Shown: positions 1 to 64,000 of the stretch, in pieces
Position numbering within the stretch: position 1 is the first letter of the stretch
Layout of the letters: every line of letters starts with the position of its first letter
Origin: Macrocybe gigantea
Lineage: Eukaryota; Basidiomycota; Agaricomycetes; Agaricales; Callistosporiaceae
DNA length: 64,000 bases
Assembly (NCBI GenBank): GCA_011319805.1
Contig: SJRY01000294.1
Coordinates: 186,001 to 250,000, forward strand
Reading direction: 5' to 3'
The notes under the pieces: generated by a model
What the model was told of the DNA's origin: nothing
What the model saw: only the letters and a program-made list of their open reading frames with translations
Database searches by the model: none
Position numbers and translations under genes: made by a program

Positions 1-1678
1 AGGGATGTCGTCTTGGAAAGTTCCGTCGTAAGTTTGGCATGACCGCTTCCTGATGCTTGATTGCTATCAGGGGTTCTTAAGCCATCCAAGTCAGCTGACG
101 AGAAGGAGCGATCGCGAACAGAGCCGTTTGGCCGAAGAGGGGAAATGAGTTGGAACGGCGATGAGACCTTGTCGCCATCAACAGGCAACAAGGCAAGAAG
201 AGTGAGCGTTTCGTCAGCGAAAATTCGACTCAGATTGGGGAGATCGTTGGATGACGCGTTGTTCTCGTCACCACCGACCTTCTTGATGCTATTCCAAAGA
301 TCAAGATAAGAAGAATTGTCCGCTGCTGTTTCCGCCTTAAATGCTTGTGATATCAGCCGCAAAGGGTGATACGCGGGCTTCTTGTTGCCTTCTGACAATT
401 CAGTCTCTAGTAGCACATAGAGAGCATCATATTGCCGAGTCGAGAAGCGCGGCCGAGGTAAAAGATCGCTATCCGCAGCGGCCGTTTTGTTGTATGGGTA
501 CGCCTTCACCAACTCTTCCAGGCGAGTTGGCATCCGGGATTTGAGGGCCTGATCTCTGTATAACCAGCAGAGTCAGGACATTGAATCGAATAGGGGTCTT
601 AATAACGTACCTGATCCTTGCCAAGAAGAGGTGTTCCAACATACGTCCCATTCGTTCCCAACGTGCATAGAAGGAAGACCAATCGTCGCTCGCTTCGGTA
701 CGTTGGGCAGTCAAGAGCCAGAGACCGAAGAACTTGGAAATCTTGCTGCCTGAAATGCCATTTGCTTCCGCACGGGCTGCAAGCGAAGAAAAGATTTCCA
801 AGGTCGCGACGAGAAGCTCAAGGTGAGCGGCAGGAAGCTGTGGCGCTAGTGCTGTAGAGAACGCGTTTGGAGGATAATCGGATGATCGTTCAGCCCCAAG
901 ATAGGTCTTGTACCAGATTCTTCCTTGCCAAAGATGTTGTTCTCCAATTGAAGATGTCTCAGGCCCCAGCGAAGAACGGCAGCCACATCGTGAGGAGATG
1001 ATGTTGAGGAAATTTCAGATTCGAACGCTGAGACGGCAGAAGTTGGGGTCGGAGAGAACGTGGTGATTGGGCTTTTGGGAGCCAACGAGTGGATAAACAA
1101 CGAAATCAGCTTCTTCTGGGTGTCGGCGGAAGCAGAATGCCAGTGAGGATGCATAATGCCAAGGGTTTCGAGGCCTGTCGCGTCGGAGATCAGCTACGTA
1201 GCACATTGCGTCAGGACGAGAACGACTTACCCCGAGCCGTTATGGCTTGGGAACATGCACGGACGAGGATGAGGGTCTCCAATGGCGTGAGCCGTCGCTG
1301 TCCGATGACCGAATCCGGGAGAAGGATCTGAGCATCGGGGTCAGCCTCGAAGACGACCCCGAGAGCGCGAGCAGTGGGATCTTCCTTCGGTCCCGGAAGC
1401 AGCAACGAGAGATGGGGGACTTGGACACGCTTCTCTGCCGGCTCTGCGGAAGAAGGGCGAGATTTGGCCCGGAAAAGCGCAAAGCTGCTATCCCTCTCCT
1501 TCTCCTTCCCATGACCGTTGCTCTTGCCGTTCACAGCGTCTGGGAAATTGGTGGCGCTCGGGGAAACGGCTTCGTACTTTCCCTCGAGAAGAGAACCATC
1601 AGACGCACGCGCATGCGGACGAGGGGGTTCCTTATCGTCCTTTTTACGTCCAAAGACTTTAGACAAAAACGAGGGCAT
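1..1678 (-). CDS. MSB1/Mug8-domain morphogenesis protein (3' end beyond window)
   Basis: Three exons are visible: 1231-1678, 611-1174 and 1-555. The introns (1175-1230 and 556-610) have good GT-AG ends. The protein starts MPSFLSKVFGRKK, runs through a basic serine-rich linker, then enters the conserved domain (ALGVVFEADPDAQILLPDSV, RRLTPLETLILVRACSQAI, MHPHWHSASADTQKKLISLF, SSPHDVAAVLRWGLRHLQLE, EIFSSLAARAEANGISGSKI, DDWSSFYARWERMGRMLEHL). This matches my memory of the basidiomycete Msb1/Mug8 family, linked in yeasts to Rho/Cdc42-dependent polarity and budding; the role here is inferred from the family. Near 918 the frame must change by one missing base to stay in the family sequence (from GKEES to WYKTYLGAERSSD). 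The reading frame is open to base 1, so the C-terminus is outside the window. Confidence 0.82.
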
Positions 1679-3627
1679 AGCGTGGCCGAAATGAACGAGC
1701 TAAAATTAAGGACTGGCGAAGCCACGGTTCAACCACGCGGACGACGAAGACGACGAGAAGCAGACCTACAGAGATGGGAACCAGAACCAGAACCAGTGTC
1801 CTGCCCGACGGTGCTCGGTGGCTGGCACTGGTCAAGAGCGGCGAGGAAGAAGTTTCAACCAGCCACGTGCCACGTGCTCCCTGAGGATGTTAACCAAATC
1901 CGCCCTAAACACGGTTCTTGTTTGCCGCCCGCTGTCGCGCATGTCGACGACGACCTAGACATTCCCGAGACACGCCGACAAGAGGTGAGCTCCGTATCCT
2001 AACAGCAAACAGGACAAGACGGATGGAACTCAAATCAGGACGGCACTAGCTGATCCGCGAAACCTATAGCCGTCCAATACCGTATCCTTGACCTAGTCTG
2101 ATAGCCAGCGGAACTGTCAGCGTGATTTCAGTCTGTCCCAGCGACATGATGCAACCCACAGATACTCGTCTGGAATTCGCGAGTAGACAAGATACCCATT
2201 GTCTCGTTGCTGCTCTACCTATCGACTATCGTCCAAAGACCAACGCTTCATCTCTCCATTTCATCCATCCCCACCATTCACATCAAAAACCGCACAGCAT
2301 TCCTCACAACTACATGGTCCGGAGTACACACAACGTCCCGCCGTACCCCGCTGATGCGCACATTACTCACAACCCATTACACAGACCATTATACATCCAC
2401 CCATGCCTCGCCGTGACGTCACCGTCAACAACCAGCGCCGCAGCAAAGCTTGATGCACGTCGGTCCCACCACGGCCCGGTCGCAAGGCGACATTCGGAAC
2501 TCCTCACGGCGCAATCAAGACCGCCGCTGAAACACATCACACTGCAGTAGTTCTTTTCCTTTCGAGAGCGGAAAAGAATTTCCCTTGTCCTCAGCATCAC
2601 TTGGTCCGAACAAATTGTTCTGGATCACAACTCATGATGCCCTTTACCATTCAACCATTCAATGGGCTTTGCCGTCGTCCCCTCGGCGTCTGCGCGCGGT
2701 CAACACATCAAGACTGTTCCTCGTGGCCAGCCCAACCGCAAGAACTCATCATCGCACCCTTTCCGCCTCACCAACAGCACAGTTACCAACGCACGGCACC
2801 GCGTGAACCCTCTCATTCGGACGCGCGGCACGGTTCGCCGTTCGCTCCAACCTGTCCCCTTACGTATGGCGCTCTGGTTCGCTTTGCATAACAACAAGCA
2901 CAAAAATAACAAAAAGAAAAACCTGATAGAATCTCTCCATCATTTATTTAGTCTCGACCATCTGAAGATCCCAGATTGGAAAGAATAACGGCCTCTGAGT
3001 GTCTTCTTTTTCTTGGCCAGCGTCTCATGCGACGGTGCCGATTAGCTCTCTGACGTGGGTCACCGCTCGTCGAGATAGAAATGGACGCCTTGCTCGGTTT
3101 CCAGCTCACGACCTTGACGTGGAGGGATACGGCAATGTCCAACGACCATGCTGCATTCGAGCTAGAAGCACTGCCATTGCATTTTGCCCAACTCGCACGA
3201 GAGGTTGTGGAGGTGACGAACTCTGCTAAATTAGTACAACCAACTAGGTAAAGGCTACAGGACAGGTGCACGGGAGTTTGAACGCCTAGCGGAAACAATG
3301 CGCGACCGAACGAATGTAAACGAGGAAAAGAACTAAAATAAATTAAAATTCATGAGATCTTTATTAGGATGCAATTTGTGCTCGCTATGGTATCGTGCTA
3401 AAGCGGAATGACGAGGATATTCGACAAAAGGCAAAAGTGAAAAAGTAAAGCAAAAAAACGTGAGCCGTGAATGCGAATTTCGAAGAGTCAAATGTATAGA
3501 GAGGTGCGCGGTTGGGCAATAAATACGGGGTGAGATGGGACGGTGCAGCCAAATAGATATACAAAGGTTCCTTTCAAGAGTCACGACGCGGCATAAAGCG
3601 GTGTTTTCAGATAGCCTTCTATCACCT
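1679..3627. other. Intergenic region between MSB1-like gene and STE12 3' end
   Basis: This stretch holds the promoter side of the MSB1-like gene and the STE12 3' untranslated side. ORFs of 60-140 codons occur on both strands but none shows family signatures, splice structure or consistent codon use. One short plus-strand ORF (3081-3251) is listed separately. Confidence 0.5.
3081..3251 (+). CDS. Possible small ORF, 56 codons, unknown
   Basis: ATG at 3081 has a good context (G at -3 and G at +4). The ORF encodes MDALLGFQLTTLTWRDTAMS and ends ...VTNSAKLVQPTR with a TAA at 3249-3251. No family is recognised and there is no sign of splicing into a longer protein. It may be a real small gene, an upstream ORF or chance. 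I list it because the composition is more protein-like than the other frames here. Confidence 0.2.
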   Translation: MDALLGFQLTTLTWRDTAMSNDHAAFELEALPLHFAQLAREVVEVTNSAKLVQPTR

Positions 3628-6600
3628 TCACAGCGTCGAATGGTGCGGATGAGAATAAAACGCCGCGTCCTCGTCCATCGACTGGTGCGGCGGGACGACG
3701 AACTGGTCTTGCACGAGCGAGAAGCCGCCCCCGTCCACAGACGCCGACATGCCCTGTCCAGCAGCCGCAGCCGCACTCGCGTCCGCACCAAACGCCGTCA
3801 ACGGCGGCAAGTCCGTCGTGTACGGCGCCGGCGAATCCGTCTGGTGGTGCTGCGCGAACGGCGACTCCGTGCGGTACACGTCTTGCCCAAAGAGCGAAGC
3901 CGTCGCTGCCGCATCCTGTTGCTGCTGTTGCTGCTGTTGCTGTTGCTGTTGTGCCGAAGGCGAAGACGACGCGGGCGGCGGCCCGTCCATGCTCAGGTTC
4001 ATAAACTGCCTGAGCTGCTCCTGCATCCCCAGACTCGAATTCCTCGACTCTGACCTGCGCACCCCCGCAGCAGCAGCAGCAGCAGCAGAGCCATACTCGC
4101 CCGCCAGCGGGACAGGGTACACCGACGGGCTGACTGCGCCGAACCCGCGCGCGACGACGAGGTGCCGTACGCAGCGTATGGATGGTACGCCCTGCTGCTG
4201 GCACCTCCTGCGCCGGCCGACATGCCCATGCTAGAGTTCGTGCCAGGCGACCCGCCCGCGCCATACTCGCTCGAGCTGCTCGCGGTCATCGGACGGCGGA
4301 TAGGCTCCCCGTTGCGCATCACGGACGGCGTCATGCTGCGGTGTCGTCGAATCGGGCCCGGTCCTCCTCCTCCCGCACCTGCGTTTCCATTGACGAATCC
4401 GCTCGCGCCGGCAGCTGCTGCTGCCTGAGCGGCGGCGCTGGTGGACGAGTCCATCATGCCTTGGTAGAGCTGCGCGTGGTCGAACACCTGCTTGTGCGAC
4501 GGCGCAGAGAGAGAAGCGACGTAATCGTCGCCGCCATAGACGGACGAAGACGCCGAGGACGACGGCGAGTGCGTGCGATACCCCGCGGGGGCGAGGCGAT
4601 CGACGAACGGTTGCTGCGAATGAGCGGGACAGAACTCTGCGGCGGGGACGGAATGCTGCCTGCGCTGAATGCCGGGCTCGGGTGCGGGCGCAACGCCCAA
4701 TTGTCAAACTCGGAGGGGGCTGCTGCATGCCGTTGTTGTTGAGGTTACCGTTCCTGCCGTTCACGCTGCTGCTGTTGCTGTGCGAGTACGCGATCTGGCC
4801 AGGGTAGTAGCTCAGCTCCTGCGCGCCCGCGTACACGTTGGACATGATGAGCCCCTCCTCATCGCCCGAGATCTCATGAATCTCGCCGGGCACCTCCACC
4901 TCACACATATTCACGTCAAGACCGAGGTTGCTGACCGCGTATGACGGGGTCGGGTGGACGCCCAGCGCGTTCGCGCCAAAGTCACTCATGCCCATGCCCA
5001 TCGCGCGCCGCCAAACATGCCCAAACCGGCTTCACCAGCGTTAGAGCCCATCGCGCCATAGCCAAAGATGTCCTCTCCCTCAAACTCCTCCAGCTCCTCG
5101 CTCTCTCCACCCACATCCTCGCCTTCTTCGCCGCCACTCCGCGCGTCCAGGCTGCCGCCTGTACCAGGCCTGCTCAAATCTCCGGCCTCCACGCTGCCCG
5201 CATCGATCCAGTCCGCAACGTCACCGGCGCCCATGCCGCCATCGCCGCCACCTGGAGGGACCACGCCCGCAAGGCCACGCCCCGCGCCGCCAGGGCCCGC
5301 CGCACGGTCGTGTGTGCGAAGGTGCTGATTGAGGTTGTCGCTGCGCGAGAACTTCTTCTGGCACAAGTTGCACGAAAACGGTTTCTCCATTGTGTGCGTA
5401 CGAAGGTGTCGCTTGAGGTGCTCCATGCGCTTGAACATGCGCCCGCACGAGAAGAGCGGACATACGAAGGCCCTGCTGCGCGTCGCACCGGACGTCGCAC
5501 CCGTCGCGTCAGGATGGTCGAGCGGATGCTGAGGCTGGAGAGGCGCGGAGCCGGGCGGGGGCGTCGCAACTTGCTGTTGCGGTTGGAACTGCTGCTGCGC
5601 TGCGGCCTGATGAATGTAGTCACGTTATACCCTGCAGAAAGCGCGGACGTAGCAGGCGTGAGCGGAAAAGTGTGTCGGTGGTTTTCATAGCTCCTATGCC
5701 GTTGGTGCCCAGGTCGGATCGGCCCAGGACCAGAGACGCCGCCTTGCATTCCCGCAGTCGCGGGTGGGGTGAGGTACTGGTTCGAGCCCATTGCAACACC
5801 CTCTGCATAGTAGACGTCACATCGGCGATAGGTTGAGGAACGCGCTGGCGCTTGATCATTCCGTCGGCGGGTATGAGCTCGCCGCGCGCCTGCATCCTGA
5901 ATATGTCGGCTGCACTCGCATCATCCGCGCGCGGACCATAGGGATCCATCATGCCGGCGCTGCCAGGCCGTTCCCTGCTCACGCTGAGGCTGTCATAGCG
6001 TGTGTGATGCCCACCCATACCGATACCAGCGGTCACAGTTCGTCCTCTTGGACCCATCCCGTCTTCGTCCTTTCTGCCCTTCTTCTTCCTCATCTTGTAG
6101 GACGGATTTCCGTCACGCCACGCGGATCCGACGCCAAGCGTCTCTCGCAACGCAGGTGGGATGTTTCGTTTGCGGCTGGAGGCGTGCTCGCCATCATCGA
6201 TATCACTGATGCCGCTTTCGCTCTCCTCGGTCATGACGCTGTCTTCGCCGTCGCCGTTGATGCTTCCGCCGCGGCTAGCTGGATGAGAAGCGCCACCTGC
6301 CTCGACGGCCCTGCGGACAGCGGCTTCCAGCTCGCCCTCGCCTTCCCGGGCGCCCGAAGCTTTGCTGAATTGCTCATAGAGGCTGCGCTTGGGGTCGTAA
6401 GTGAACGACATGGCGGGCTCACCGACGATGACAGTCGTCGGCTCTTGACCCATCTTTTCCCGCTTCAAATCGCGCTCAAGGGCATCGAGGAAAAGCCGAT
6501 CGTGTGGCACGGAGAACCTGTAGACGCTGATCGGCGGATAGATCGAGGGGAAAAGGGAAATGCGTGCTTACCAATAAAAGACTTTTTGCTTCTTTTGGGT

Positions 6601-7605
6601 GCGGATGCATTGATATTTGAACAAGAGATCGAGAAATGGACTCTTAAGAGAGTGACGTCAGCACCCGAAATGGATAAATGACAAGAACCGACCTTGGTTC
6701 TTCCAAACATGCGTCGACTCCAGGCTTCAAATTGCGAAGATCGCTAAAGACGCCTTCCTCGAACTTCTTCGTGTTCCTGACCGGGCGACCGAACGCCTGC
6801 GGAAAGCGTAAGCATTCCATTCAAAACAAAAAAGATCATGTGGACAGTAAACGAAGGAACACGACCGCGGGCGCGCACAGCTCACCTCAAATCGGAATAC
6901 GAGGGCTCTCACGATATCTGTCCCCGTGATGTGATAAAGACCGTTCCAAAGCACACATGTCACATATTCCTTGGTGGTAGGCAGCAAAAAGCGATGCATC
7001 GCCGGGTGTGATGCGTTCTGCCCCGGCGTCTGCGAGGCCATCGTTAAACCCATGTCTTCCATGTCGTGCACGTCCCCGGTGGTGTTGGGAGGCGTCGGAT
7101 ACGCATTAGTCAACGGCCCTGATCCGGCGCTCGACGAGGCAGAGACGGTGCCCGTCGAGTCCCATCGCGAAGGCGCCGTCGCCAGGAAGTACTTGAGCCT
7201 GTCCAAGTGCGCAAGCAGCTCCTGCTCAGAGGGCTTGAGCGGCCGCGTGAGCCCGTTGGAGAGCCCCGGCGTCGAATGCGTGTACGTGGCGTCCAGCCGC
7301 GAACTGCTGCTGGCGCCGGTGTCCTGCTGCGTCGAAGACGACGACGGGTCAGAGAGGAGCATATTCTCCTGCTCGGGGTCGAACGGCCGCTGCTGGCTGG
7401 GCATTGGCAACGACTGTGAGTGGAACTGAGCGTGGACGTGAGCGTTGCCGGGCCGGGCTGTGCGCTCGTTCGGGTCGTGCTCTGTAGCAGTCGTGGTGGT
7501 GGAAACATGGAGTGGAGGCCCGTATGAGGCGCTCTTGGGTGGCCGGGGCGGGCGGTGGTGCGAAGGTGGGTAGGGGTTGGGGGCGGAATAATGGCTCTGG
7601 AACAT
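3628..7605 (-). CDS. STE12: STE12-type transcription factor with STE domain and two C2H2 zinc fingers
   Basis: Four exons: 6886-7605, 6693-6796, 6572-6640 and 3628-6517, with introns of 89, 52 and 54 bp. The first three exons and the start of the fourth carry the homeodomain-like STE region ([75 protein letters not shown]). The long last exon has a linker, then a C2H2 pair (C-x4-C...H-x3-H in [17 protein letters not shown], and [19 protein letters not shown]...), then Ser/Gln/Ala-rich tails. Two C-terminal fingers are typical of basidiomycete Ste12, the MAPK-controlled factor for pheromone response and filamentation. The frame must shift by one missing base near 5806, 5617, 4997, 4715, 4634 and 4155. 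An ATG at 7721 joins the frame if the C run opposite 7685-7689 is one base short, so the true start may be 7721. Confidence 0.93.
3916..3952 (-). repeat. Polyglutamine codon run in STE12
   Basis: A run of mixed CAG/CAA codons on the minus strand encodes about twelve consecutive glutamines near the C-terminus of Ste12. A second codon repeat at about 4069-4090 encodes seven alanines. Both are low-complexity activation-domain type sequence and likely to vary in length between strains. Confidence 0.85.
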
Positions 7606-7739
7606 GTCAAGCTCGTGGGGGTAGGTCTGTGGCGAGGATTGGGTGGAGGACGGGGTCGAGCCAATGTAGGAGGGATATGTCGTCGGGGGTGGTAAAGTGG
7701 TTGCTGCTGGGGATCCATCATGAGAACCGGGTCGTGATA

Positions 7740-10700
7740 AAAGGGACGGGGGGAGGGTAGGTGATTACGGGGGAAGAGGATATGTGTACGGTGACCGATC
7801 GAGAGGTTGAGAGGGCGGCCAAGTGACCGACTAGATATATGGAATCGCGCGGAAAAAAAAATAATAATCAAAGCAGCCGAATCTGAGCGCGGTGGATCTC
7901 CCAAAAGGGTCCCCAAGCATGCAAGCACAGGTTTCTGATCACAACCCGCGCAAACCAAACCGTACCTCTCCTTGCCAATCCGCATCACTCGGCTCACGTT
8001 GCCAGCGTGCGTAAACCGAATTCGCTCCGATTAAACGGTTTGTCCCTTTCGCACTCTTCAGAATCCCTTTTGGAAGTGCTGCAAGGCCAAATTGACCCGA
8101 TGCATTGCCCTTTGTGGGCATCACCCAACCATCTGGGCTGACCTCTCTTTTTCCGGGACCGCTGACTCTGCAGTGAAGCTACACGGCCTCTGGGGAAAAA
8201 AGGAAAGAAAAAAAAAGGGAAAATCCGGAAAGAACAAACGAGTGCCCACGTTTCTTTCCATATCGCCGTCCATCGAAAAGCAAAGGTGCAGAACTCCATT
8301 TCCTTCGAATGTAATTTCATGTTGAGAAGGCCAAGCGGGGGCTTGTCGGCGCCTATTTGCGCCCGTACAACTGCTGACTCCGATCCGTACGCTCAGACCC
8401 ACTGCAACCCGTATCTTCTTCGTCCGAGTCATTTCTGCCTCGTCTCGTACCTCGTCTTTGCCATTCGTGGTAACACACCCGCAACGTCCTTTTCTGCGAA
8501 CTTCCCGCCCCAGTCCTGGGATCGTGGAAATGGCATTTTATTGCCCCCGCTCATTTTTTTTTTTAAATTACAATTTGTGCCACTCGTGCTTTGCCATTCG
8601 CTCGACAGTCGGCGGAGCGCGCGGAAATTGATCTGCTTCAGCTCGTCCAAGGCCAGCATCTGCGTAAAGGGTCGCTGCTGCACTCGCACGCAACGCTTAT
8701 CGTTCCTTCCGTCTCAAGAGCCGGTATTGCAAAATGACGATCCCCTGATCTGCAAGACAACGCATACTGTATCATGCTCAACGCCATGTATACGTAAAGT
8801 ATATATACATGGCAGAACGCTCACTTGAGGAAAAGAAATGCGCATCATTCCTTTCTCTTTTTTTTTTCCTATTCTCATCATTTCCTTTCTTTGCTCGAGT
8901 CTTGTCCATTGGGCGTTTGTTCCATGGTTCCCATCTCGCCAGGACAAGGAATGATGGGCAAGCGAACGCGTGGCTCTTCGTGCCTTGTATCCGGCGTATC
9001 CCTGTGCACAGCCTCCCATGGACCGCCACGTTAGACGGATTGATAGGATTGTAGAACTAGGCGCCCACGATGACGGACGTGCCGGATTGTAAGATGGACA
9101 GTTGAACAGTTGATCATCCATCCTGCATCTTCACCGTTTATCAATACGCCCGTCAAGAGGTGAGATCACGCGTGGCAGTCTTGCTCTTCAATAGACATTT
9201 CGACCTTGAAATCTTGGAATAGCCACCCGAGCTCTTGGCTAAACCTGTGCCCTGTTGTAGGAGCGGCCACGGGTTACAGCGTCGATCATCAACGCCATCA
9301 TCATCATCGACATCATCGACATCATGAAAATAGGAAGGCAAATTGGGCTGCAGTAGCCCGAGCACGTTTTTTTCATTGCTGGATGTCAGATGCTATGCTT
9401 CGCACCCTGGATGGGGGCGCCAGACGAGGGGCCTCGCAATCACGAAAGTACAAGGGCACCAGCACACATCCTATCAGATGCCCGAAACATCGTTATCATT
9501 AATGGCATCGAAACGGAACACGGGTGGACGGAAGCAGTCGCCTCTCCTTTCCATTCTGTTCATTTTCCGGAGGTGTACCTTTGTTTCGATTCGCCTTTGA
9601 GCACACCCGCGACTCTTGAACGCGAGCGCTGCGTCTCTGCTCACGCGCGCGTCTCCTGCAGGGCTTCAAGCTTCGAGTCTTGTTTTTGTCTTTGATGCAC
9701 CGGATCGACGCATGGGGCGGCTGGCAGGCAGTGCATACTCTAGAGTCCAGCAGCGCCGACGTGTTGCGCATTCATCCGTCCCTTCCCACATAGCACCCGC
9801 CTGATACCGTGAGACGAGTACGGTTTTGTCGGCCCTGCACCCTTGCAGGCTCGCATCGCAAACGGAGTTTCGGGATCCGGATTTGGGAACGAAAGCGTGG
9901 ACGCACACGTCGAGCGCTCGATCGCGAGCCTCGATCCACTGCGATGATGACCTGCTATCCGGCGAGCCATGTGGAACGTCCTCTCGAATTTGTAGACATC
10001 CACCGCAGGTTCCAGAACGAACTCGTCGCACCGCATTCGCATCTTGCGGTCACAGACTCACAGTGCCCATAGATATATGCATGTATATGTTTTGTCCCAA
10101 ACTTGCATAGCCCCACTTCGCCGCTTCACAAACTCGATTGCAGAGTGTTATGTAGACTGTGGGTGACCCCGTGAGAAAATTCAAGATCGAACCTCCAAGA
10201 GGTCGGAGACGCCTAATGGCCTTTGTCCGGTGACCCTTTCGTGGCGAGGACGAAAGGGCGGCGGGCGACGATGCGTAATGATTGCGCATCCAAGGGTGTG
10301 GTCCGAAGGACGACAGATTACTATGGATCCCGTCACCCCCAGCTCACCGCCACAGCGCCACAAATCCAGAACCTCCGCTGTCTTCGCTCGCGTGGAAAGC
10401 AGAGGCCTAGTTGATACCTCCCCCAAGTCCGCCGGCCGGCATGCCACCGGATTCTTTCCGTCCATCACGTTCTCCGTCCGGAAAAGTCCTGAACTTGACC
10501 TCTAGGCGAGCTCCGCGAAGGGAGGGCGAGAAGGGCAAGAACAGGGGGGTCAGGATGCGACATCATCGTGCGAGATGTCAACATGTCAGCATGTCAGGTC
10601 GAACAGAAGTGTGGACAGACGAGGCCGTGCGCCCATGGCGTCTGACATTTTCTTTCCATTTTATTCTCGTATTTCCTTCCATTTCTTCGAATCATGGGTT

Positions 10701-13700
10701 GCGGTGGCAAGTTGACCCTCCAACCGGTACGCTCCGTGGTTCTAGGCCGGAAGGAGATCCTGGATGGAAAACATACGTCGAGCGATTTGGGCGGAGAGTT
10801 TTTTTTTTTTTTTTTTATTAACCGCTCGGAGCTTGGGCGCCTGACAAGCTCCATCATATCTTGGAGAAACGGGCACGACGGGGCTCTGCAGAGTCTGCAT
10901 CATTCCCGGCATCGTGCGCACCCAATGTTCATTGACGGGTGGGACGATCGTCGCAGCGAGACGCGACGGCTGTGTGATACTGGATCATCCCATGACGAGC
11001 CAACACCCAAAGGTCTTTTCATAGCTCAACGCATCTCGAAGGCGTAAAAATCAAAATTTCACATCCACTCCGATCATGCGAAAAGACGCCATGATTACAA
11101 TTTCATGACGATGAACAAGGAGTGAAAAACAGCGTACCTGGCGGAACGTGGTCTGGTGGGACAGAGAGAAAAACAAACAGCAAGGACACACATCAGTCAA
11201 AAATCCCGAGAAACTGGGATGCCATTTCTCGCTCGTCCGTTCGCACGAGTTGGTCAATCGTCGAGCCGCTCGGTTCTTCTGCAATCCAGCCAGCTCCCCC
11301 CGGTTCGACAATGATCCGAAGCGCACATCGCTTCTCATCATTCCCATCAGCAGCAATTTGGGCAAAGATGAGGTCTCTTTATTCACGCTCACTTGACCAC
11401 CCTCGATAAGGCGTCTGGCAAATGAAGCCGCCGGGAGGCTAAACTGCACGAATCAAGACGATTCTCCGTGCGTCTTTCTCGTTCGTCGGGCAAACTGAGG
11501 GTCTTGTCGTGCATCCAACCAGATCTCCCGCCCTCTTTTCCCTCGCCAGTCCGCATGACCAAGTGGGGAGATAACGATACGAGCGAAGATCTTTGATAAA
11601 GGACTTTCCAAATCTGATCTCGGATACAGGAAAAAGATCACAGAAGTGTTTATTGCTCAAGCTAGCTGGTTATTTTACCGAGATTACATCGCTGTGTGCG
11701 TCAGACAATACTGTACATGAGCGTAGGAGCAATCACAATTAATGAAGGGAAACTAATGAAACGAGAGGAGACTCACGAAAAGCGCAGGCCAGCCTCAATC
11801 TCTGCGACCCTCACCTACGGCAAGCAAAATGCCAATAGCACTTTGGTCCCAACCAGGCGATGTCTCGCCTCGACACTAACTCTGAGTAACGTCTCATCAA
11901 AAAAAGCCCGACCGAAAAAAGAATGCGGGATCAAGTCAAAACCCCTCGTTACCCCTTCCCAACGTCAACCTGAGACATGATCGATCAAGAGCGAAAAACC
12001 CACGTTGCTTCAAGGCCGCTCTTGAGAGCCTCGGAAGGACAATGATTCGAAGAAGAGGCTTTGATCCCGATCTTGGAGTTGCCTCTTGCGCTGTTCTCAT
12101 TAATGGACTCATTGACGGTCCAACATACCCGGTGTGGTGTGTCGCTGTGCCGGGACAAGGACTGTGCCAAAGAAGCCTGTCCGAGGATCTCATTCTGTTC
12201 TTCGCTTAGTCCGACATACAGCAGCGCGAGAATCTTGGGAGGCTGCTACGGCCGCAACATTGGGGAGGATAGAACATTGGGCGGTGAGAGTCCCGATTTA
12301 GGTCCAGCGAGGCTATGCACACAGGATGATCATGCGCCAGCTATCCCCGCTTATTTTTGGGTTCGGGTTTGAAGGTCGCCCATCTGATCCTGGGACAAAT
12401 GGAGTAAGAAACGCCAGCAAAAGAGACTTGTGCCACAAACGCGTATACACCTCGCATTCCCTGGGGGATGTCATCCATGGTTGGCTTGGCTCGAACCGTT
12501 TCAGAGCGGTCGGAGAAAAAGCAGACTTTCTTGCATGTCTCCAAGACGACGACGCGCGATCGACACACGCCCCCATCGACGAAAGGGAAAAGCGTACATT
12601 TGCATTCTGAACAATTGCGCCACAGGTGCCGCGAGCGGTGCCCCGTCGTGCAGATTACGATTGACAGGCGGTTAGAGGTCTCCAAAACGATGGTTGACGG
12701 AAAGAAACCAGAGGTATGGACGATCGCACCAACTTTGCAAGAGCATTAGACCATGGAGAAGCGAACGAGCTGCATTCCAGGCCGTGTCGAGGCAACGTCA
12801 CATCGCATTCTCGTCCACACTCCCAAATCAGGAGGGTAGTACGAAGTGGATTCCTCCACTTGCTCCAGACCGGCGGCCGCGAAGTAACCAGTTGCCCAAA
12901 TGTTCCATTGTAGAACATGGGCATGTAGACGGCACGGAGCTCTCGCACGTCAGATCAACCTTCAATTCAATTGCAAGGGCGGCACAGCGCTCGGCGTGCC
13001 GGCGCTTGTGCAGGAACGCATCACCATCATCCCAGCACGGCCCGGCTCCATTGCATTCCAAGCAAGCCGTCCAGTCCGTGATAGATACGGTGGCTTTTAG
13101 GGGCTGAGCTTACTTACTGTTCGTGATCAGTAATCCATGCGCGCAAACGTTGTTGGACGCTGAGGACATAACGCGGAGAAGGAGTTGTCGACATGCTGGG
13201 TGTCCTGGAATCTTTTTTTCAGAAATCGTCCAGTCAAGAGCCGAATTTGAGCCGCCTTTCCCACCGTCCAGTGCGTAGGATGGAGGACTGAGAAAAACAG
13301 GCATTGAAAAATCACAAAAAAAAAGATATTCTGTGCGATTTGATAGCATCTGTCCATCAAGCTGCGGATTTAAATTGGGGGGAGAACGGTCGATTGGCCA
13401 GTCTTTGACAGGCGATGAGGCGCCGTAACCGAGAAGCCCTCATCATAGTCCCTGAACGTCGAAGTCGAATCAATGTCGTACACACGATATGAGTCACGAG
13501 GGGGAACGTCCAACTTCCTCTCACTGGGCAGGCAAAAAGGCGCGAGGTGGCGAATCGATGATAGCCGCCGGGACGATTGTTCTGCAGCAGTGCCAGCCTT
13601 CATGTGCCGGTGACATCAAAATGAAGCATCTGAGAGAACAACGCTGATCCCTCGAGCCGCTCATTGTCCTCGCCATCCGTCGACCGAGGTGACTTGGAAC

Positions 13701-15498
13701 GTGTGAAGTCGAGCTGCTATCACCGAGGGGGGGAAGAAGTGGTCGGCGAGAAGACGGTTGAAGGAAGAGGGCTCGAAACCAGTCACGAGAATTATGAACA
13801 TCTAGAAAAGAAGAGAGAGAAAAAAAAACACGAGAGAGAGAGCGTGAGTGAAGAGATGTTCGAAAGCAGCGTGGCTGTCCCCGGTGAAGGGCCGAGTCGT
13901 GTCCGTGACTCTGCGGAAGTGGTTTCGCAGCACTTGACTCGACGCAGTCGAAAGGTCCGCTAGAATCTACAGTGACAGCATGGTGCGATCGGAAGTTGAA
14001 AACGCACCATTTTTTGGGGGGATCTCAGAACGTTCAGTTCTTGAACGCGATCTCTCCCGCGAAGGAAACTGTGAACGGTAGATCGGAAGACGGCGCACGG
14101 TTACACATATGTGTGCAAGAACGATCCAAGCAGAAAAAAGGAAACACACACACAAAACAAAAGGCGCGCTGTCAGAGATAGTAGAGAAAGAACGAGGGGA
14201 GAAGAATTTCCTACCTATCATAGACAGAAGTCGTCGAATTGAGGTGTGTGCGCACACGTGCCTCTTCGGCAGAATCGCAGCAATATGACGATCGCGAGGA
14301 GGTCTCTTCACCGATCAGGTCAGATGCCAATTTATGAACATACGCGAGATAAGTGCGTAATAAAAAGGTCGATTATCGCAGTTGGCCCCACCAATTGATG
14401 CTTTAGGAAACAAAGCAAACCGCCTCACCGAGCTGGTTCATGACGTGATCCACGATCAAATCCGCCTCTGTGAGCGACCATCGCGAATCGGAGAAGCAGC
14501 TCGGACAAGTCGAGGAGGACGCGATGTGATAAAACCTGAAAGCATTCTCAGTGGAAAAAGCGAACTTCGGTGCGTCTCGCCCCCTAAGTTAGACACGACG
14601 CTGGTGATAAGACAATAAGGGATTGAAAATGAATTTCAAATTGGTCTGTCAAATTGGTCGGCCTGCGTGCTGCCGATGAGCACGTAGCTGTGTTCGACCA
14701 TAAATAACCCGCGGGCGCTAGAAGAGCGAGACTCCATCGTCTACATCATGCGTAGAACTGGAGGGAGGGCCAAGGCAAACAAAGGGAACGCACGAGGCCC
14801 GAATGTGTGAAACGTCAGCGGATTTCATTCATGAATTAGAGCACCGACTGTGACAGAATCTATCTCCCATATCTCCATGGTCGACCTCTATCGCCGAGTG
14901 GGCGTTTCTGCAGGAACATGAATTCATGAGAAGGCAGTTTACATATCTCTGAGAATCAATGTGTGGAAGTCGACAAGACGTGATGGGCGGGTATTGGTTG
15001 TCTGTGAAATGAGAAACGGATGTAGAGACCAAAGCGGCTAAGTGTCTGTGCAGCGATGCCGCATATGGAGGTCATTATAGCAACGAATAGAAGGCAAACA
15101 TGCTCGATTGCGCTCGTTCAGACTTCACAGCGTTGGGTGATGTGCACCGTGGCCGCGGTCGAAAGTGAGACGGCGCGAATTCAGTCCCGATTCACGCCAG
15201 GGAAGCAACGAACCTGGAGGAAACGCGGCGTTTGTCCTGCGCCGCGCAGACACACCCCTAACGTTGAACGTTGAACGTCGAACTTTGAATGCAGCAATGA
15301 ACGGACGGGACAAACGAATGGCAGGTGAGGAAATGTGAAAGGAACTATTTCCGAAACCGACGATCAGCAAAAAAAAAAAACAACCCACGACGCCTCCACG
15401 CGTGTGATATGTCGTGGACGGAATTCGCTGTTCCGGATGCGGCATAGGGGGACAAGTGCTGGTCCGGCTTTGCTTCATACCACCAACTGCGATCCGTC
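7740..15498. other. Gene-poor region upstream of STE12, about 7.7 kb
   Basis: I found no conserved protein, splice-site chain, tRNA or rRNA here. ORFs reach 180 codons (8286-8828) but have no recognisable domain and look like chance frames. Poly-T/poly-A tracts occur at about 8555, 8856 and 10800. Scattered GT-rich donor-like sites could belong to spliced 5' leaders of STE12 or to non-coding transcripts, but nothing fixes that. This is several times larger than any other spacer in the window. Confidence 0.5.
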
Positions 15499-16123
15499 AT
15501 GTCTGGTACAAATCGTTCGTGCGCATAGCATATATAATGCCCGATTGTACACCGACCGCTCATGCTTGGCGCACGCAGATTTTCCGTTGCCCTCCAACCT
15601 TCCTGTGCCCATCGACGACGGCGCATGCGATCATCTCACGGGCACGCAACTACCGTCCGTCGCTCTCAAGTCGACGTCCAAGGCCGAGATCGATGTAGCA
15701 GGGCTGACCGGTTTGACGATCATCTTCTGCTATCCTCGCACAGGCGCGCCCGGGGAGGTGATCCCTGAAGCCTGGGACATGATTCCAGGTGCACGGGGAT
15801 GCACGCCGCAGGCCTGCGCGTTCCGCGATGCCTATTCTGACCTCCAGCGCCACGGCGTCGACCACGTATTTGGCTTGTCGACGCAGGACACGGCTTATCA
15901 GACCGAAGTGAAGGAGCGACTGCATCTGCCTTATGATCTGCTCTCTGATGAACAATTGCATTTCGTACGAGCGCTGAGCCTGCCGACGTTTGAGTGGAAG
16001 GGCAAGGCGCTCGTGAAGAGGGTGGCGATTGCGGTCCGGGATGGAGAAATAGTCAGGATCTGGTATCCGGTGTTCCCATCTGACAAGAGCGCGGAGCAGG
16101 TCGTCGAATGGCTGAAGCAGTGA
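15499..16123 (+). CDS. Redoxin-domain peroxiredoxin
   Basis: Two exons, 15499-15505 and 15579-16123, give 183 residues. The first coding exon is only seven bases (ATG TCT G); removing the 73-bp intron (GTACAA...CGCAG) gives the natural N-terminus MSDFPLPSNLPVP, where the unspliced frame has no suitable Met. The body has the thioredoxin-like fold signatures of AhpC/TSA-type peroxiredoxins: FCYPRTGAPGE, then ARGCTPQACAFRDAY with two cysteines four residues apart, then VFGLSTQDTAYQ and a C-terminal YPVFPSDKSAEQVVEWL. The first Cys of GCTPQAC is the likely peroxidatic residue and the second a candidate resolving residue. There is no targeting signal, so it is probably cytosolic and detoxifies peroxides with thiol reductants (inference from the family). 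Confidence 0.9.
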
Positions 16124-16593
16124 TGATAGCTATGTATAACAATGCTGGGAAGGAGATAAAGATAGACAAATCATAGCATCTTTGTTATGTCAAGTCAAGT
16201 CAGCTGGTAGGTGGTGCATCAATCTTTACTTTGATGACCTGAAAAAAGTGAAAAACTGGAAACCTGCACCTCAATGCTACCTTTGCGACGGTATGCACGG
16301 CAGCAAGCAGAAATATTGTAGGTTTATTTCATAGATTAGGCGAGCAAAAGGAAAGTAGACGTGGCCTCGGACAACCATGTATTGTTACTCACTTGACAGC
16401 TGAGCGTGCCTGATGAACGTCCAAATTGGATCCCTGCGCGCCAACCGACCACATCGCTGAAGGCTGTCCTCTTTCTGACAAGGGCCCTGGCGTTTAGACG
16501 CTCGACCCTTTTCTCCTCCCCTTCCACCTTTTGCCAGTTCTTTCATCAGAGTCCTCAGCGAGGATCCGCTCCCCTTCTTTTCCCGTTTCAAAG
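16124..16593. other. Intergenic, 3' side of peroxiredoxin and promoter of next gene
   Basis: There is no supported gene here. Pyrimidine-rich sequence (about 16500-16590) precedes the start codon at 16594, as is common just upstream of fungal start sites. Confidence 0.5.
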
Positions 16594-17267
16594 ATGCCCT
16601 CCATGACAGGTCACTATGACCAGAGCCTGCTCGCAGCAGCGCCCGCTGCCACGAAAGCCCAGCTCCAGGTGCGTGCGTTGCATGACCCGTCGTCGCTTTC
16701 AAGCGTTTCTCTGCTGCGACGGCGCTGACGCTGCCACTTGCGCCCCTCCCCCCCGTGCAGGAAGGTTACACGACCGAGCTTCTAAATCCAAGCCAGGAAA
16801 AGGTCACCACGCCCATCCCCGCACCCGCACCCGCCGCGTCTACCCACGACCCGGAGCGCGGACAAGCCTCCACCGGCCAGCCCGCGCCCAAACAGCCATT
16901 CTGGCGCACGAAAAAGGGCATGATCGCCATCGCCGTCGCCTTCCTCGTCATCATCGCCGTCATCATCGGCGGCGCGGTGGGCGGCACCAGGCATAAGCAC
17001 AAGGCCGTCCCCACGCTCTCTCAGGGCGGCGGCGACTCCTCGACGCCGGTCGGTTCGAGTCCTGACGTAGCCGGTTCGTCGAACAGCGTTTCGGGGTCGA
17101 ACTCGCAGAGCGCTTCGTCGACGACGTCGTCAACGCCATCATCATCAACATCATCAACGACGGTGCAGAATGGCTTGGGTGTTGGGCTGGGCGTTGGCCC
17201 TACGCCTCTCTCGCAGCCTCAGTCCGGATTGGTCGTTGGCGTGTTGGACACCGGCAGTCCGTTGTAG
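16594..17267 (+). CDS. Small single-pass membrane protein, unknown function
   Basis: Two exons (16594-16668, 16761-17267) give 193 residues; the 92-bp intron has GTGCGT and GTGCAG ends and keeps the frame. The order is a short N-terminal region, a Pro/Ala-rich stretch, one strongly hydrophobic segment (MIAIAVAFLVIIAVIIGGAV) bracketed by basic residues, then a Ser/Thr-rich and Gly-rich tail. There is no signal peptide, so the hydrophobic segment is likely a signal anchor with the Ser/Thr tail outside. I do not recognise a family. Low-complexity membrane proteins of this build are common and fast-evolving in agaricomycetes. Confidence 0.7.
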
Positions 17268-17619
17268 ATTGCCGCAAGTGCTGTCGGTGTAACATCGGTG
17301 TGGGATTTTATCAGAGTACATACATCTCATCCTTTCTCTTATCGTCATGGGTGCTGGAGAGCTGATAACAAGGATTCGTTTACTTCCAGTCTATTGTTAT
17401 TTCGGTGTATTTCAGTTGCTGGAGGAAGTTCATATGGACACGTCGATTCCTCAATTTTGAACAAATGATATAAGTTAGGATTGATACACATGAGGACGAA
17501 CAGAACAAAGCTGGATATGTCAAATAGCCTACAAAGTCCACGAGACGATTGCATAAAGGACTAGATCACCATAAAAAAGAGTAGCTAAAATAAGCATGCA
17601 ACAAGAAACACTAAGCGTC

Positions 17620-19382
17620 TTATGAAGGCTGATACTTCGGAGGCGCTGGCGTCTCTCCGCTGAGCTCGGACATTCTCGACGGCGGCGAAGACGTCCCTTT
17701 TGCCATGTCATGCTTGACAGGTGGCTCCTCCTGTTGTTGCTGCTGCTGGTTCTGTGGCTGTTGTTGTGCAGTCTGGGACAACACCGCCGCTACTTCCTTT
17801 GCAAGAGCCTGAATATTCGTCTGCCCAACATCCTGTCCTTGCGTCGCGGCGCCACCGCCGCCGCCGCTTTTCCCAGACGCCTGATAATGCTGATGCGAGC
17901 GTGGATGATGCTGCAGCTGCCGCAGCGCGGCAGAGGGCGAAGATCCCGTGACGACGCCCGGCGCGGACAATGTCGATGACGACGATGGCGGCAGCTGCGG
18001 CCTCCTCTGCTGTTGCTGTTGTTGAGCTTGCGCATAGGCGTGGACCGAACGGCTGCTAAGCTGCAATGGCACAGACATGGCAGGGCTCGACGCGGGCGTG
18101 GACCGCGTGCTGGTCAGGTCCGTCACGCGAGACCTGCCAGACGGCGAGCCGGTACTGCTAGCGTTGCTAGCGTTACCACCCCCCGCAAGCAGCGCAGCCC
18201 TGGCATCGCCGGCCCCGCTACCCGCAGCGCTGTTGCCCGCAGACGCAGCAGGCGTGTACTTGTCCAGCGCGCGCTCGAACGCGGGGCTCTTGGCTCTATA
18301 CCTGAAAAAGTCCTTCGAGTTGCGCCGACGCCGCCGCGTGCTGCTGCACACCATAAAGTAGGCGAACAAGAGCACCAGGAGGACAAGTCCGCCGATCCCG
18401 CCAACCACGCCCCCGATGATCGCGGCGCGCTTGTGCGACGAACTGGATGATGAAGGGGATTCGCGGGACGAGCCGTCCGACGTGGAGGAGGTCGGCGACG
18501 GGAATGCGGACGTGGTGCTGGCAGAGTTGGATGCGGGTGTCGTCGTAGTTGCCGGGCTTGTCGATGGCGTCGGGACCGTGGGAGAAGCTGTGGCGAATGC
18601 ACCCACACCGGTCAAAACGACTGGAGGCGATGTCTGGCCAGGAGTAGGAATGTCAGCTGGAACGAAATGGTGCGTCCAATATACTGTAGCGCACAGTTGG
18701 TACGAATCCCGTCACTTGCTTCGCGGCAGCCAAGTATTGACTGTACACCGGGATAGAGGGAGGATTGATGGCTCTGGTTTACAATGATAGCGCATAAGAG
18801 GGAAGTTAGCCAGGAACACCAAGAAGCACGATCGAACTGACCCAACCATGCCGGCAGCACAGTGGGGTGATGGTCTGGTGTTGGCGCAATAGAACCAAAT
18901 CGCTGCATGACGAACAATGATCGGGAAAGCGACTTGGAGCAAAGATCGAGCCACTCACCCTGGCTATCATTCGATATCTTCAAATTCCACACCGGCGCAG
19001 TGCTTTGGTTGCTCTCCACGCCCGTGAGACCGCTGCTGAACCCCCCAACCTTTGGAAAGCACGGACTGTCAAAGTCGGCTTGCACGACAGAATGTAGCCT
19101 GGAATCATCCGATCATGAATCCCTTTTTCAAAGCCAAAGGTTGGACTTGTTGCACATACGGTCCAGCGAAGACGAACGATACAGTGTCGTTGAGCGAGGC
19201 TGATATCGTCGGGGGATCGTAGAAGCTGCCCTGTGCGCCGACTGTGACCTGTTCGCAGATGATGATCAGAACATGGATAGTGCCTCGCTCAAACTCACTG
19301 TGTGTGTGGTTTGCCCAGTCACGTCGGTAAATAAGGCCGGCAATGAAAACCACCAAGCTTTCCTATGCTGCGATCTTGTCAT
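17620..19382 (-). CDS. Serine-rich cupredoxin-like surface protein with membrane anchor and long cytoplasmic tail
   Basis: Six exons: 19299-19382, 19160-19248, 18959-19098, 18842-18902, 18704-18773 and 17620-18633, giving 485 residues. Residues about 29-148 form a cupredoxin-like domain (VTVGAQGSFYDPPTISASLN, DSPCFPKVGGFSSGLTG, IWFYCANTRPSPHCAAGMVG). Candidate copper ligands are the His of LHSV, the Cys of WFYC, the His of SPHC and the Met of AGM. A Ser/Thr/Pro stalk follows, then one transmembrane helix (IIGGVVGGIGGLVLLVLLFA), an Arg cluster and a Gln/Ser-rich tail. This is the 'extracellular serine-rich protein' type known in fungi. The N-terminal 28 residues are a poor signal peptide as read; a better hydrophobic run (VVFIAGLI) sits one base out of frame at about 19340, so an indel there is possible. 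Confidence 0.85.
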
Positions 19383-21504
19383 GCTTGTTTTGGAAGAATA
19401 AGAAAAAGAAAGAACACGATGTCAAGAGGAAAAGAAAATACTAATGTCTTGAGAAAAGTCTAGAATAAGGCAGCGCAAGCAAAGGAAAAAAAAACAGTGC
19501 GAACGAAGAACGAATGAGAAAGGAAAGCGGAGCGGGGAACAAGCGAAAGGAGGGACGCAAGAACGCAAAAGGTGGTAGTGATCGCAAAAGGATAAAGCCA
19601 AATCTCTACTTTCCCCGCTGAGTTGCTAGGGCCGAGACAGAGATACGCATAGACGCCGTACGGTTGACTTGACTTGAGCAGGACAAGAAGTCCAGCGGGC
19701 AATGCGTCAGATGGGAGGGGTTGCCACTCATATCAAGTCAAAACAATCCACCCGAGGCGCTGCCCCAAGTCTTTTGCTTCGCTTTTTTCCCATCATCATA
19801 TCATCATGCGTCCCATCAATCTGTTTACGGCGTTGACGGAGAGATGGAAAGGTCCTTGCGTTTTCGGACTCCGTCCTGGGAGGCAAACAGGTGGCGATGA
19901 CGTTGACAGGTGGTGGTAGGCGGGCTTGATCTATTCTCGTTCCAGAAATGCAGGCGTTCCGAGGTAGCGGGAAAGAACCCAGGCGAGGGCGAAGGCTCCG
20001 GTTGACCACAGGAGATGCGAAGGGTCCAGGTATCACGAGACATCAATCACTCCTTCGATAAGCACATGTATGACGAACAGCCAGTCATCCATCTACGCTT
20101 GCATGGAGGTCGTGCTGTCGCCGCCGCTTGTTGTTCAAAGACGGTCTGATTAGCTCATGTACGTCCAAAAGGGACATGACATCGGCCGCGCAAAGACCGG
20201 GCGTCAAGAAGTAACGATGGACTTCAAGACAGATGGGACACAGAGCAAAGGCTGGAAGGACTTGTGCTGACATCTGTCAAATACAGAGACCAATCGTGTC
20301 TGCGCGATTGCTGAGATGTTGCGGAAATGGTTAAATGACATCCAAGGGCTTCCAGATAGAATCTCACCTCCGTACCGCGGGACCTGCATTATGACCGATG
20401 GACGGGTCCGGCAGTCCTTGGTACGTAATGGATACGGATCTGCACACTGTACTGTACAGTTATGCTACGATGGAAAAAAACTGAATTCTGAATCCTGAAG
20501 TGGAGTCCTACATTGCATAAAGATCAGATCCATACCAAGGAACGAACAAACCGTATTTTTAGTCCACTGAGCTCTTCCATTCCCTTCATCACGGCGAAGG
20601 CGAACAGTGCCCTTGTTGATTGGGTATGCGCGTAGCTGGAGAGATGGAGGATATGTCAATGGCTGTTTCTTGCACCTCCTTTTCAGAGTGGTCGGAATGG
20701 GAGCAGCATGGTCTGGCTGCAAGACGAATGACAGGCCAAAAATGGATGCGGATGACGATGGCGCTACGGGGTCATCAGCAACAAACAAAGTGAATGCAAG
20801 GCAAGTGTAGTGGGCGCTCGATATGCTTTGCGAGACCGCAGTGGTCCTATCAGGTGCTTGATATGATCGTGGATGGAACATCGATAGGTGCCTATGAATG
20901 TCCATCATTTCGAGATGGATGATGACTCACTTGAGAGATTCGGACATGACTCACCGGAAAATGAGTGGAAGATGACACGGTACCATGTTAGCTGGAAAAA
21001 AAAAAGAATTTACAGTGCTGATGCGTCCCTTGGCGTCTCAAAATTGAGCTCAACGTGAATGGGCAGTGCAGTGTTGATGAATCGAAATTTTATGTATAAT
21101 GCCCGCGCAGTCATGACCGTATATTTAGATTGACACTAATTCTGTCGATGAGACGATCAATAAATGACTATATACGCGCATGTCAAGGCCTACCATTCAA
21201 TCGAAAGGCAGTGCCTGTAAAGGGATGAAAGATAAATAAGAATAGAAACGGAATACGTGCCGATGACTATGATGTTTCAACAGAGAGGTTTTGGTCGAGG
21301 GTTCAAACTCTTACGATTTTCGCTGAACACTGATCAGGATGGAACGAGAGCGAGAATTATATTCTCGAGCACTGGGCAGACGTCACCCAATCATATTTTA
21401 TATCAAACCCCCAAGAGGCTCCCCACCACCGTCCCAGACAAGCTGAGCACCAAGCTGTCCCGCGCGCGGAAGACAACAAGCAGAGAGTGTCCACCACTCG
21501 GATT
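19383..21504. other. Intergenic region, about 2.1 kb
   Basis: ORFs up to 147 codons are present, but none has a recognisable domain or splice structure. It holds the promoter of the cupredoxin-like gene (AG-rich, 19400-19600) and the downstream side of SRP9. Confidence 0.5.
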
Positions 21505-22076
21505 TCACTTCTTCTTTCCTTTTTTCTTCTTCTTTACTCCGGCGCCGCTCGGAGTTGCATGGGTCGGGGCTGTTCCTCCCGACAGTGTTGAGCTGTCCCG
21601 GATCGGTTGTTGGCCTTCCACAGTGGATGCCGCTTTCCCAGCTGTCTTGCCTACCTCGGGTAGCGCTGGCGTCGAGGTGGCGGGTGGCTGCTGTTGTCTA
21701 CGAACATTCTGCATCTTTTGCATGAGCGAGAGATTGAGCGCCTCAAATCGATTGAGGAATATCGACGAGTAAGTTTTGAATTTGATGCACTGCGGATGGG
21801 AACAGACAACAACGCAGTTAAGATGTGTGAGTAAATACTGCCGAGAATACGCACTCACTGTAGTGTTATCGGTGATCTTGAGAACAAGTTTTCCCTCCGA
21901 GCCTCGCCATTTTATTGTATATCGGGTCTATCGGGAGCTCGAGATGAGTGACAAGATGCACTGGCTATATGCGCCACGGACGTTGGCAAGGACATCCAAC
22001 ACACCTTGTCGGGTGATTTGGCGTATAACGCTTCTGCGGCATCCTGATATTCTTGCCAAGAGTGTATGTAGACCAT
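21505..22076 (-). CDS. SRP9: Signal recognition particle subunit SRP9
   Basis: Three exons (22005-22076, 21859-21927, 21505-21789) with phase-0 junctions give 141 residues. The start MVYIHSWQEYQDAAEALYAK and the following RYTIKWRGSEGKLVLKITDN and CIKFKTYSSIFLNRFEALNL match the SRP9/SRP21 domain, the Alu-domain RNA-binding subunit that pairs with SRP14 to slow translation during ER targeting. The core domain ends near residue 80. A Gln/Pro-rich extension ends in a lysine-rich tail (VKKKKKGKKK), as in many fungal SRP9/21 proteins. The reading frame is clean through all exons. The gene lies head to head with the oxodicarboxylate carrier, with about 390 bp between the starts. Confidence 0.92.
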
Positions 22077-22467
22077 CGCGGCATCGAGCAGGACAGGACC
22101 ACCTCGAAACGCACGGATCGTGACGTGGGGTCGTCGTCAATATGGATGTCGCGTTGTTCGCTGTCACACATACGAACCCACCGTACGTCACACGAAGAAA
22201 AAAATAATCGGAAAATGAAAATCCGCTTAGCACACGCCCAACCCCGGAATAACACTATCTCAAGTTCCTTCCCTCCGTTCCCCCATCTTGTCCTCCTTGC
22301 AGCCCGCGTCTGCTGCCAAAGTCCCTCACTCCTCGTGTCCAACCGCAAAAAGCTCGCGCGTTAGCCCGTCTCACTGCCTTACCTTTTCACAGCTTTATAG
22401 ACATCCGTCCGACCATCTAGCTTGACCTTTGCAAACCCCGCACGTAGCTCGTCTTTCACTGAAAGCC

Positions 22468-24116
22468 ATGTCTACCTCTGAGCAAAAGAAACGTGTGTGC
22501 ATTTGTCGGGCGACGCTCGTGTGACGTTGTTCGACTGACGGCTTGTCGGATTGTTGTTCTAGCTCTGCCCTTCATCGCAAACTTTGCGGCAGGAGCCATT
22601 GCTGGCATTTCTGAGATCCTAACGTTCTATCCTCTCGGTATGTTTGAAAACATATATCTATGCATTGTTTCTGAATGTGCGTGCTTTCTAGATGTTGTGC
22701 GTATCTTGCTTCAGCGCCCTCTCCAAGAATTGCGCGCCAAAAGTGTTTGAACTACAGGTCAAGACGCGCATGCAACTGGAGACGGGGAAAACTGGACAAG
22801 GCCTTGTTGGAACGTTCAGAAACATTGTGAAAGAAGAAGGGTATGCTTTCTGATACAAGTTACCGCCGGATCTTGGTATCTCATCTCGGATCATAGTGTT
22901 GGCCGCCTTTACAGAGGTATCATCCTTTCGCCTATTATTATTACCCTCTCTCACAAGGAAACGGCAGGTCTCGTACCACCACTGCTGCTCGAAGCACCAA
23001 AGCGTGCCGTCAAATTGTAAAAAGTCTTGAAAGTTCTCACGAAAGTACGACCTTCCAACGCGTCTTTTTTCTCTTTTAGCGCCGCAAATGATTTCTGGGG
23101 CCAGACGTACGTCGAGTTGTCGGGCGAGAAACGGATGAACCAATCTTTGTCCATCCTGACTGGATGTAGTGCCGGAGCAACTGTATGTGCTTGAATCTTG
23201 CTGCTAGTCATTGCCTGAAAGTTTATTATTTTTTTTAACTTTCTAGGAAAGTTTTGTCGTGGTTCCCTTTGAGCTTGTCAAGATCAAGTATGCTTTATTA
23301 TACGCACGATGGCGTTTATGTTGACTGTCATTTCCTCCCTCCCAAGACTACAAGACAAGGCAAGCACATTCAAGGGGCCAATGGACGTTGTCAAGCAGCT
23401 GGTGGCGAAAGAGGGCTTGCTGGGTCTGTATTCTGGTATGGAGTCGACATTCTGGAGGTATTGTTCCTTTCCATCGTTCACCTTTTGCCTCTGTGGGTTG
23501 ACATGTGCCCGACAGACATGTGTGGTGGAACGGCGGATACTTTGGCTGCATCTTCCAAGTCAGAAGCCTCCTTCCGAAAGCCGAGGTTTGTTTCTTTGCT
23601 CGAGCTGGTTTGCCGATGCTTACACCTGACAGACGCAGCAAGGCCAGCTACTGAACAATTTCATTTCCGGTGCAATCGGTGGATTCGCCGGCACAGTGCT
23701 CAACACTCCGTACGTCTCCATGCGGTTCTTTCGTCCGGCCTTTTCACCACTAAGTGTTTCCTCTCCAGATTCGATGTATGAGCTTGCTCAAATGTCCCGT
23801 TCACTCTGACACTGACCCTTCCTTGCAGGTCGTCAAATCCCGCATTCAGGGTGCGACCAAAACGCCCGGCGTGACGCCCAAATACAACTGGACGTACCCC
23901 GCGTTGGTGACCATCTTCCGCGAGGAAGGCGCTGCGGCGCTGTACAAGGGCTTCGTGCCCAAGGTGCTGAGGCTCGCGCCCGGAGGCGGCGTGCTACTTC
24001 TAGTCGTCGAGTTCACCCTCGGCGTGTTTAGAAAAGGTGTGTCTATTGTGCCCTTTTTCATCCTCAGTAAACCAATGTCTTTGCTATTCCCAGTGCTAGG
24101 ACCTCCATATATATAG
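22468..24116 (+). CDS. ODC1: Mitochondrial 2-oxodicarboxylate carrier (ODC family)
   Basis: Fourteen exons give 298 residues: 22468-22492, 22563-22637, 22692-22696, 22758-22840, 22897-22916, 22968-23016, 23080-23182, 23247-23287, 23347-23457, 23516-23585, 23633-23709, 23769-23775, 23829-24036 and 24094-24116. The protein has the three-repeat mitochondrial carrier layout: PLDVVKTRMQL in repeat 1, PFELVKIKLQD in repeat 2 and PFDVVKSRIQG in repeat 3. Features typical of yeast Odc1/Odc2 are LLEAPKRAVKFAANDFWGQ, RHVWWNGGYFGCIFQVRSLL and KVLRLAPGGGVLLLVVEF. These carriers exchange 2-oxoadipate and 2-oxoglutarate across the inner membrane (lysine metabolism). Two exons are only 5 and 7 nt long, both ending between Asp and Val of the PxD-VVK signature of repeats 1 and 3. 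No frame defect is seen. Confidence 0.93.
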
Positions 24117-24243
24117 ACCAACCGATGTAATCTACGTGATCTAGATATTACGCTTGCTGGGCAAGATGGTGTTTCCAGCTTTTGCATTAGAGGCGTTTGA
24201 TTTCCAATGAAAGCCATGTTCTGTGTCGACCCCTTGGTGGCTT

Positions 24244-25966
24244 CTAGACGAGAGCACCAGCGAGTGACACCAGGGACCTGGGAGGCGGCGGCGGGACCGG
24301 ATCTTCGACGGGCAAGCCTGCCTCTTTCCACGCCTTGAACCCGCCAACGACGTCCGTCGCGTTCAACAACCCGAGCTGCTGCAGCGCCAGCGCCGCAAGA
24401 CTGCGCAAGCACGTGAGAAAAAGGTCAAAAAAGGGGCGCGTGGGGCTCACCTCGAGGTATACCCCTCCGAGCAAAACACGATCACGCGCAGGTCGTACCT
24501 GTCCACGACGGGCAGTCTGGCGTCGGACCGAGGGTCGAAGCGCCACTCGAGGACGTTGCGCTCGATGCAGAGCGCTCCGCGTATCCCGCCTTGTTGCGCG
24601 CGCTGTCGCTCTGGGCGGATATCGACGAGGAAGCAGGGCGCGTTCACCGCGGACGAGACCACCACGTCCGTGTCTGCATGTCCCTGCGCGCCCTGCCGGC
24701 GGCGGCGGTCGTAGCCGGGCAGGGTTCATCCATCTCGTCATGTTCATCGTACTCCTCCACATCGTCATACTCGTGTCCAAACGCGCTCGCTCCGTCTCCG
24801 CGCAGCTCCTCGAACGCTTCGAGCGGCGTGAGGCGCTGCAGCTTCGCTCTCGCTTCCGCCAGCATCTGATCGATGCCTTTCGAGCCAGGCGGCGGGAGAA
24901 GCGGGTCGATCGGCGCTCTGGCCGCCTTGCGGACGATGTCCAACAGGGCGGTAGTATCATACGTATCGTTATAGCCCTCTACCTCGGGTCCGGCAGCCGC
25001 CGCCGCCGCTCTCGTCGCACGGCGCAGCGCAGCGCTGTCCCGCGCGCGACCCGGACGCGCGGATTCGAACGCGCCAGAGACGTAAGCCAGGAAGCGGTGC
25101 GGGTCCGCGAGCGAGGTGGACGTTTTGTCGATGGAGGAGAGCGCGGAGGCGAGCGGCGTCAGGCGGCCGAGGAACTTTGACGAGGCGAGGAGCGTCGCGC
25201 GCTGGACGCAGTCTTGGGACGAGCCGAGGATGATGAGCATGTTCGCGTCCGGGTGCGCGGTCGTCCTCGTGGGGATCAGAGGCCCTTGTGGAAAAGTGGA
25301 CTGGCTGGCGTGGGGATGTCCGCGGTGAGTGGGTGAGATGGGCGTGTTGAGCGTGCTGGAAGGCGTGGAGCTTCCGCCAGAGGTGGATATGACGAAAAGG
25401 TGCTCTGAGAGCGTGAGGCGGTGCTGGATGATGTCTGCGACGGTGTGAAGAAACCGTTCATCGTCGGCGGTGGAGAGCGTAAAAGTGACGCCGATGCGCA
25501 CACCTGGAGAAAGAAGTTCGAAGCGGTAATGAAGACGCTCGATGTTTGACGTACCGTCGACGGACTCTGCGTTGGTGATCGCGCGAACGGCGATCTCCTT
25601 GGCGACCTGGGTCCTCACGTCGTCCAGAGTCCGAAGGGGCGGCAGAGGAGGAGCAGGAGCGGGCGGCGACGATGGAGAATGGGAAGCAGAATGCGCGAGC
25701 GATCGCGCCGCATCGGAGTCGCGCGGACGGACTTGCGTGCCCTGCGCTCGTGCTCTGGCCGTCGACGTCGAAGGGGAGGACGAGGAGGACGAGGAGGCGG
25801 TGACGGACGAGGCGGAGAGGAGGAGGCGGAGTGACTGTGATGATCGGTGTTTGTGTCCATGTTCGTGGAGTGACGTCAATCCCTCTCTGTCCTCGATGTT
25901 CAGCGCTTTCAGAAGAACGCTGGTCAGCACTGAGCCATCTCTCACGACACACAAGACAGCTGACAA
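24244..25966 (-). CDS. Rhodanese-domain protein with an uncharacterised N-terminal domain
   Basis: Exons are about 25555-25966, 24451-25503 and 24244-24400; the first intron is 51 bp, a multiple of three, so it can also be read through. The C-terminal third is a rhodanese domain: CFLVDIRPERQRAQQGGIRG, ERNVLEWRFDP, YDLRVIVFCSEGYTS with the catalytic Cys, and GLLNATDVVGGFKAWKEAGL. The N-terminal 350 residues begin with hydrophobic VLTSVLLKAL, have a Ser/Ala/Pro linker, then a conserved-looking domain (HTVADIIQHRLTLSEHLFVI, VQRATLLASSKFLGRLTPLA) that I cannot name. One missing base near 24724 separates this part from the rhodanese frame (EMDEP then PGYDRR). No in-frame ATG was found, and the 5' end near 25966 is uncertain. 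It may act in sulfur transfer, but the N-terminal domain leaves the role open. Confidence 0.7.
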
Positions 25967-26011
25967 TGCTCTATACAGCCTCAGATATCCATATTGTAAG
26001 CATCAAACACA
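25967..26011. promoter_or_regulatory. Very short divergent spacer between rhodanese and FMP46-like genes
   Basis: Only about 45 bp separate the apparent 5' end of the minus-strand rhodanese gene from the ATG of the plus-strand gene. The two genes must share control elements, or the rhodanese gene starts further inside its current model. Confidence 0.4.
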
Positions 26012-26560
26012 ATGACAATTGCGATGCTCACCACGCGGAAAAGCCACAACCCGTCTTCTCCGCCGTCCCTGAAAGCCCTCTCGCTCCTGCGCGCATCGCT
26101 GTCGGGACCCTACCCTCCGACGAACCCGTCCAACCCGCCGCTCGACTTCAACCTCGAGGTCGTCGAGCACCCGCCGACCGTCGACCAGCTCAAGACGATC
26201 CAGTCGTACTCCTCCGCGCCCTCCATCGCCGCGCTCCAAACCCCTCAAACGCAAACCGAGAGCACGACGCAGGACACAGCGACACCGACAACACCGCCGA
26301 CGTTCCTCTCTGCGCACTACAGCGCCCCGTCGGGCGCAGACCGCGCCGCGCTCGAGAACCCGTCGGCGCTTGCGACGCTCGCGGCGCAGAACCCGAGCGC
26401 GATCAGGTGGCCTATCGTCGTGGACTGGCTCGGCGGCCGCGTCAGCGTCGGCGACGTCGATGGCGTGCGCGGCATGCTGGAGAGCCTCCGTAAGAGGCGC
26501 GATGGAGAGGAGGTCGCCGATGAGGATCGTGTGGACCAGCCAAAGGGCTGGTTTACGTGA
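26012..26560 (+). CDS. FMP46-like thioredoxin-fold protein (DUF1687)
   Basis: A single exon of 182 residues starts at the ATG at 26012. MLTTRKSHNPSSPPSLKALS followed by LRASLSGPYPPT, DFNLEVVEHPPTVDQLKTIQ, IRWPIVVDWLGGRVSVGDVD and the C-terminal VDQPKGWFT fit the fungal Fmp46/DUF1687 family, described as putative mitochondrial redox proteins with a thioredoxin-like fold. The usual CxxC pair is absent; the position after the first strand reads HNPSSPPSLKAL, so any redox role would need another mechanism. The family name is from memory of its conserved C-terminal motif. Confidence 0.75.
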   Translation: MTIAMLTTRKSHNPSSPPSLKALSLLRASLSGPYPPTNPSNPPLDFNLEVVEHPPTVDQLKTIQSYSSAPSIAALQTPQTQTESTTQDTATPTTPPTFLSAHYSAPSGADRAALENPSALATLAAQNPSAIRWPIVVDWLGGRVSVGDVDGVRGMLESLRKRRDGEEVADEDRVDQPKGWFT

Positions 26561-26736
26561 CTGTAAAAATGTGTTATACGCAGTGCAAATGTCGATACAC
26601 GATCTCGCAAGACGTGCATCAGATGCGATACTATTACATGCGATCGATACAATAGAATGATGGTACAGCAGCGTCCGAGTCGTCAAACAAAATATGGCAT
26701 CGTGTTCTGCAGAAAGAACCGAGATGAACCATCAAA

Positions 26737-28175
26737 TCAATTCATCATAGGAAAAATTGCACCCACCATCTTGCGCATCTGCATCCCCTTGTCCCTCTCA
26801 TTCTCCTCCGCCGCGTCAAACACGATAAACCGCCTTGCGACACCACCTGACCCTTTCGACCAGCTCGCCGAACCGAGCGCCGCCTCTGCCCTCCCAGGCA
26901 GCTCACCGCTCCGTTCTCGCTCCGCAGCGCCCTCCGCATGCTGTTCTCCTTCTCCCCCGAGCTCGCCCCCGTCCCCGTCCCGATGACCAGTATCGACGCC
27001 AGGTTACCGCACCGATAGCAGTAATTCGGCGCGCTCCAGACGGTCACGAGCTGCTCGTCGAACATGTACTTGTACCCCTCTTGCACGAGCTGGTGCGCCC
27101 TCGCCACCATCGACAGGTCGTTGATGTGGTTGAACTAGAGTGTGTGCGAGCATGTGTGAGACGAGAGTGTGGTAGGGGCTCTGCCGGCTCACCTCCTGCG
27201 TCACACTTCCACCGAACAGCCAGCCGGCACCGCGAGGACTCACGGCCCAGTTGTCCACCTCGTCCGGATCGCTCCACATCAGGTCTGTGAGCCGAGAAGC
27301 CGCCCGTCAACCGACGAGTGTACGAGAATTAACAAGGGGAAGCTGCGTGAGCACGCGCACCGCAGAATGCGCCCTCGTGTGGGATCTCCTGTGCGCGGGA
27401 GAGCACGCGTATCTGGTCGAGCGTGCGTATGTCCGGCGAGAGGCCGCCGTGCACGCAGAGTATCGTGCCGTCGATGATCTAGGAAAAGGACTGTGGGTTG
27501 AAAAAAAAAAAAAGAGGACCTGCAGGAAGGGACGGGGGCCAGACGCACCGCAGCGAGGTTTAGATGGTCGAACACGCTGCAGCAAGCTTTCCAAACAGCC
27601 GCAGAGCCGTATTTCTGTTGGCATTCGTCTGGAGAGGGGGAATGAAGACAATGACGCGAGAAGACATTTGGTGAGAGCTTGCCGTAGAATCCGTACACTT
27701 GCGTGATCTGTCGACTCTCGTGGTTTCCGCGGAGCAGGCTGACTTTGTCTGGGTATCTATTTGATCGGAGTGGTAAAAAAAGAAGAAGACGCGGGCTGGG
27801 ATGTCGCACCTGGCTTTGAGGGCGAGGAGAAGCGACACGGTTTCGAGGCTGTAATGCCCTCTGTCCACAAAGTCACCCTTATCACAAGCAGTTCCAGACA
27901 AAGCCACTCGGAACGTCAAAAAAGGAAAAAGAATGCACCATAAAGATGTAGCTCGTCTCAGGGACCATGCCGCCCTTTCTGAGGAGCTCAAGGAGGTCCC
28001 AGAACTGGCCGTGGATGTCTCCGCACACGGTGACGGGGCTCGAGACGGGCTGGATGTTGGACTCTTCGATGAGGATCGCGCGCACGAGCTCGCAAAGCGT
28101 CTTCATGTCGTGCTCTGGGAGGTACTTGCAGGTGAGCAGTTGTGATATCCATTTGTCGGGGTCGGAGCTGCGCAT
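26737..28175 (-). CDS. PPG1: PP2A-like Ser/Thr phosphatase catalytic subunit (PPG1/PP6 class)
   Basis: Seven exons: 27939-28175, 27810-27877, 27683-27756, 27549-27628, 27361-27478, 27193-27284 and 26737-27134. All metal-binding and catalytic motifs of the PPP family are present: [77 protein letters not shown] and [31 protein letters not shown] and the closing residues favour the PPG1 or Sit4/PP6 branches over PP2A or PP4. PPG1 acts in glycogen control and STRIPAK-linked pathways in yeasts. The intron between exons 3 and 4 uses a GC donor (GCAAGC). In the G-rich stretch near 26975 one missing base would give the family-like tail [20 protein letters not shown] and the stop at 26737; as printed the frame ends at 26745. 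Confidence 0.88.
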
Positions 28176-28345
28176 CGCAGGCGGAGGAGAACAGTTGCTG
28201 TAAAATGTGTTGGGTGTAGCCCTGTTGTCTTACGTAATACACGCGTCACGAGTGGACGTGGCTGCTTCGACTGTGAGTGGCAGACAATTCCTTTTTTCGA
28301 TGCGGCGTGCAACAAGAGGCCACTTGCAGGCTTCAACCGCTCCTC
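28176..28345. promoter_or_regulatory. Divergent promoter between phosphatase and EMC1
   Basis: About 170 bp separate the two start codons, so the PP2A-like phosphatase and EMC1 are likely expressed from one bidirectional promoter. No TATA box or named operator was recognised. Confidence 0.45.
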
Positions 28346-31300
28346 ATGGCTTTCGTCGTGCTTGCTGCTGATAGCCGTGTTGGCGGTCCTCCCTGGAGCT
28401 CTAGCGTTGCACGAAGCGGACGTGGGCGTCGTCGATTGGCACAAACGCCTGGTGGGCGTGCCGCTGGTTGGCGGAAGGAGTCTGGCGCCCAGCTTCAGGA
28501 TCGTGGATGGTCTCCGGACGAACGAGAGCTCGGGCGACGAGGCGCTGGGAAGAGGCATTTGGTCTTTACGGCGACTGGGAACAACGTGTTGGCGGCTGTT
28601 GATCCTGTGGATGGAAGCGTCGGTGCGTCTCTCAGTTCTGCCTCGCAAGACGATGCTGCATTGTTTTCATAGCTTGGAGATATGTATACGAGCCTGAAGA
28701 TCGGATAGCTGGGTATTACAAGGATGATACTCATAACAGTTGCGTCCTTCCCAGCCCTACCAAGGATTTCCTGACGTCTGGACTATATGCAGTTATTGCA
28801 TCGCTTCGGCCCTGGAGGCTCTATTCTCCGCGCATTTGAAGCCGCCACCGGTCATCTGGTTTTGGAGAAACAGTTGCATTCTCGCCATCGGAGGGTCACC
28901 TCTCCGAACCGCATCATCTGGGCAAATCCGCCGCGTTCGAGCGACAGCACGGCTCGGGCCTTCCCCACCTCTACGTCCTCACCAACGGCCATACGATTCG
29001 CAAGATTGACGCGAACACGGCGGAAACGCTTTGGAAGTGGTCTTCACCCGACCAGACGTACGTGTTCCCTGAAACGACGTGTCTTTTTCTCCAGACGCCT
29101 GATGAGCTGCGTTTTTTTACAAAGATCGTTGACCATATACTCCAAGCTCGTCGCTACTCCTTCTGCGATTTACGCCATCGGCGTGTCCAAGTCCTTCGCC
29201 TCTTTCACTTTGCATGTCACGTCGCTCTCCCCGTCGTCCGGGGAGGTCCTGGCTTCGACCGAAGTTCCGTCGAGCGTCAAAGAGGCCGTGACGCAATTCC
29301 TGGTTCTGCGGTCCGACGACGTCATTCGCCTTGTGTGGCTAGACCAAGGGACCACGATCGCTTCTGTTCCGCTGATGCCTTCGCTCGCTGGACCGTCGCG
29401 TAAGCCTGTCGCCATGAAAGGAAAGGGCTACAGCAACGTTTTGGACCTCGGCCCCGTCGTCGGAGAGCAACTGGGATACTTTATTGCGATGAAGCCGGAT
29501 GGCGTGGCGAGAGTGGTGAGACTGGCCGGTGGTGCTGGTGCGAGTGAGCTGGACCCGGGCCTGAAAGGCATATGGGAGTTTGGGAAGAGCAAGGAGGCGG
29601 GCGAGGACGACGTTTCTGATTCTGTTTTTGCAGGCGCTGTCGCTGAGAATGGCAGACTCGTTCTGGCCAGGGCGTATTGGTCTCATTCGTCCAGGGTAAG
29701 TCGACCCAGAGGATTTGCGTTGATTTTAGACTTACCTTGATTCCGCAGAAAGCCAAGATGGAACTCTATTCGCCTGCCTTTGGAGAAGCAAAGTCGCACA
29801 CCTCGACACTTGCATTTGGGTTCGACACGCTTTCTCATGGTATAATCGGCCATGTACGACCTTTCTTGTTTTTCCACTGCGTGAACTGAACTCTCTCGGA
29901 TCAGGTAGCCCTGGAAGCTACATTTTCGTCTTCGGGCGATCTTACCACACGAGCGCTCGTCACGTCCAGCACCGGTTCTCTTCAGCTCTGGCAGGGTGAG
30001 GAGTTGAAGTGGACGAGAGAAGAGTCTTTGGCTGCGGTCCTCCTCGCCGAGTTCGTAGAGCTTCCTGAGGAGAAGGACGGAATGGGCGTTGATCGTGCAA
30101 AGGAGACTTTGTGAACAGGGTCACAAGGCAGATTGCGGATGCAAAGGTTTGCGACCACTTGATTTTTCCTGACATCCCCTTTTTGTTGATCTGGGCATTT
30201 CGTGCAGGACTTTCCGAAATACGTGCTGCATTTTGTCAAGCGGTTCCTGACAGGCTCCTACGACACGCCGGTGACCGTTTCGTCTGCCACGGCAACGGAC
30301 GGGCAGCATCTCGCCCGAGACACCTTTGGGTTCCGGCAAGTCGTTGTCGCCGCTACGGGTTTCGGCAAGATTTTTGGCATCGATTCGAGCAACGGGCGGA
30401 TTTTGTGGAGTAGGGTGATGGGGCTTGGATGGGCCGAGGCGGTCGGGGGCCAGCTTCATCCCGTGAAGATGTTTGTGGTGAAGAGCGTTGGCGATAATGG
30501 TGATGGTGAGGCTGTTGTGGGCGATGTTGTTGCGGGAGGCCCGGAGGTAGCGGTCGTTGTTCAGAGGACGGCGGAGAATGTAAGCACTTTCTCTTAGGTT
30601 TCCTGATGGCGGATATTTTGATGCATCACAGGGTTTGGTTGACACCGTGATATTCCACGTCGACGCTCTGACCGGCAAAGACGTCAATCACGCTGCGAAA
30701 TCCAACGATGACGGACGTAGCGTCCTGGAAGGCGTCGACGTCATCTCAGGCCCATTAGTGGAATCACACCTCCTCCAGACAGAGTCGCGCAAGATCGTGG
30801 TGCTCCTCGATGAATATCTCCAGGTCTATCTGTACCCGGACACTCCAGAAACTCAGGCCGCCTTCAAGAAACTCGCACCCAAGCTGCACCTGCCGCTTCG
30901 TGCAAGCGTAGGCGACGACGCTCAAGCGTCTGACGCGTCTGCAGCTCCGCCTCCTCGTCGACGGCTGATGGGCCACCAATTCGCGCTGGACCCGCGCTAG
31001 TGACCGGCATGTGGCGTATTCGACGTGGACGTTCTCGCTGCCGGAGGACGAGGATGTGATGGCGCTTATTCCACCAGCAGGCAGGGGCAGGCCTGTCGCG
31101 AGCTTTGGCAAGGTCCTCGGGAACAGGACGACGCTGTACAAGTATCTGAACGACAGGCTGGTTGTGCTGCTGACCAAGCCTGTGTCGGTTCCGGGAGCTG
31201 CGACGTCGGTAAAGCTGACAAAGGCGAGCGCGGGCAGGCCAAAGACGTGCGGCGTGTATGTCTTGGACAGCGTCAAGGGCAGCCTGATATACCGCGCGAC

Positions 31301-32198
31301 CGTCCCTGCGCGTTCCTCGCCGCCTGCGCTGGGGTCTAGAACGCCAGAGTGCGACGTAAAGGCGAGCTTGGCGGAGAATTGGCTGGTGTACAGGTATTAT
31401 GACGAGGACTTTGGCGCGGAGGGCACGACGAAGGGGTGGAGGATCGTCACTGTGGAGTTTTATGAGGGCGACGCGGTGGACGAGAAGACTCGGAGGTTTG
31501 TGTTTCGTTCGGTCGTTGTTGTTGAGCTGATCTTTATCTCTGCCAGTTCGGATATGTCGTCCTACTCACAAGACGCTTTAAACGTGAGAGCGATCGAGCA
31601 GAGCTTTATTTATCCCTTTGAGATAACGGCCATGGCGACCACTCAAACGAAATTTGGCATCACGCTCAAGGACTTGATCGGTGTGTTTTTTGCGATGCCT
31701 GTCTGGTCCGGCATTGTCTGATGGACTCTTACACATAGTTGCGACGAGAAACCACCAAGTACAATCCATCCCCCGACGCTTGTTGGACCCCAGACGGCCA
31801 AACCGGAAACCGACCGCTGAGGAACAAGAAGAGTTTTTAATACCCTACGACCCAGTGTTGCATTACGATCCTAAACGCGTATTATCGCATAATTATGAGG
31901 TGCACACAGGTTTTCTTCGTCATAACCCGGAATTTAACTCGCCCGCGCCGTTATCCAGGTTGCCAACGCATATAAAATCATCACGACACCTGCATTACTA
32001 GAATCCACCTCATTGGTTCTCGTTTTCGGACTGGACATGTTCCTGACTCGCGTGGCGCCGTCGAACACGTTTGACGTCCTGAGCGAAAGCTTCAACAAGG
32101 CCCAACTCGTGTTCACGGTCGCGGGGCTGGCGTTGGCCATTGTGATTACGAAACCGATGGTCAAGAGGAAGCTTTTGAGAGAGAAGTGGTACCAGTGA
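28346..32198 (+). CDS. EMC1: ER membrane protein complex subunit 1
   Basis: Eleven exons: about 28346-28622, 28673-28738, 28800-29057, 29125-29695, 29749-29853, 29905-30146, 30209-30579, 30632-31495, 31547-31680, 31739-31899 and 31959-32198. A hydrophobic leader (LLLIAVLAVLPGALA) precedes LHEADVGVVDWHKRLVGVPL, then the lumenal beta-propeller region, the conserved DUF1620 end (NHQVQSIPRRLLDPRRPN, DPKRVLSHNYEV, LVFGLDMFLTRVAPSNTFDV) and a single C-terminal helix with the ending KRKLLREKWYQ. EMC1 is the large lumenal scaffold of the EMC insertase for tail-anchored and multipass proteins. Frame changes are needed near 28352, 28553, 28811, 28878, 30112 and 30994 (most are a missing base). The exact ATG is uncertain because the leader frame is one base off the ATG at 28346. 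Confidence 0.9.
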
Positions 32199-32468
32199 AG
32201 GAAAAAAAGTTGTTTTACAGTTCGCTGTGGCGGGTCACTTGCGCTGTGCTTATTGCATTGCTGTATTCTTATTCCATCTCGAGGATACATAGAAGACATG
32301 TTGTGTACTATCAAGGCCGTCCGAGTCGCGTATCACACCATCTCGGCCACGTGAACAAAATGGTGCGCGTGCTAACCTACCCTAAACTCGGCCTCCTCAC
32401 AGCAATTTGCAACCGCGTACCTGGACAGTATCTTTAACGTCGCGCCTCCCTGGTGAAATACCTTTAGA

Positions 32469-35400
32469 ATGGACAGCGAAAACGACGAGATGGACTTGTT
32501 CGGTGTTGAGGACGGTGTCATCCTTGACATTTCAACAAGATGCAACTCACAAGCTTCCGACGCGTCCCCGGACTACAGCCAAGCGCCGCGACGCTCCTCA
32601 CGTAAACCCGTTCCAGTAAGAAAGGAAATCAGCACGCTGGTGAAATATGAGAGGAAACGGAAGCGACCGTCTGCAGCACGAGGAAACGACGTTGCGAAGA
32701 AGGCCCGACTTGAGGAGCAAAAAGCTGTGCGTCCTATCAACGATTCACCTGTGCCAATGCCAAGCTATAATTCTCGTCTCTTTTTAATTTTGGCTAGGCA
32801 ACCGGCATCGTGAACGACCTCCGGGACACTCGTGACAAGGTCCGAAGGAGGTGGTTCTATTGCCACCGCGGCCTCGTCGAACCTCTATTGCCCCTCAACA
32901 GCGGATTTTACGATCAGCTGCACTGGGAGCGTCGAACAAAGCAACATTCGTTCCTCATCGTGAGCTGTACGAACAACCCAAGTCGGTCGTCGGCTCAATG
33001 AAGGATTACCAGGTCAGTGTATCTTTAGTCTAACGTTCGACATGGGTGAGTGAATGACAGAATGGTAGCTTTCTGGGTTATCGTTTTTGGTGTACATGTA
33101 TCGAAATGGTACGTTCTTGATTTTGGGTGCTGTCCATTTTCCCCTAGGTAATGACATTGCCAGGAATGAATTGCATTCTGGGTGACGAGTAAATTTCTTC
33201 ACTGCCCTTATGCCAACGATGACGCTGAGCAAGCCTGACAGGATGGGCCTGGAAAGACACTCAGACGCTTCGCTCTTTGCCTACATCAAAGAAGGCTCTA
33301 CTGGTGAATATACCATTTCATCACTGTCACTTTGAGCGACATGTTCATTTGGTTCAGGCTTTCATCCTCCTCATCTTGTCATTTGCCCGCTTTCGGTTTT
33401 GTCGTCATGGGTATCGGTAGGTTGAATACGTAAAATATACGTTATTCGTTCCGTCTGAAAATGCTCTTACACAGGAAGCGGCACGCTGGGTGCCTTCGTT
33501 GCGCTGCGTAAAGTTCCATGGGAATGACAGCGAGCGCCAACGGCTCAAGGACTCGCTTCGTGCTGATCGCAATTTCGATATCATGTTCACGACATACGAA
33601 GTCTATGTCGCCGAAGATACATGGTTCAAGTCGAACAGGTGGATGTATTGCGTACTAGATGAAGGCCACAGAATTAAAAACTCGGACACGAATCTGGCCA
33701 ACAAGTTGCAGACATTAGGGTCCTTATTTCGACTGAGTCTGTCTTTTCTTCTACACCACGATACCTTTCTTTATTGACGGTTTCTTGATTAGTTTTGAGT
33801 GGTACACCCGTACAAAACAACCTAGTGGAACTCTGGAGCCTCCTGCATTGGTTATATCCCTTCGTATTCACGCAGGCAACTGAACATCGTTTCAAGGACT
33901 CGTTCGACCTCACTCGAGGCTCATACGAGCTGTCGTTCCTGAATTCTGCCAAGAAACTCCTTTCCATGATCATGCTCCGCCGTACGAAGTCGGTCGTGAC
34001 GCAAGATGTCCCACCTCGAGAAGAATTGACTGTCTTCATTCCGTTGACAGAGATGCAGCGATTCTGGACCTATCGCTTGCTCACAAGAATGGACGCGCCC
34101 GACCTGAAGAAGATTTTCTCTGGCAACATTAAGAATGAATCCCTTGATGAGGACCTTCCTGCTGACCTTCGCGATCCGCGGGAGGTCCTGTCGAATCTTG
34201 ATAACCAGTCGGACATTGAGCAATTCCGAGGAATACAGGCAAAGTATTGCGTTCGTCTCCTTTTCGCAGACATATATTACTCTCATCTGACTCGTCTATC
34301 TCAGAATGGAAAAAGTTGATGAATCTCCTCCTTCAGTTGCGCAAAGTTTGCGACCAGTAAGTCGATCACAAATCCCCTTCCACGAGCATTTCTGAAAATT
34401 TTACAGTCCGTACACACTCCCCAACGCGGAGCCCGAGCCATATGACGTTGCTGAGCATGTAATCACGGCATCTTCTAAGCTGATCGCCATCGACAAAATT
34501 CTCGCCAACATCCTTCCCAAAGGCGAAAAAGTGCTTATATTTTCTGTAAGTCAAACCCTCTAGAGGAGAGAAACATCGCTAAACACGTCTGTCTATCCGT
34601 AGCAATTTACAAAGTGTGTAGCGCTTTAACTTTAGCGTACAATCGAAGCCAATCGTCCGTCTTCCTTATAGCATGCTAGATATCCTGGAGGACTTCTTGA
34701 CCTTGCGGTCGATACCTTATGCGCGTCTGGATGGCCAAACACCTCGGGCTCGACGAGCCCTGGATATAAGACTAGTGAGGAGCTACCCCCGTGTTTCTAT
34801 ATTGACTCTAATTAATGACACTCTTCCACATCTAGTTCCAACAAGAATTCTCTCGTGAGTCGACATCACACCTAATTGTTAGGGCATATTTACAAAGCGA
34901 TTGATCCCAGCGTACAAAGTCTACTTGGTTTCCACGAAGGCCGGGGGTCTAGGCAAGTATCCAGATGCTTCATTTGAGATGTCGCTAATAGGCATCCATC
35001 CACAGGGATCAATCTCACCAGAGCTACCACTGTCATTATGTGCGAGCCAGATTGGAACCCACAGAATGAGCTTCAAGCAATCGCGAGGGCACACCGTATT
35101 GGTCAAACGAAGGTTGTCAAGGTATGCAAGGCCAGAATATCACTTGAGGCGAAGGAATAACGGTGGTCCGACAGGTCTACCGTTTGATCTGCCAAGGAAG
35201 TGTGGAGGACCAAATGCTCGATCGATTGCGCAGGAAACTCTTCTTGTCCGTCAAGATCATGGGCTCTGACAACCCGGACACGTCGCAAAACACGACCATG
35301 GGCCAAAACGAGCTAGTCAACATCCTGAGGATGGGAAGCAGTGTCTTATCTGAATCGTGCCCTGGCATGAACATCGAAGAGTTCGCAAAGGCAAGCATGG

Positions 35401-36433
35401 AAGAGATCCTCGAGAATTCTCGATCTCTGGAGGGAGCGCGAGATGCCAAATTAAGAAGGAGCTCAACATCGACATCGAAGGGAAACGTGAGAGCGACGAT
35501 CAGGTACGGAACGCAGAGGAAGAGGAACGACGACTCCTGGCCGGAGTCGCGCAGGTACAATCTCGACTGTTCGAGGGGAAAGTCATCGACAAGAAGCGAA
35601 AAAGCAATAATGAGATTGCCCAGGAGTGGGTGGACATGATGAAACGCGCCAAAGTTGACCCGATTATAGTGATAGACGACGTTACGTCCATCAGTCCTGA
35701 GCCCTTGGAAGAGCGAAAGGTACGCGTCGCATCCCGTGGACCCTTTCCAATCGTGTTTTATGTTGCGAGAACTTCCAGGTCATCGAAACTGCGGCCAAGA
35801 AACGAGGGAAGAAATTCGATTCGTCGGACTGGTGTATTCATTGTCGTGATGGCGGTGAACTCTTTTTATGCTCGAGGTGTCCGCGAGGCAGGTTCTATTG
35901 ATTCAAGATCTATTAGAGCCATGCTCACTTCATTTCTGATGTCCCACCAGTCTTTCACGCAGAATGTCGCGGGATTCCAGTGGCGGCATTAAGGAAGGAC
36001 TCCTTGCCAATGTGCACCCAGCATGTTTGCACAGTATGCGATAGGACCACAGCTGAGGCTGGCGGAATGCTCTTCAGGTGCATCCGACCATTTCAGTTTT
36101 CCACGTATACCTCGAGCTGATTCCCCCTCCAGATGCAGGACGTGCCCAGATGCATTCTGTGAAGATTGTCTTCCACCTGGAGACATTGATGCGGTAGGAG
36201 AATCTCTGCCGGAGTTGTGCGTAGCCTCTCAGATATACGGGTGGAGCTTGATCCGATTTCAAATCTTTGACCATTTCAGCCGAGTCTTGGGCTACGGGAA
36301 GCAATCCACAGCATTCTACATCAACTGTCAGGATTGTCGAACCGACCGCGCTCGCAGACCTAGTGCGCAATTTTGGCTGGACTGGGAAACGGAGTTCCGC
36401 TTAGCGGAAAAGATTCTTGCGGCGGAGCAATGA
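32469..36433 (+). CDS. SNF2-family chromatin remodeller with C-terminal PHD finger
   Basis: Twenty exons run from the ATG at 32469 to the TGA at 36431; they include short ones at 33069-33108, 33164-33188, 34603-34613 and 34836-34854. Domain order: acidic N-terminus, basic NLS-like stretch (YERKRKR), SNF2 ATPase (LGDEMGL..., [55 protein letters not shown]), helicase C ([56 protein letters not shown]), a charged coiled region, then a C4HC3 PHD finger ([20 protein letters not shown]...HAEC) and a second Cys-rich pair. It resembles ISWI/LSH-like agaricomycete proteins. Two introns start with GC (34953 and 35888). Frame corrections are needed near 32918, 33252, 33262, 33270 and 35448. The exon 8/9 junction (34254/34305) is my best guess. 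Confidence 0.87.
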
Positions 36434-36677
36434 ACTCTTCCAGACTTTTCTTTTCGTCATTGCATTTTCTTTATCACATATCGTGTCCGTATATTTCATA
36501 ATTGGACATTGTATATATACCGCACCATGTTATAGTGAATTAGAGCAGACACGGATGAATCTGTAACTTGTTCCCGCAGGGAAGGTGTGTTTGGCTTCTC
36601 CGTTAGAAGTAAATAGCTTCCGTGGGTGCCCGATCCGTCCGAGTCGTCGACGTTTATGACGCTGGCAAACTTTCCTT

Positions 36678-37687
36678 ATGTTTCGAGCACCGCTCCGAGT
36701 GGTATGAGACCGGTTCTTATAATCCAAAGCTTTTGACATTTATACTGCGTTAGCCTCGCAGGACTCTGCTGTCCGCGGCGGCTGCCACTGCGGTCGTGTT
36801 GCACGAATCACCGAGGGAAAAGGTATGCCGACGAAAAATGTTTGCTAGTTGGAAAAGCAGGCATGTTTATGCGATAATTCAGCTTTCGATTTATCCGGAA
36901 CCGGAGCGCGAGCTCGTTCTGGTCGACACACCCTCCGAACTAGAGAAACAAATTGGCGTCGTGCGGAGAAGGATCGTCGACACGTACCGGAATTCGTACA
37001 GTGAGGTTCAAGGATGGGTTTCGAAATGGATAAGCGTTGAGCATGCCGTCGAAAGTGCGTCGCGCTCTGCCTCCTAGTCGTACAACGTTTCTTTCGCCAT
37101 GACGTTTGTTTTGACGCTTCGCTCCTGCGGAATTCATAGACAGAGTAAAATCTATCATCGCGCCGGACGAATCCGTCACACCCGGCCTTCTCTACGTTGG
37201 AGTGGCGACGCTCACAGGGTCCATCATCGCGCGCAACCGCATGCTCGCGACACGGCTCCTCCTGCCGCCCGCCTTCCTCGTCCTCTCAGCTGACTACTTC
37301 CTGCCCAGAACGAGCGCCAACCTCTCGGCCTACCTCGGCTCGCTCGAGGAGACGTACTTCCCCGCGCTGGCGCAGAAGCACGACGTCGCGAACGCGCACA
37401 CGCGCATGGCGTGGGAGCGGCTGAAGGAGGCGACGCTGGAGGGGCGGGAGAAGGTCAATGCTGGCGCGGTGGTCGCCGTGGAAAGGCTGCAGGAGCTCAC
37501 GGGGCTAAAGCTGAGGGAGTCGATCGGGATTTCGCAGGATGGAGCGGCGGCTGAAGAGGCGAAGACTCACGGGGCAGTGGAGGAGCACGCAGGGGGGGCC
37601 AAAGTCGCGACAGAGCACAAACTCGGGGAAGCTCTACAAAAAGCGAACGAAAGGACAGAAGATACCAAGCAATCGCCGACTTCGTAG
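36678..37687 (+). CDS. MICOS subunit MIC26/MIC27 (apolipoprotein O-like)
   Basis: Four exons (36678-36701, 36754-36822, 36883-37054, 37140-37687) give 270 residues with all junctions in phase. The N-terminus MFRAPLRVPRRTLLSAAAAT is short, basic and Ala-rich, like a mitochondrial targeting or anchor segment. LSIYPEPERELVLVDTPSEL and EKQIGVVRRRIVDTYRNSYS lead into a helical region, then the conserved core PGLLYVGVATLTGSIIARNR, RLLLPPAFLVLSADYFLPRT and NLSAYLGSLEETYFPALAQK. This is the apolipoprotein O/MIC27 pattern of two short membrane segments. Such proteins bind cardiolipin and shape crista junctions in the inner membrane. The C-terminal third is hydrophilic and repetitive in Ala/Glu/Lys. 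Confidence 0.85.
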
Positions 37688-38247
37688 TCTGGGGGTGCTA
37701 CATTCCGTACAGAGGTTTCCTTGCTATCCACTTCTTCCCCCTGTTTAATCGAAGTCGGCCATAGATACTGCAGCAACGCAGCGCCTACACGACATTCTGA
37801 CCGACATCCTACACGATTTGTTGCTGCAAATCATTAGCCTTTAATAACATATCATGTACCCAAAAGCACAGGAGATGGAGGTATTTCGATATTTTAAGAG
37901 TGGTGGTATACCAAGCCATTCATCTGTGGGTACTACGACATCCAACCAATCTCAAAGCCGTGTCCTCCGCCGACCATGGCACCAGAAGCCTCTTTGAATG
38001 CATTACCGCGAAGAATGACGAAACCATGATCACGGCAGGAGAGATGAACGAGATGAACGAGGCCCGCGTGTGATGACCAGTATATTTTTTGCCGTCTCAC
38101 AACCCTCTTCCCCTCCTCCCAAGGCTACTTATGTGGTGACTCTGCAACGTCGCCTTCCTGACGATCCATGCTACCAAAATTATAATCGCACATGAAGTTA
38201 AGAACTGTAGAGTACAGACATCAGATAAATTTCAATACAGCTCCTGT
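37688..38247. other. Intergenic, tail-to-tail
   Basis: This 560-bp spacer lies between two convergent genes. No ORF or structured element worth naming is present. Confidence 0.5.
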
Positions 38248-39735
38248 TTAGTTCCTTGGATTCAAACCCCCGCTCTGCTGAAGCGGTGACGATGGTAGAG
38301 CGCCTGAATATTCTGGAATTGGCACGTTGCGCGTGTGAAAGGGTATGTCGTTGCTTTCTTCATATCTTGGATCGCATATGACGGTACCCTGGATGGCGAT
38401 GCCTGGCGGAGTAGCGGGACCTGTAGTCAAATCTTCCGCCGAGCCTGCAGGTAGTGCCTTCGCATCGAACGGCACTGATGGAAACAACTTTAAAGCAGCG
38501 TCATCGGTTGCCGGATAATCCTGAGCGTAGGTTTCCGTCACGGAAACCGGGGCGGATGAGGCGACGCTGGATGGGGACGAAGGTCCCAGCTGTGATGTTG
38601 CTGGTGGTGGTGGTGGGCGCGGCGGCGATAACGCCAAGGGCGAAGTGAGAGATGATTCAGATTCGACATAAGGCGGTGGATCTGAGGGAATTGGAGCGTC
38701 CGGGAGGAACCTCGGGACGAATGGCTGCGGGCCAATCATGCGAGGCGTATCCTCGGATCCCTGGCACGACCCATCGCGTGCCAGAAGGCGTTCGCTCTGC
38801 GCGAACTTCCACCGGCGTCTCGTAATGCTGATGGCGAGACACAGCGAAAGAAAACTGAGCAGCCCGACGCTTCCACCAATCGCCCCTGCGAACGTGGCGA
38901 TCTTTCGTCGCTTCGCGGTCCTGGATTGGATAAGGGGCATATAATTAGAACGTTCAATTGAGAACGAGAGATGGATGACGAAAGGGATAAAGAACTGGAA
39001 AGCGCGAATGGAACGCGCTCGGCGAACACGCAGGATCAGGCAGGGGGATTCGCCGATGAAAAGACCGAGTTGATACTTACGCGTCATTATCAGTGCTTGG
39101 CGAGCTCTCAAGCACTCTTGGGGCTCCAGGAAGAACCACTGGGGAGTCATCACCGGATGGCGTATACACGAGATAGTCAAAGAAGAATGAGGATTCTGGT
39201 CCGACTTGCACAAGAAGCTCGTGAGATTCGTCCTTCAAGTTCTCCCGAGAGAAGACGTTAACAGACGAAAGTCTGTCGGATGGTGGCCGATAGCTATCGG
39301 TGAAAGATCCAAGGGTGGTATTATCCAACATGAAAGTAAGGTTTGTCGCCAAGGGAAAGTTGAGAGGAGGGATGTTGAGTGGATACATTCCGTAAAGATA
39401 CACAGCGATGCCTGGAGGATGGTTTCAGCATCACACTCTGGGGATGACTGAGCCGAAAAGGAGCCCCTACCTGTGAAACTGAATTGCATGGTCACGATTG
39501 GGTCAGAAGTGGTGGACGGCAATGGAAGGGACAGTTTGGAATTTCGTATTCTATGCACACAGGAGTGAAAGCCGACATGATATGTGTTTGAGGCAGGACG
39601 GTTGAGCTGAGAAGAATGAGAGATTGGATAAACGCGCCATGAATCGGGTGGTTGGTAGGATATCGAGTTGTCGTCGTCGTCAATAGTCACATTCGAGAGT
39701 GCGAAAACCTGGAGGACATTGATGCAATGAAGCAA
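38248..39735 (-). CDS. Agaricomycete single-pass surface protein with lectin-like ectodomain
   Basis: Three exons: 39471 to about 39735, 39081-39411 and 38248-38920. A hydrophobic start (LRLVTWLLHCINVLQVFAL) is followed by SNVTIDDDDNSISYQPPDSW and, after a linker, MQFSFTGIAVYLYGMYPL, NLTFMLDNTTLGSFTD, HELLVQVG and SFFFDYLVYTP. This is the beta-sandwich pattern of the large agaricomycete family usually annotated only as 'transmembrane protein'. Then come KRRKIATFAGAIGGSVGLLS (start of the membrane helix), an Arg-rich stop and a Pro/Ser-rich cytoplasmic tail. Function is unknown. No in-frame ATG lies before the leader, so the first bases are missing or an upstream exon was not found; the given start is the first usable codon, not a proven one. 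Confidence 0.7.
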
Positions 39736-40080
39736 CCAAGTTACAAGGCGCAGCGAGATGCGGCCTCGATAGCGTCGAATCCTGGCGACGAGAGGTCAGC
39801 GACAACCCAAACCGCCAGATCGGTGGTAGACATACAGCATAATCAACATGTTCCGTCCGCTCTTGTCGATGTCTGCGATGAGATTTGCCGATAATTCACC
39901 AGGATGCCTAGGTCACCCAGGGGCATAGGTGACGAGCGAAAAGTACCAGATGCACGAAAGAGCGGCTTAAGAATGGGAAAGGCAGCTAAAGAGGCCGAAG
40001 TGACCACCATATATAGAGCACTGCTTTCTATGCATGTATAAGCTTACACGAAAGAACTCACATGCGCTGGAGAGAACGCC

Positions 40081-40908
40081 TTACTCAACAGTGCCAGAAA
40101 GCTGGAGCGTCGTGAGTGCAAAGGTCAGAGATTGGCATGCAGATGGCTGGTCTCGTGGTCCCGGTGTCAGAAGGTGAGAAGGCAGTCGAAATCAATGGTC
40201 TGACTCTGATATAGAAAGAGATAAACGACAGCGCGGCGGCGATGAGAACTCCTTCCTGTCGAACGTGAAAACGGCCATATGGCTTCGCCACGTCGTGACG
40301 GATCATGATGGCAAAGCCGAGAACTTGCGTCTGGTATGTGAGCAGCAAAATGCCGAACAGGATACTGTAGAACGGCACACATGGCACAGGGTTTCGCTGG
40401 GAGACGAGAGGATGAGCTCGGCGACTTGGAACGGGTAGAAATCGCTGGTCTAGTCATTTGTTATCCCCTTTCGAAGATCAACTTGTGATTGCTTGAGGAA
40501 ATTCAGTCTAGCTGTGACATTGACACCTCCCGTGGATGCATTATTCGCTGCATCTTAAATTCCCACTGGAAGACCATCAGCACGCGCTCCATATCGTCGA
40601 ATGTATAGGACGACTTGCCTGACCACATTAGTCCTTTGGCTCATCGCTAGAATAAGATGAAATAAAGGCAATTCTGAGAATGTTCGAAGCTACAAAGCAG
40701 CCAATGTTGGTGGTCTGGAGAGTTGTGAGCACGTGGTCGACGGAACGGTTGGAGTCATTGTTCTCGGAGTCGTCCTGACGGCGGACGAGCATGATCGCCT
40801 GCGTTGTGACCGCCAGGGAACAGCGCAACATACCCACCGAGCACGTTTCCAGACGGTCTGCTGCTACCGATATTGACTTACTACGGTGCAGCCAACGCTC
40901 AAACCCAT
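40081..40908 (-). CDS. Possible multi-pass membrane protein, structure unresolved
   Basis: Several minus-strand pieces look coding but do not join cleanly. A start MGLSVGCTV at 40908 has a GTAAGT donor and an acceptor at 40799, leading to AIMLVRRQDDSENND and a hydrophobic stretch (IGCFVASNILRIAFISSY). Further on are NASTGGVNVTARLNFLKQSQ, SDFYPFQVAELILSSPSE and a strong hydrophobic pair (VPFYSILFGILLLTYQ, GVLIAAALSFISFYI). An in-frame stop and at least one frame change separate them. This could be a multi-exon membrane protein with sequence errors, a decayed gene or a partly chance assembly. No family is recognised. Its 5' end faces VPS36, only 37 bp from that ATG. Confidence 0.3.
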
Positions 40909-40945
40909 CGATAGTCCTGTTCTTTTTGATAACTAGGCCGAGTCT

Positions 40946-42937
40946 ATGGCTCTTCGGCGTTTCACAAGATCAATCGATGGTACCATCCCTGTTCAAGCGT
41001 TGCTATACAATGACGAAGAGCTCTATTCAAACCAGGAAGGCGTTGGGATCTATGATGGGTGCGTTATCTCTACCGTTTTGCAAGTCGCGTGCTGTCTGAA
41101 ACGCCGGGCTGCACAAGGCAGCAAAAGTCGCCCAAGCATCAATCGGGAAGCGTCTTCATCACTACGCACAGACTGTTTTACATAGACGCAGACCACCCGT
41201 TCAAGCACTCGTTCTCGCTGGATCTGTCGCAAATCAAACAGACGGATTACTATGCGGGCCTCTTCAAGTCATCTCCCAAGATCACATTGCATCTCTCCGC
41301 AGATGGTGTGCCCCTCAACCAAGACTCGAACGGCGAAGCGGAGCCGGGGTTCGAGAGTTGGGTGTGCGAAGTCTGCGCATATCGCAATCCACCGGGATGG
41401 AGCCCAGCGGCGGCGCGTATATGCGGGCTCTGTGGTGTGCCGAGATCCACTGTGAGCGATTTGAGTAGCTCCGTGTCGAACATCCGCATTTCGTCTTCCT
41501 TGCCCTCGATGTCGGCAGTCCTCGCATCTCCTCCTGCCTCTTCGCCTTCACCGCCCGACGCTGAGTCCGATTCGATCGCGTGTCCAGCCTGCACGTTCCT
41601 GAATCATCCTTCTCTGCGCTTCTGCGAGATCTGTTCAACGGAATTGCCGCGCCGCGATGGCGTCTCTTCGCGGAGAATGCGATCTGCGCCGAGTTCAAGA
41701 CCCCGTTCGCCAGATATCGATGAGGATGAGGATGATGGAGAGTCGTCCGTGCATCGAGTTATGAAAATCAGCTTTAGAAAAGGTGGAGATAAAGCATTTT
41801 ATGCGGTCTTAAAGCGTAGCCTGCAAGGCAAATTGTGGGAGGTGATTCGACTATTGTTTTCAAGTAATATCAGTCTAACGATCCTCCTCTCAGGCAAATG
41901 GAATCACTTCTCAGTCATCTAATCCTAGGAATGAAGTTGAATCGTCTGATCGAAACATAGCATCTAAATCTGGCATCGGTGAGTAGCCTATATGCGCAGG
42001 AGGCTGTCAACGTCTAAGGGATGCACTATGAAACTAGGTGGCATTCTTCAAAATATCGAAACTACGGAACAAGAACGGGAAGCAGGCATGAAGAACGCAC
42101 TTCAAGACCTCGAATTCCTCATGATCAAAGCAAAAGACATGGTCCGACTAGCCGCTGAACTAAACGACAAGCTCACTGCCGCTTCCCGTTCCGCTGCTAC
42201 GCCTGCATCGACTTCCTCAGCCCTCTCTTCCGGCTTGTCCCCGCCATCCTCATCTATGGAGCCAGAGGAAGCAACATTCATTCGTTCCTCGCTATCACAG
42301 CTTGGCATGCAGATGCCCAATGCGCCTGTGACGCAGGATATGATGAAGAGCGAGCGGCTGTGGTACGAGGAGTTGGCAAAGGAGCTGGCTCAAGTGCTGC
42401 AGGGCTTGCCTGGAAAGGGGAATGAAGGTGGGCTCATGAAGACGAGGGGCATGATAGCATTGGACGAAGCCTGGGGCGGCTGGAATCGCGCAAGAGGCGT
42501 TGGTGAGTTTTCCTAGGCGGTTTTGAACATATGCACGAGATGGTTAATTTACGAATCTAGCCCTAATACCACCCTCGACGTTTCTGAACGTGATCCCTCT
42601 CCTTCCGATGTACACCAACCCGGCGCTCGAACTGCGGACGTTCCAGTCGGGGCTCCGCGTGCTGCACACACCGCCCTACTCCAACTCTGCCTTCGCCGCG
42701 CGGTTGTCGAGCACGCTTGCGGCTTCGGGTCCCAAGACGACGCTGGAGATCGCGATGGAGGAACGCATGACGGTCGGCCTGTCGGCGGAGATGATCGCTG
42801 CTGTTGAGGCGGCAGGGGGCATTTGCAGGGATGACAGCGACGCGGCGATTGTGGGCGGGAGCAGTGGGGGAGGTGGCACAGATCTGAAGTGGTGGTCGAA
42901 TGTGTTCGCGGGCTATGCGTATGATGGCCAAGATTGA
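40946..42937 (+). CDS. VPS36: ESCRT-II subunit VPS36 with two NZF fingers
   Basis: Five exons (40946-41058, 41118-41841, 41894-41978, 42038-42502, 42561-42937) are all in phase. The GLUE/PH-like N-terminus (RFTRSIDGTIPVQALLYNDE, SGSVFITTHRLFYIDADHPF, QTDYYAGLFKSSPKITLHL) contains two inserted zinc fingers of the NZF type (WVCEVCAYRNPPGW...ICGLC and ACPACTFLNHPSLRFCEIC), as in yeast Vps36. KISFRKGGDKAFYAVLKRSL closes the GLUE part. The EAP30 winged-helix half has KTRGMIALDEAWGGWNRARG, FLNVIPLLPMYTNPALELRT, GLRVLHTPPYSNSAFAARL and VGLSAEMIAAVEAAGGICRD. VPS36 binds PI3P and ubiquitinated cargo at endosomes and links ESCRT-I to ESCRT-III. No frame defect was found. Confidence 0.94.
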
Positions 42938-43151
42938 CAGTGTTGGGCGTGTGTCGTCAGCGGACAGTTCAAGGGCTTGGCGTATTGGTGAATCTATTTT
43001 ACACGATATTTTACACGGTGTACCATCAGAGTTGTCGATCTGGGGAAATGCGCGAGATGATGTCTAGGTATTTCCGCGCACCGTATACAAAATTTTGCTT
43101 GTCTTACACATCGTTTATTCATTAGGTGCACCTTGACAAGGATTGTGTGGC

Positions 43152-44711
43152 ATGTCTGAGGGATTTTGCTCGAAATATTTCCAGGGACCTGTCAAAAGTG
43201 TCAGCGAAGCAAGGTTTCCCACGGTTGAAGACGAACGTCATCTTTTGGGCCAACTTGACGACGTCATCTTCCCGTTCAAATCTCTCAAATATGAGGTCGT
43301 TCAGATTTCGCAAGGGGCTCAGGCGTATCCAAAGTGCTGTCATTCTTCCTTTCAGGTTCCTATCGTTCTGGGCGACGGGTACGGTCAACAAACCAACGAA
43401 AGATCAGCTTTTTCCACAGTCAGAAATTACGGTCCCCTATTGGTACGATGTTCTGGAGTTGTTTGAGCCTGGCACCATCGAAGGCTGCATCGTGAAAAAA
43501 GTCGTATTCCTCAAGTTCATGCTTCCGACTCAGCACGAGGCCATCATAGTGGAAATATGGGATCGAGCTAAAGATATTCGGAAAGGTTGGGTGCGCATAG
43601 AACGAAGCAGCGAGAACGTAAGATCCACTCAAAAAACAGGTGAGCGAATAACTTGGAGCAAGACTTGCAGTACATCTTACCTCCGTCCTTTCAGATGTTC
43701 CTGCCGCAGTATCATCGGCGGAGGAATTGGGGAGGCCAAGCACTCAGGGGGGCGCCCAGATTTCTGAATCGTCTCCTGAGCGTCCGAGCCAAGAAGAGCT
43801 TTTGTCTCGTTTCTCCCGTAGGCACGATCGACTATCGGCGACAGAAGACGAAGTCCCGACTTCGGAAGCCGAGGCCAGCGACAGCGCTAGACCGCAGCCC
43901 GAGAGCAGGCACGGGCGGTTTCTCTCGAGTTTGTCCCTTTCGAGTGCTTGGAGCTCCTCTTCTGCATCATTCCTCAGTATCCAGTCGTCCTTGCAGGCAA
44001 ACGACCAGGACTCGCAGACTAGTAATCCCAGTAGCAGCAGCTTGAAACCGGATGCTGATGCAAAAGATACCGTGCGAGATTGGTGTGATCCGGAGCACGA
44101 CGGAAGGGTTCGAGGCGCCATCGTCGCGACCATCAAATACAAAGGGGACAATATTCCTACGCTGCCTGATCTCATCCTCGCGGCCAACGCGGTGCATGGC
44201 GTAGAAACGCACTATCGTGTGTTTTCTCATCAGTGCTATTGGTTCGCAGACTCGATCTTGGCAATTCTTGAACATGTGGCTGGGCCAGCCAATTTCGACG
44301 TTGAATTCGTCTCGAAAAGACGTATTCCAGGCCTAAACCGCGAAGGCAAGAGGCTCAGTCAGTTCAGCGGACGCTGGCTTGGCTTTAAAATTCACCAGCG
44401 TGATGAGGAAGCTCTGAACAACTTGATTGAAGAATTCGGAACCTGGAAGCAGACTCACCAAGCCTTTGTGAGCGTGTCACTGTGTTATGGACCGCTTCCA
44501 CTAATATGAACTTTCTGGAAAGTTGAACAGGGTGAAGGAAGAACAGCAGAAAAAAATTGAAGACATACAGCGCCCGCTCTTAGCACAGCTCTCTCAGAAG
44601 GACGAGGCGCTTTCGGAGGCACACCGCATCATCGCGCAGCTCTTGGCTGAAAAAGAGGGCAGGACGAACGCCACATCGTCCGCCGTCGTCGAGGGTTCCT
44701 CAGCTGCTTGA
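43152..44711 (+). CDS. Agaricomycete family protein with C-terminal coiled coil, unknown function
   Basis: Three exons: 43152-43639, 43695-44467 and 44523-44711. I recognise a lineage-specific family by the motif chain LKYEVVQISQ, CCHSSFQVPIVL, LFPQSEITVPYWYDVLELFE, GCIVKKVVFLKFMLPTQHEA and EIWDRAKD...GWVRIERS in the first exon. The second exon has a Ser-rich linker and a second conserved part (IPTLPDLILAANAVHG, YRVFSHQCYWFADSILAILE, SGRWLGFKIHQRDEEALNNL). The last exon is a charged coiled coil (LNRVKEEQQKKIEDIQRPLL). No biochemical role is known to me. The chosen ATG gives MSEGFCSKYFQGPVKS; one extra base near 43400 interrupts the frame before LFPQSE. Confidence 0.68.
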
Positions 44712-45157
44712 CATCCTACAGCACATCACGCGCGTTCTGCCTTTGTCGCGTTCTGCATTTTCTTTTCTTTTTTTTTTTTTTTCGGAATCCTGAATTCTTT
44801 TTCCTTTCGATTGCCGTACGTGCACGTCTGATTACCTGGCACAACTGTGTACTTTACCGAGTCAATGCACGCACCATCGCGCGCAAAACCCACTCTTGAG
44901 CTCGACCGACTACTACAACAGCGCCAATCCCGCAACCAGCACAAATGCCGAACACGTGAATCCTACAGTATGTATTGCAAAAGCCAAGCCAAATTACACA
45001 ATTAAGGATACATTAACTACTTGCGAACGAAAAAAGGGACGAGAAAAAAAAAAAGATGGGATGGAGTGCAGATAAGAACAGAATAGAAAAAAAAAAAAAA
45101 GGTAAAGAGAGTCGAAGCACGAGCAGGAAAAAGATGATGAAAACCCTGAAAGAGGAA
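44712..45157. other. Tail-to-tail spacer with homopolymer runs
   Basis: Convergent 3' ends flank this 446-bp spacer. It contains a T run at about 44769-44783 and A runs at about 45041-45056 and 45091-45102, which are likely transcript-end sequence. No gene is supported. Confidence 0.5.
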
Positions 45158-47465
45158 CTAGGCCTCGTTTTCCATCGCTTCCTTCTCGAATTTCTTCTTC
45201 ATCGCGCTCACTGAGACAAAAAATCAGTCACCAAAAGGAAAAAAAAAAAGTGAGCACTCATCACATACCATCACGCGAGATCTGGCCAGCAGACATCCAT
45301 CCCTCCGGGAACGCGGCGACGATCTGGACGTTTCACGAAACAAGGGATCAACGAGCCAACCGCCCTGGTTTTCTCTCTCCAACGCACCTTTTGATACAAG
45401 ACCTTTCTCAGTCCCTGCTCGCTGACCTGAATGACGGACCCTTCGAGCGTGCTGTGCACAACACAACGAAGCACCATCAGTTTTCTGCGTTCATCTCACA
45501 CGCATCAGCGAAGCGCACTTTTTTCTCGTTCTCGAGCCGGCAGCACTCGTTGCTCAGCAGCACGAGCTGCCACACGATCGCCTTCATCGACTCTGTCAGA
45601 CGATACTTTTTTCGCCGGCGGGTGATCCGTCTTGCCCGCCCCCGCCCCCGCTCCCGTCGCACCAGCAGCACCAGCAGCACCGACCGAACCACCAGAGACA
45701 GCGCTGGCGCCAGGCGCATGGTCAACGTCCATCTCCTCGGTCGGATGACGCGTCGGACCGCCCGAGTCCGTGCCGTCCATAGACGTCGACGGCGCGATCG
45801 AAGACGACTGCTCTGCACGGAGCTTCTCCTGTCGTTTGTCTGTCCGATGCAAACGCGTATTGTATAAACTCAAGAACAGGAAAAAAAAAAAAAGGAGAGA
45901 GAGAAAGAAAGGGAAGAGACGCACCCCAAGCGACGACGCTCTTCTCCCACTCCCCTTCAGCCTTGGCAAAGCCGGTCTTGGCCTGATCAGCGAGCTCCTT
46001 GAGCAACGCCTCCTGCCGCTCCATCTACAACGCCGTGTGCTCATGAAAGACGGTCCGCTTGATCAACTTCTGTCTCGCAAAAAGGGAAAAAAAAAAAAGT
46101 GGCATCAGACGCGCGTCGAAGAACGAATTTTTTTTAAAAAAAAAAAAAGAGAGAGGGGCGGGAGGGAGAGCAGAGAGACGCCACGCACGCTCATGGTAAA
46201 CTTGTTGTACGGAAAGAGCGTCGGCATAAGGTTGAAAAAAATGCTCATCGTACTCGTCCAGCTTGATCGCGAGCACGGCCAGCTGCGACAGCAACGGCTT
46301 GAGAGTCGGCGGGAACTTGCCCTTCTGATCCCAGTTCTCTGTGCGTTTCGTTTTTTTTTTTTTGTCAATCAGAGCAAGTCCATGCAAAGTGGACGCGGTT
46401 ACCGCGATCGAACGGGGCTCACCTTTCGTGATGGCCTGCTTTTCGGCCTGGTGCTGTCAGGGGTGGTAGTGGTCGCATCCGCGACGTGGCCCGCCGAGGA
46501 CGGCGCGTCTTTCACCGGCACGGACACAACGTCTTTCGCGGCTTCATCGCCGCGTCCCACGTCCGGGCGGATGGGTATGGCTTCTGCGTCCGATCGCCGT
46601 CTCTTCTCCTGCTCGCTGCCCTCCTCCTCAGCCTCCTCGTCGTCCTCGCTCTCATCCTCATCGACGACAATCGGCCCGCGCGGGGGCTGGCCAGACTTGC
46701 TGCCTTCCTCCTCCACGTCCTCGCCTTCGTCTTCTTGCTCTTGCTCTTGCTCATCCTGCTCCTCCTCGTCTTCTTCTTCGTCCGCGTCCTCCTCCTCGCC
46801 TTCATCTTCGCCTTCCTGCTCGTCCCGCTCCTCATCGTTGCCGCTCTCCGCGTCTTGCTCCTCCTCCGCGCCTCGTTCGCTCACACCGCTGAGCGCACCG
46901 ACGTTTCCGTTGACAACGACGCCGGCGCGGTCCGGGGGCTTTCTGGCCGCACCACCGCTATTGCCACCATCGTCAAGCAGGACGATGTCCTTGAACTTGC
47001 GTGACGGCGGCTGGATCTGGCTCTGGCTCTGGCTCTGGCTCTGGCTATGCGGGGTCGAGGGCGAGGGCGACGCGGGAGAAGAGTGTTTCGAGATGACAGA
47101 CACCGGACCTGGACTGCGCGCAGCGGGAGAGGCGGTGGTGGTGGCATAGTGCCGCGCGGGCGAGCGCATGCGTGCATCTTCGACTCCGCGGGGGGACAAA
47201 TCAGCGCGCGAGTGCGAGGGCGAGTGCGAGGGCGGATGGGGACGGGGATGGGGAAGGGAGTGAGGGAGGACGTGTGATGGAGCGTCGCCGCCGAGAGCGT
47301 GCCGGGCAGGGTCGAAAACCCCAGCCTCGTCGCCCAAGTCGAACTCGAAGCGGTGCGTGTCGGAACATCCGTCCAGGGCTCGTTGAATCGCTGCTCGAGG
47401 GTGTGCAGAACACGAATGCCAGTTCCAGGGTCGACGTGCTCAGCGTGTTCGGCTGTCACTGGCAT
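45158..47465 (-). CDS. Hpc2/ubinuclein-type subunit of the HIR histone chaperone complex
   Basis: Seven exons: 46423-47465, 46189-46338, 45925-46069, 45519-45839, 45388-45451, 45269-45323 and 45158-45210. The N-terminus (MPVTAEHAEHVDPGTGIRVL, FNEPWTDVPTR) leads to a Ser/His/Pro linker, RKFKDIVLLDDGGN, and a long Glu/Asp tract. The C-terminal half is the ubinuclein middle domain (GKFPPTLKPLLSQLAVLAIK, LDEYDEHFF, LMPTLFPYNKFTM, KLIKRTVFHEHTAL, MKAIVWQLVLLSNECCRLEN, GLRKVLYQK, AFPEGWMSAGQISRDV). Such proteins hold the HIRA/HIR complex together for replication-independent H3.3-type deposition. Frame shifts are needed near 47359, 46461, 46230, 45609 and 45520. An in-frame TAG sits at 46025-46027, where the family has Leu. 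Confidence 0.8.
46650..46890 (-). repeat. Acidic low-complexity tract in the HIR subunit
   Basis: GAG/GAA/GAC codon repeats on the minus strand encode a stretch of about 75 residues that is mostly Glu and Asp. Acidic tracts are usual in histone chaperones and contact basic histones. The codon repetitiveness makes length change likely. Confidence 0.75.
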
Positions 47466-47703
47466 GAGGTCGCATGAGAGCGTTCTGGACTCTGGAGCAA
47501 GCTTTTATGGGGTTGAGCTTCTCGGTTTCGATGGGACGGACGGGTCTCCCGATAAAACCGCAGCGAGGGAACCATCGTTCTGATCTCTCCCCCCTCGCGC
47601 CGTCGCTCCCTGCATTCCTTGAACTCACTTTCCGTCAGCGAACTCGTCGGGCGTCCATTACCGGCTCACGATGCCATTGCCGCGTCGGTTCTAGTCCGGA
47701 AGT

Positions 47704-48905
47704 TTGAGCATCGCAGTCGAGGCATACGATAAAAAGTCTTACAGGGAAAGCAAGCGCGAGGGATCAGTCAATGCCCTGCTTCCGCCGTCGTCCCAGTCGT
47801 TGGTCGCATCCGAGACGGGCCAATGGAGCTCGCAGCAGCTCAACAGCTACCTCGGACTTCATGAAATCGGCGCCATGTCCGCCCTCTTCTTGTTCGGGCT
47901 GGTGACCATCCAGGCTTTCACATACTTCAAAAAGTACCCCGGCGATTCGGTATGGATAAAGAGCATGGTGAGTCGCATGAGCGCTGCAATGCTTGGAAAT
48001 TCTATTGTGCTCAGACGAAACAGGTCACTTTTGTATGGTACGCGCCAGTCCGGACCGTCCCCTTGGCTTGTCAAAACTGAGGCCAAAAAAAAATAGGCTC
48101 CTCCTCTTGGCGTACAACACTCTCACCGCCGTTTCGCTGTACAACCGTACCGTCGTCAACTATGGTCGAACCAACATCTTGGAAGCATATCCGGCTGGGA
48201 TGTGTGGAACGTTTGCGTTGTCGGGGACCATCGGCTGGACCGTCCAGGTGAGGCCATTGTTTCAAGATCCGCGACTGCGACAACTTATCCCGGCACCAGT
48301 CGTTCTTTGCCCATCGCCTCTACAAGTTCTCTCACAAAGTCTTCGTGCCTCTGATATGCTGGGCCTTCTCCGCATCTCGCATGACCATCCTCATCTTCGT
48401 CTCCATCACCACCTGCCGAACGGAGACAGTGCACGAGTACACCGTGAAGTATCTCTGGGTCGTCATCGCGGCGTTGACGTTGTCAGCCGTTACGGACGTG
48501 ACCATCGCCGGATCGCTGACCTATTGCCTCTGGGTGAGGAGGAAAGATGTGTTCAAACAGTGCGCTCCATTTTCCTGCCGTTGACCTCTCCGAGACAGCC
48601 ATTGCTCACACGCACGGCTCAGTGCGCAGCGCGTGGTCGACAAGTTGATCGTGTGGACGATCCGTAAGGAATCTATCCCTCCCCGAGCCAACCCAATCTC
48701 ATCCTTTCTTTCTCGCAACGAACAGAAACGGGCTCCCTCACCAGGTGGGGATCGAATTCTTCGACTTGAGATACAGATCGCTCACCGGCACGCTCTCAGC
48801 ATTTCAAGCATACTCATGCTCGTTTTCGTGAGCTTTCGGTTTGCTCTCAGGCCTGCGACTTGTCTTACGGACGGCGAACTCGCATATGCAGTATCTTTCG
48901 ATGCA
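47704..48905 (+). CDS. DUF6534-like seven-helix membrane protein
   Basis: Exons are about 47704-47967, 48024-48037 (14 nt), 48097-48247, 48300-48559, 48623-48663 and 48728 to about 48905. Hydrophobic helices read LHEIGAMSALFLFGLVTIQA, VTFVWLLLLAYNTLTAVSLY, MCGTFALSGTIGWTVQSFFA, FVPLICWAFSASRMTILIFV and YLWVVIAALTLSAV...GSLTYCLWVRR, ending with VVDKLIVWTIQTGSLT. This is the DUF6534 pattern expanded in mushroom genomes, with no known function. There is no in-frame ATG before the first helix (the first Met is at 47875 inside it), and the last part (after 48750) is not cleanly readable, so both ends are approximate. Confidence 0.65.
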
Positions 48906-49055
48906 TAATTTTGCCTAGATGGCAGCGTATATAGTTATTGCAGGGCGTAGGTCTACTCTCAGCCTCAGAGCCCTCTCGACATTCCAACTCGCCATCATTC
49001 TTCTTTTTGCAGTGTTCGGAAACTACCTCTTGGCATCGAGAAATTTCCCAGCTGG

Positions 49056-50355
49056 TCATTTCAGGAAAGCGCCGTTGGTCTCTTCGAGCAGGAGGTCGTA
49101 TTCCGGCTGGAACTAGAACAGAGATGTGAGAATATGATCTGTACAAGATGGCACATAATCGTCGTCTCACGTTAGTGTAAATGACATGCGGATTTTGGAT
49201 GATCCTTGCATTGTATTCTGCATCTTCTTTAGCGATGAAGGTGCGCTGGACTCCGCCGTTGGCGGCCGCGGCTTCGGTCAGCAGCTGCACATGGCACTGT
49301 CGCTCGAGAGACGAGAAGAGGTGGATCGCCTCGTCGATCGTGTCGCCGACTAAACGCGCAAGCCTCAGACAAGTCGCATCGAAAGCAACGGGGGGGAAAA
49401 AAAAAGGCGAAAAAGAAAAGAAAAAGGAAAGGCGCGAAGGGAGATCGACTCAACGAGTGAGAAGCCCGTGATTCTGCAGGATGCACGCGCGCCACTTGGG
49501 GCCCAAAGCGCGCGCGATGTTCTCGCCTTCCTCCGGCGCGAGGACGACGCCGCCGTAATTCTTGTACACGCCGAGGTTGTCGTGGAGGATGCACGAGTCC
49601 TGCGTCGTGATGTCGACAGGGAGGCCGAAGGTGGACCAGGCCTTGCCGTGGATCGAGTGGCAGTGCGCTGCCGCTTTGATTTCTGGGCGGGCTTTGTGGA
49701 TGGCGGAGTCTGCGTCACGCGGAAGAGGTATGTGTAAGAATGGGGGAGAAAAGGCGGATGATGCTGCACGTACGAATGAAGAAACCGGCTGCGTTGATGG
49801 GAAGCTGGGCGCCGTGCGGAGAGACATATCCGTCCGGGCCAACCAGAACCAGCTTTGATTTCTATTAGAGGAGGTCAGCGACTGGTTGCGCTGGGCGAAC
49901 TAAATTCCTTACGGTCATGGATGAGAAATGCACGGCGACTGGGTTCATCCCTTTTTAAAAGCCCGTAAGTATTTCTTGAAAACGAATCCGCAATTCTAGA
50001 AGAACACACCAATAGTGGTCAGGCAAGACTGGATCGCGAACTGTGATATGCCCCGCGATTCCGTCCCCATAGCCTTGCTTGCCCCAGAATCGAAATCCAG
50101 CAGCCATATGTTCCTGTGGATTAATGATCCTTCATACGCCAGTGCATCGATTGAAGAGAAACTCAGGCAGACCTTGATCCACTCCCTCTCCTCGTACGGG
50201 CTCTCAAACACAGGAATCCCGTTCAATCGGATATTGCCCTGCTTATTGCCGCGCCAGATCTGGTTGAATGGATGATCGGGGTGATCTAAGCCAGCTTGAG
50301 GATTATGGGCCGGATGGGAAACGGTAGAAGGCTTGAGGTCGACGGATGGACTCAT
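49056..50355 (-). CDS. Class II aldolase/adducin-domain protein
   Basis: Seven exons (50173-50355, 50010-50113, 49913-49950, 49774-49861, 49455-49709, 49171-49349, 49056-49112) give about 300 residues. The N-terminus MSPSVDLKPSTVSHPAHNPQ and YEEREWIKEHMAAGFRFWGK lead into GYGDGIAGHITVRDPV. The zinc site is visible as the His pair in AAHCHSIHGKAWSTFGLP and the later His in ILQNHGLLT; a further conserved part is DITTQDSCILHDNLGVYKNY. C-terminal EEAIHLF-type helices follow (DEAIHLFSSLERQCHVQLLT). Fungal members are cytosolic and of unknown substrate. One extra G at the start of exon 3 (GGG at 49948-49950) must be ignored to keep the frame. Confidence 0.86.
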
Positions 50356-51069
50356 TGTAGATCAGTGTGGGAGGTGGGGCACTTCAGAGAACAAAAGAGA
50401 TGAGCACTGAACCCTGAGAGGCGATAATGGGCTTATATACCGGCTCATGGTGCATCGCGAAGGTCGTCTACAGCTTCGTGATTGGTGCCTATAACATAAA
50501 TAGACACTGAAGCGACAAACCAGGTCATAACACCAGCACGATGCCATACGGCCCTGGAGTAGCCGAGTCTGCAGAGCCGCAGTAGTTTTGTTCGAATTCA
50601 ATGTTGTAGGACCATAGAAGGACAGCAACGTCGTCCAAGTTCGCAGCGAAGGATGGTAAGGATTGAAGCTATCAAACCATTTGAGTGCCCTGGGCACAGG
50701 CGAGAAATTTCAACACATACAAGGATACCAACCTGCTCGGCGATGAGGGTCACAAGGTATACACTAGACCAATCCCGGATCTAGCTGGTTTAGACATCGG
50801 ATTATGAAGCCTCCGAATTATCTCGCAAATTTGTCAGGTCCGGTGTAGGATAAGGGACATGATCGTTGGAAAAGCCGTGAAGGCATCATGTTAGGAGATA
50901 ATTGTGTGCAATGAACGCGCGGCAACGGAAACCGGATATCGTTTTACCGTTCTTATTACAGTACGGAAGCGGAAAACGTTGAAGCACCCTCTGTTATTCC
51001 GATGACTGAAGGGAAGAAAGCTGAATCTAACAAACAGGAAGCATTTCACAATTGCTGCGGCTCAAACGA
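50356..51069. other. Intergenic spacer
   Basis: This is the promoter of the class II aldolase gene and the 3' side of MRD1. No ORF with recognisable content was found. Confidence 0.5.
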
Positions 51070-53959
51070 TCAAGCATCCACGTCCTCTACATCTTCTTCC
51101 CCAGTCTTGCCCATATCCAGCTTGCGTTTTCTTCCAGGCATAGCCCTGCCATCTCCATAACCCACACCAGCCTTCTTCCGCAGCATATCCAGGTCCTCTT
51201 CCTCCTCGGCCCATTCCAGAACCAGATGTCGACCGAGCAAGTGGGTGTGGCGCAGGGCGGCAAATGCATTCTCTGCCTCGGTGCGGGAAACGAATTCGAG
51301 GAAAGCAAAGCCGCGAGTCCGAGAGTCGAACTTTTTCGGAAGTCGTACCGATTTAAGATGCCCATGTGCACTGAAAGTTTTCTTAGTGCATAGATTGATG
51401 AACGGATGTGAGCAGACCCACCTGAACAGTTCTCGGATATCTTTCCTTGTAGCCTCAAAAGGCACATTTTTGACGATCATCTTCGTCGTTCTGCTCTTGG
51501 CCTTCCCGGCGTCCTTGCCCTTCGCGTCCTCTTCCGCGCCCCTGCCAGCAAACTGTACATGCAGAGCGTGCCCATCCAGAACGAACCCTTGCATACTCTT
51601 CAGCGCCTTCTTTGCGTTCTCAGCGTCCTTGAAGCCGACAAATCCGTAGCCCATGCTCAGTCGTGGACCGGAGGGACGCTTAGCGTCCGGTTTCGTCTGC
51701 ACGCGGGCGAATGAAAAAGAAGATAAGTGTCGGAACACTTGCGTCAGACGTTCCGAAGTCGTCGCAAAAGAGATATTCTTGATGAAGAGCGTCGAGCCGC
51801 CAGTAATGGAAGGTTCTTCGCCCTCTTGTTCGGCATCGCCGATCTCCTGTTCCGCTATTCTGACAGGCGGTATCGCAGAGCTAACAACAGGAGCCGAGGC
51901 ACTCGTCTGAGGAACGTCGCCATCAACAAACATGCCTGCAGGGCCTTTCTCGAGATATATGACGGAATTGCCGAGACGCCTGTAGGCGACAGCACGAAAT
52001 GCGTTGGCTGCTTCATCTGGTTTGTCAAACTCCACGACAGCGATTGTCCCCGCAGGAGGAACAAGGACTCTCGCCAGCTCCCCGTGCTCCCGAAAGATCT
52101 CCTCGATCTGGCTTGCCGTGGTGCCGTACGGTATGTTCTTCACAAGGATGACAGTGTCTGAGCGAGCACGGGAAGAAAAAGCTGAGAGGAGGACACCACG
52201 GGATTCGAGGTATGACTTGGTCTCCTGAATAATGTGCGTCTCGGCGAGCGCAAGTTTGACGGCGGCGTTGTCTCCCGTTTCCGGATTAAGAATGGATGCC
52301 TTGTCGATGTTCATTCGGTCTGCAATCGAAGAGGCAACGGCATCGCTCTAGACACGGAATAAAGCATGAGCAGGTGCATGAACGAAAAGCAATAATATTG
52401 GGATTGAATTGCACGAACATTCATGTACAACATACTCCAATTGAAGTCCTTTCCGGCCATCGCCTTCCGTTTCGCCTGCTTCTCGCCTTTCACGGTCTTC
52501 TTACGACCTTCACCTTCCTCAATTTCGGCTCTACCCTTGCGGTCCACGGCACCTATAATGTGAAGCAGCCGTCCTTGGAAGGACTTCTTGTCAAGGGCCT
52601 CATATGCAGCCATTGCACTTGAAACCTGTATGTATTTCACGTATGCGATGCCCTTTGACTGTTTTGTTGAAATGTCAACGGGTATATGGATCTGAAAAAG
52701 TATTGTGATCAATTTTCGGTTGCAATGCCATTCGATTTCCAAGCTCAGAAGGAACAATTGTAAAAGTAAAGGATCAACATGCTCAGCGAGTCTGATGTTA
52801 TCCCGTGAAAGTTTCATCTTAAAAGCAATGCAATTGAAATGATATTCACCTAGAAAAGGCACGAAGAATCAGCGTCCTGATCAATCGGTATTCATGAAAA
52901 CGTAAGGAGAGGCATCGAGAATCAGAAAAAAACTTTCTACTATCGATTTCCCTGAGGATCAGCATTCCCGAAGGATCTGATGTCCCTATACAAGCTCTCA
53001 TCTGCAGACGCCTCTCTGTTTCATACAAGAGAAAATAATTCTCACCTGTAATATTTCACCGTAGGGGCTGAACAGTTCAAGCAAGTCGGCTTCGGTACAA
53101 GAAAAAGTGAGGTTGCGAACGAAAAGGCGAGCCGTCTGAAGGATGGTATCTTTGATCAAATCGACGGGATCCTGAGGCTTGGGTGTGCCATAGCGTTGCT
53201 ACATAGGAATAACTCAAAATGAAGTATCGCAAGGTCAGTTAGGATCTACGAACCGATTTCTCGTCGTCCTCTTCATCTGATTGTTCAAAAGCATTCTCGG
53301 CATCATCGACTTTCTTAGACATGCGACGTTTCATCCACTCGAGATCGGATATCCCTTCATCTTGCTTAGCAGTGTCATCCTCATCGACCACGGTATGGTC
53401 AGCGTTGTCGGCGAAATCCTGACCAGAAGTCGTCGTCGTCGGAGCGGAGGGTTCGTTTGCCCAGGATGGTCCCTTCTTGGTGCGAGGCTTCATGAGTTGC
53501 AAAAATTCGTCGACCTGAGCGTCTTTCGCTCCATTCTCTGGCTCTTTGCCCTTTTTTGATGCCATGATCTTCCTGCCCGGCTCGGGATGCCCGTCGTTTG
53601 GAGATGGCCCTAATCGGCGACGTTTGTTTGGACGGGCAGCCGGTGCGTCTTTTGCGCCCTACAAGTGGGAAACATAAGTGATAATTCCCCAAGCAGTTCG
53701 GTTATTGACGCACCTCAACGACTTCTACACTGATCCGAGTAGAATCGATGAATGTCCGGTCGAACCACTCCTTAGCGGCGAGGGCTTCCTTTTCGGTCTT
53801 TAAACCGACGAATCCAAAGCGTCTCGAAGTTCCATCGCGTTTCGACGCGACTTTGACATCAGTCAACGTACCCGCGGGAGCTCCCTTCTGCTCGAAATGT
53901 TTTCTTAGACGTTCTGGCGTGACATAGGAGGGTAAATTTTTGACAATCAGCCGAGACAT
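51070..53959 (-). CDS. MRD1: Multiple RNA-recognition-motif protein MRD1
   Basis: Six exons (53714-53959, 53254-53658, 53046-53198, 52419-52691, 51422-52347, 51070-51370) give 767 residues with no frame fault. Five RRMs can be seen: MSRLIVKNLPSYVTPERLRK at the N-terminus; TARLFVRNLTFSCTEADLLE with IAYVKYI; DTVILVKNIPYGTTASQIEE; STLFIKNISFATTSERLTQV with MGYGFVGFKDAE; and TKMIVKNVPFEATRKDIREL with RGFAFLEFVSRTEAENAF. This order and length fit Mrd1, a nucleolar protein of the small-subunit processome needed for the A0-A2 cleavages of pre-rRNA. An acidic/basic linker lies between RRM1 and RRM2. The intron at 52692-53045 is 354 bp, about six times the usual size here. Confidence 0.94.
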
Positions 53960-54170
53960 CGTCGGTCCGCTGCGCGAAGTCGAAGACACATGTCAGACCA
54001 AAAGAAAGTCTCCGTCGGAGGAGAAATGGGACAGACCTGAAGAAAATCTAGGAGGAGGAAAAAATTGCAGGTTTATAGAGGCAAGTGATGAAATGCAAAC
54101 TCCGCTCGCTGATCGCCGAGACTTGAGCTCATCGTCGACCTCAGCGCCGCCAGCGACCTGATAACGATTC
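53960..54170. promoter_or_regulatory. Divergent promoter between MRD1 and prefoldin subunit 3
   Basis: The start codons of MRD1 (minus) and PFD3 (plus) are 211 bp apart. The short shared spacer suggests a bidirectional promoter for two growth-related genes. No known motif was identified. Confidence 0.4.
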
Positions 54171-55033
54171 ATGGCGTCGAGAGCCGTATTCTCCGATGAA
54201 AAAAATCCAAGAGGAATTCCAAAAGCACCGTTCTTGGTAGGTTAGGCTTATCATAACGCGTTGTTCGTTCTAAAACTGGTTCCTCCGCGCGTAGAAAGAT
54301 GTGGAAGAGTATCTGGGTGGTCCCGATGTGAGGTCGAAGGGACGCTCAAGAGTTTTCAAGATGCATTAGCGTACGTTTTGAAATCGTGTTGTGCGTTTTG
54401 TCCGACGTCTAACCTTGGTTCACGAAAGGACAGCAAGTACCGTTACATGGATGAAATCTAGCACAACGACGTAGTAGTCTTGAAGAAAAAATCCCAGACA
54501 TAAAAAAGACGCTTGATATGGTCGAATACCTTAGAGACAGACGGGTAATGCTATGTTTCTCCGGTACCCTGTCTCATTGGTGCTGAATTTTGTTTAGGAA
54601 GGGAAAGGCAAAGCAACAGAAGACGATGTCGATGACCTGGATGATGAGGACGATGGCGGTCCATCCAAACCCATAAGAACGACGTTCGAACTCAATGATA
54701 CCCTATATGCCGAAGCGGAGCTAGAAGAGACCGACACCGTTTATCTTTGGCTCGGTGTAAGTTCATGCTTTTCAGCATTTTCAACGTCGCACCAATGTTA
54801 TCAATCAGGCAAACGTTATGCTATCATACAAAATTCCCGCCGCCATCGCTTTGCTGAAATCCAAACTTGAGGCCGCGCAGACGAGCTTGGAAAACACGAT
54901 TGAAGACCTCGAATTCTTGCGCGAACAGTTGACAATAATGGAGGTTAATACTGCTCGAGTGTACAACTGGGACGTGAAAAGAAGAAGAGAGAAGAGGTTG
55001 AAAGAAGAAGCTAGCCAGGCAAAAGATCGGTAG
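54171..55033 (+). CDS. PAC10: Prefoldin subunit 3 (VBP1/PAC10)
   Basis: Five exons: 54171-54236, 54295-54370, 54434-54544, 54598-54756 and 54809-55033. The start MASRAVFSDEKNPRGIPKAP and the following KDVEEYLGG, SFQDALAKYRYMD and RRSSLEEKIPDIKKTLDMVE form the first coiled-coil arm. After an acidic insert, TTFELNDTLYAEAELEETDT, VYLWLGANVMLSYKIPAAIA and LENTIEDLEFLREQLTIMEV complete the beta hairpins and second arm. Prefoldin passes unfolded actin and tubulin to CCT. Two single missing bases (near 54338 and 54456, the second in an A run) must be allowed for. The start choice is firm because the first exon reads directly into RGIPKAPF. Confidence 0.92.
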
Positions 55034-55462
55034 CGTGACCTTTACAGTGAATACGATCTTTCTTTTGTCCTTCCTCCTTTTTTGCTTGCATCGTCATTCA
55101 GCAGCGAGAGTGCGCGACAGAGCCAGTCTAGATGTCCTGAGGTGACAATGAACTTCCCGCCGATGTCGATGTTGCTGGCGTCGACAAGCTAATGGCTCAT
55201 GACATGACTCGATAAATGTAAACGAATGAATCATTAGAAATTAGAATCAAGGGTTGACGGGACCGTCCCAAGTCATTTGGCCACGTGATGATAAATATCA
55301 TGTGGGTCTCAAGCGAAAGTCACATTTAAATTGTTTGGCTCGTGTCGCGTTTCCACCCTCCTCGAAGGTCATCGATTCTTTCTCGTCTTCCTCCCTGTCT
55401 CTGCATTGCGTTGCTCTCCTCGTAAAAACCATAGAGATCTATGCGTTCAAGCTCTTCACGAC
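55034..55462. other. Intergenic spacer between PFD3 and SHPRH/IRC20
   Basis: About 430 bp between two plus-strand genes, with pyrimidine-rich sequence shortly before the ATG at 55463. No gene is supported. Confidence 0.5.
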
Positions 55463-58400
55463 ATGTCCTGGCCATTCGAACTCCATCCTTCCATGTCTGG
55501 GCGCGCTGTGAAGATCCTCCGTTTAGACCATACCTGAATGTCCCTGAGTTTGCTGAGCTCCTTCAATCATCCGCCCTCCAAGACATAGTTCAAAGCATTT
55601 CGAAGGGCAGGAAGCGTTCCGCAAGTGGAGCCGCTGAAGAGGTCCGACCTGTCAAGCGCCTCAAGACCGCAACATCGTCATCCTCAAGTAGCGACAGCAA
55701 ATCGAAGCTTGACCCTCCAACGCTAAATTTGCCACCGCATTCCTACCCCGGACATCTCTCTCTTAGAGGCTGGGATGTCGAAAATCGCGAGCCCCCAGAC
55801 GCCGCGGATGTAGTTCCGGTGTTTCATCACATTCTGGAAGTTCAATATACAAAAGACGAGGTTCCACAAGTTGTAGGAAGGATGAGTAATGGCTGGAAGC
55901 TTGAGGAAGAGAAATTGAACGAAATGATTGCCGAGCTGCGTAGCTCCCTGTCAAATCCTATGACGATTGATCTTGGTGATTTCCAATTGGCAGTTTATAA
56001 AGACCGCCTTGTTCTTGTCACCAGTTCGCGTCAAGGGAATCCTTTGTGGCTATTGTTGCTCCCACGATACACCCAAGACTCCGATGCCCAGTGGAACAAT
56101 TATACCTCTCCAGTTACCGATGACCTTTTCATGGCTGCATTCATATTGCACTCAGACGATCGAGCTAGAGTCACTGCAAATGTTAAGGTTGTCGTCAATC
56201 CCTCAATGCCTTTGCGAGATTCCAACAGCTTGCCATTTGAGCTTCAAGTCGAGATCAAGTTGTCATTCGTTGTTCCGAACATCTTCAACCTCATTCCCCG
56301 CAACCGCAAAAACCATTGGTCGATTGAGGACGCCCAAAGACGGGTTCTGGATCACCTTTATCCAACTGACCGGCCCACTCCCGATTCGTTCCACGGTTCG
56401 ATTGATATCCCGTTCTTTTATTCCATTATGCGGCCCGCACCAGCTCTTTCTCAATCAATTTCGGATGCTGCTCTGCAACCAAAGGACCTCGTCCCTACTC
56501 TTTTACCATTCCAGCGCCGCAGTGTCGCATGGCTTTTGGACCGGGAAGGCAAGACTGTTACTGAGGAGGGTAATATAGTTTCGAAGCCGAAGATGGGCAA
56601 CTTCAATCTCTGGGAAAAGGTGCAAGACGGAAACTACACTTGGTACCGTAACCGCTTGAGTGGAAATCTTTGTTCCGAGGAACCGCCGGAAATTTATTGC
56701 CAAGGTGGTATGCTAGCAGAGGAACCTGGCTTAGGCAAGACGCTGGAGATCATTTCTCTGATCTTACTGAACCCAGCTGCTCCGACCCGGACTCCAGAGG
56801 CCAAGCGTTCGGATCCAAAAGCTTCTTTGCCTATTAAAGTACGTTTTTTTTTATTGGACTTGGTTGAGCAATACGGACTTACTCTGTATGTCATGGCAGA
56901 CGACGCTCATCGTTACTCCTCCAGCATTAGCATCACAATGGGCGGATGAGCTGGCTGCTCATGCGCCATCTCTCAAAGTCATGGTATACGATGGTTGGAA
57001 GAAGGTCCCGGTGCGGATTACGGGGAGCCCGGCGGAAGCACATCGCGTCAAGAACTTGAAGCCGAAGAAACGCGGTCGTGCAAACACTACCAGGCGTGGT
57101 AAAAAGACGACGAAATCGGAAGGGGGGCGAGACGCCATGAACATTGATGAGCCTGAAGAGGATTTGGATTGGTGCTCCTACGTCCAGACGTTCGACGTGG
57201 TGATCACCACTTATCAGGTCCTGCGTAGTGACCTGAACGTCGCCCGCATTCCTCTATACCGACCGCGGAGGGAAGACGCCGCCTACTCGAACGACGAATA
57301 CCCGCGTAGCCCCCTTGTCATGTGCGAGTGGTATCGGGTGGTCATGGACGAAGTCCAGATGGCCGGAGGGGCTCGTACAGAGTAAGCGTTGTTTGAGTCC
57401 ATCAGAAGATTGCCCCGTCTTACTGATCTTGCAGGGATATGGTTTCGTTGATTCCACGCCTATCATCTTTCGCGGTGTCCGGCACGCCCGCACGGGCACA
57501 AATCGCTGATTTGATTCACGTTCTCAAGTAAGTCGTTTGTCGAGCATGGATGCATATTTGTATCGACTTTGTACGCAGATTCTTGCGCATAGACACCATT
57601 TTTGACTCTTCTCGCCTCTGGAAGAGGATGATCTCGTGCGGATTCGGTGCCGCCCATCTCACAGCACTCTTTCAGTCCTGCGCTATCAGGTAAACTCCTC
57701 CTTAGAATTGTTGCCCACTATTTCAAACATTGAGAATCCGTTTAGGACTCTGAAATCCCAAGTCAGTGAAGAGCTCACGATACCGCAGCAGACACGTTTC
57801 CTCGTCGGCATTACTATGGGCCCTGTCGAGAGACACGTTAGTGTTCGTTGACTGTTGGCCCCAACATTATTCACCGCTTGTGCTCTAGGTGTACGACCAA
57901 GCTCTTGAAACAGTTCTGCTTGAGCTTGGCCTCGACGCTCGAGGCATTGCTACCTCGCAAGGCTGGCGGGCGGATAGCACTGTTTTGCGGTCAGCTATAC
58001 GAAAATTGCGTGGAATATGCACGCATCCTCAGGTACGTATGGACTTGATGAATCACGTTTTCTAAGTTGTTGACTACTTCTATGCTTTTTTTCGTCTAGG
58101 TTGGGCAATTGCAAAAAACATACGATCGTCTTACGAAACCTGGAGTGGTTAAGACAATTAATGACGTCCTTAAGGTCAACTTTTCTTCGCTTTGGAAACG
58201 AAGTAACTGCTGATGTTTTATCGCACAGAATATGGAGGAACAAAATTGGCGAAGCACCATGGACGATGCCAAGTCTAGAGTAAGCGAGCTAACACTGCAT
58301 TCGATGCACAACTATTTAGCCCTGGCTAGATCCAGAGTCTCATCACATATGCTCAACTGCAACGCCAAGACGAGAAAGACCTGGGACGGTATCGACATGC

Positions 58401-61400
58401 CTTAGAAACGCTTTTACAGGCCGAGAAGGAGGCCAACGTATTGATAAACGATGTCAAGGCCTCCCTGAAGGAGGTTACTGTCGAAAGCTCTCATTTGAAA
58501 CCCGAGACAGAAGTTGACGGAGATGAGGATCCCGTCACCAATAGCAAAAGAAAGGAACGATCTCTATCCGAACAAACCGAAGCACGCACCGAGGATGATC
58601 TACCTGTAGGCGGAGCAGCGGACGAGTTGAGAAAACGGCGCGGCGCGCTGCAAAACCGCCTTCGGGAGTGTCTTCTTACTCTCCACAGGGCGAAATTCTT
58701 ACAAGGCGATATGTACCACGTACTTGGCGATGCTGCGTCCGAAGACGCGGCGTACGGAGCTGCGGAGGAAATCCGTCGCACTTTGTTAAAGGGTGATTAC
58801 CGAAGCCCTGTGATTCGTCATTGTAGTATTTATATTGATGACTTTCTTAGGCACGGAGGCGGACGCCGAACGTGCGATGTCCCAGTTTATGGACGAAGTC
58901 GCCAAGAAACAGCTAAAGAAGGAATCGTTCCTTTTACACAAGCCTTATCTAAATGAGGCTCCGGCTCTAGCGCGAACCACTGGACTACAGCCAACGCCAG
59001 CGGAGCTGAAAGCTAAGCCTGTGCTGCAGAAGGTCACTATTTATAAACGCGCTTGCGATTATTTGAATCTCGTGCGTCTCTTTCGATGTTCTAGCGAGCA
59101 ACAGACTCAGTATTGGTCGTGCAGATCACCGAGGCCAACGATATTATTCAAGAGGTCCTTAATAAGCAAGGCGGCCTTCTGTGGGATTGGAGAACTCATA
59201 TCGTGAACCTGATCACTCAGAGTTTATCCTCTCGAGAAAACGAAGCCGATGGCGAGGAATACCAGCGCACCTTGGACAACCAAGGTGAAGCGGAGGCTTA
59301 TCTGCAATGTTATGCTGCGGTATTGGCGGACCGCAGACAAGCCCTCGTCGACGAGAGAACACTCTTGGCCGCACATGACGCTCGCGAAAAAAAGCTTCGT
59401 CAGACGAAAGCGGCCATGAAGGCGGCCCAGAACGACACCATTTCTCGCCTAGAAGATGGAGAAAATGTTGACCTGCAGCCAGAACACGAAGTTCTTCACA
59501 GACAGCTTTCGGAGAAGAGGAAAGCTGTGCTTGAGTTGCTCGAAGGTAGAGCAATCAAGAGTGTGCGTTGAGGTTCGTGTCGTTCAAAGATGTCCCATCT
59601 GACTTGCGTTCACTTCAGGTCATCGTCGAGCTCAATGCAATGTCAACGCGCATACATAAAGACACAGATCCAGACAAAATCATACTTAAAGAGGCCAGCG
59701 CTGCTCTTCGCAAGCTGATTACATCGGAAAGTATGTATGCATGTATTTCCATCTCGGACTGCAATAACGTTCCCTAGCTGGGCTCTTGGACAAGTTGGAG
59801 AGCGACCTGGGCATGATGCGAAAAGTATTCAATCAGCGGATCTTATATTTCCGTCAGCTGCAAGAAATCTCAGACTCTGTCGCTGAAGTAACCTGGGAAG
59901 GTACACTCGCAGATGCTCTCGAGAACTCCCGCCAGGTGCAAAGGGAGCTAGAAGGAAAAGTAAACACCTCTCGGGCCCGACAACGTTACCTCGAAAACTT
60001 GGCGAAAGGGAATGCAGACGGCACTGACGATGAAGATGATGAATGCTGCATCTTGTGTCGTTGTGAATTTACCAGGGATTCGTTACTCAGTGGTAAGCAT
60101 GCTGCGTACATGAAAATGCCTCGAGATGTTTACCTTCCCGCCATATAGTGCCCATGTCTTCTGCGAGGTTCGGGTTTAGGGTGTTATACGAAATAAGAAA
60201 CCGGACCTGATCTTCATTATGTCAGGGATGCATGAAGGCCTGGATGCTTCGTAAAGAAGGAAAAACATGTCCCGTTTGCCGGTAAGTCAACACTGCCTAT
60301 TTTTTGGTTACAATATAATTATCTTGTTGTAGTGTAATGATCGATCCCGATACCGTTCAACGGTTCACCATCGACCAGTCAGCGCCTCAGCCTTCGGCCT
60401 CCAAATCTGCTAATGTAGAACCGATACCGAAGTCACGTCGGACGATTGCTTATAATACAATAGGTAAGCGTCGCGAAACCTGCTCTCACTTCTTGTCTCA
60501 TGAGTTCTTTAGATCATAGACTGCTGGACAAAATACAAAGTGTCGACTCATTTGGCGACTTTGGGACCAAAATACAGACACTCGTTCGGCACTTACTATA
60601 CCTTCGTGAAGAGGATCCAGGTGCAAAAAGTATTATATTCTCGGCATGGGCCGATTCATTGCATAGTATGTTCTCGTCATATCGTACAAAGCACACTCTC
60701 ATCCGGTATCCTTTCAGTCATGCAACAAGCATTGCAAGAAAATGGTATTTAGTCGTTCTGATTCCTTTCTTTGTGATGCCAACTCTTTTCAGGTATTACC
60801 AGCCTCAGAATCGACCAAAGTACGAAGAAAAAGAGCGCGACGAAGAAGTTCAAGGACGATCCCGACATTCTCGTCCTGTTGCTGCATGGGTCGGTTTTCA
60901 TTTTCCACTGATTGGCACCAATCTTATTTTATTTCTTCAGCGAGAGAGAAAATGCTGGTTTGAATATCACCTGTGCCTCTCGCGTATTTTTGATGGAAAG
61001 TGTCGTCCATCACGGCTTTGAGATTCAAGGTTCGTTGAAATTACTCTGGTTATTTAGGTGATGAAAACTGTCTTCTTCGTGTCCAGCAATTGCACGGATC
61101 GATAGGATGGGCCAGTCTCGGCGTACAGAAGGTCAGTGTTATGTGTTTCCCGATGAGAATCTCATTGACACCTGTACCGCACTAGTTTATTGCTATTATG
61201 CCGAGGGTAAAAAAGTTGTCGTTATTGCGGTAGACGAATGAAACTCATGTTTGCCTCAGATACAGTAGAAAGAAACATTCTGGACCTTGCAGCGAGGAAA
61301 GGGATGTCGCTCTATACCAAGGTCAACTCGGCTGGAACGCTGAATATCTCTTCGCTCGTAAACGACACGGAGAAGAAGAAAGACATTGACCATTTGACGA

Positions 61401-61659
61401 GGAAGAAGAAGAAGAAAGTCCAAAAGGGAGACTTCATCTACAAGTGCGCCTTTGAATGCTCGCATGTCGAAAACACTGACCGTCAAGCCTTTTCGCAATC
61501 AGGATTGACGATATGCTTGCAATCCTCTTCCCTCACATGTACGAGGACATAGAATACCTTATCCCGGAGGATGCCTTATCGTTACATACCGGCAACCGAG
61601 TTTCGAGAGGAGGCATCGAGGTTGACGCTGTCGCAGGTCCCTCTAGGTCCGGGTCATAG
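55463..61659 (+). CDS. IRC20: SHPRH/IRC20-type SNF2 helicase and RING E3 ubiquitin ligase
   Basis: Twenty-four exons run from MSWPFELHPSMSGRAVKI to a TAG at 61657. Order: N-terminal domain; SNF2 part with Walker A (MLAEEPGLGKTLEIISLILL), TTLIVTPPALASQWADEL, FDVVITTYQVLRSDLNVAR and the DExx box VVMDEVQMAGG; the large insertion typical of SHPRH (QWELNN-type helical region, ITEANDIIQEVLNKQGGLLW); a C3HC4 RING (CCILCRCEFTRDSLL, HVFCEGCMKAWMLRKEGKTC, PVCR) inside the helicase; then helicase C (KSIIFSAWADSLH, NAGLNITCASRVFLMESVVH, AIARIDRMGQSRRTEVYCYY). SHPRH polyubiquitinates PCNA; yeast Irc20 limits recombination and double-strand break outcomes. One missing base near 55539 and one near 60092 disturb the frame. 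The DEVQ box replaces DEAH. Confidence 0.92.
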
Positions 61660-62450
61660 TGATCGATGTATTAATCCTCGGGATATTGTCGTTTTTCGGT
61701 CATATCAATGGTCCGTCTTGAACCCACTCGTGTCTTCATTCAAATTTGCTTGAGTCAGATTTGCAAGGCTTCAAAGTAGACACATCTTCTGTTGTGAACG
61801 TCGTACCTGTTGTAGTACATTGAGAATTCCCCTTGAAGTCGCACAAAGGCATGTTAGATTAGTCGGCGGATTCTGTATGTAGCAGCAACAGTAGAGGAGC
61901 ACTATGGAACTTGACATCGGCATCAACGCCCCACCTCCAACTTTAGCTTGAAAGGCTGAACGCGAATGGCATGCCACCATGTGGTGTAGCATTTGCTGCA
62001 TTCTCCCGATGGTACATGGTCAACAGCTTCTCGCTTGGTCCCTACCTCCGCAAATTATCTTCTACCACTCAATTACTGGACAATCGTCTCGGTCTAAAGT
62101 CTGCCTGCGATGAAACGTGTGTCCAGACTTCAATCACCGCCTTTGGGGCATTAACGTTTTTACGTTCAGGACCGGTCCGGTGATCCATTCTATCCCGCTG
62201 CCATGTTCACTAAACCGATCTGTATCAATAAGTCGCAGCTGCTTGTCTCAGCAAGCACGGTAACTGCATATATGTTTCATAGTCTCAAGAACAACAGAGG
62301 GTCCTATTCAACGTTACCTAGCCCTATGAATTAGCCCGACATCTTTGCAAATACACGTCCCATACGACAGCGAGCCCGAAACTCTAAAGTTTGCTTAGCA
62401 AAAATCCTCTGAACCTCCATGGACCGCCTTTGCGAGTGGACCTACATGCC
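61660..62450. other. Spacer between SHPRH and the repeat-peptide gene
   Basis: I see no further copy of the 22-residue repeat, no gene and no structured element in these 790 bp. It marks the change from housekeeping genes to the accessory region. Confidence 0.5.
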
Positions 62451-62763
62451 TCAATCACGCACCCAGTAGCGACCACCCTCTCCGTTAGAGTAAGGTAGGT
62501 CTACATTGACTTCTCCCTGATACACGTGTCAGTCGGTCATCCACGATCATTCAAAGTTAGAACTCTATCACCTCTACATTGCGCACCCACCAGCGTCCTC
62601 CGTCTCCGTTTGAGAAGGGAAGGTCTGCATTGACTTCGCCCTGATCATTTTCTTTTCGGTCAATGGTGGATTGCCTATCAATTGCAACCCTTTACCTCAA
62701 CGCCGCGCACCCAGTAACGACCTCCTTCGCCGTTTGAGTATGGCAGGTCAACGTTGACTTCGC
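62451..62763 (-). repeat. Three tandem exon-intron units of about 124 bp
   Basis: Units begin at 62763, 62640 and 62516 (minus strand). Exon parts are 68, 69 and 66 bp and the two introns between them are 55 bp each. Between units 1 and 3 the 19-residue core is identical in protein but differs at ten codons by synonymous changes; unit 2 differs from unit 1 at four residues. The introns have diverged in sequence while keeping their length. Confidence 0.85.
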
Positions 62764-62894
62764 CTCTGTTCTATGGGGTGGCATTATCTACTCATTCGCT
62801 CTCAAGAGAAATTTGGACTTGCCTCAACTGCGGTAGGTGCAGCTTTGGTGGAAAGAACAAGGGCAGCTGCTACAATGTACAGAAGAGCGTTCAT
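62451..62894 (-). CDS. Secreted peptide precursor with three exon-encoded tandem repeats (RiPP-precursor candidate)
   Basis: Four exons (62819-62894, 62696-62763, 62572-62640, 62451-62516) give 92 residues; all three introns are GT-AG and exactly 55 bp. Residues 1-20 form a clear signal peptide (MNALLYIVAAALVLSTKAAP). The rest is three repeats, one per exon, with core EVNVDLPYSNGEGGRYWVR; repeat 2 has conservative changes (V to A, Y to F, E to D, Y to W) and repeat 3 ends in D then stop. Each unit lacks Cys and has no dibasic Kex2 site. No homologue is known to me. Tandem repeats behind a signal peptide, close to a UstYa/DUF3328 gene, are the layout of fungal dikaritin precursors. A repetitive secreted effector or wall peptide is the alternative. 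The repeats start 123-124 bp apart. Confidence 0.72.
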
Positions 62895-62974
62895 GGCAAA
62901 TGAGTACGTGAATGATAGCGCTGTCTGGATTCCGACATTTATGCATCTGGCCTTGGGCTCTTCACGTATTCACC
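62895..62974. promoter_or_regulatory. 80-bp divergent spacer between repeat peptide and short membrane ORF
   Basis: The start codon of the repeat-peptide gene (62894, minus) and that of the plus-strand ORF (62975) are only 80 bp apart. If both are expressed, they share their control region. No motif is recognised. Confidence 0.35.
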
Positions 62975-63151
62975 ATGCTACAAGAAGACGGTTGTCCTTT
63001 CTATAAGGGGTTAGCCCCTCCAAAACCGAAGTCAAAGATTGAGCAACTCGGGGCATCTTGTCGATTTGCAACCCTGGCCGTATTGGCCCTGATGCTGCTC
63101 ATCCTAACATTCGAAGTGAGTGTGAATGCACTGAGGAAACGATTACATTAG
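62975..63151 (+). CDS. Short membrane-anchored ORF, possible remnant of a UstYa-like N-terminus
   Basis: The ORF has 58 codons from the ATG at 62975. It encodes a hydrophilic start (MLQEDGCPFYKGLAPPKPKS) and a hydrophobic helix (FATLAVLALMLLILTF), then LRKRLH and a stop; a GTGAGT donor sits right after the helix at 63116. UstYa-type proteins begin with just such a short cytoplasmic part and one helix, encoded by the first exon. I found no following exon with the conserved YSPA...EY block before 63544. It may be a truncated relative, a small membrane protein or chance. Its position beside the repeat peptide is the reason to keep it. Confidence 0.35.
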   Translation: MLQEDGCPFYKGLAPPKPKSKIEQLGASCRFATLAVLALMLLILTFEVSVNALRKRLH

Positions 63152-63543
63152 GAATGGGCAAGCTGGGAACTGCTGCAGGATAATACAGTATTTTTTTGTT
63201 GAAATTTCTGATTTCCCCTACCAAACTCGTGTGCGACAAGCACAGGTCGAGAGTGATGGAAATCTAGGGTCGTCACATTTATAACCAAACTGGCAACACA
63301 CGGGATCAACCTGAACCATGAACGATGCATGAACACTGGGCGCTGAGCAGCGTGACCTTCGAGATTGCATAAAACGAGTGATCTGCGGTCAGTGATGGTA
63401 TGCAGTCTACAACATGTCCATCAGCAAGCCGTGCTAAATCGCTTGGCCTAAACTGTTTCTAGAAAGAGATCGAAGAGAAGCCTCTGTGGGCCCGAGTCGA
63501 CGCCTGCCTTCCCTCTTGAGTCGTTCAAGCAGCAGTGTCTTTA
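63152..63543. other. Promoter region of the UstYa-like gene
   Basis: No gene is supported in these 392 bp. They lie directly upstream of the ATG at 63544. Confidence 0.45.
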
Positions 63544-64000
63544 ATGGTCAACGGATCCTCGGAGCACCTGCCCTTCATCGTCGAATCACCTAGTCTAGAG
63601 GACGGCCATGACACCACGTTCAGCAAGCAATCTGGACTCGGAAAATGGACTCGCAGAGGGCATGGACCTTGCTCGGCGACGACACGAGAGAAGTTCTTAC
63701 TCGCACTCATAGTCCTACAAGCCATCGTATTGCTCGCCGTGTTACTCGTCAACCGTCGAGAGGTCGCTTGTCAAGGCCAGAGCAATGACTATCCCCTACT
63801 CTATTGTAAGCATTCTCAAGGCTTCTCGGGAGCTCCATTGATTCGCCTACCTGAACAGCCCCTGCTCAATCAGTCATCGAATATGAAGTCAAATCTTTTA
63901 CAGCGGGTCGAGAGCACAAGACCGTATATCAAGGAATATCGAAAGAAACGGATCGTGCTTGGGGAGAGCTATACAACCGTACGTCCGTTGACTGTCTCCA
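63544..64000 (+). CDS. UstYa-like (DUF3328) oxidase, 5' part
   Basis: Exon 1 (63544-63805) encodes a hydrophilic N-terminus with the start MVNGSSEHLPFIVESPSLED, a basic patch and one transmembrane helix (FLLALIVLQAIVLLAVLLVN). After an intron (63806-63858), exon 2 (63859-63978) reads SPAQSVIEYEVKSFTAGREH and YQGISKETDRAWGELYN. This is the first conserved block of the DUF3328 family (the SPA...EY, YQG and AW-x-LY pattern). A GTACGT donor at 63979 follows, and the catalytic HxxHC motifs expected further on lie beyond the window. UstYa and UstYb and their relatives oxidatively cyclise repeated core peptides in ustiloxin, phomopsin and asperipin pathways; in agaricomycetes the family is widespread and mostly untested. 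Confidence 0.85.
   Translation, partial: MVNGSSEHLPFIVESPSLEDGHDTTFSKQSGLGKWTRRGHGPCSATTREKFLLALIVLQAIVLLAVLLVNRREVACQGQSNDYPLLYCKHSQGFSGAPLIRLPEQPLLNQSSNMKSNLLQRVESTRPYIKEYRKKRIVLGESYTTVRPLTVS

Follow-up and report, generated by a model that had tools for sequence, protein, structure and literature searches.

Does the pair of divergent genes at the right end of the window, the whole 64,000-nucleotide stretch of DNA that was analysed (C292:186001-250000 of an assembly of 41.2 Mb and 333 contigs), encode a peptide precursor on the minus strand and, on the plus strand, the UstYa/DUF3328 enzyme that modifies it? We modelled the peptide gene (62451-62894, minus strand) with four exons, a 93-residue protein and three repeats of about 20 residues, which in order are GEVNVDLPYSNGEGGRYWVR, GEVNADLPFSNGDGGRWWVR and GEVNVDLPYSNGEGGRYWVR; the spliced protein reads, exon by exon, MNALLYIVAAALVLSTKAAPTAVE - NRGEVNVDLPYSNGEGGRYWVRGVE - GEVNADLPFSNGDGGRWWVRNVE - GEVNVDLPYSNGEGGRYWVRD. 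Exon 1 (62823-62894) is signal-peptide-like, and its hydrophobic N-terminus, as read by eye, is also kept in the paralogue on contig C206 (MKLFIAFVASALVIFAKAVPIAVD); the window peptide is probably secreted, judging from the predicted protein. Exon 2 (62696-62770) carries the first repeat with its flanks (NR GEVNVDLPYSNGEGGRYWVR GVE), exon 3 (62572-62640) the second (GEVNADLPFSNGDGGRWWVR NVE), and exon 4 (62451-62516) the third, followed by D and a stop codon that ends at 62451. The introns measure 52-55 bp: intron 1 (62771-62822, 52 bp) is GC-AG, and introns 2 (62641-62695) and 3 (62517-62571), of 55 bp each, are GT-AG. Because all three are in phase 0, each repeat occupies one self-contained exon. 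GC-AG boundaries thus occur at 62771-62822 of the peptide gene, and also at C206:32351-32424 in the C206 UstYa gene. Pfam returned only sub-threshold matches for the peptide (DUF7770 and LydB), which were taken as chance.

The start of the UstYa gene (63544, plus strand) lies 649 bp from that of the peptide gene, across a shared intergenic region with the position of a divergent promoter (62895-63543). Two of its five exons are inside the window: exon 1 (63544-63805) encodes an N-terminal tail, a hydrophobic, membrane-anchor-like stretch and the beginning of the lumenal part, and exon 2 (63859-63978) encodes SPAQSVIEYEVKSF...AWGELYN. The two HxxHC motifs are encoded by exons 3-5, which are outside the window at C292:250031-250564. 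The spliced protein has 268 residues and no internal stop, and it matched PF11807 with 163.6 bits against a cut-off of 25 (profile positions 18-220 of 220), compared with 167.6 bits (positions 5-220) for the C206 copy. The motifs are HQLHC at residue 163 and HVSHC at residue 190, and in the C206 protein HQLHC at 158 and HVSHC at 185. These data show, at the level of the predicted protein, an intact UstYa with both metal motifs. Two proposals of the initial annotation, a secreted-type three-repeat precursor about 650 bp from a UstYa-type gene and a DUF3328 domain in the gene at 63544, were thus borne out by the four-exon model, the 649 bp distance and the PF11807 score.

Among 1176 candidates, 117 UstYa homologues were found at E <= 1e-3; those named include Gymnopilus junonius CPB84DRAFT_1737235, G. 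dilepis CVT26_007888 and proteins of Phlegmacium, Cyathus and Armillaria, the nearest named one being that of G. junonius, with 69% identity over the full length. All the close genera, Gymnopilus, Galerina, Armillaria and Coprinopsis among them, are members of the Agaricales, and the relatives of the enzyme thus suggest a mushroom of this order as the host. The His and Cys residues of both HxxHC motifs were invariant in the aligned homologues (42 of 117). A structural model of the Gymnopilus homologue reached a mean pLDDT of 79.5 and a pTM of 0.64 (the other four models gave 58.7-68.3), and it placed an N-terminal helix at the membrane-anchor position and each HxxHC motif on its own helix. Foldseek searching of this model against the PDB gave 0 matches at E <= 0.001, and the single UstYa protein had no match to solved structures by sequence at E <= 1; the sole solved-structure match of the profile, the sc-CC-6-95 chain (E 0.011 over 55 positions), was taken as chance. 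No enzyme locus was found in the bacterial/archaeal and viral contig collections.

Pfam and protein searches of this genome located UstYa genes only on C292, on its allele C203 and on C206, although such counts are lower bounds for large families. With either repeat protein as query, the same three places were recovered, with nine matches each and nothing else up to E 10. Contig C203 (27,648 bp) was not accepted as a further independent locus: four pieces of it align with C292 in the same order at 97.6-98.6% identity. It represents the second haplotype of the C292 region, and the material sequenced was therefore a dikaryon or heterozygous in some other way. Homologues of the repeat protein without a DUF3328 neighbour, which the initial annotation had named as evidence against itself, were sought in this genome, and both peptide loci, plus the one allele, adjoin a UstYa gene in divergent orientation, at a distance of 689 bp on C206. 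The C206 peptide has two repeats and reads MKLFIAFVASALVIFAKAVPIAVD - SRGEVNHDVAYANGSGGVYWVREE - VSREVNADAQAYDNGPNTYW - V, its last small intron being modelled, so that read-through would lengthen the tail. The first two intron positions match between the two peptide genes. Across the two proteins, the repeats follow the motif EVNxD-x(2,3)-[Y/F]-x-N-G-x(3,4)-[Y/W]-W-V: all five keep E-V-N-x-D, aromatic-x-N-G and aromatic-W-V and vary in between. Tyr is present in four of the five, and the fifth has Phe and Trp-Trp; the two aromatic sites first noted in the window repeats thus recur in every repeat. Such constancy would be expected if an enzyme recognises or modifies these residues.

At both C292 and C206 the UstYa gene is followed by a third gene family, whose product, as judged by eye, is of secreted type and has a hydrophobic stretch at the C-terminus. 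On C292, to the right of the window, it has two tandem members (251559-252326 and about 250713-251280), the first copy apparently shortened relative to the second. Elsewhere in the genome, a query joined by hand gave one weak match (E 0.84), and the C206 member had no Pfam match. When C292:225-270 kb was compared with C206:17-47 kb by blastp (frames of >=25 residues, E <= 1e-3, antisense frames of the three genes counted within them), no shared gene beyond these three was found. The expectation that the cluster continues to the right of the window was therefore correct for one linked gene family, but no further shared gene lay in the stretches compared.

Pfam was also run on a selection of 20 frames, which included a piece of the third gene, and 9 matched: on C292 SNF2, FAD_binding_4, rhamnosidase (two frames) and CFEM, and on C206 Phage_lysozyme (two), glutamine synthetase and aspartyl protease, the last about 10 kb from the C206 set. 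Tyrosinase and methyltransferase were not among the 20 neighbouring frames scanned. To the left of the peptide gene, SNF2-type helicase-like frames, probably of one large gene, span about 55435-61552 of the window (plus strand), one of the two scanned matching SNF2-rel_dom. To the right on C292 lie the CFEM frame (252538-253104, minus strand), the FAD_binding_4 oxidase (259379-260104, minus strand) and the alpha-L-rhamnosidase (262814-266533, plus strand); because they are not shared with the C206 locus, these frames probably stand outside the set. The Phage_lysozyme-domain frames are beside the C206 peptide gene (C206:27556-28275, minus strand, and C206:29931-30440, plus strand).

The linkage at the two loci is old. 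Over the lumenal part, the C292 and C206 UstYa proteins are identical at 160 of 181 residues, with a pS of 0.83, near saturation, and a pN of 0.055. Their intergenic regions shared words no more often than shuffled sequences (20 eight-base words against 14.2 expected, a count reached by 15% of shuffles; four nine-base words against 3.7; no ten-base word). Since the flanks are not shared, the intergenic DNA is dissimilar and pS is near saturation, the set stayed linked past neutral divergence. A 48-row tree grouped the two copies with Gymnopilus, Galerina and two further rows (support 99/98), and their end branches (0.21 and 0.18) equalled in length those of the two Gymnopilus species (0.18 and 0.20). 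Their placement as sister copies had weak support (89/23) and was not adopted. Two long-diverged loci of this genome thus carry the linked families: the set was duplicated once, long ago, and has remained together at both. Because one block duplication produced them, C292 and C206 do not count as independent instances of the linkage.

From this arrangement of predicted genes, we consider it probable that the locus is a compact one for a ribosomally made, oxidised peptide, that is, a multi-core precursor modified by UstYa. An unlikely alternative is that the repeat protein is a secreted linear precursor, of a signal, surface or repellent peptide, that the UstYa substrate lies elsewhere, and that the two genes are neighbours only through duplication of a whole block. 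Such a reading accommodates the fact that the linkage on C206 and C292 stems from one duplication that also carried the third gene, and linear repeat peptides have been reported from agaricomycetes (PMC9769878); moreover, no peptide homologue was found with which the linkage could be tested in other species. However, the flanks and intergenic DNA have diverged, yet the pair remained adjacent and divergent, the peptide is present at every UstYa locus found in the genome, and both aromatic sites were retained in five of five repeats. All of this argues against that alternative. The search for peptide relatives outside this genome covered 5.8 billion proteins, with a single-sequence query and a two-sequence profile, and gave none at E <= 10 among 31 and 71 candidates, respectively. 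Candidates had to be 0.55-1.75 times the query length and to share 5-residue words, and divergent or unannotated relatives would therefore be missed. The lack of a peptide relative weighs against the favoured reading, given that 117 homologues of the enzyme were found.

We infer the modification, cutting, expression and function of the locus product. The 93-residue precursor would enter the secretory pathway, where the adjoining membrane-anchored UstYa-type copper oxidase would act on the repeated cores; the likeliest reaction would be an oxidative link, or some other oxidation, in which the two conserved aromatic sites take part. Cross-linking is not a given, because members of the UstYa family also hydroxylate, halogenate or isomerise (PMC12435403). 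As the initial annotation had noted for the window protein, dibasic Kex2 sites are lacking: no K/R pair occurs in it, nor in the C206 precursor. The cores would instead be freed by cutting after a single Arg (NR|GEVN... and ...YWVR|); a Kex2-like protease would probably make the cut, and a Kex1-like activity would take off the final Arg. In both proteins a single Arg precedes the first core, as one does the second core on C206, and a single Arg follows [Y/W]WV in four of the five cores; the fifth, on C206, ends as YWV-stop in the gene model, which is the end expected from Arg trimming. Repeat proteins of Coprinopsis, when produced in Pichia, have been reported to be cut after single arginines (PMC9769878). 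For the core GEVNVDLPYSNGEGGRYWV the computed [M+2H]2+ is 1055.9951, or 1054.9872 after loss of 2 H, and with the last Arg kept 1134.0456, or 1133.0378 after loss of 2 H; the corresponding values for the C206 cores are 997.4556/996.4477 and 1013.9425/1012.9347.

The arginines of the window protein also bear on a second alternative, in which a small secreted repeat protein is left uncut and UstYa oxidises or links its aromatic repeats within the intact chain; it could, for example, belong to the wall or the surface, along with the third protein and its hydrophobic C-terminus. Absence of dibasic sites is what such a protein would show, and its link to the third gene, whose product is of secreted type and hydrophobic at the C-terminus, points the same way. 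Furthermore, window repeats 2 and 3 are preceded by Glu, not Arg, and would therefore carry a GVE or NVE extension under single-Arg cutting, and all three window cores also contain an internal Arg (GGR-[Y/W]WV), at which indiscriminate single-Arg cutting would cut too, so that this site would need sparing. The C206 cores, however, are bracketed by Arg and have none inside (SR|GEVN...YWVR|EEVSR|EVN...YWV-stop), an arrangement that resembles release sites; the uncut protein is decidedly improbable.

Whether the repeats are maintained by selection was read from their nucleotides. Repeats 1 and 3 of the window encode an identical protein sequence and differ at 11 of 60 nucleotides, with 11 synonymous and 0 non-synonymous changes (pS 0.75, close to saturation), a pattern with a probability of about 2e-7 if changes were random; this indicates that the repeat is under selection. 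Introns 2 and 3, compared without gaps, have the same base at 21 of their 55 positions. Between the C292 and C203 haplotypes, as read from the alignment, the peptide coding exons carry one substitution in 282 bases, a synonymous one, against eight in the 160 aligned intron bases with gap columns excluded (Fisher p = 0.0016); an alternative alignment of one short segment of intron 2 lowers the total to six or five substitutions, with p = 0.010 and 0.025, respectively. These data demonstrated the structure of the peptide gene and purifying selection on its repeat. Chance open frames or a decayed gene would fit short exons and the lack of a homologue among predicted proteins but are hardly credible, given only synonymous change between identical repeats, a matching exon layout in the diverged paralogue and exons that differ less between the alleles than the introns do.

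A wider generalisation is possible, though we hold it as doubtful: the two loci may represent a class of mushroom UstYa peptides with one exon per core and the motif EVNxD..[YF]xNG..[YW]WV, cut at single Arg, oxidised between the aromatic sites and kept with a dedicated third protein of surface type. Close UstYa relatives occur in many mushroom genera, and the product could therefore be a conserved mushroom signal peptide and not a sporadic toxin. In Pleurotus, 6 of 16 UstYa-like genes are reported to be developmentally expressed (PMC8893723), which leaves room for a developmental role here.

Among known systems, the enzyme can be compared with CctR and other DUF3328 copper enzymes. CctR hydroxylates cyclochlorotine, a non-ribosomal peptide. 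In CctR, HxxHC(x)nHxxHC is described as a site for two coppers, formed at the dimer interface within the lumen of an organelle (PMC12435403). The predicted UstYa protein resembles these enzymes in its membrane anchor and in HxxHC(x)nHxxHC borne on two helices, as modelled, whereas its substrate is inferred from linkage.

The dikaritins (ustiloxin, phomopsin, asperipin-2a and victorin) share with the present locus a secreted-type precursor, tandem, mostly Tyr-bearing cores and an adjoining UstYa with two HxxHC motifs. A dikaritin precursor, by published description, consists of a signal peptide and cores separated by KR, RR or KK (PMC9769878). Here, in contrast, no such pairs separate the cores, which have about 18-20 residues and stand one per exon, a single UstYa gene accompanies each locus, the host is a mushroom, and neither tyrosinase nor methyltransferase was present in the neighbouring frames scanned. 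Where dikaritins are defined by the DUF3328 enzyme, with two HXXHC motifs as marker (PMC12048977), the locus would be a dikaritin candidate. The Kex2-processed repeat proteins (KEPs) of Basidiomycota are likewise similar in a signal-like N-terminus and repeats, and some lie near DUF3328 genes (PMC7329392); they are defined and mined by the dibasic sites that this locus lacks. It was therefore filed neither as a KEP nor as a classical dikaritin, and is dikaritin-like by anatomy. The suggestion of a new basidiomycete precursor type can thus be kept for the missing dibasic sites and the single repeat per exon, but not for nearness to DUF3328, which was already known (PMC7329392). No UstYa precursor without dibasic sites was found in open-access titles and abstract openings, a scope with subscription papers mostly outside it, which is weak evidence that such a precursor is unpublished.

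The kingdom-wide survey took repeats separated by Kex2 sites as its criterion and found DUF3328 genes near 103 of 1680 basidiomycete KEPs, a scarcity read there as another cyclisation factor or motif, or as hardly any cyclisation (PMC7329392). As Kex2 sites were required, that survey would overlook a precursor that is linked to UstYa but lacks them. The present locus offers a small gene set, a defined core and exact masses, and is testable by co-expression; if our reading is true, a blind spot in the method may account for part of the basidiomycete gap.
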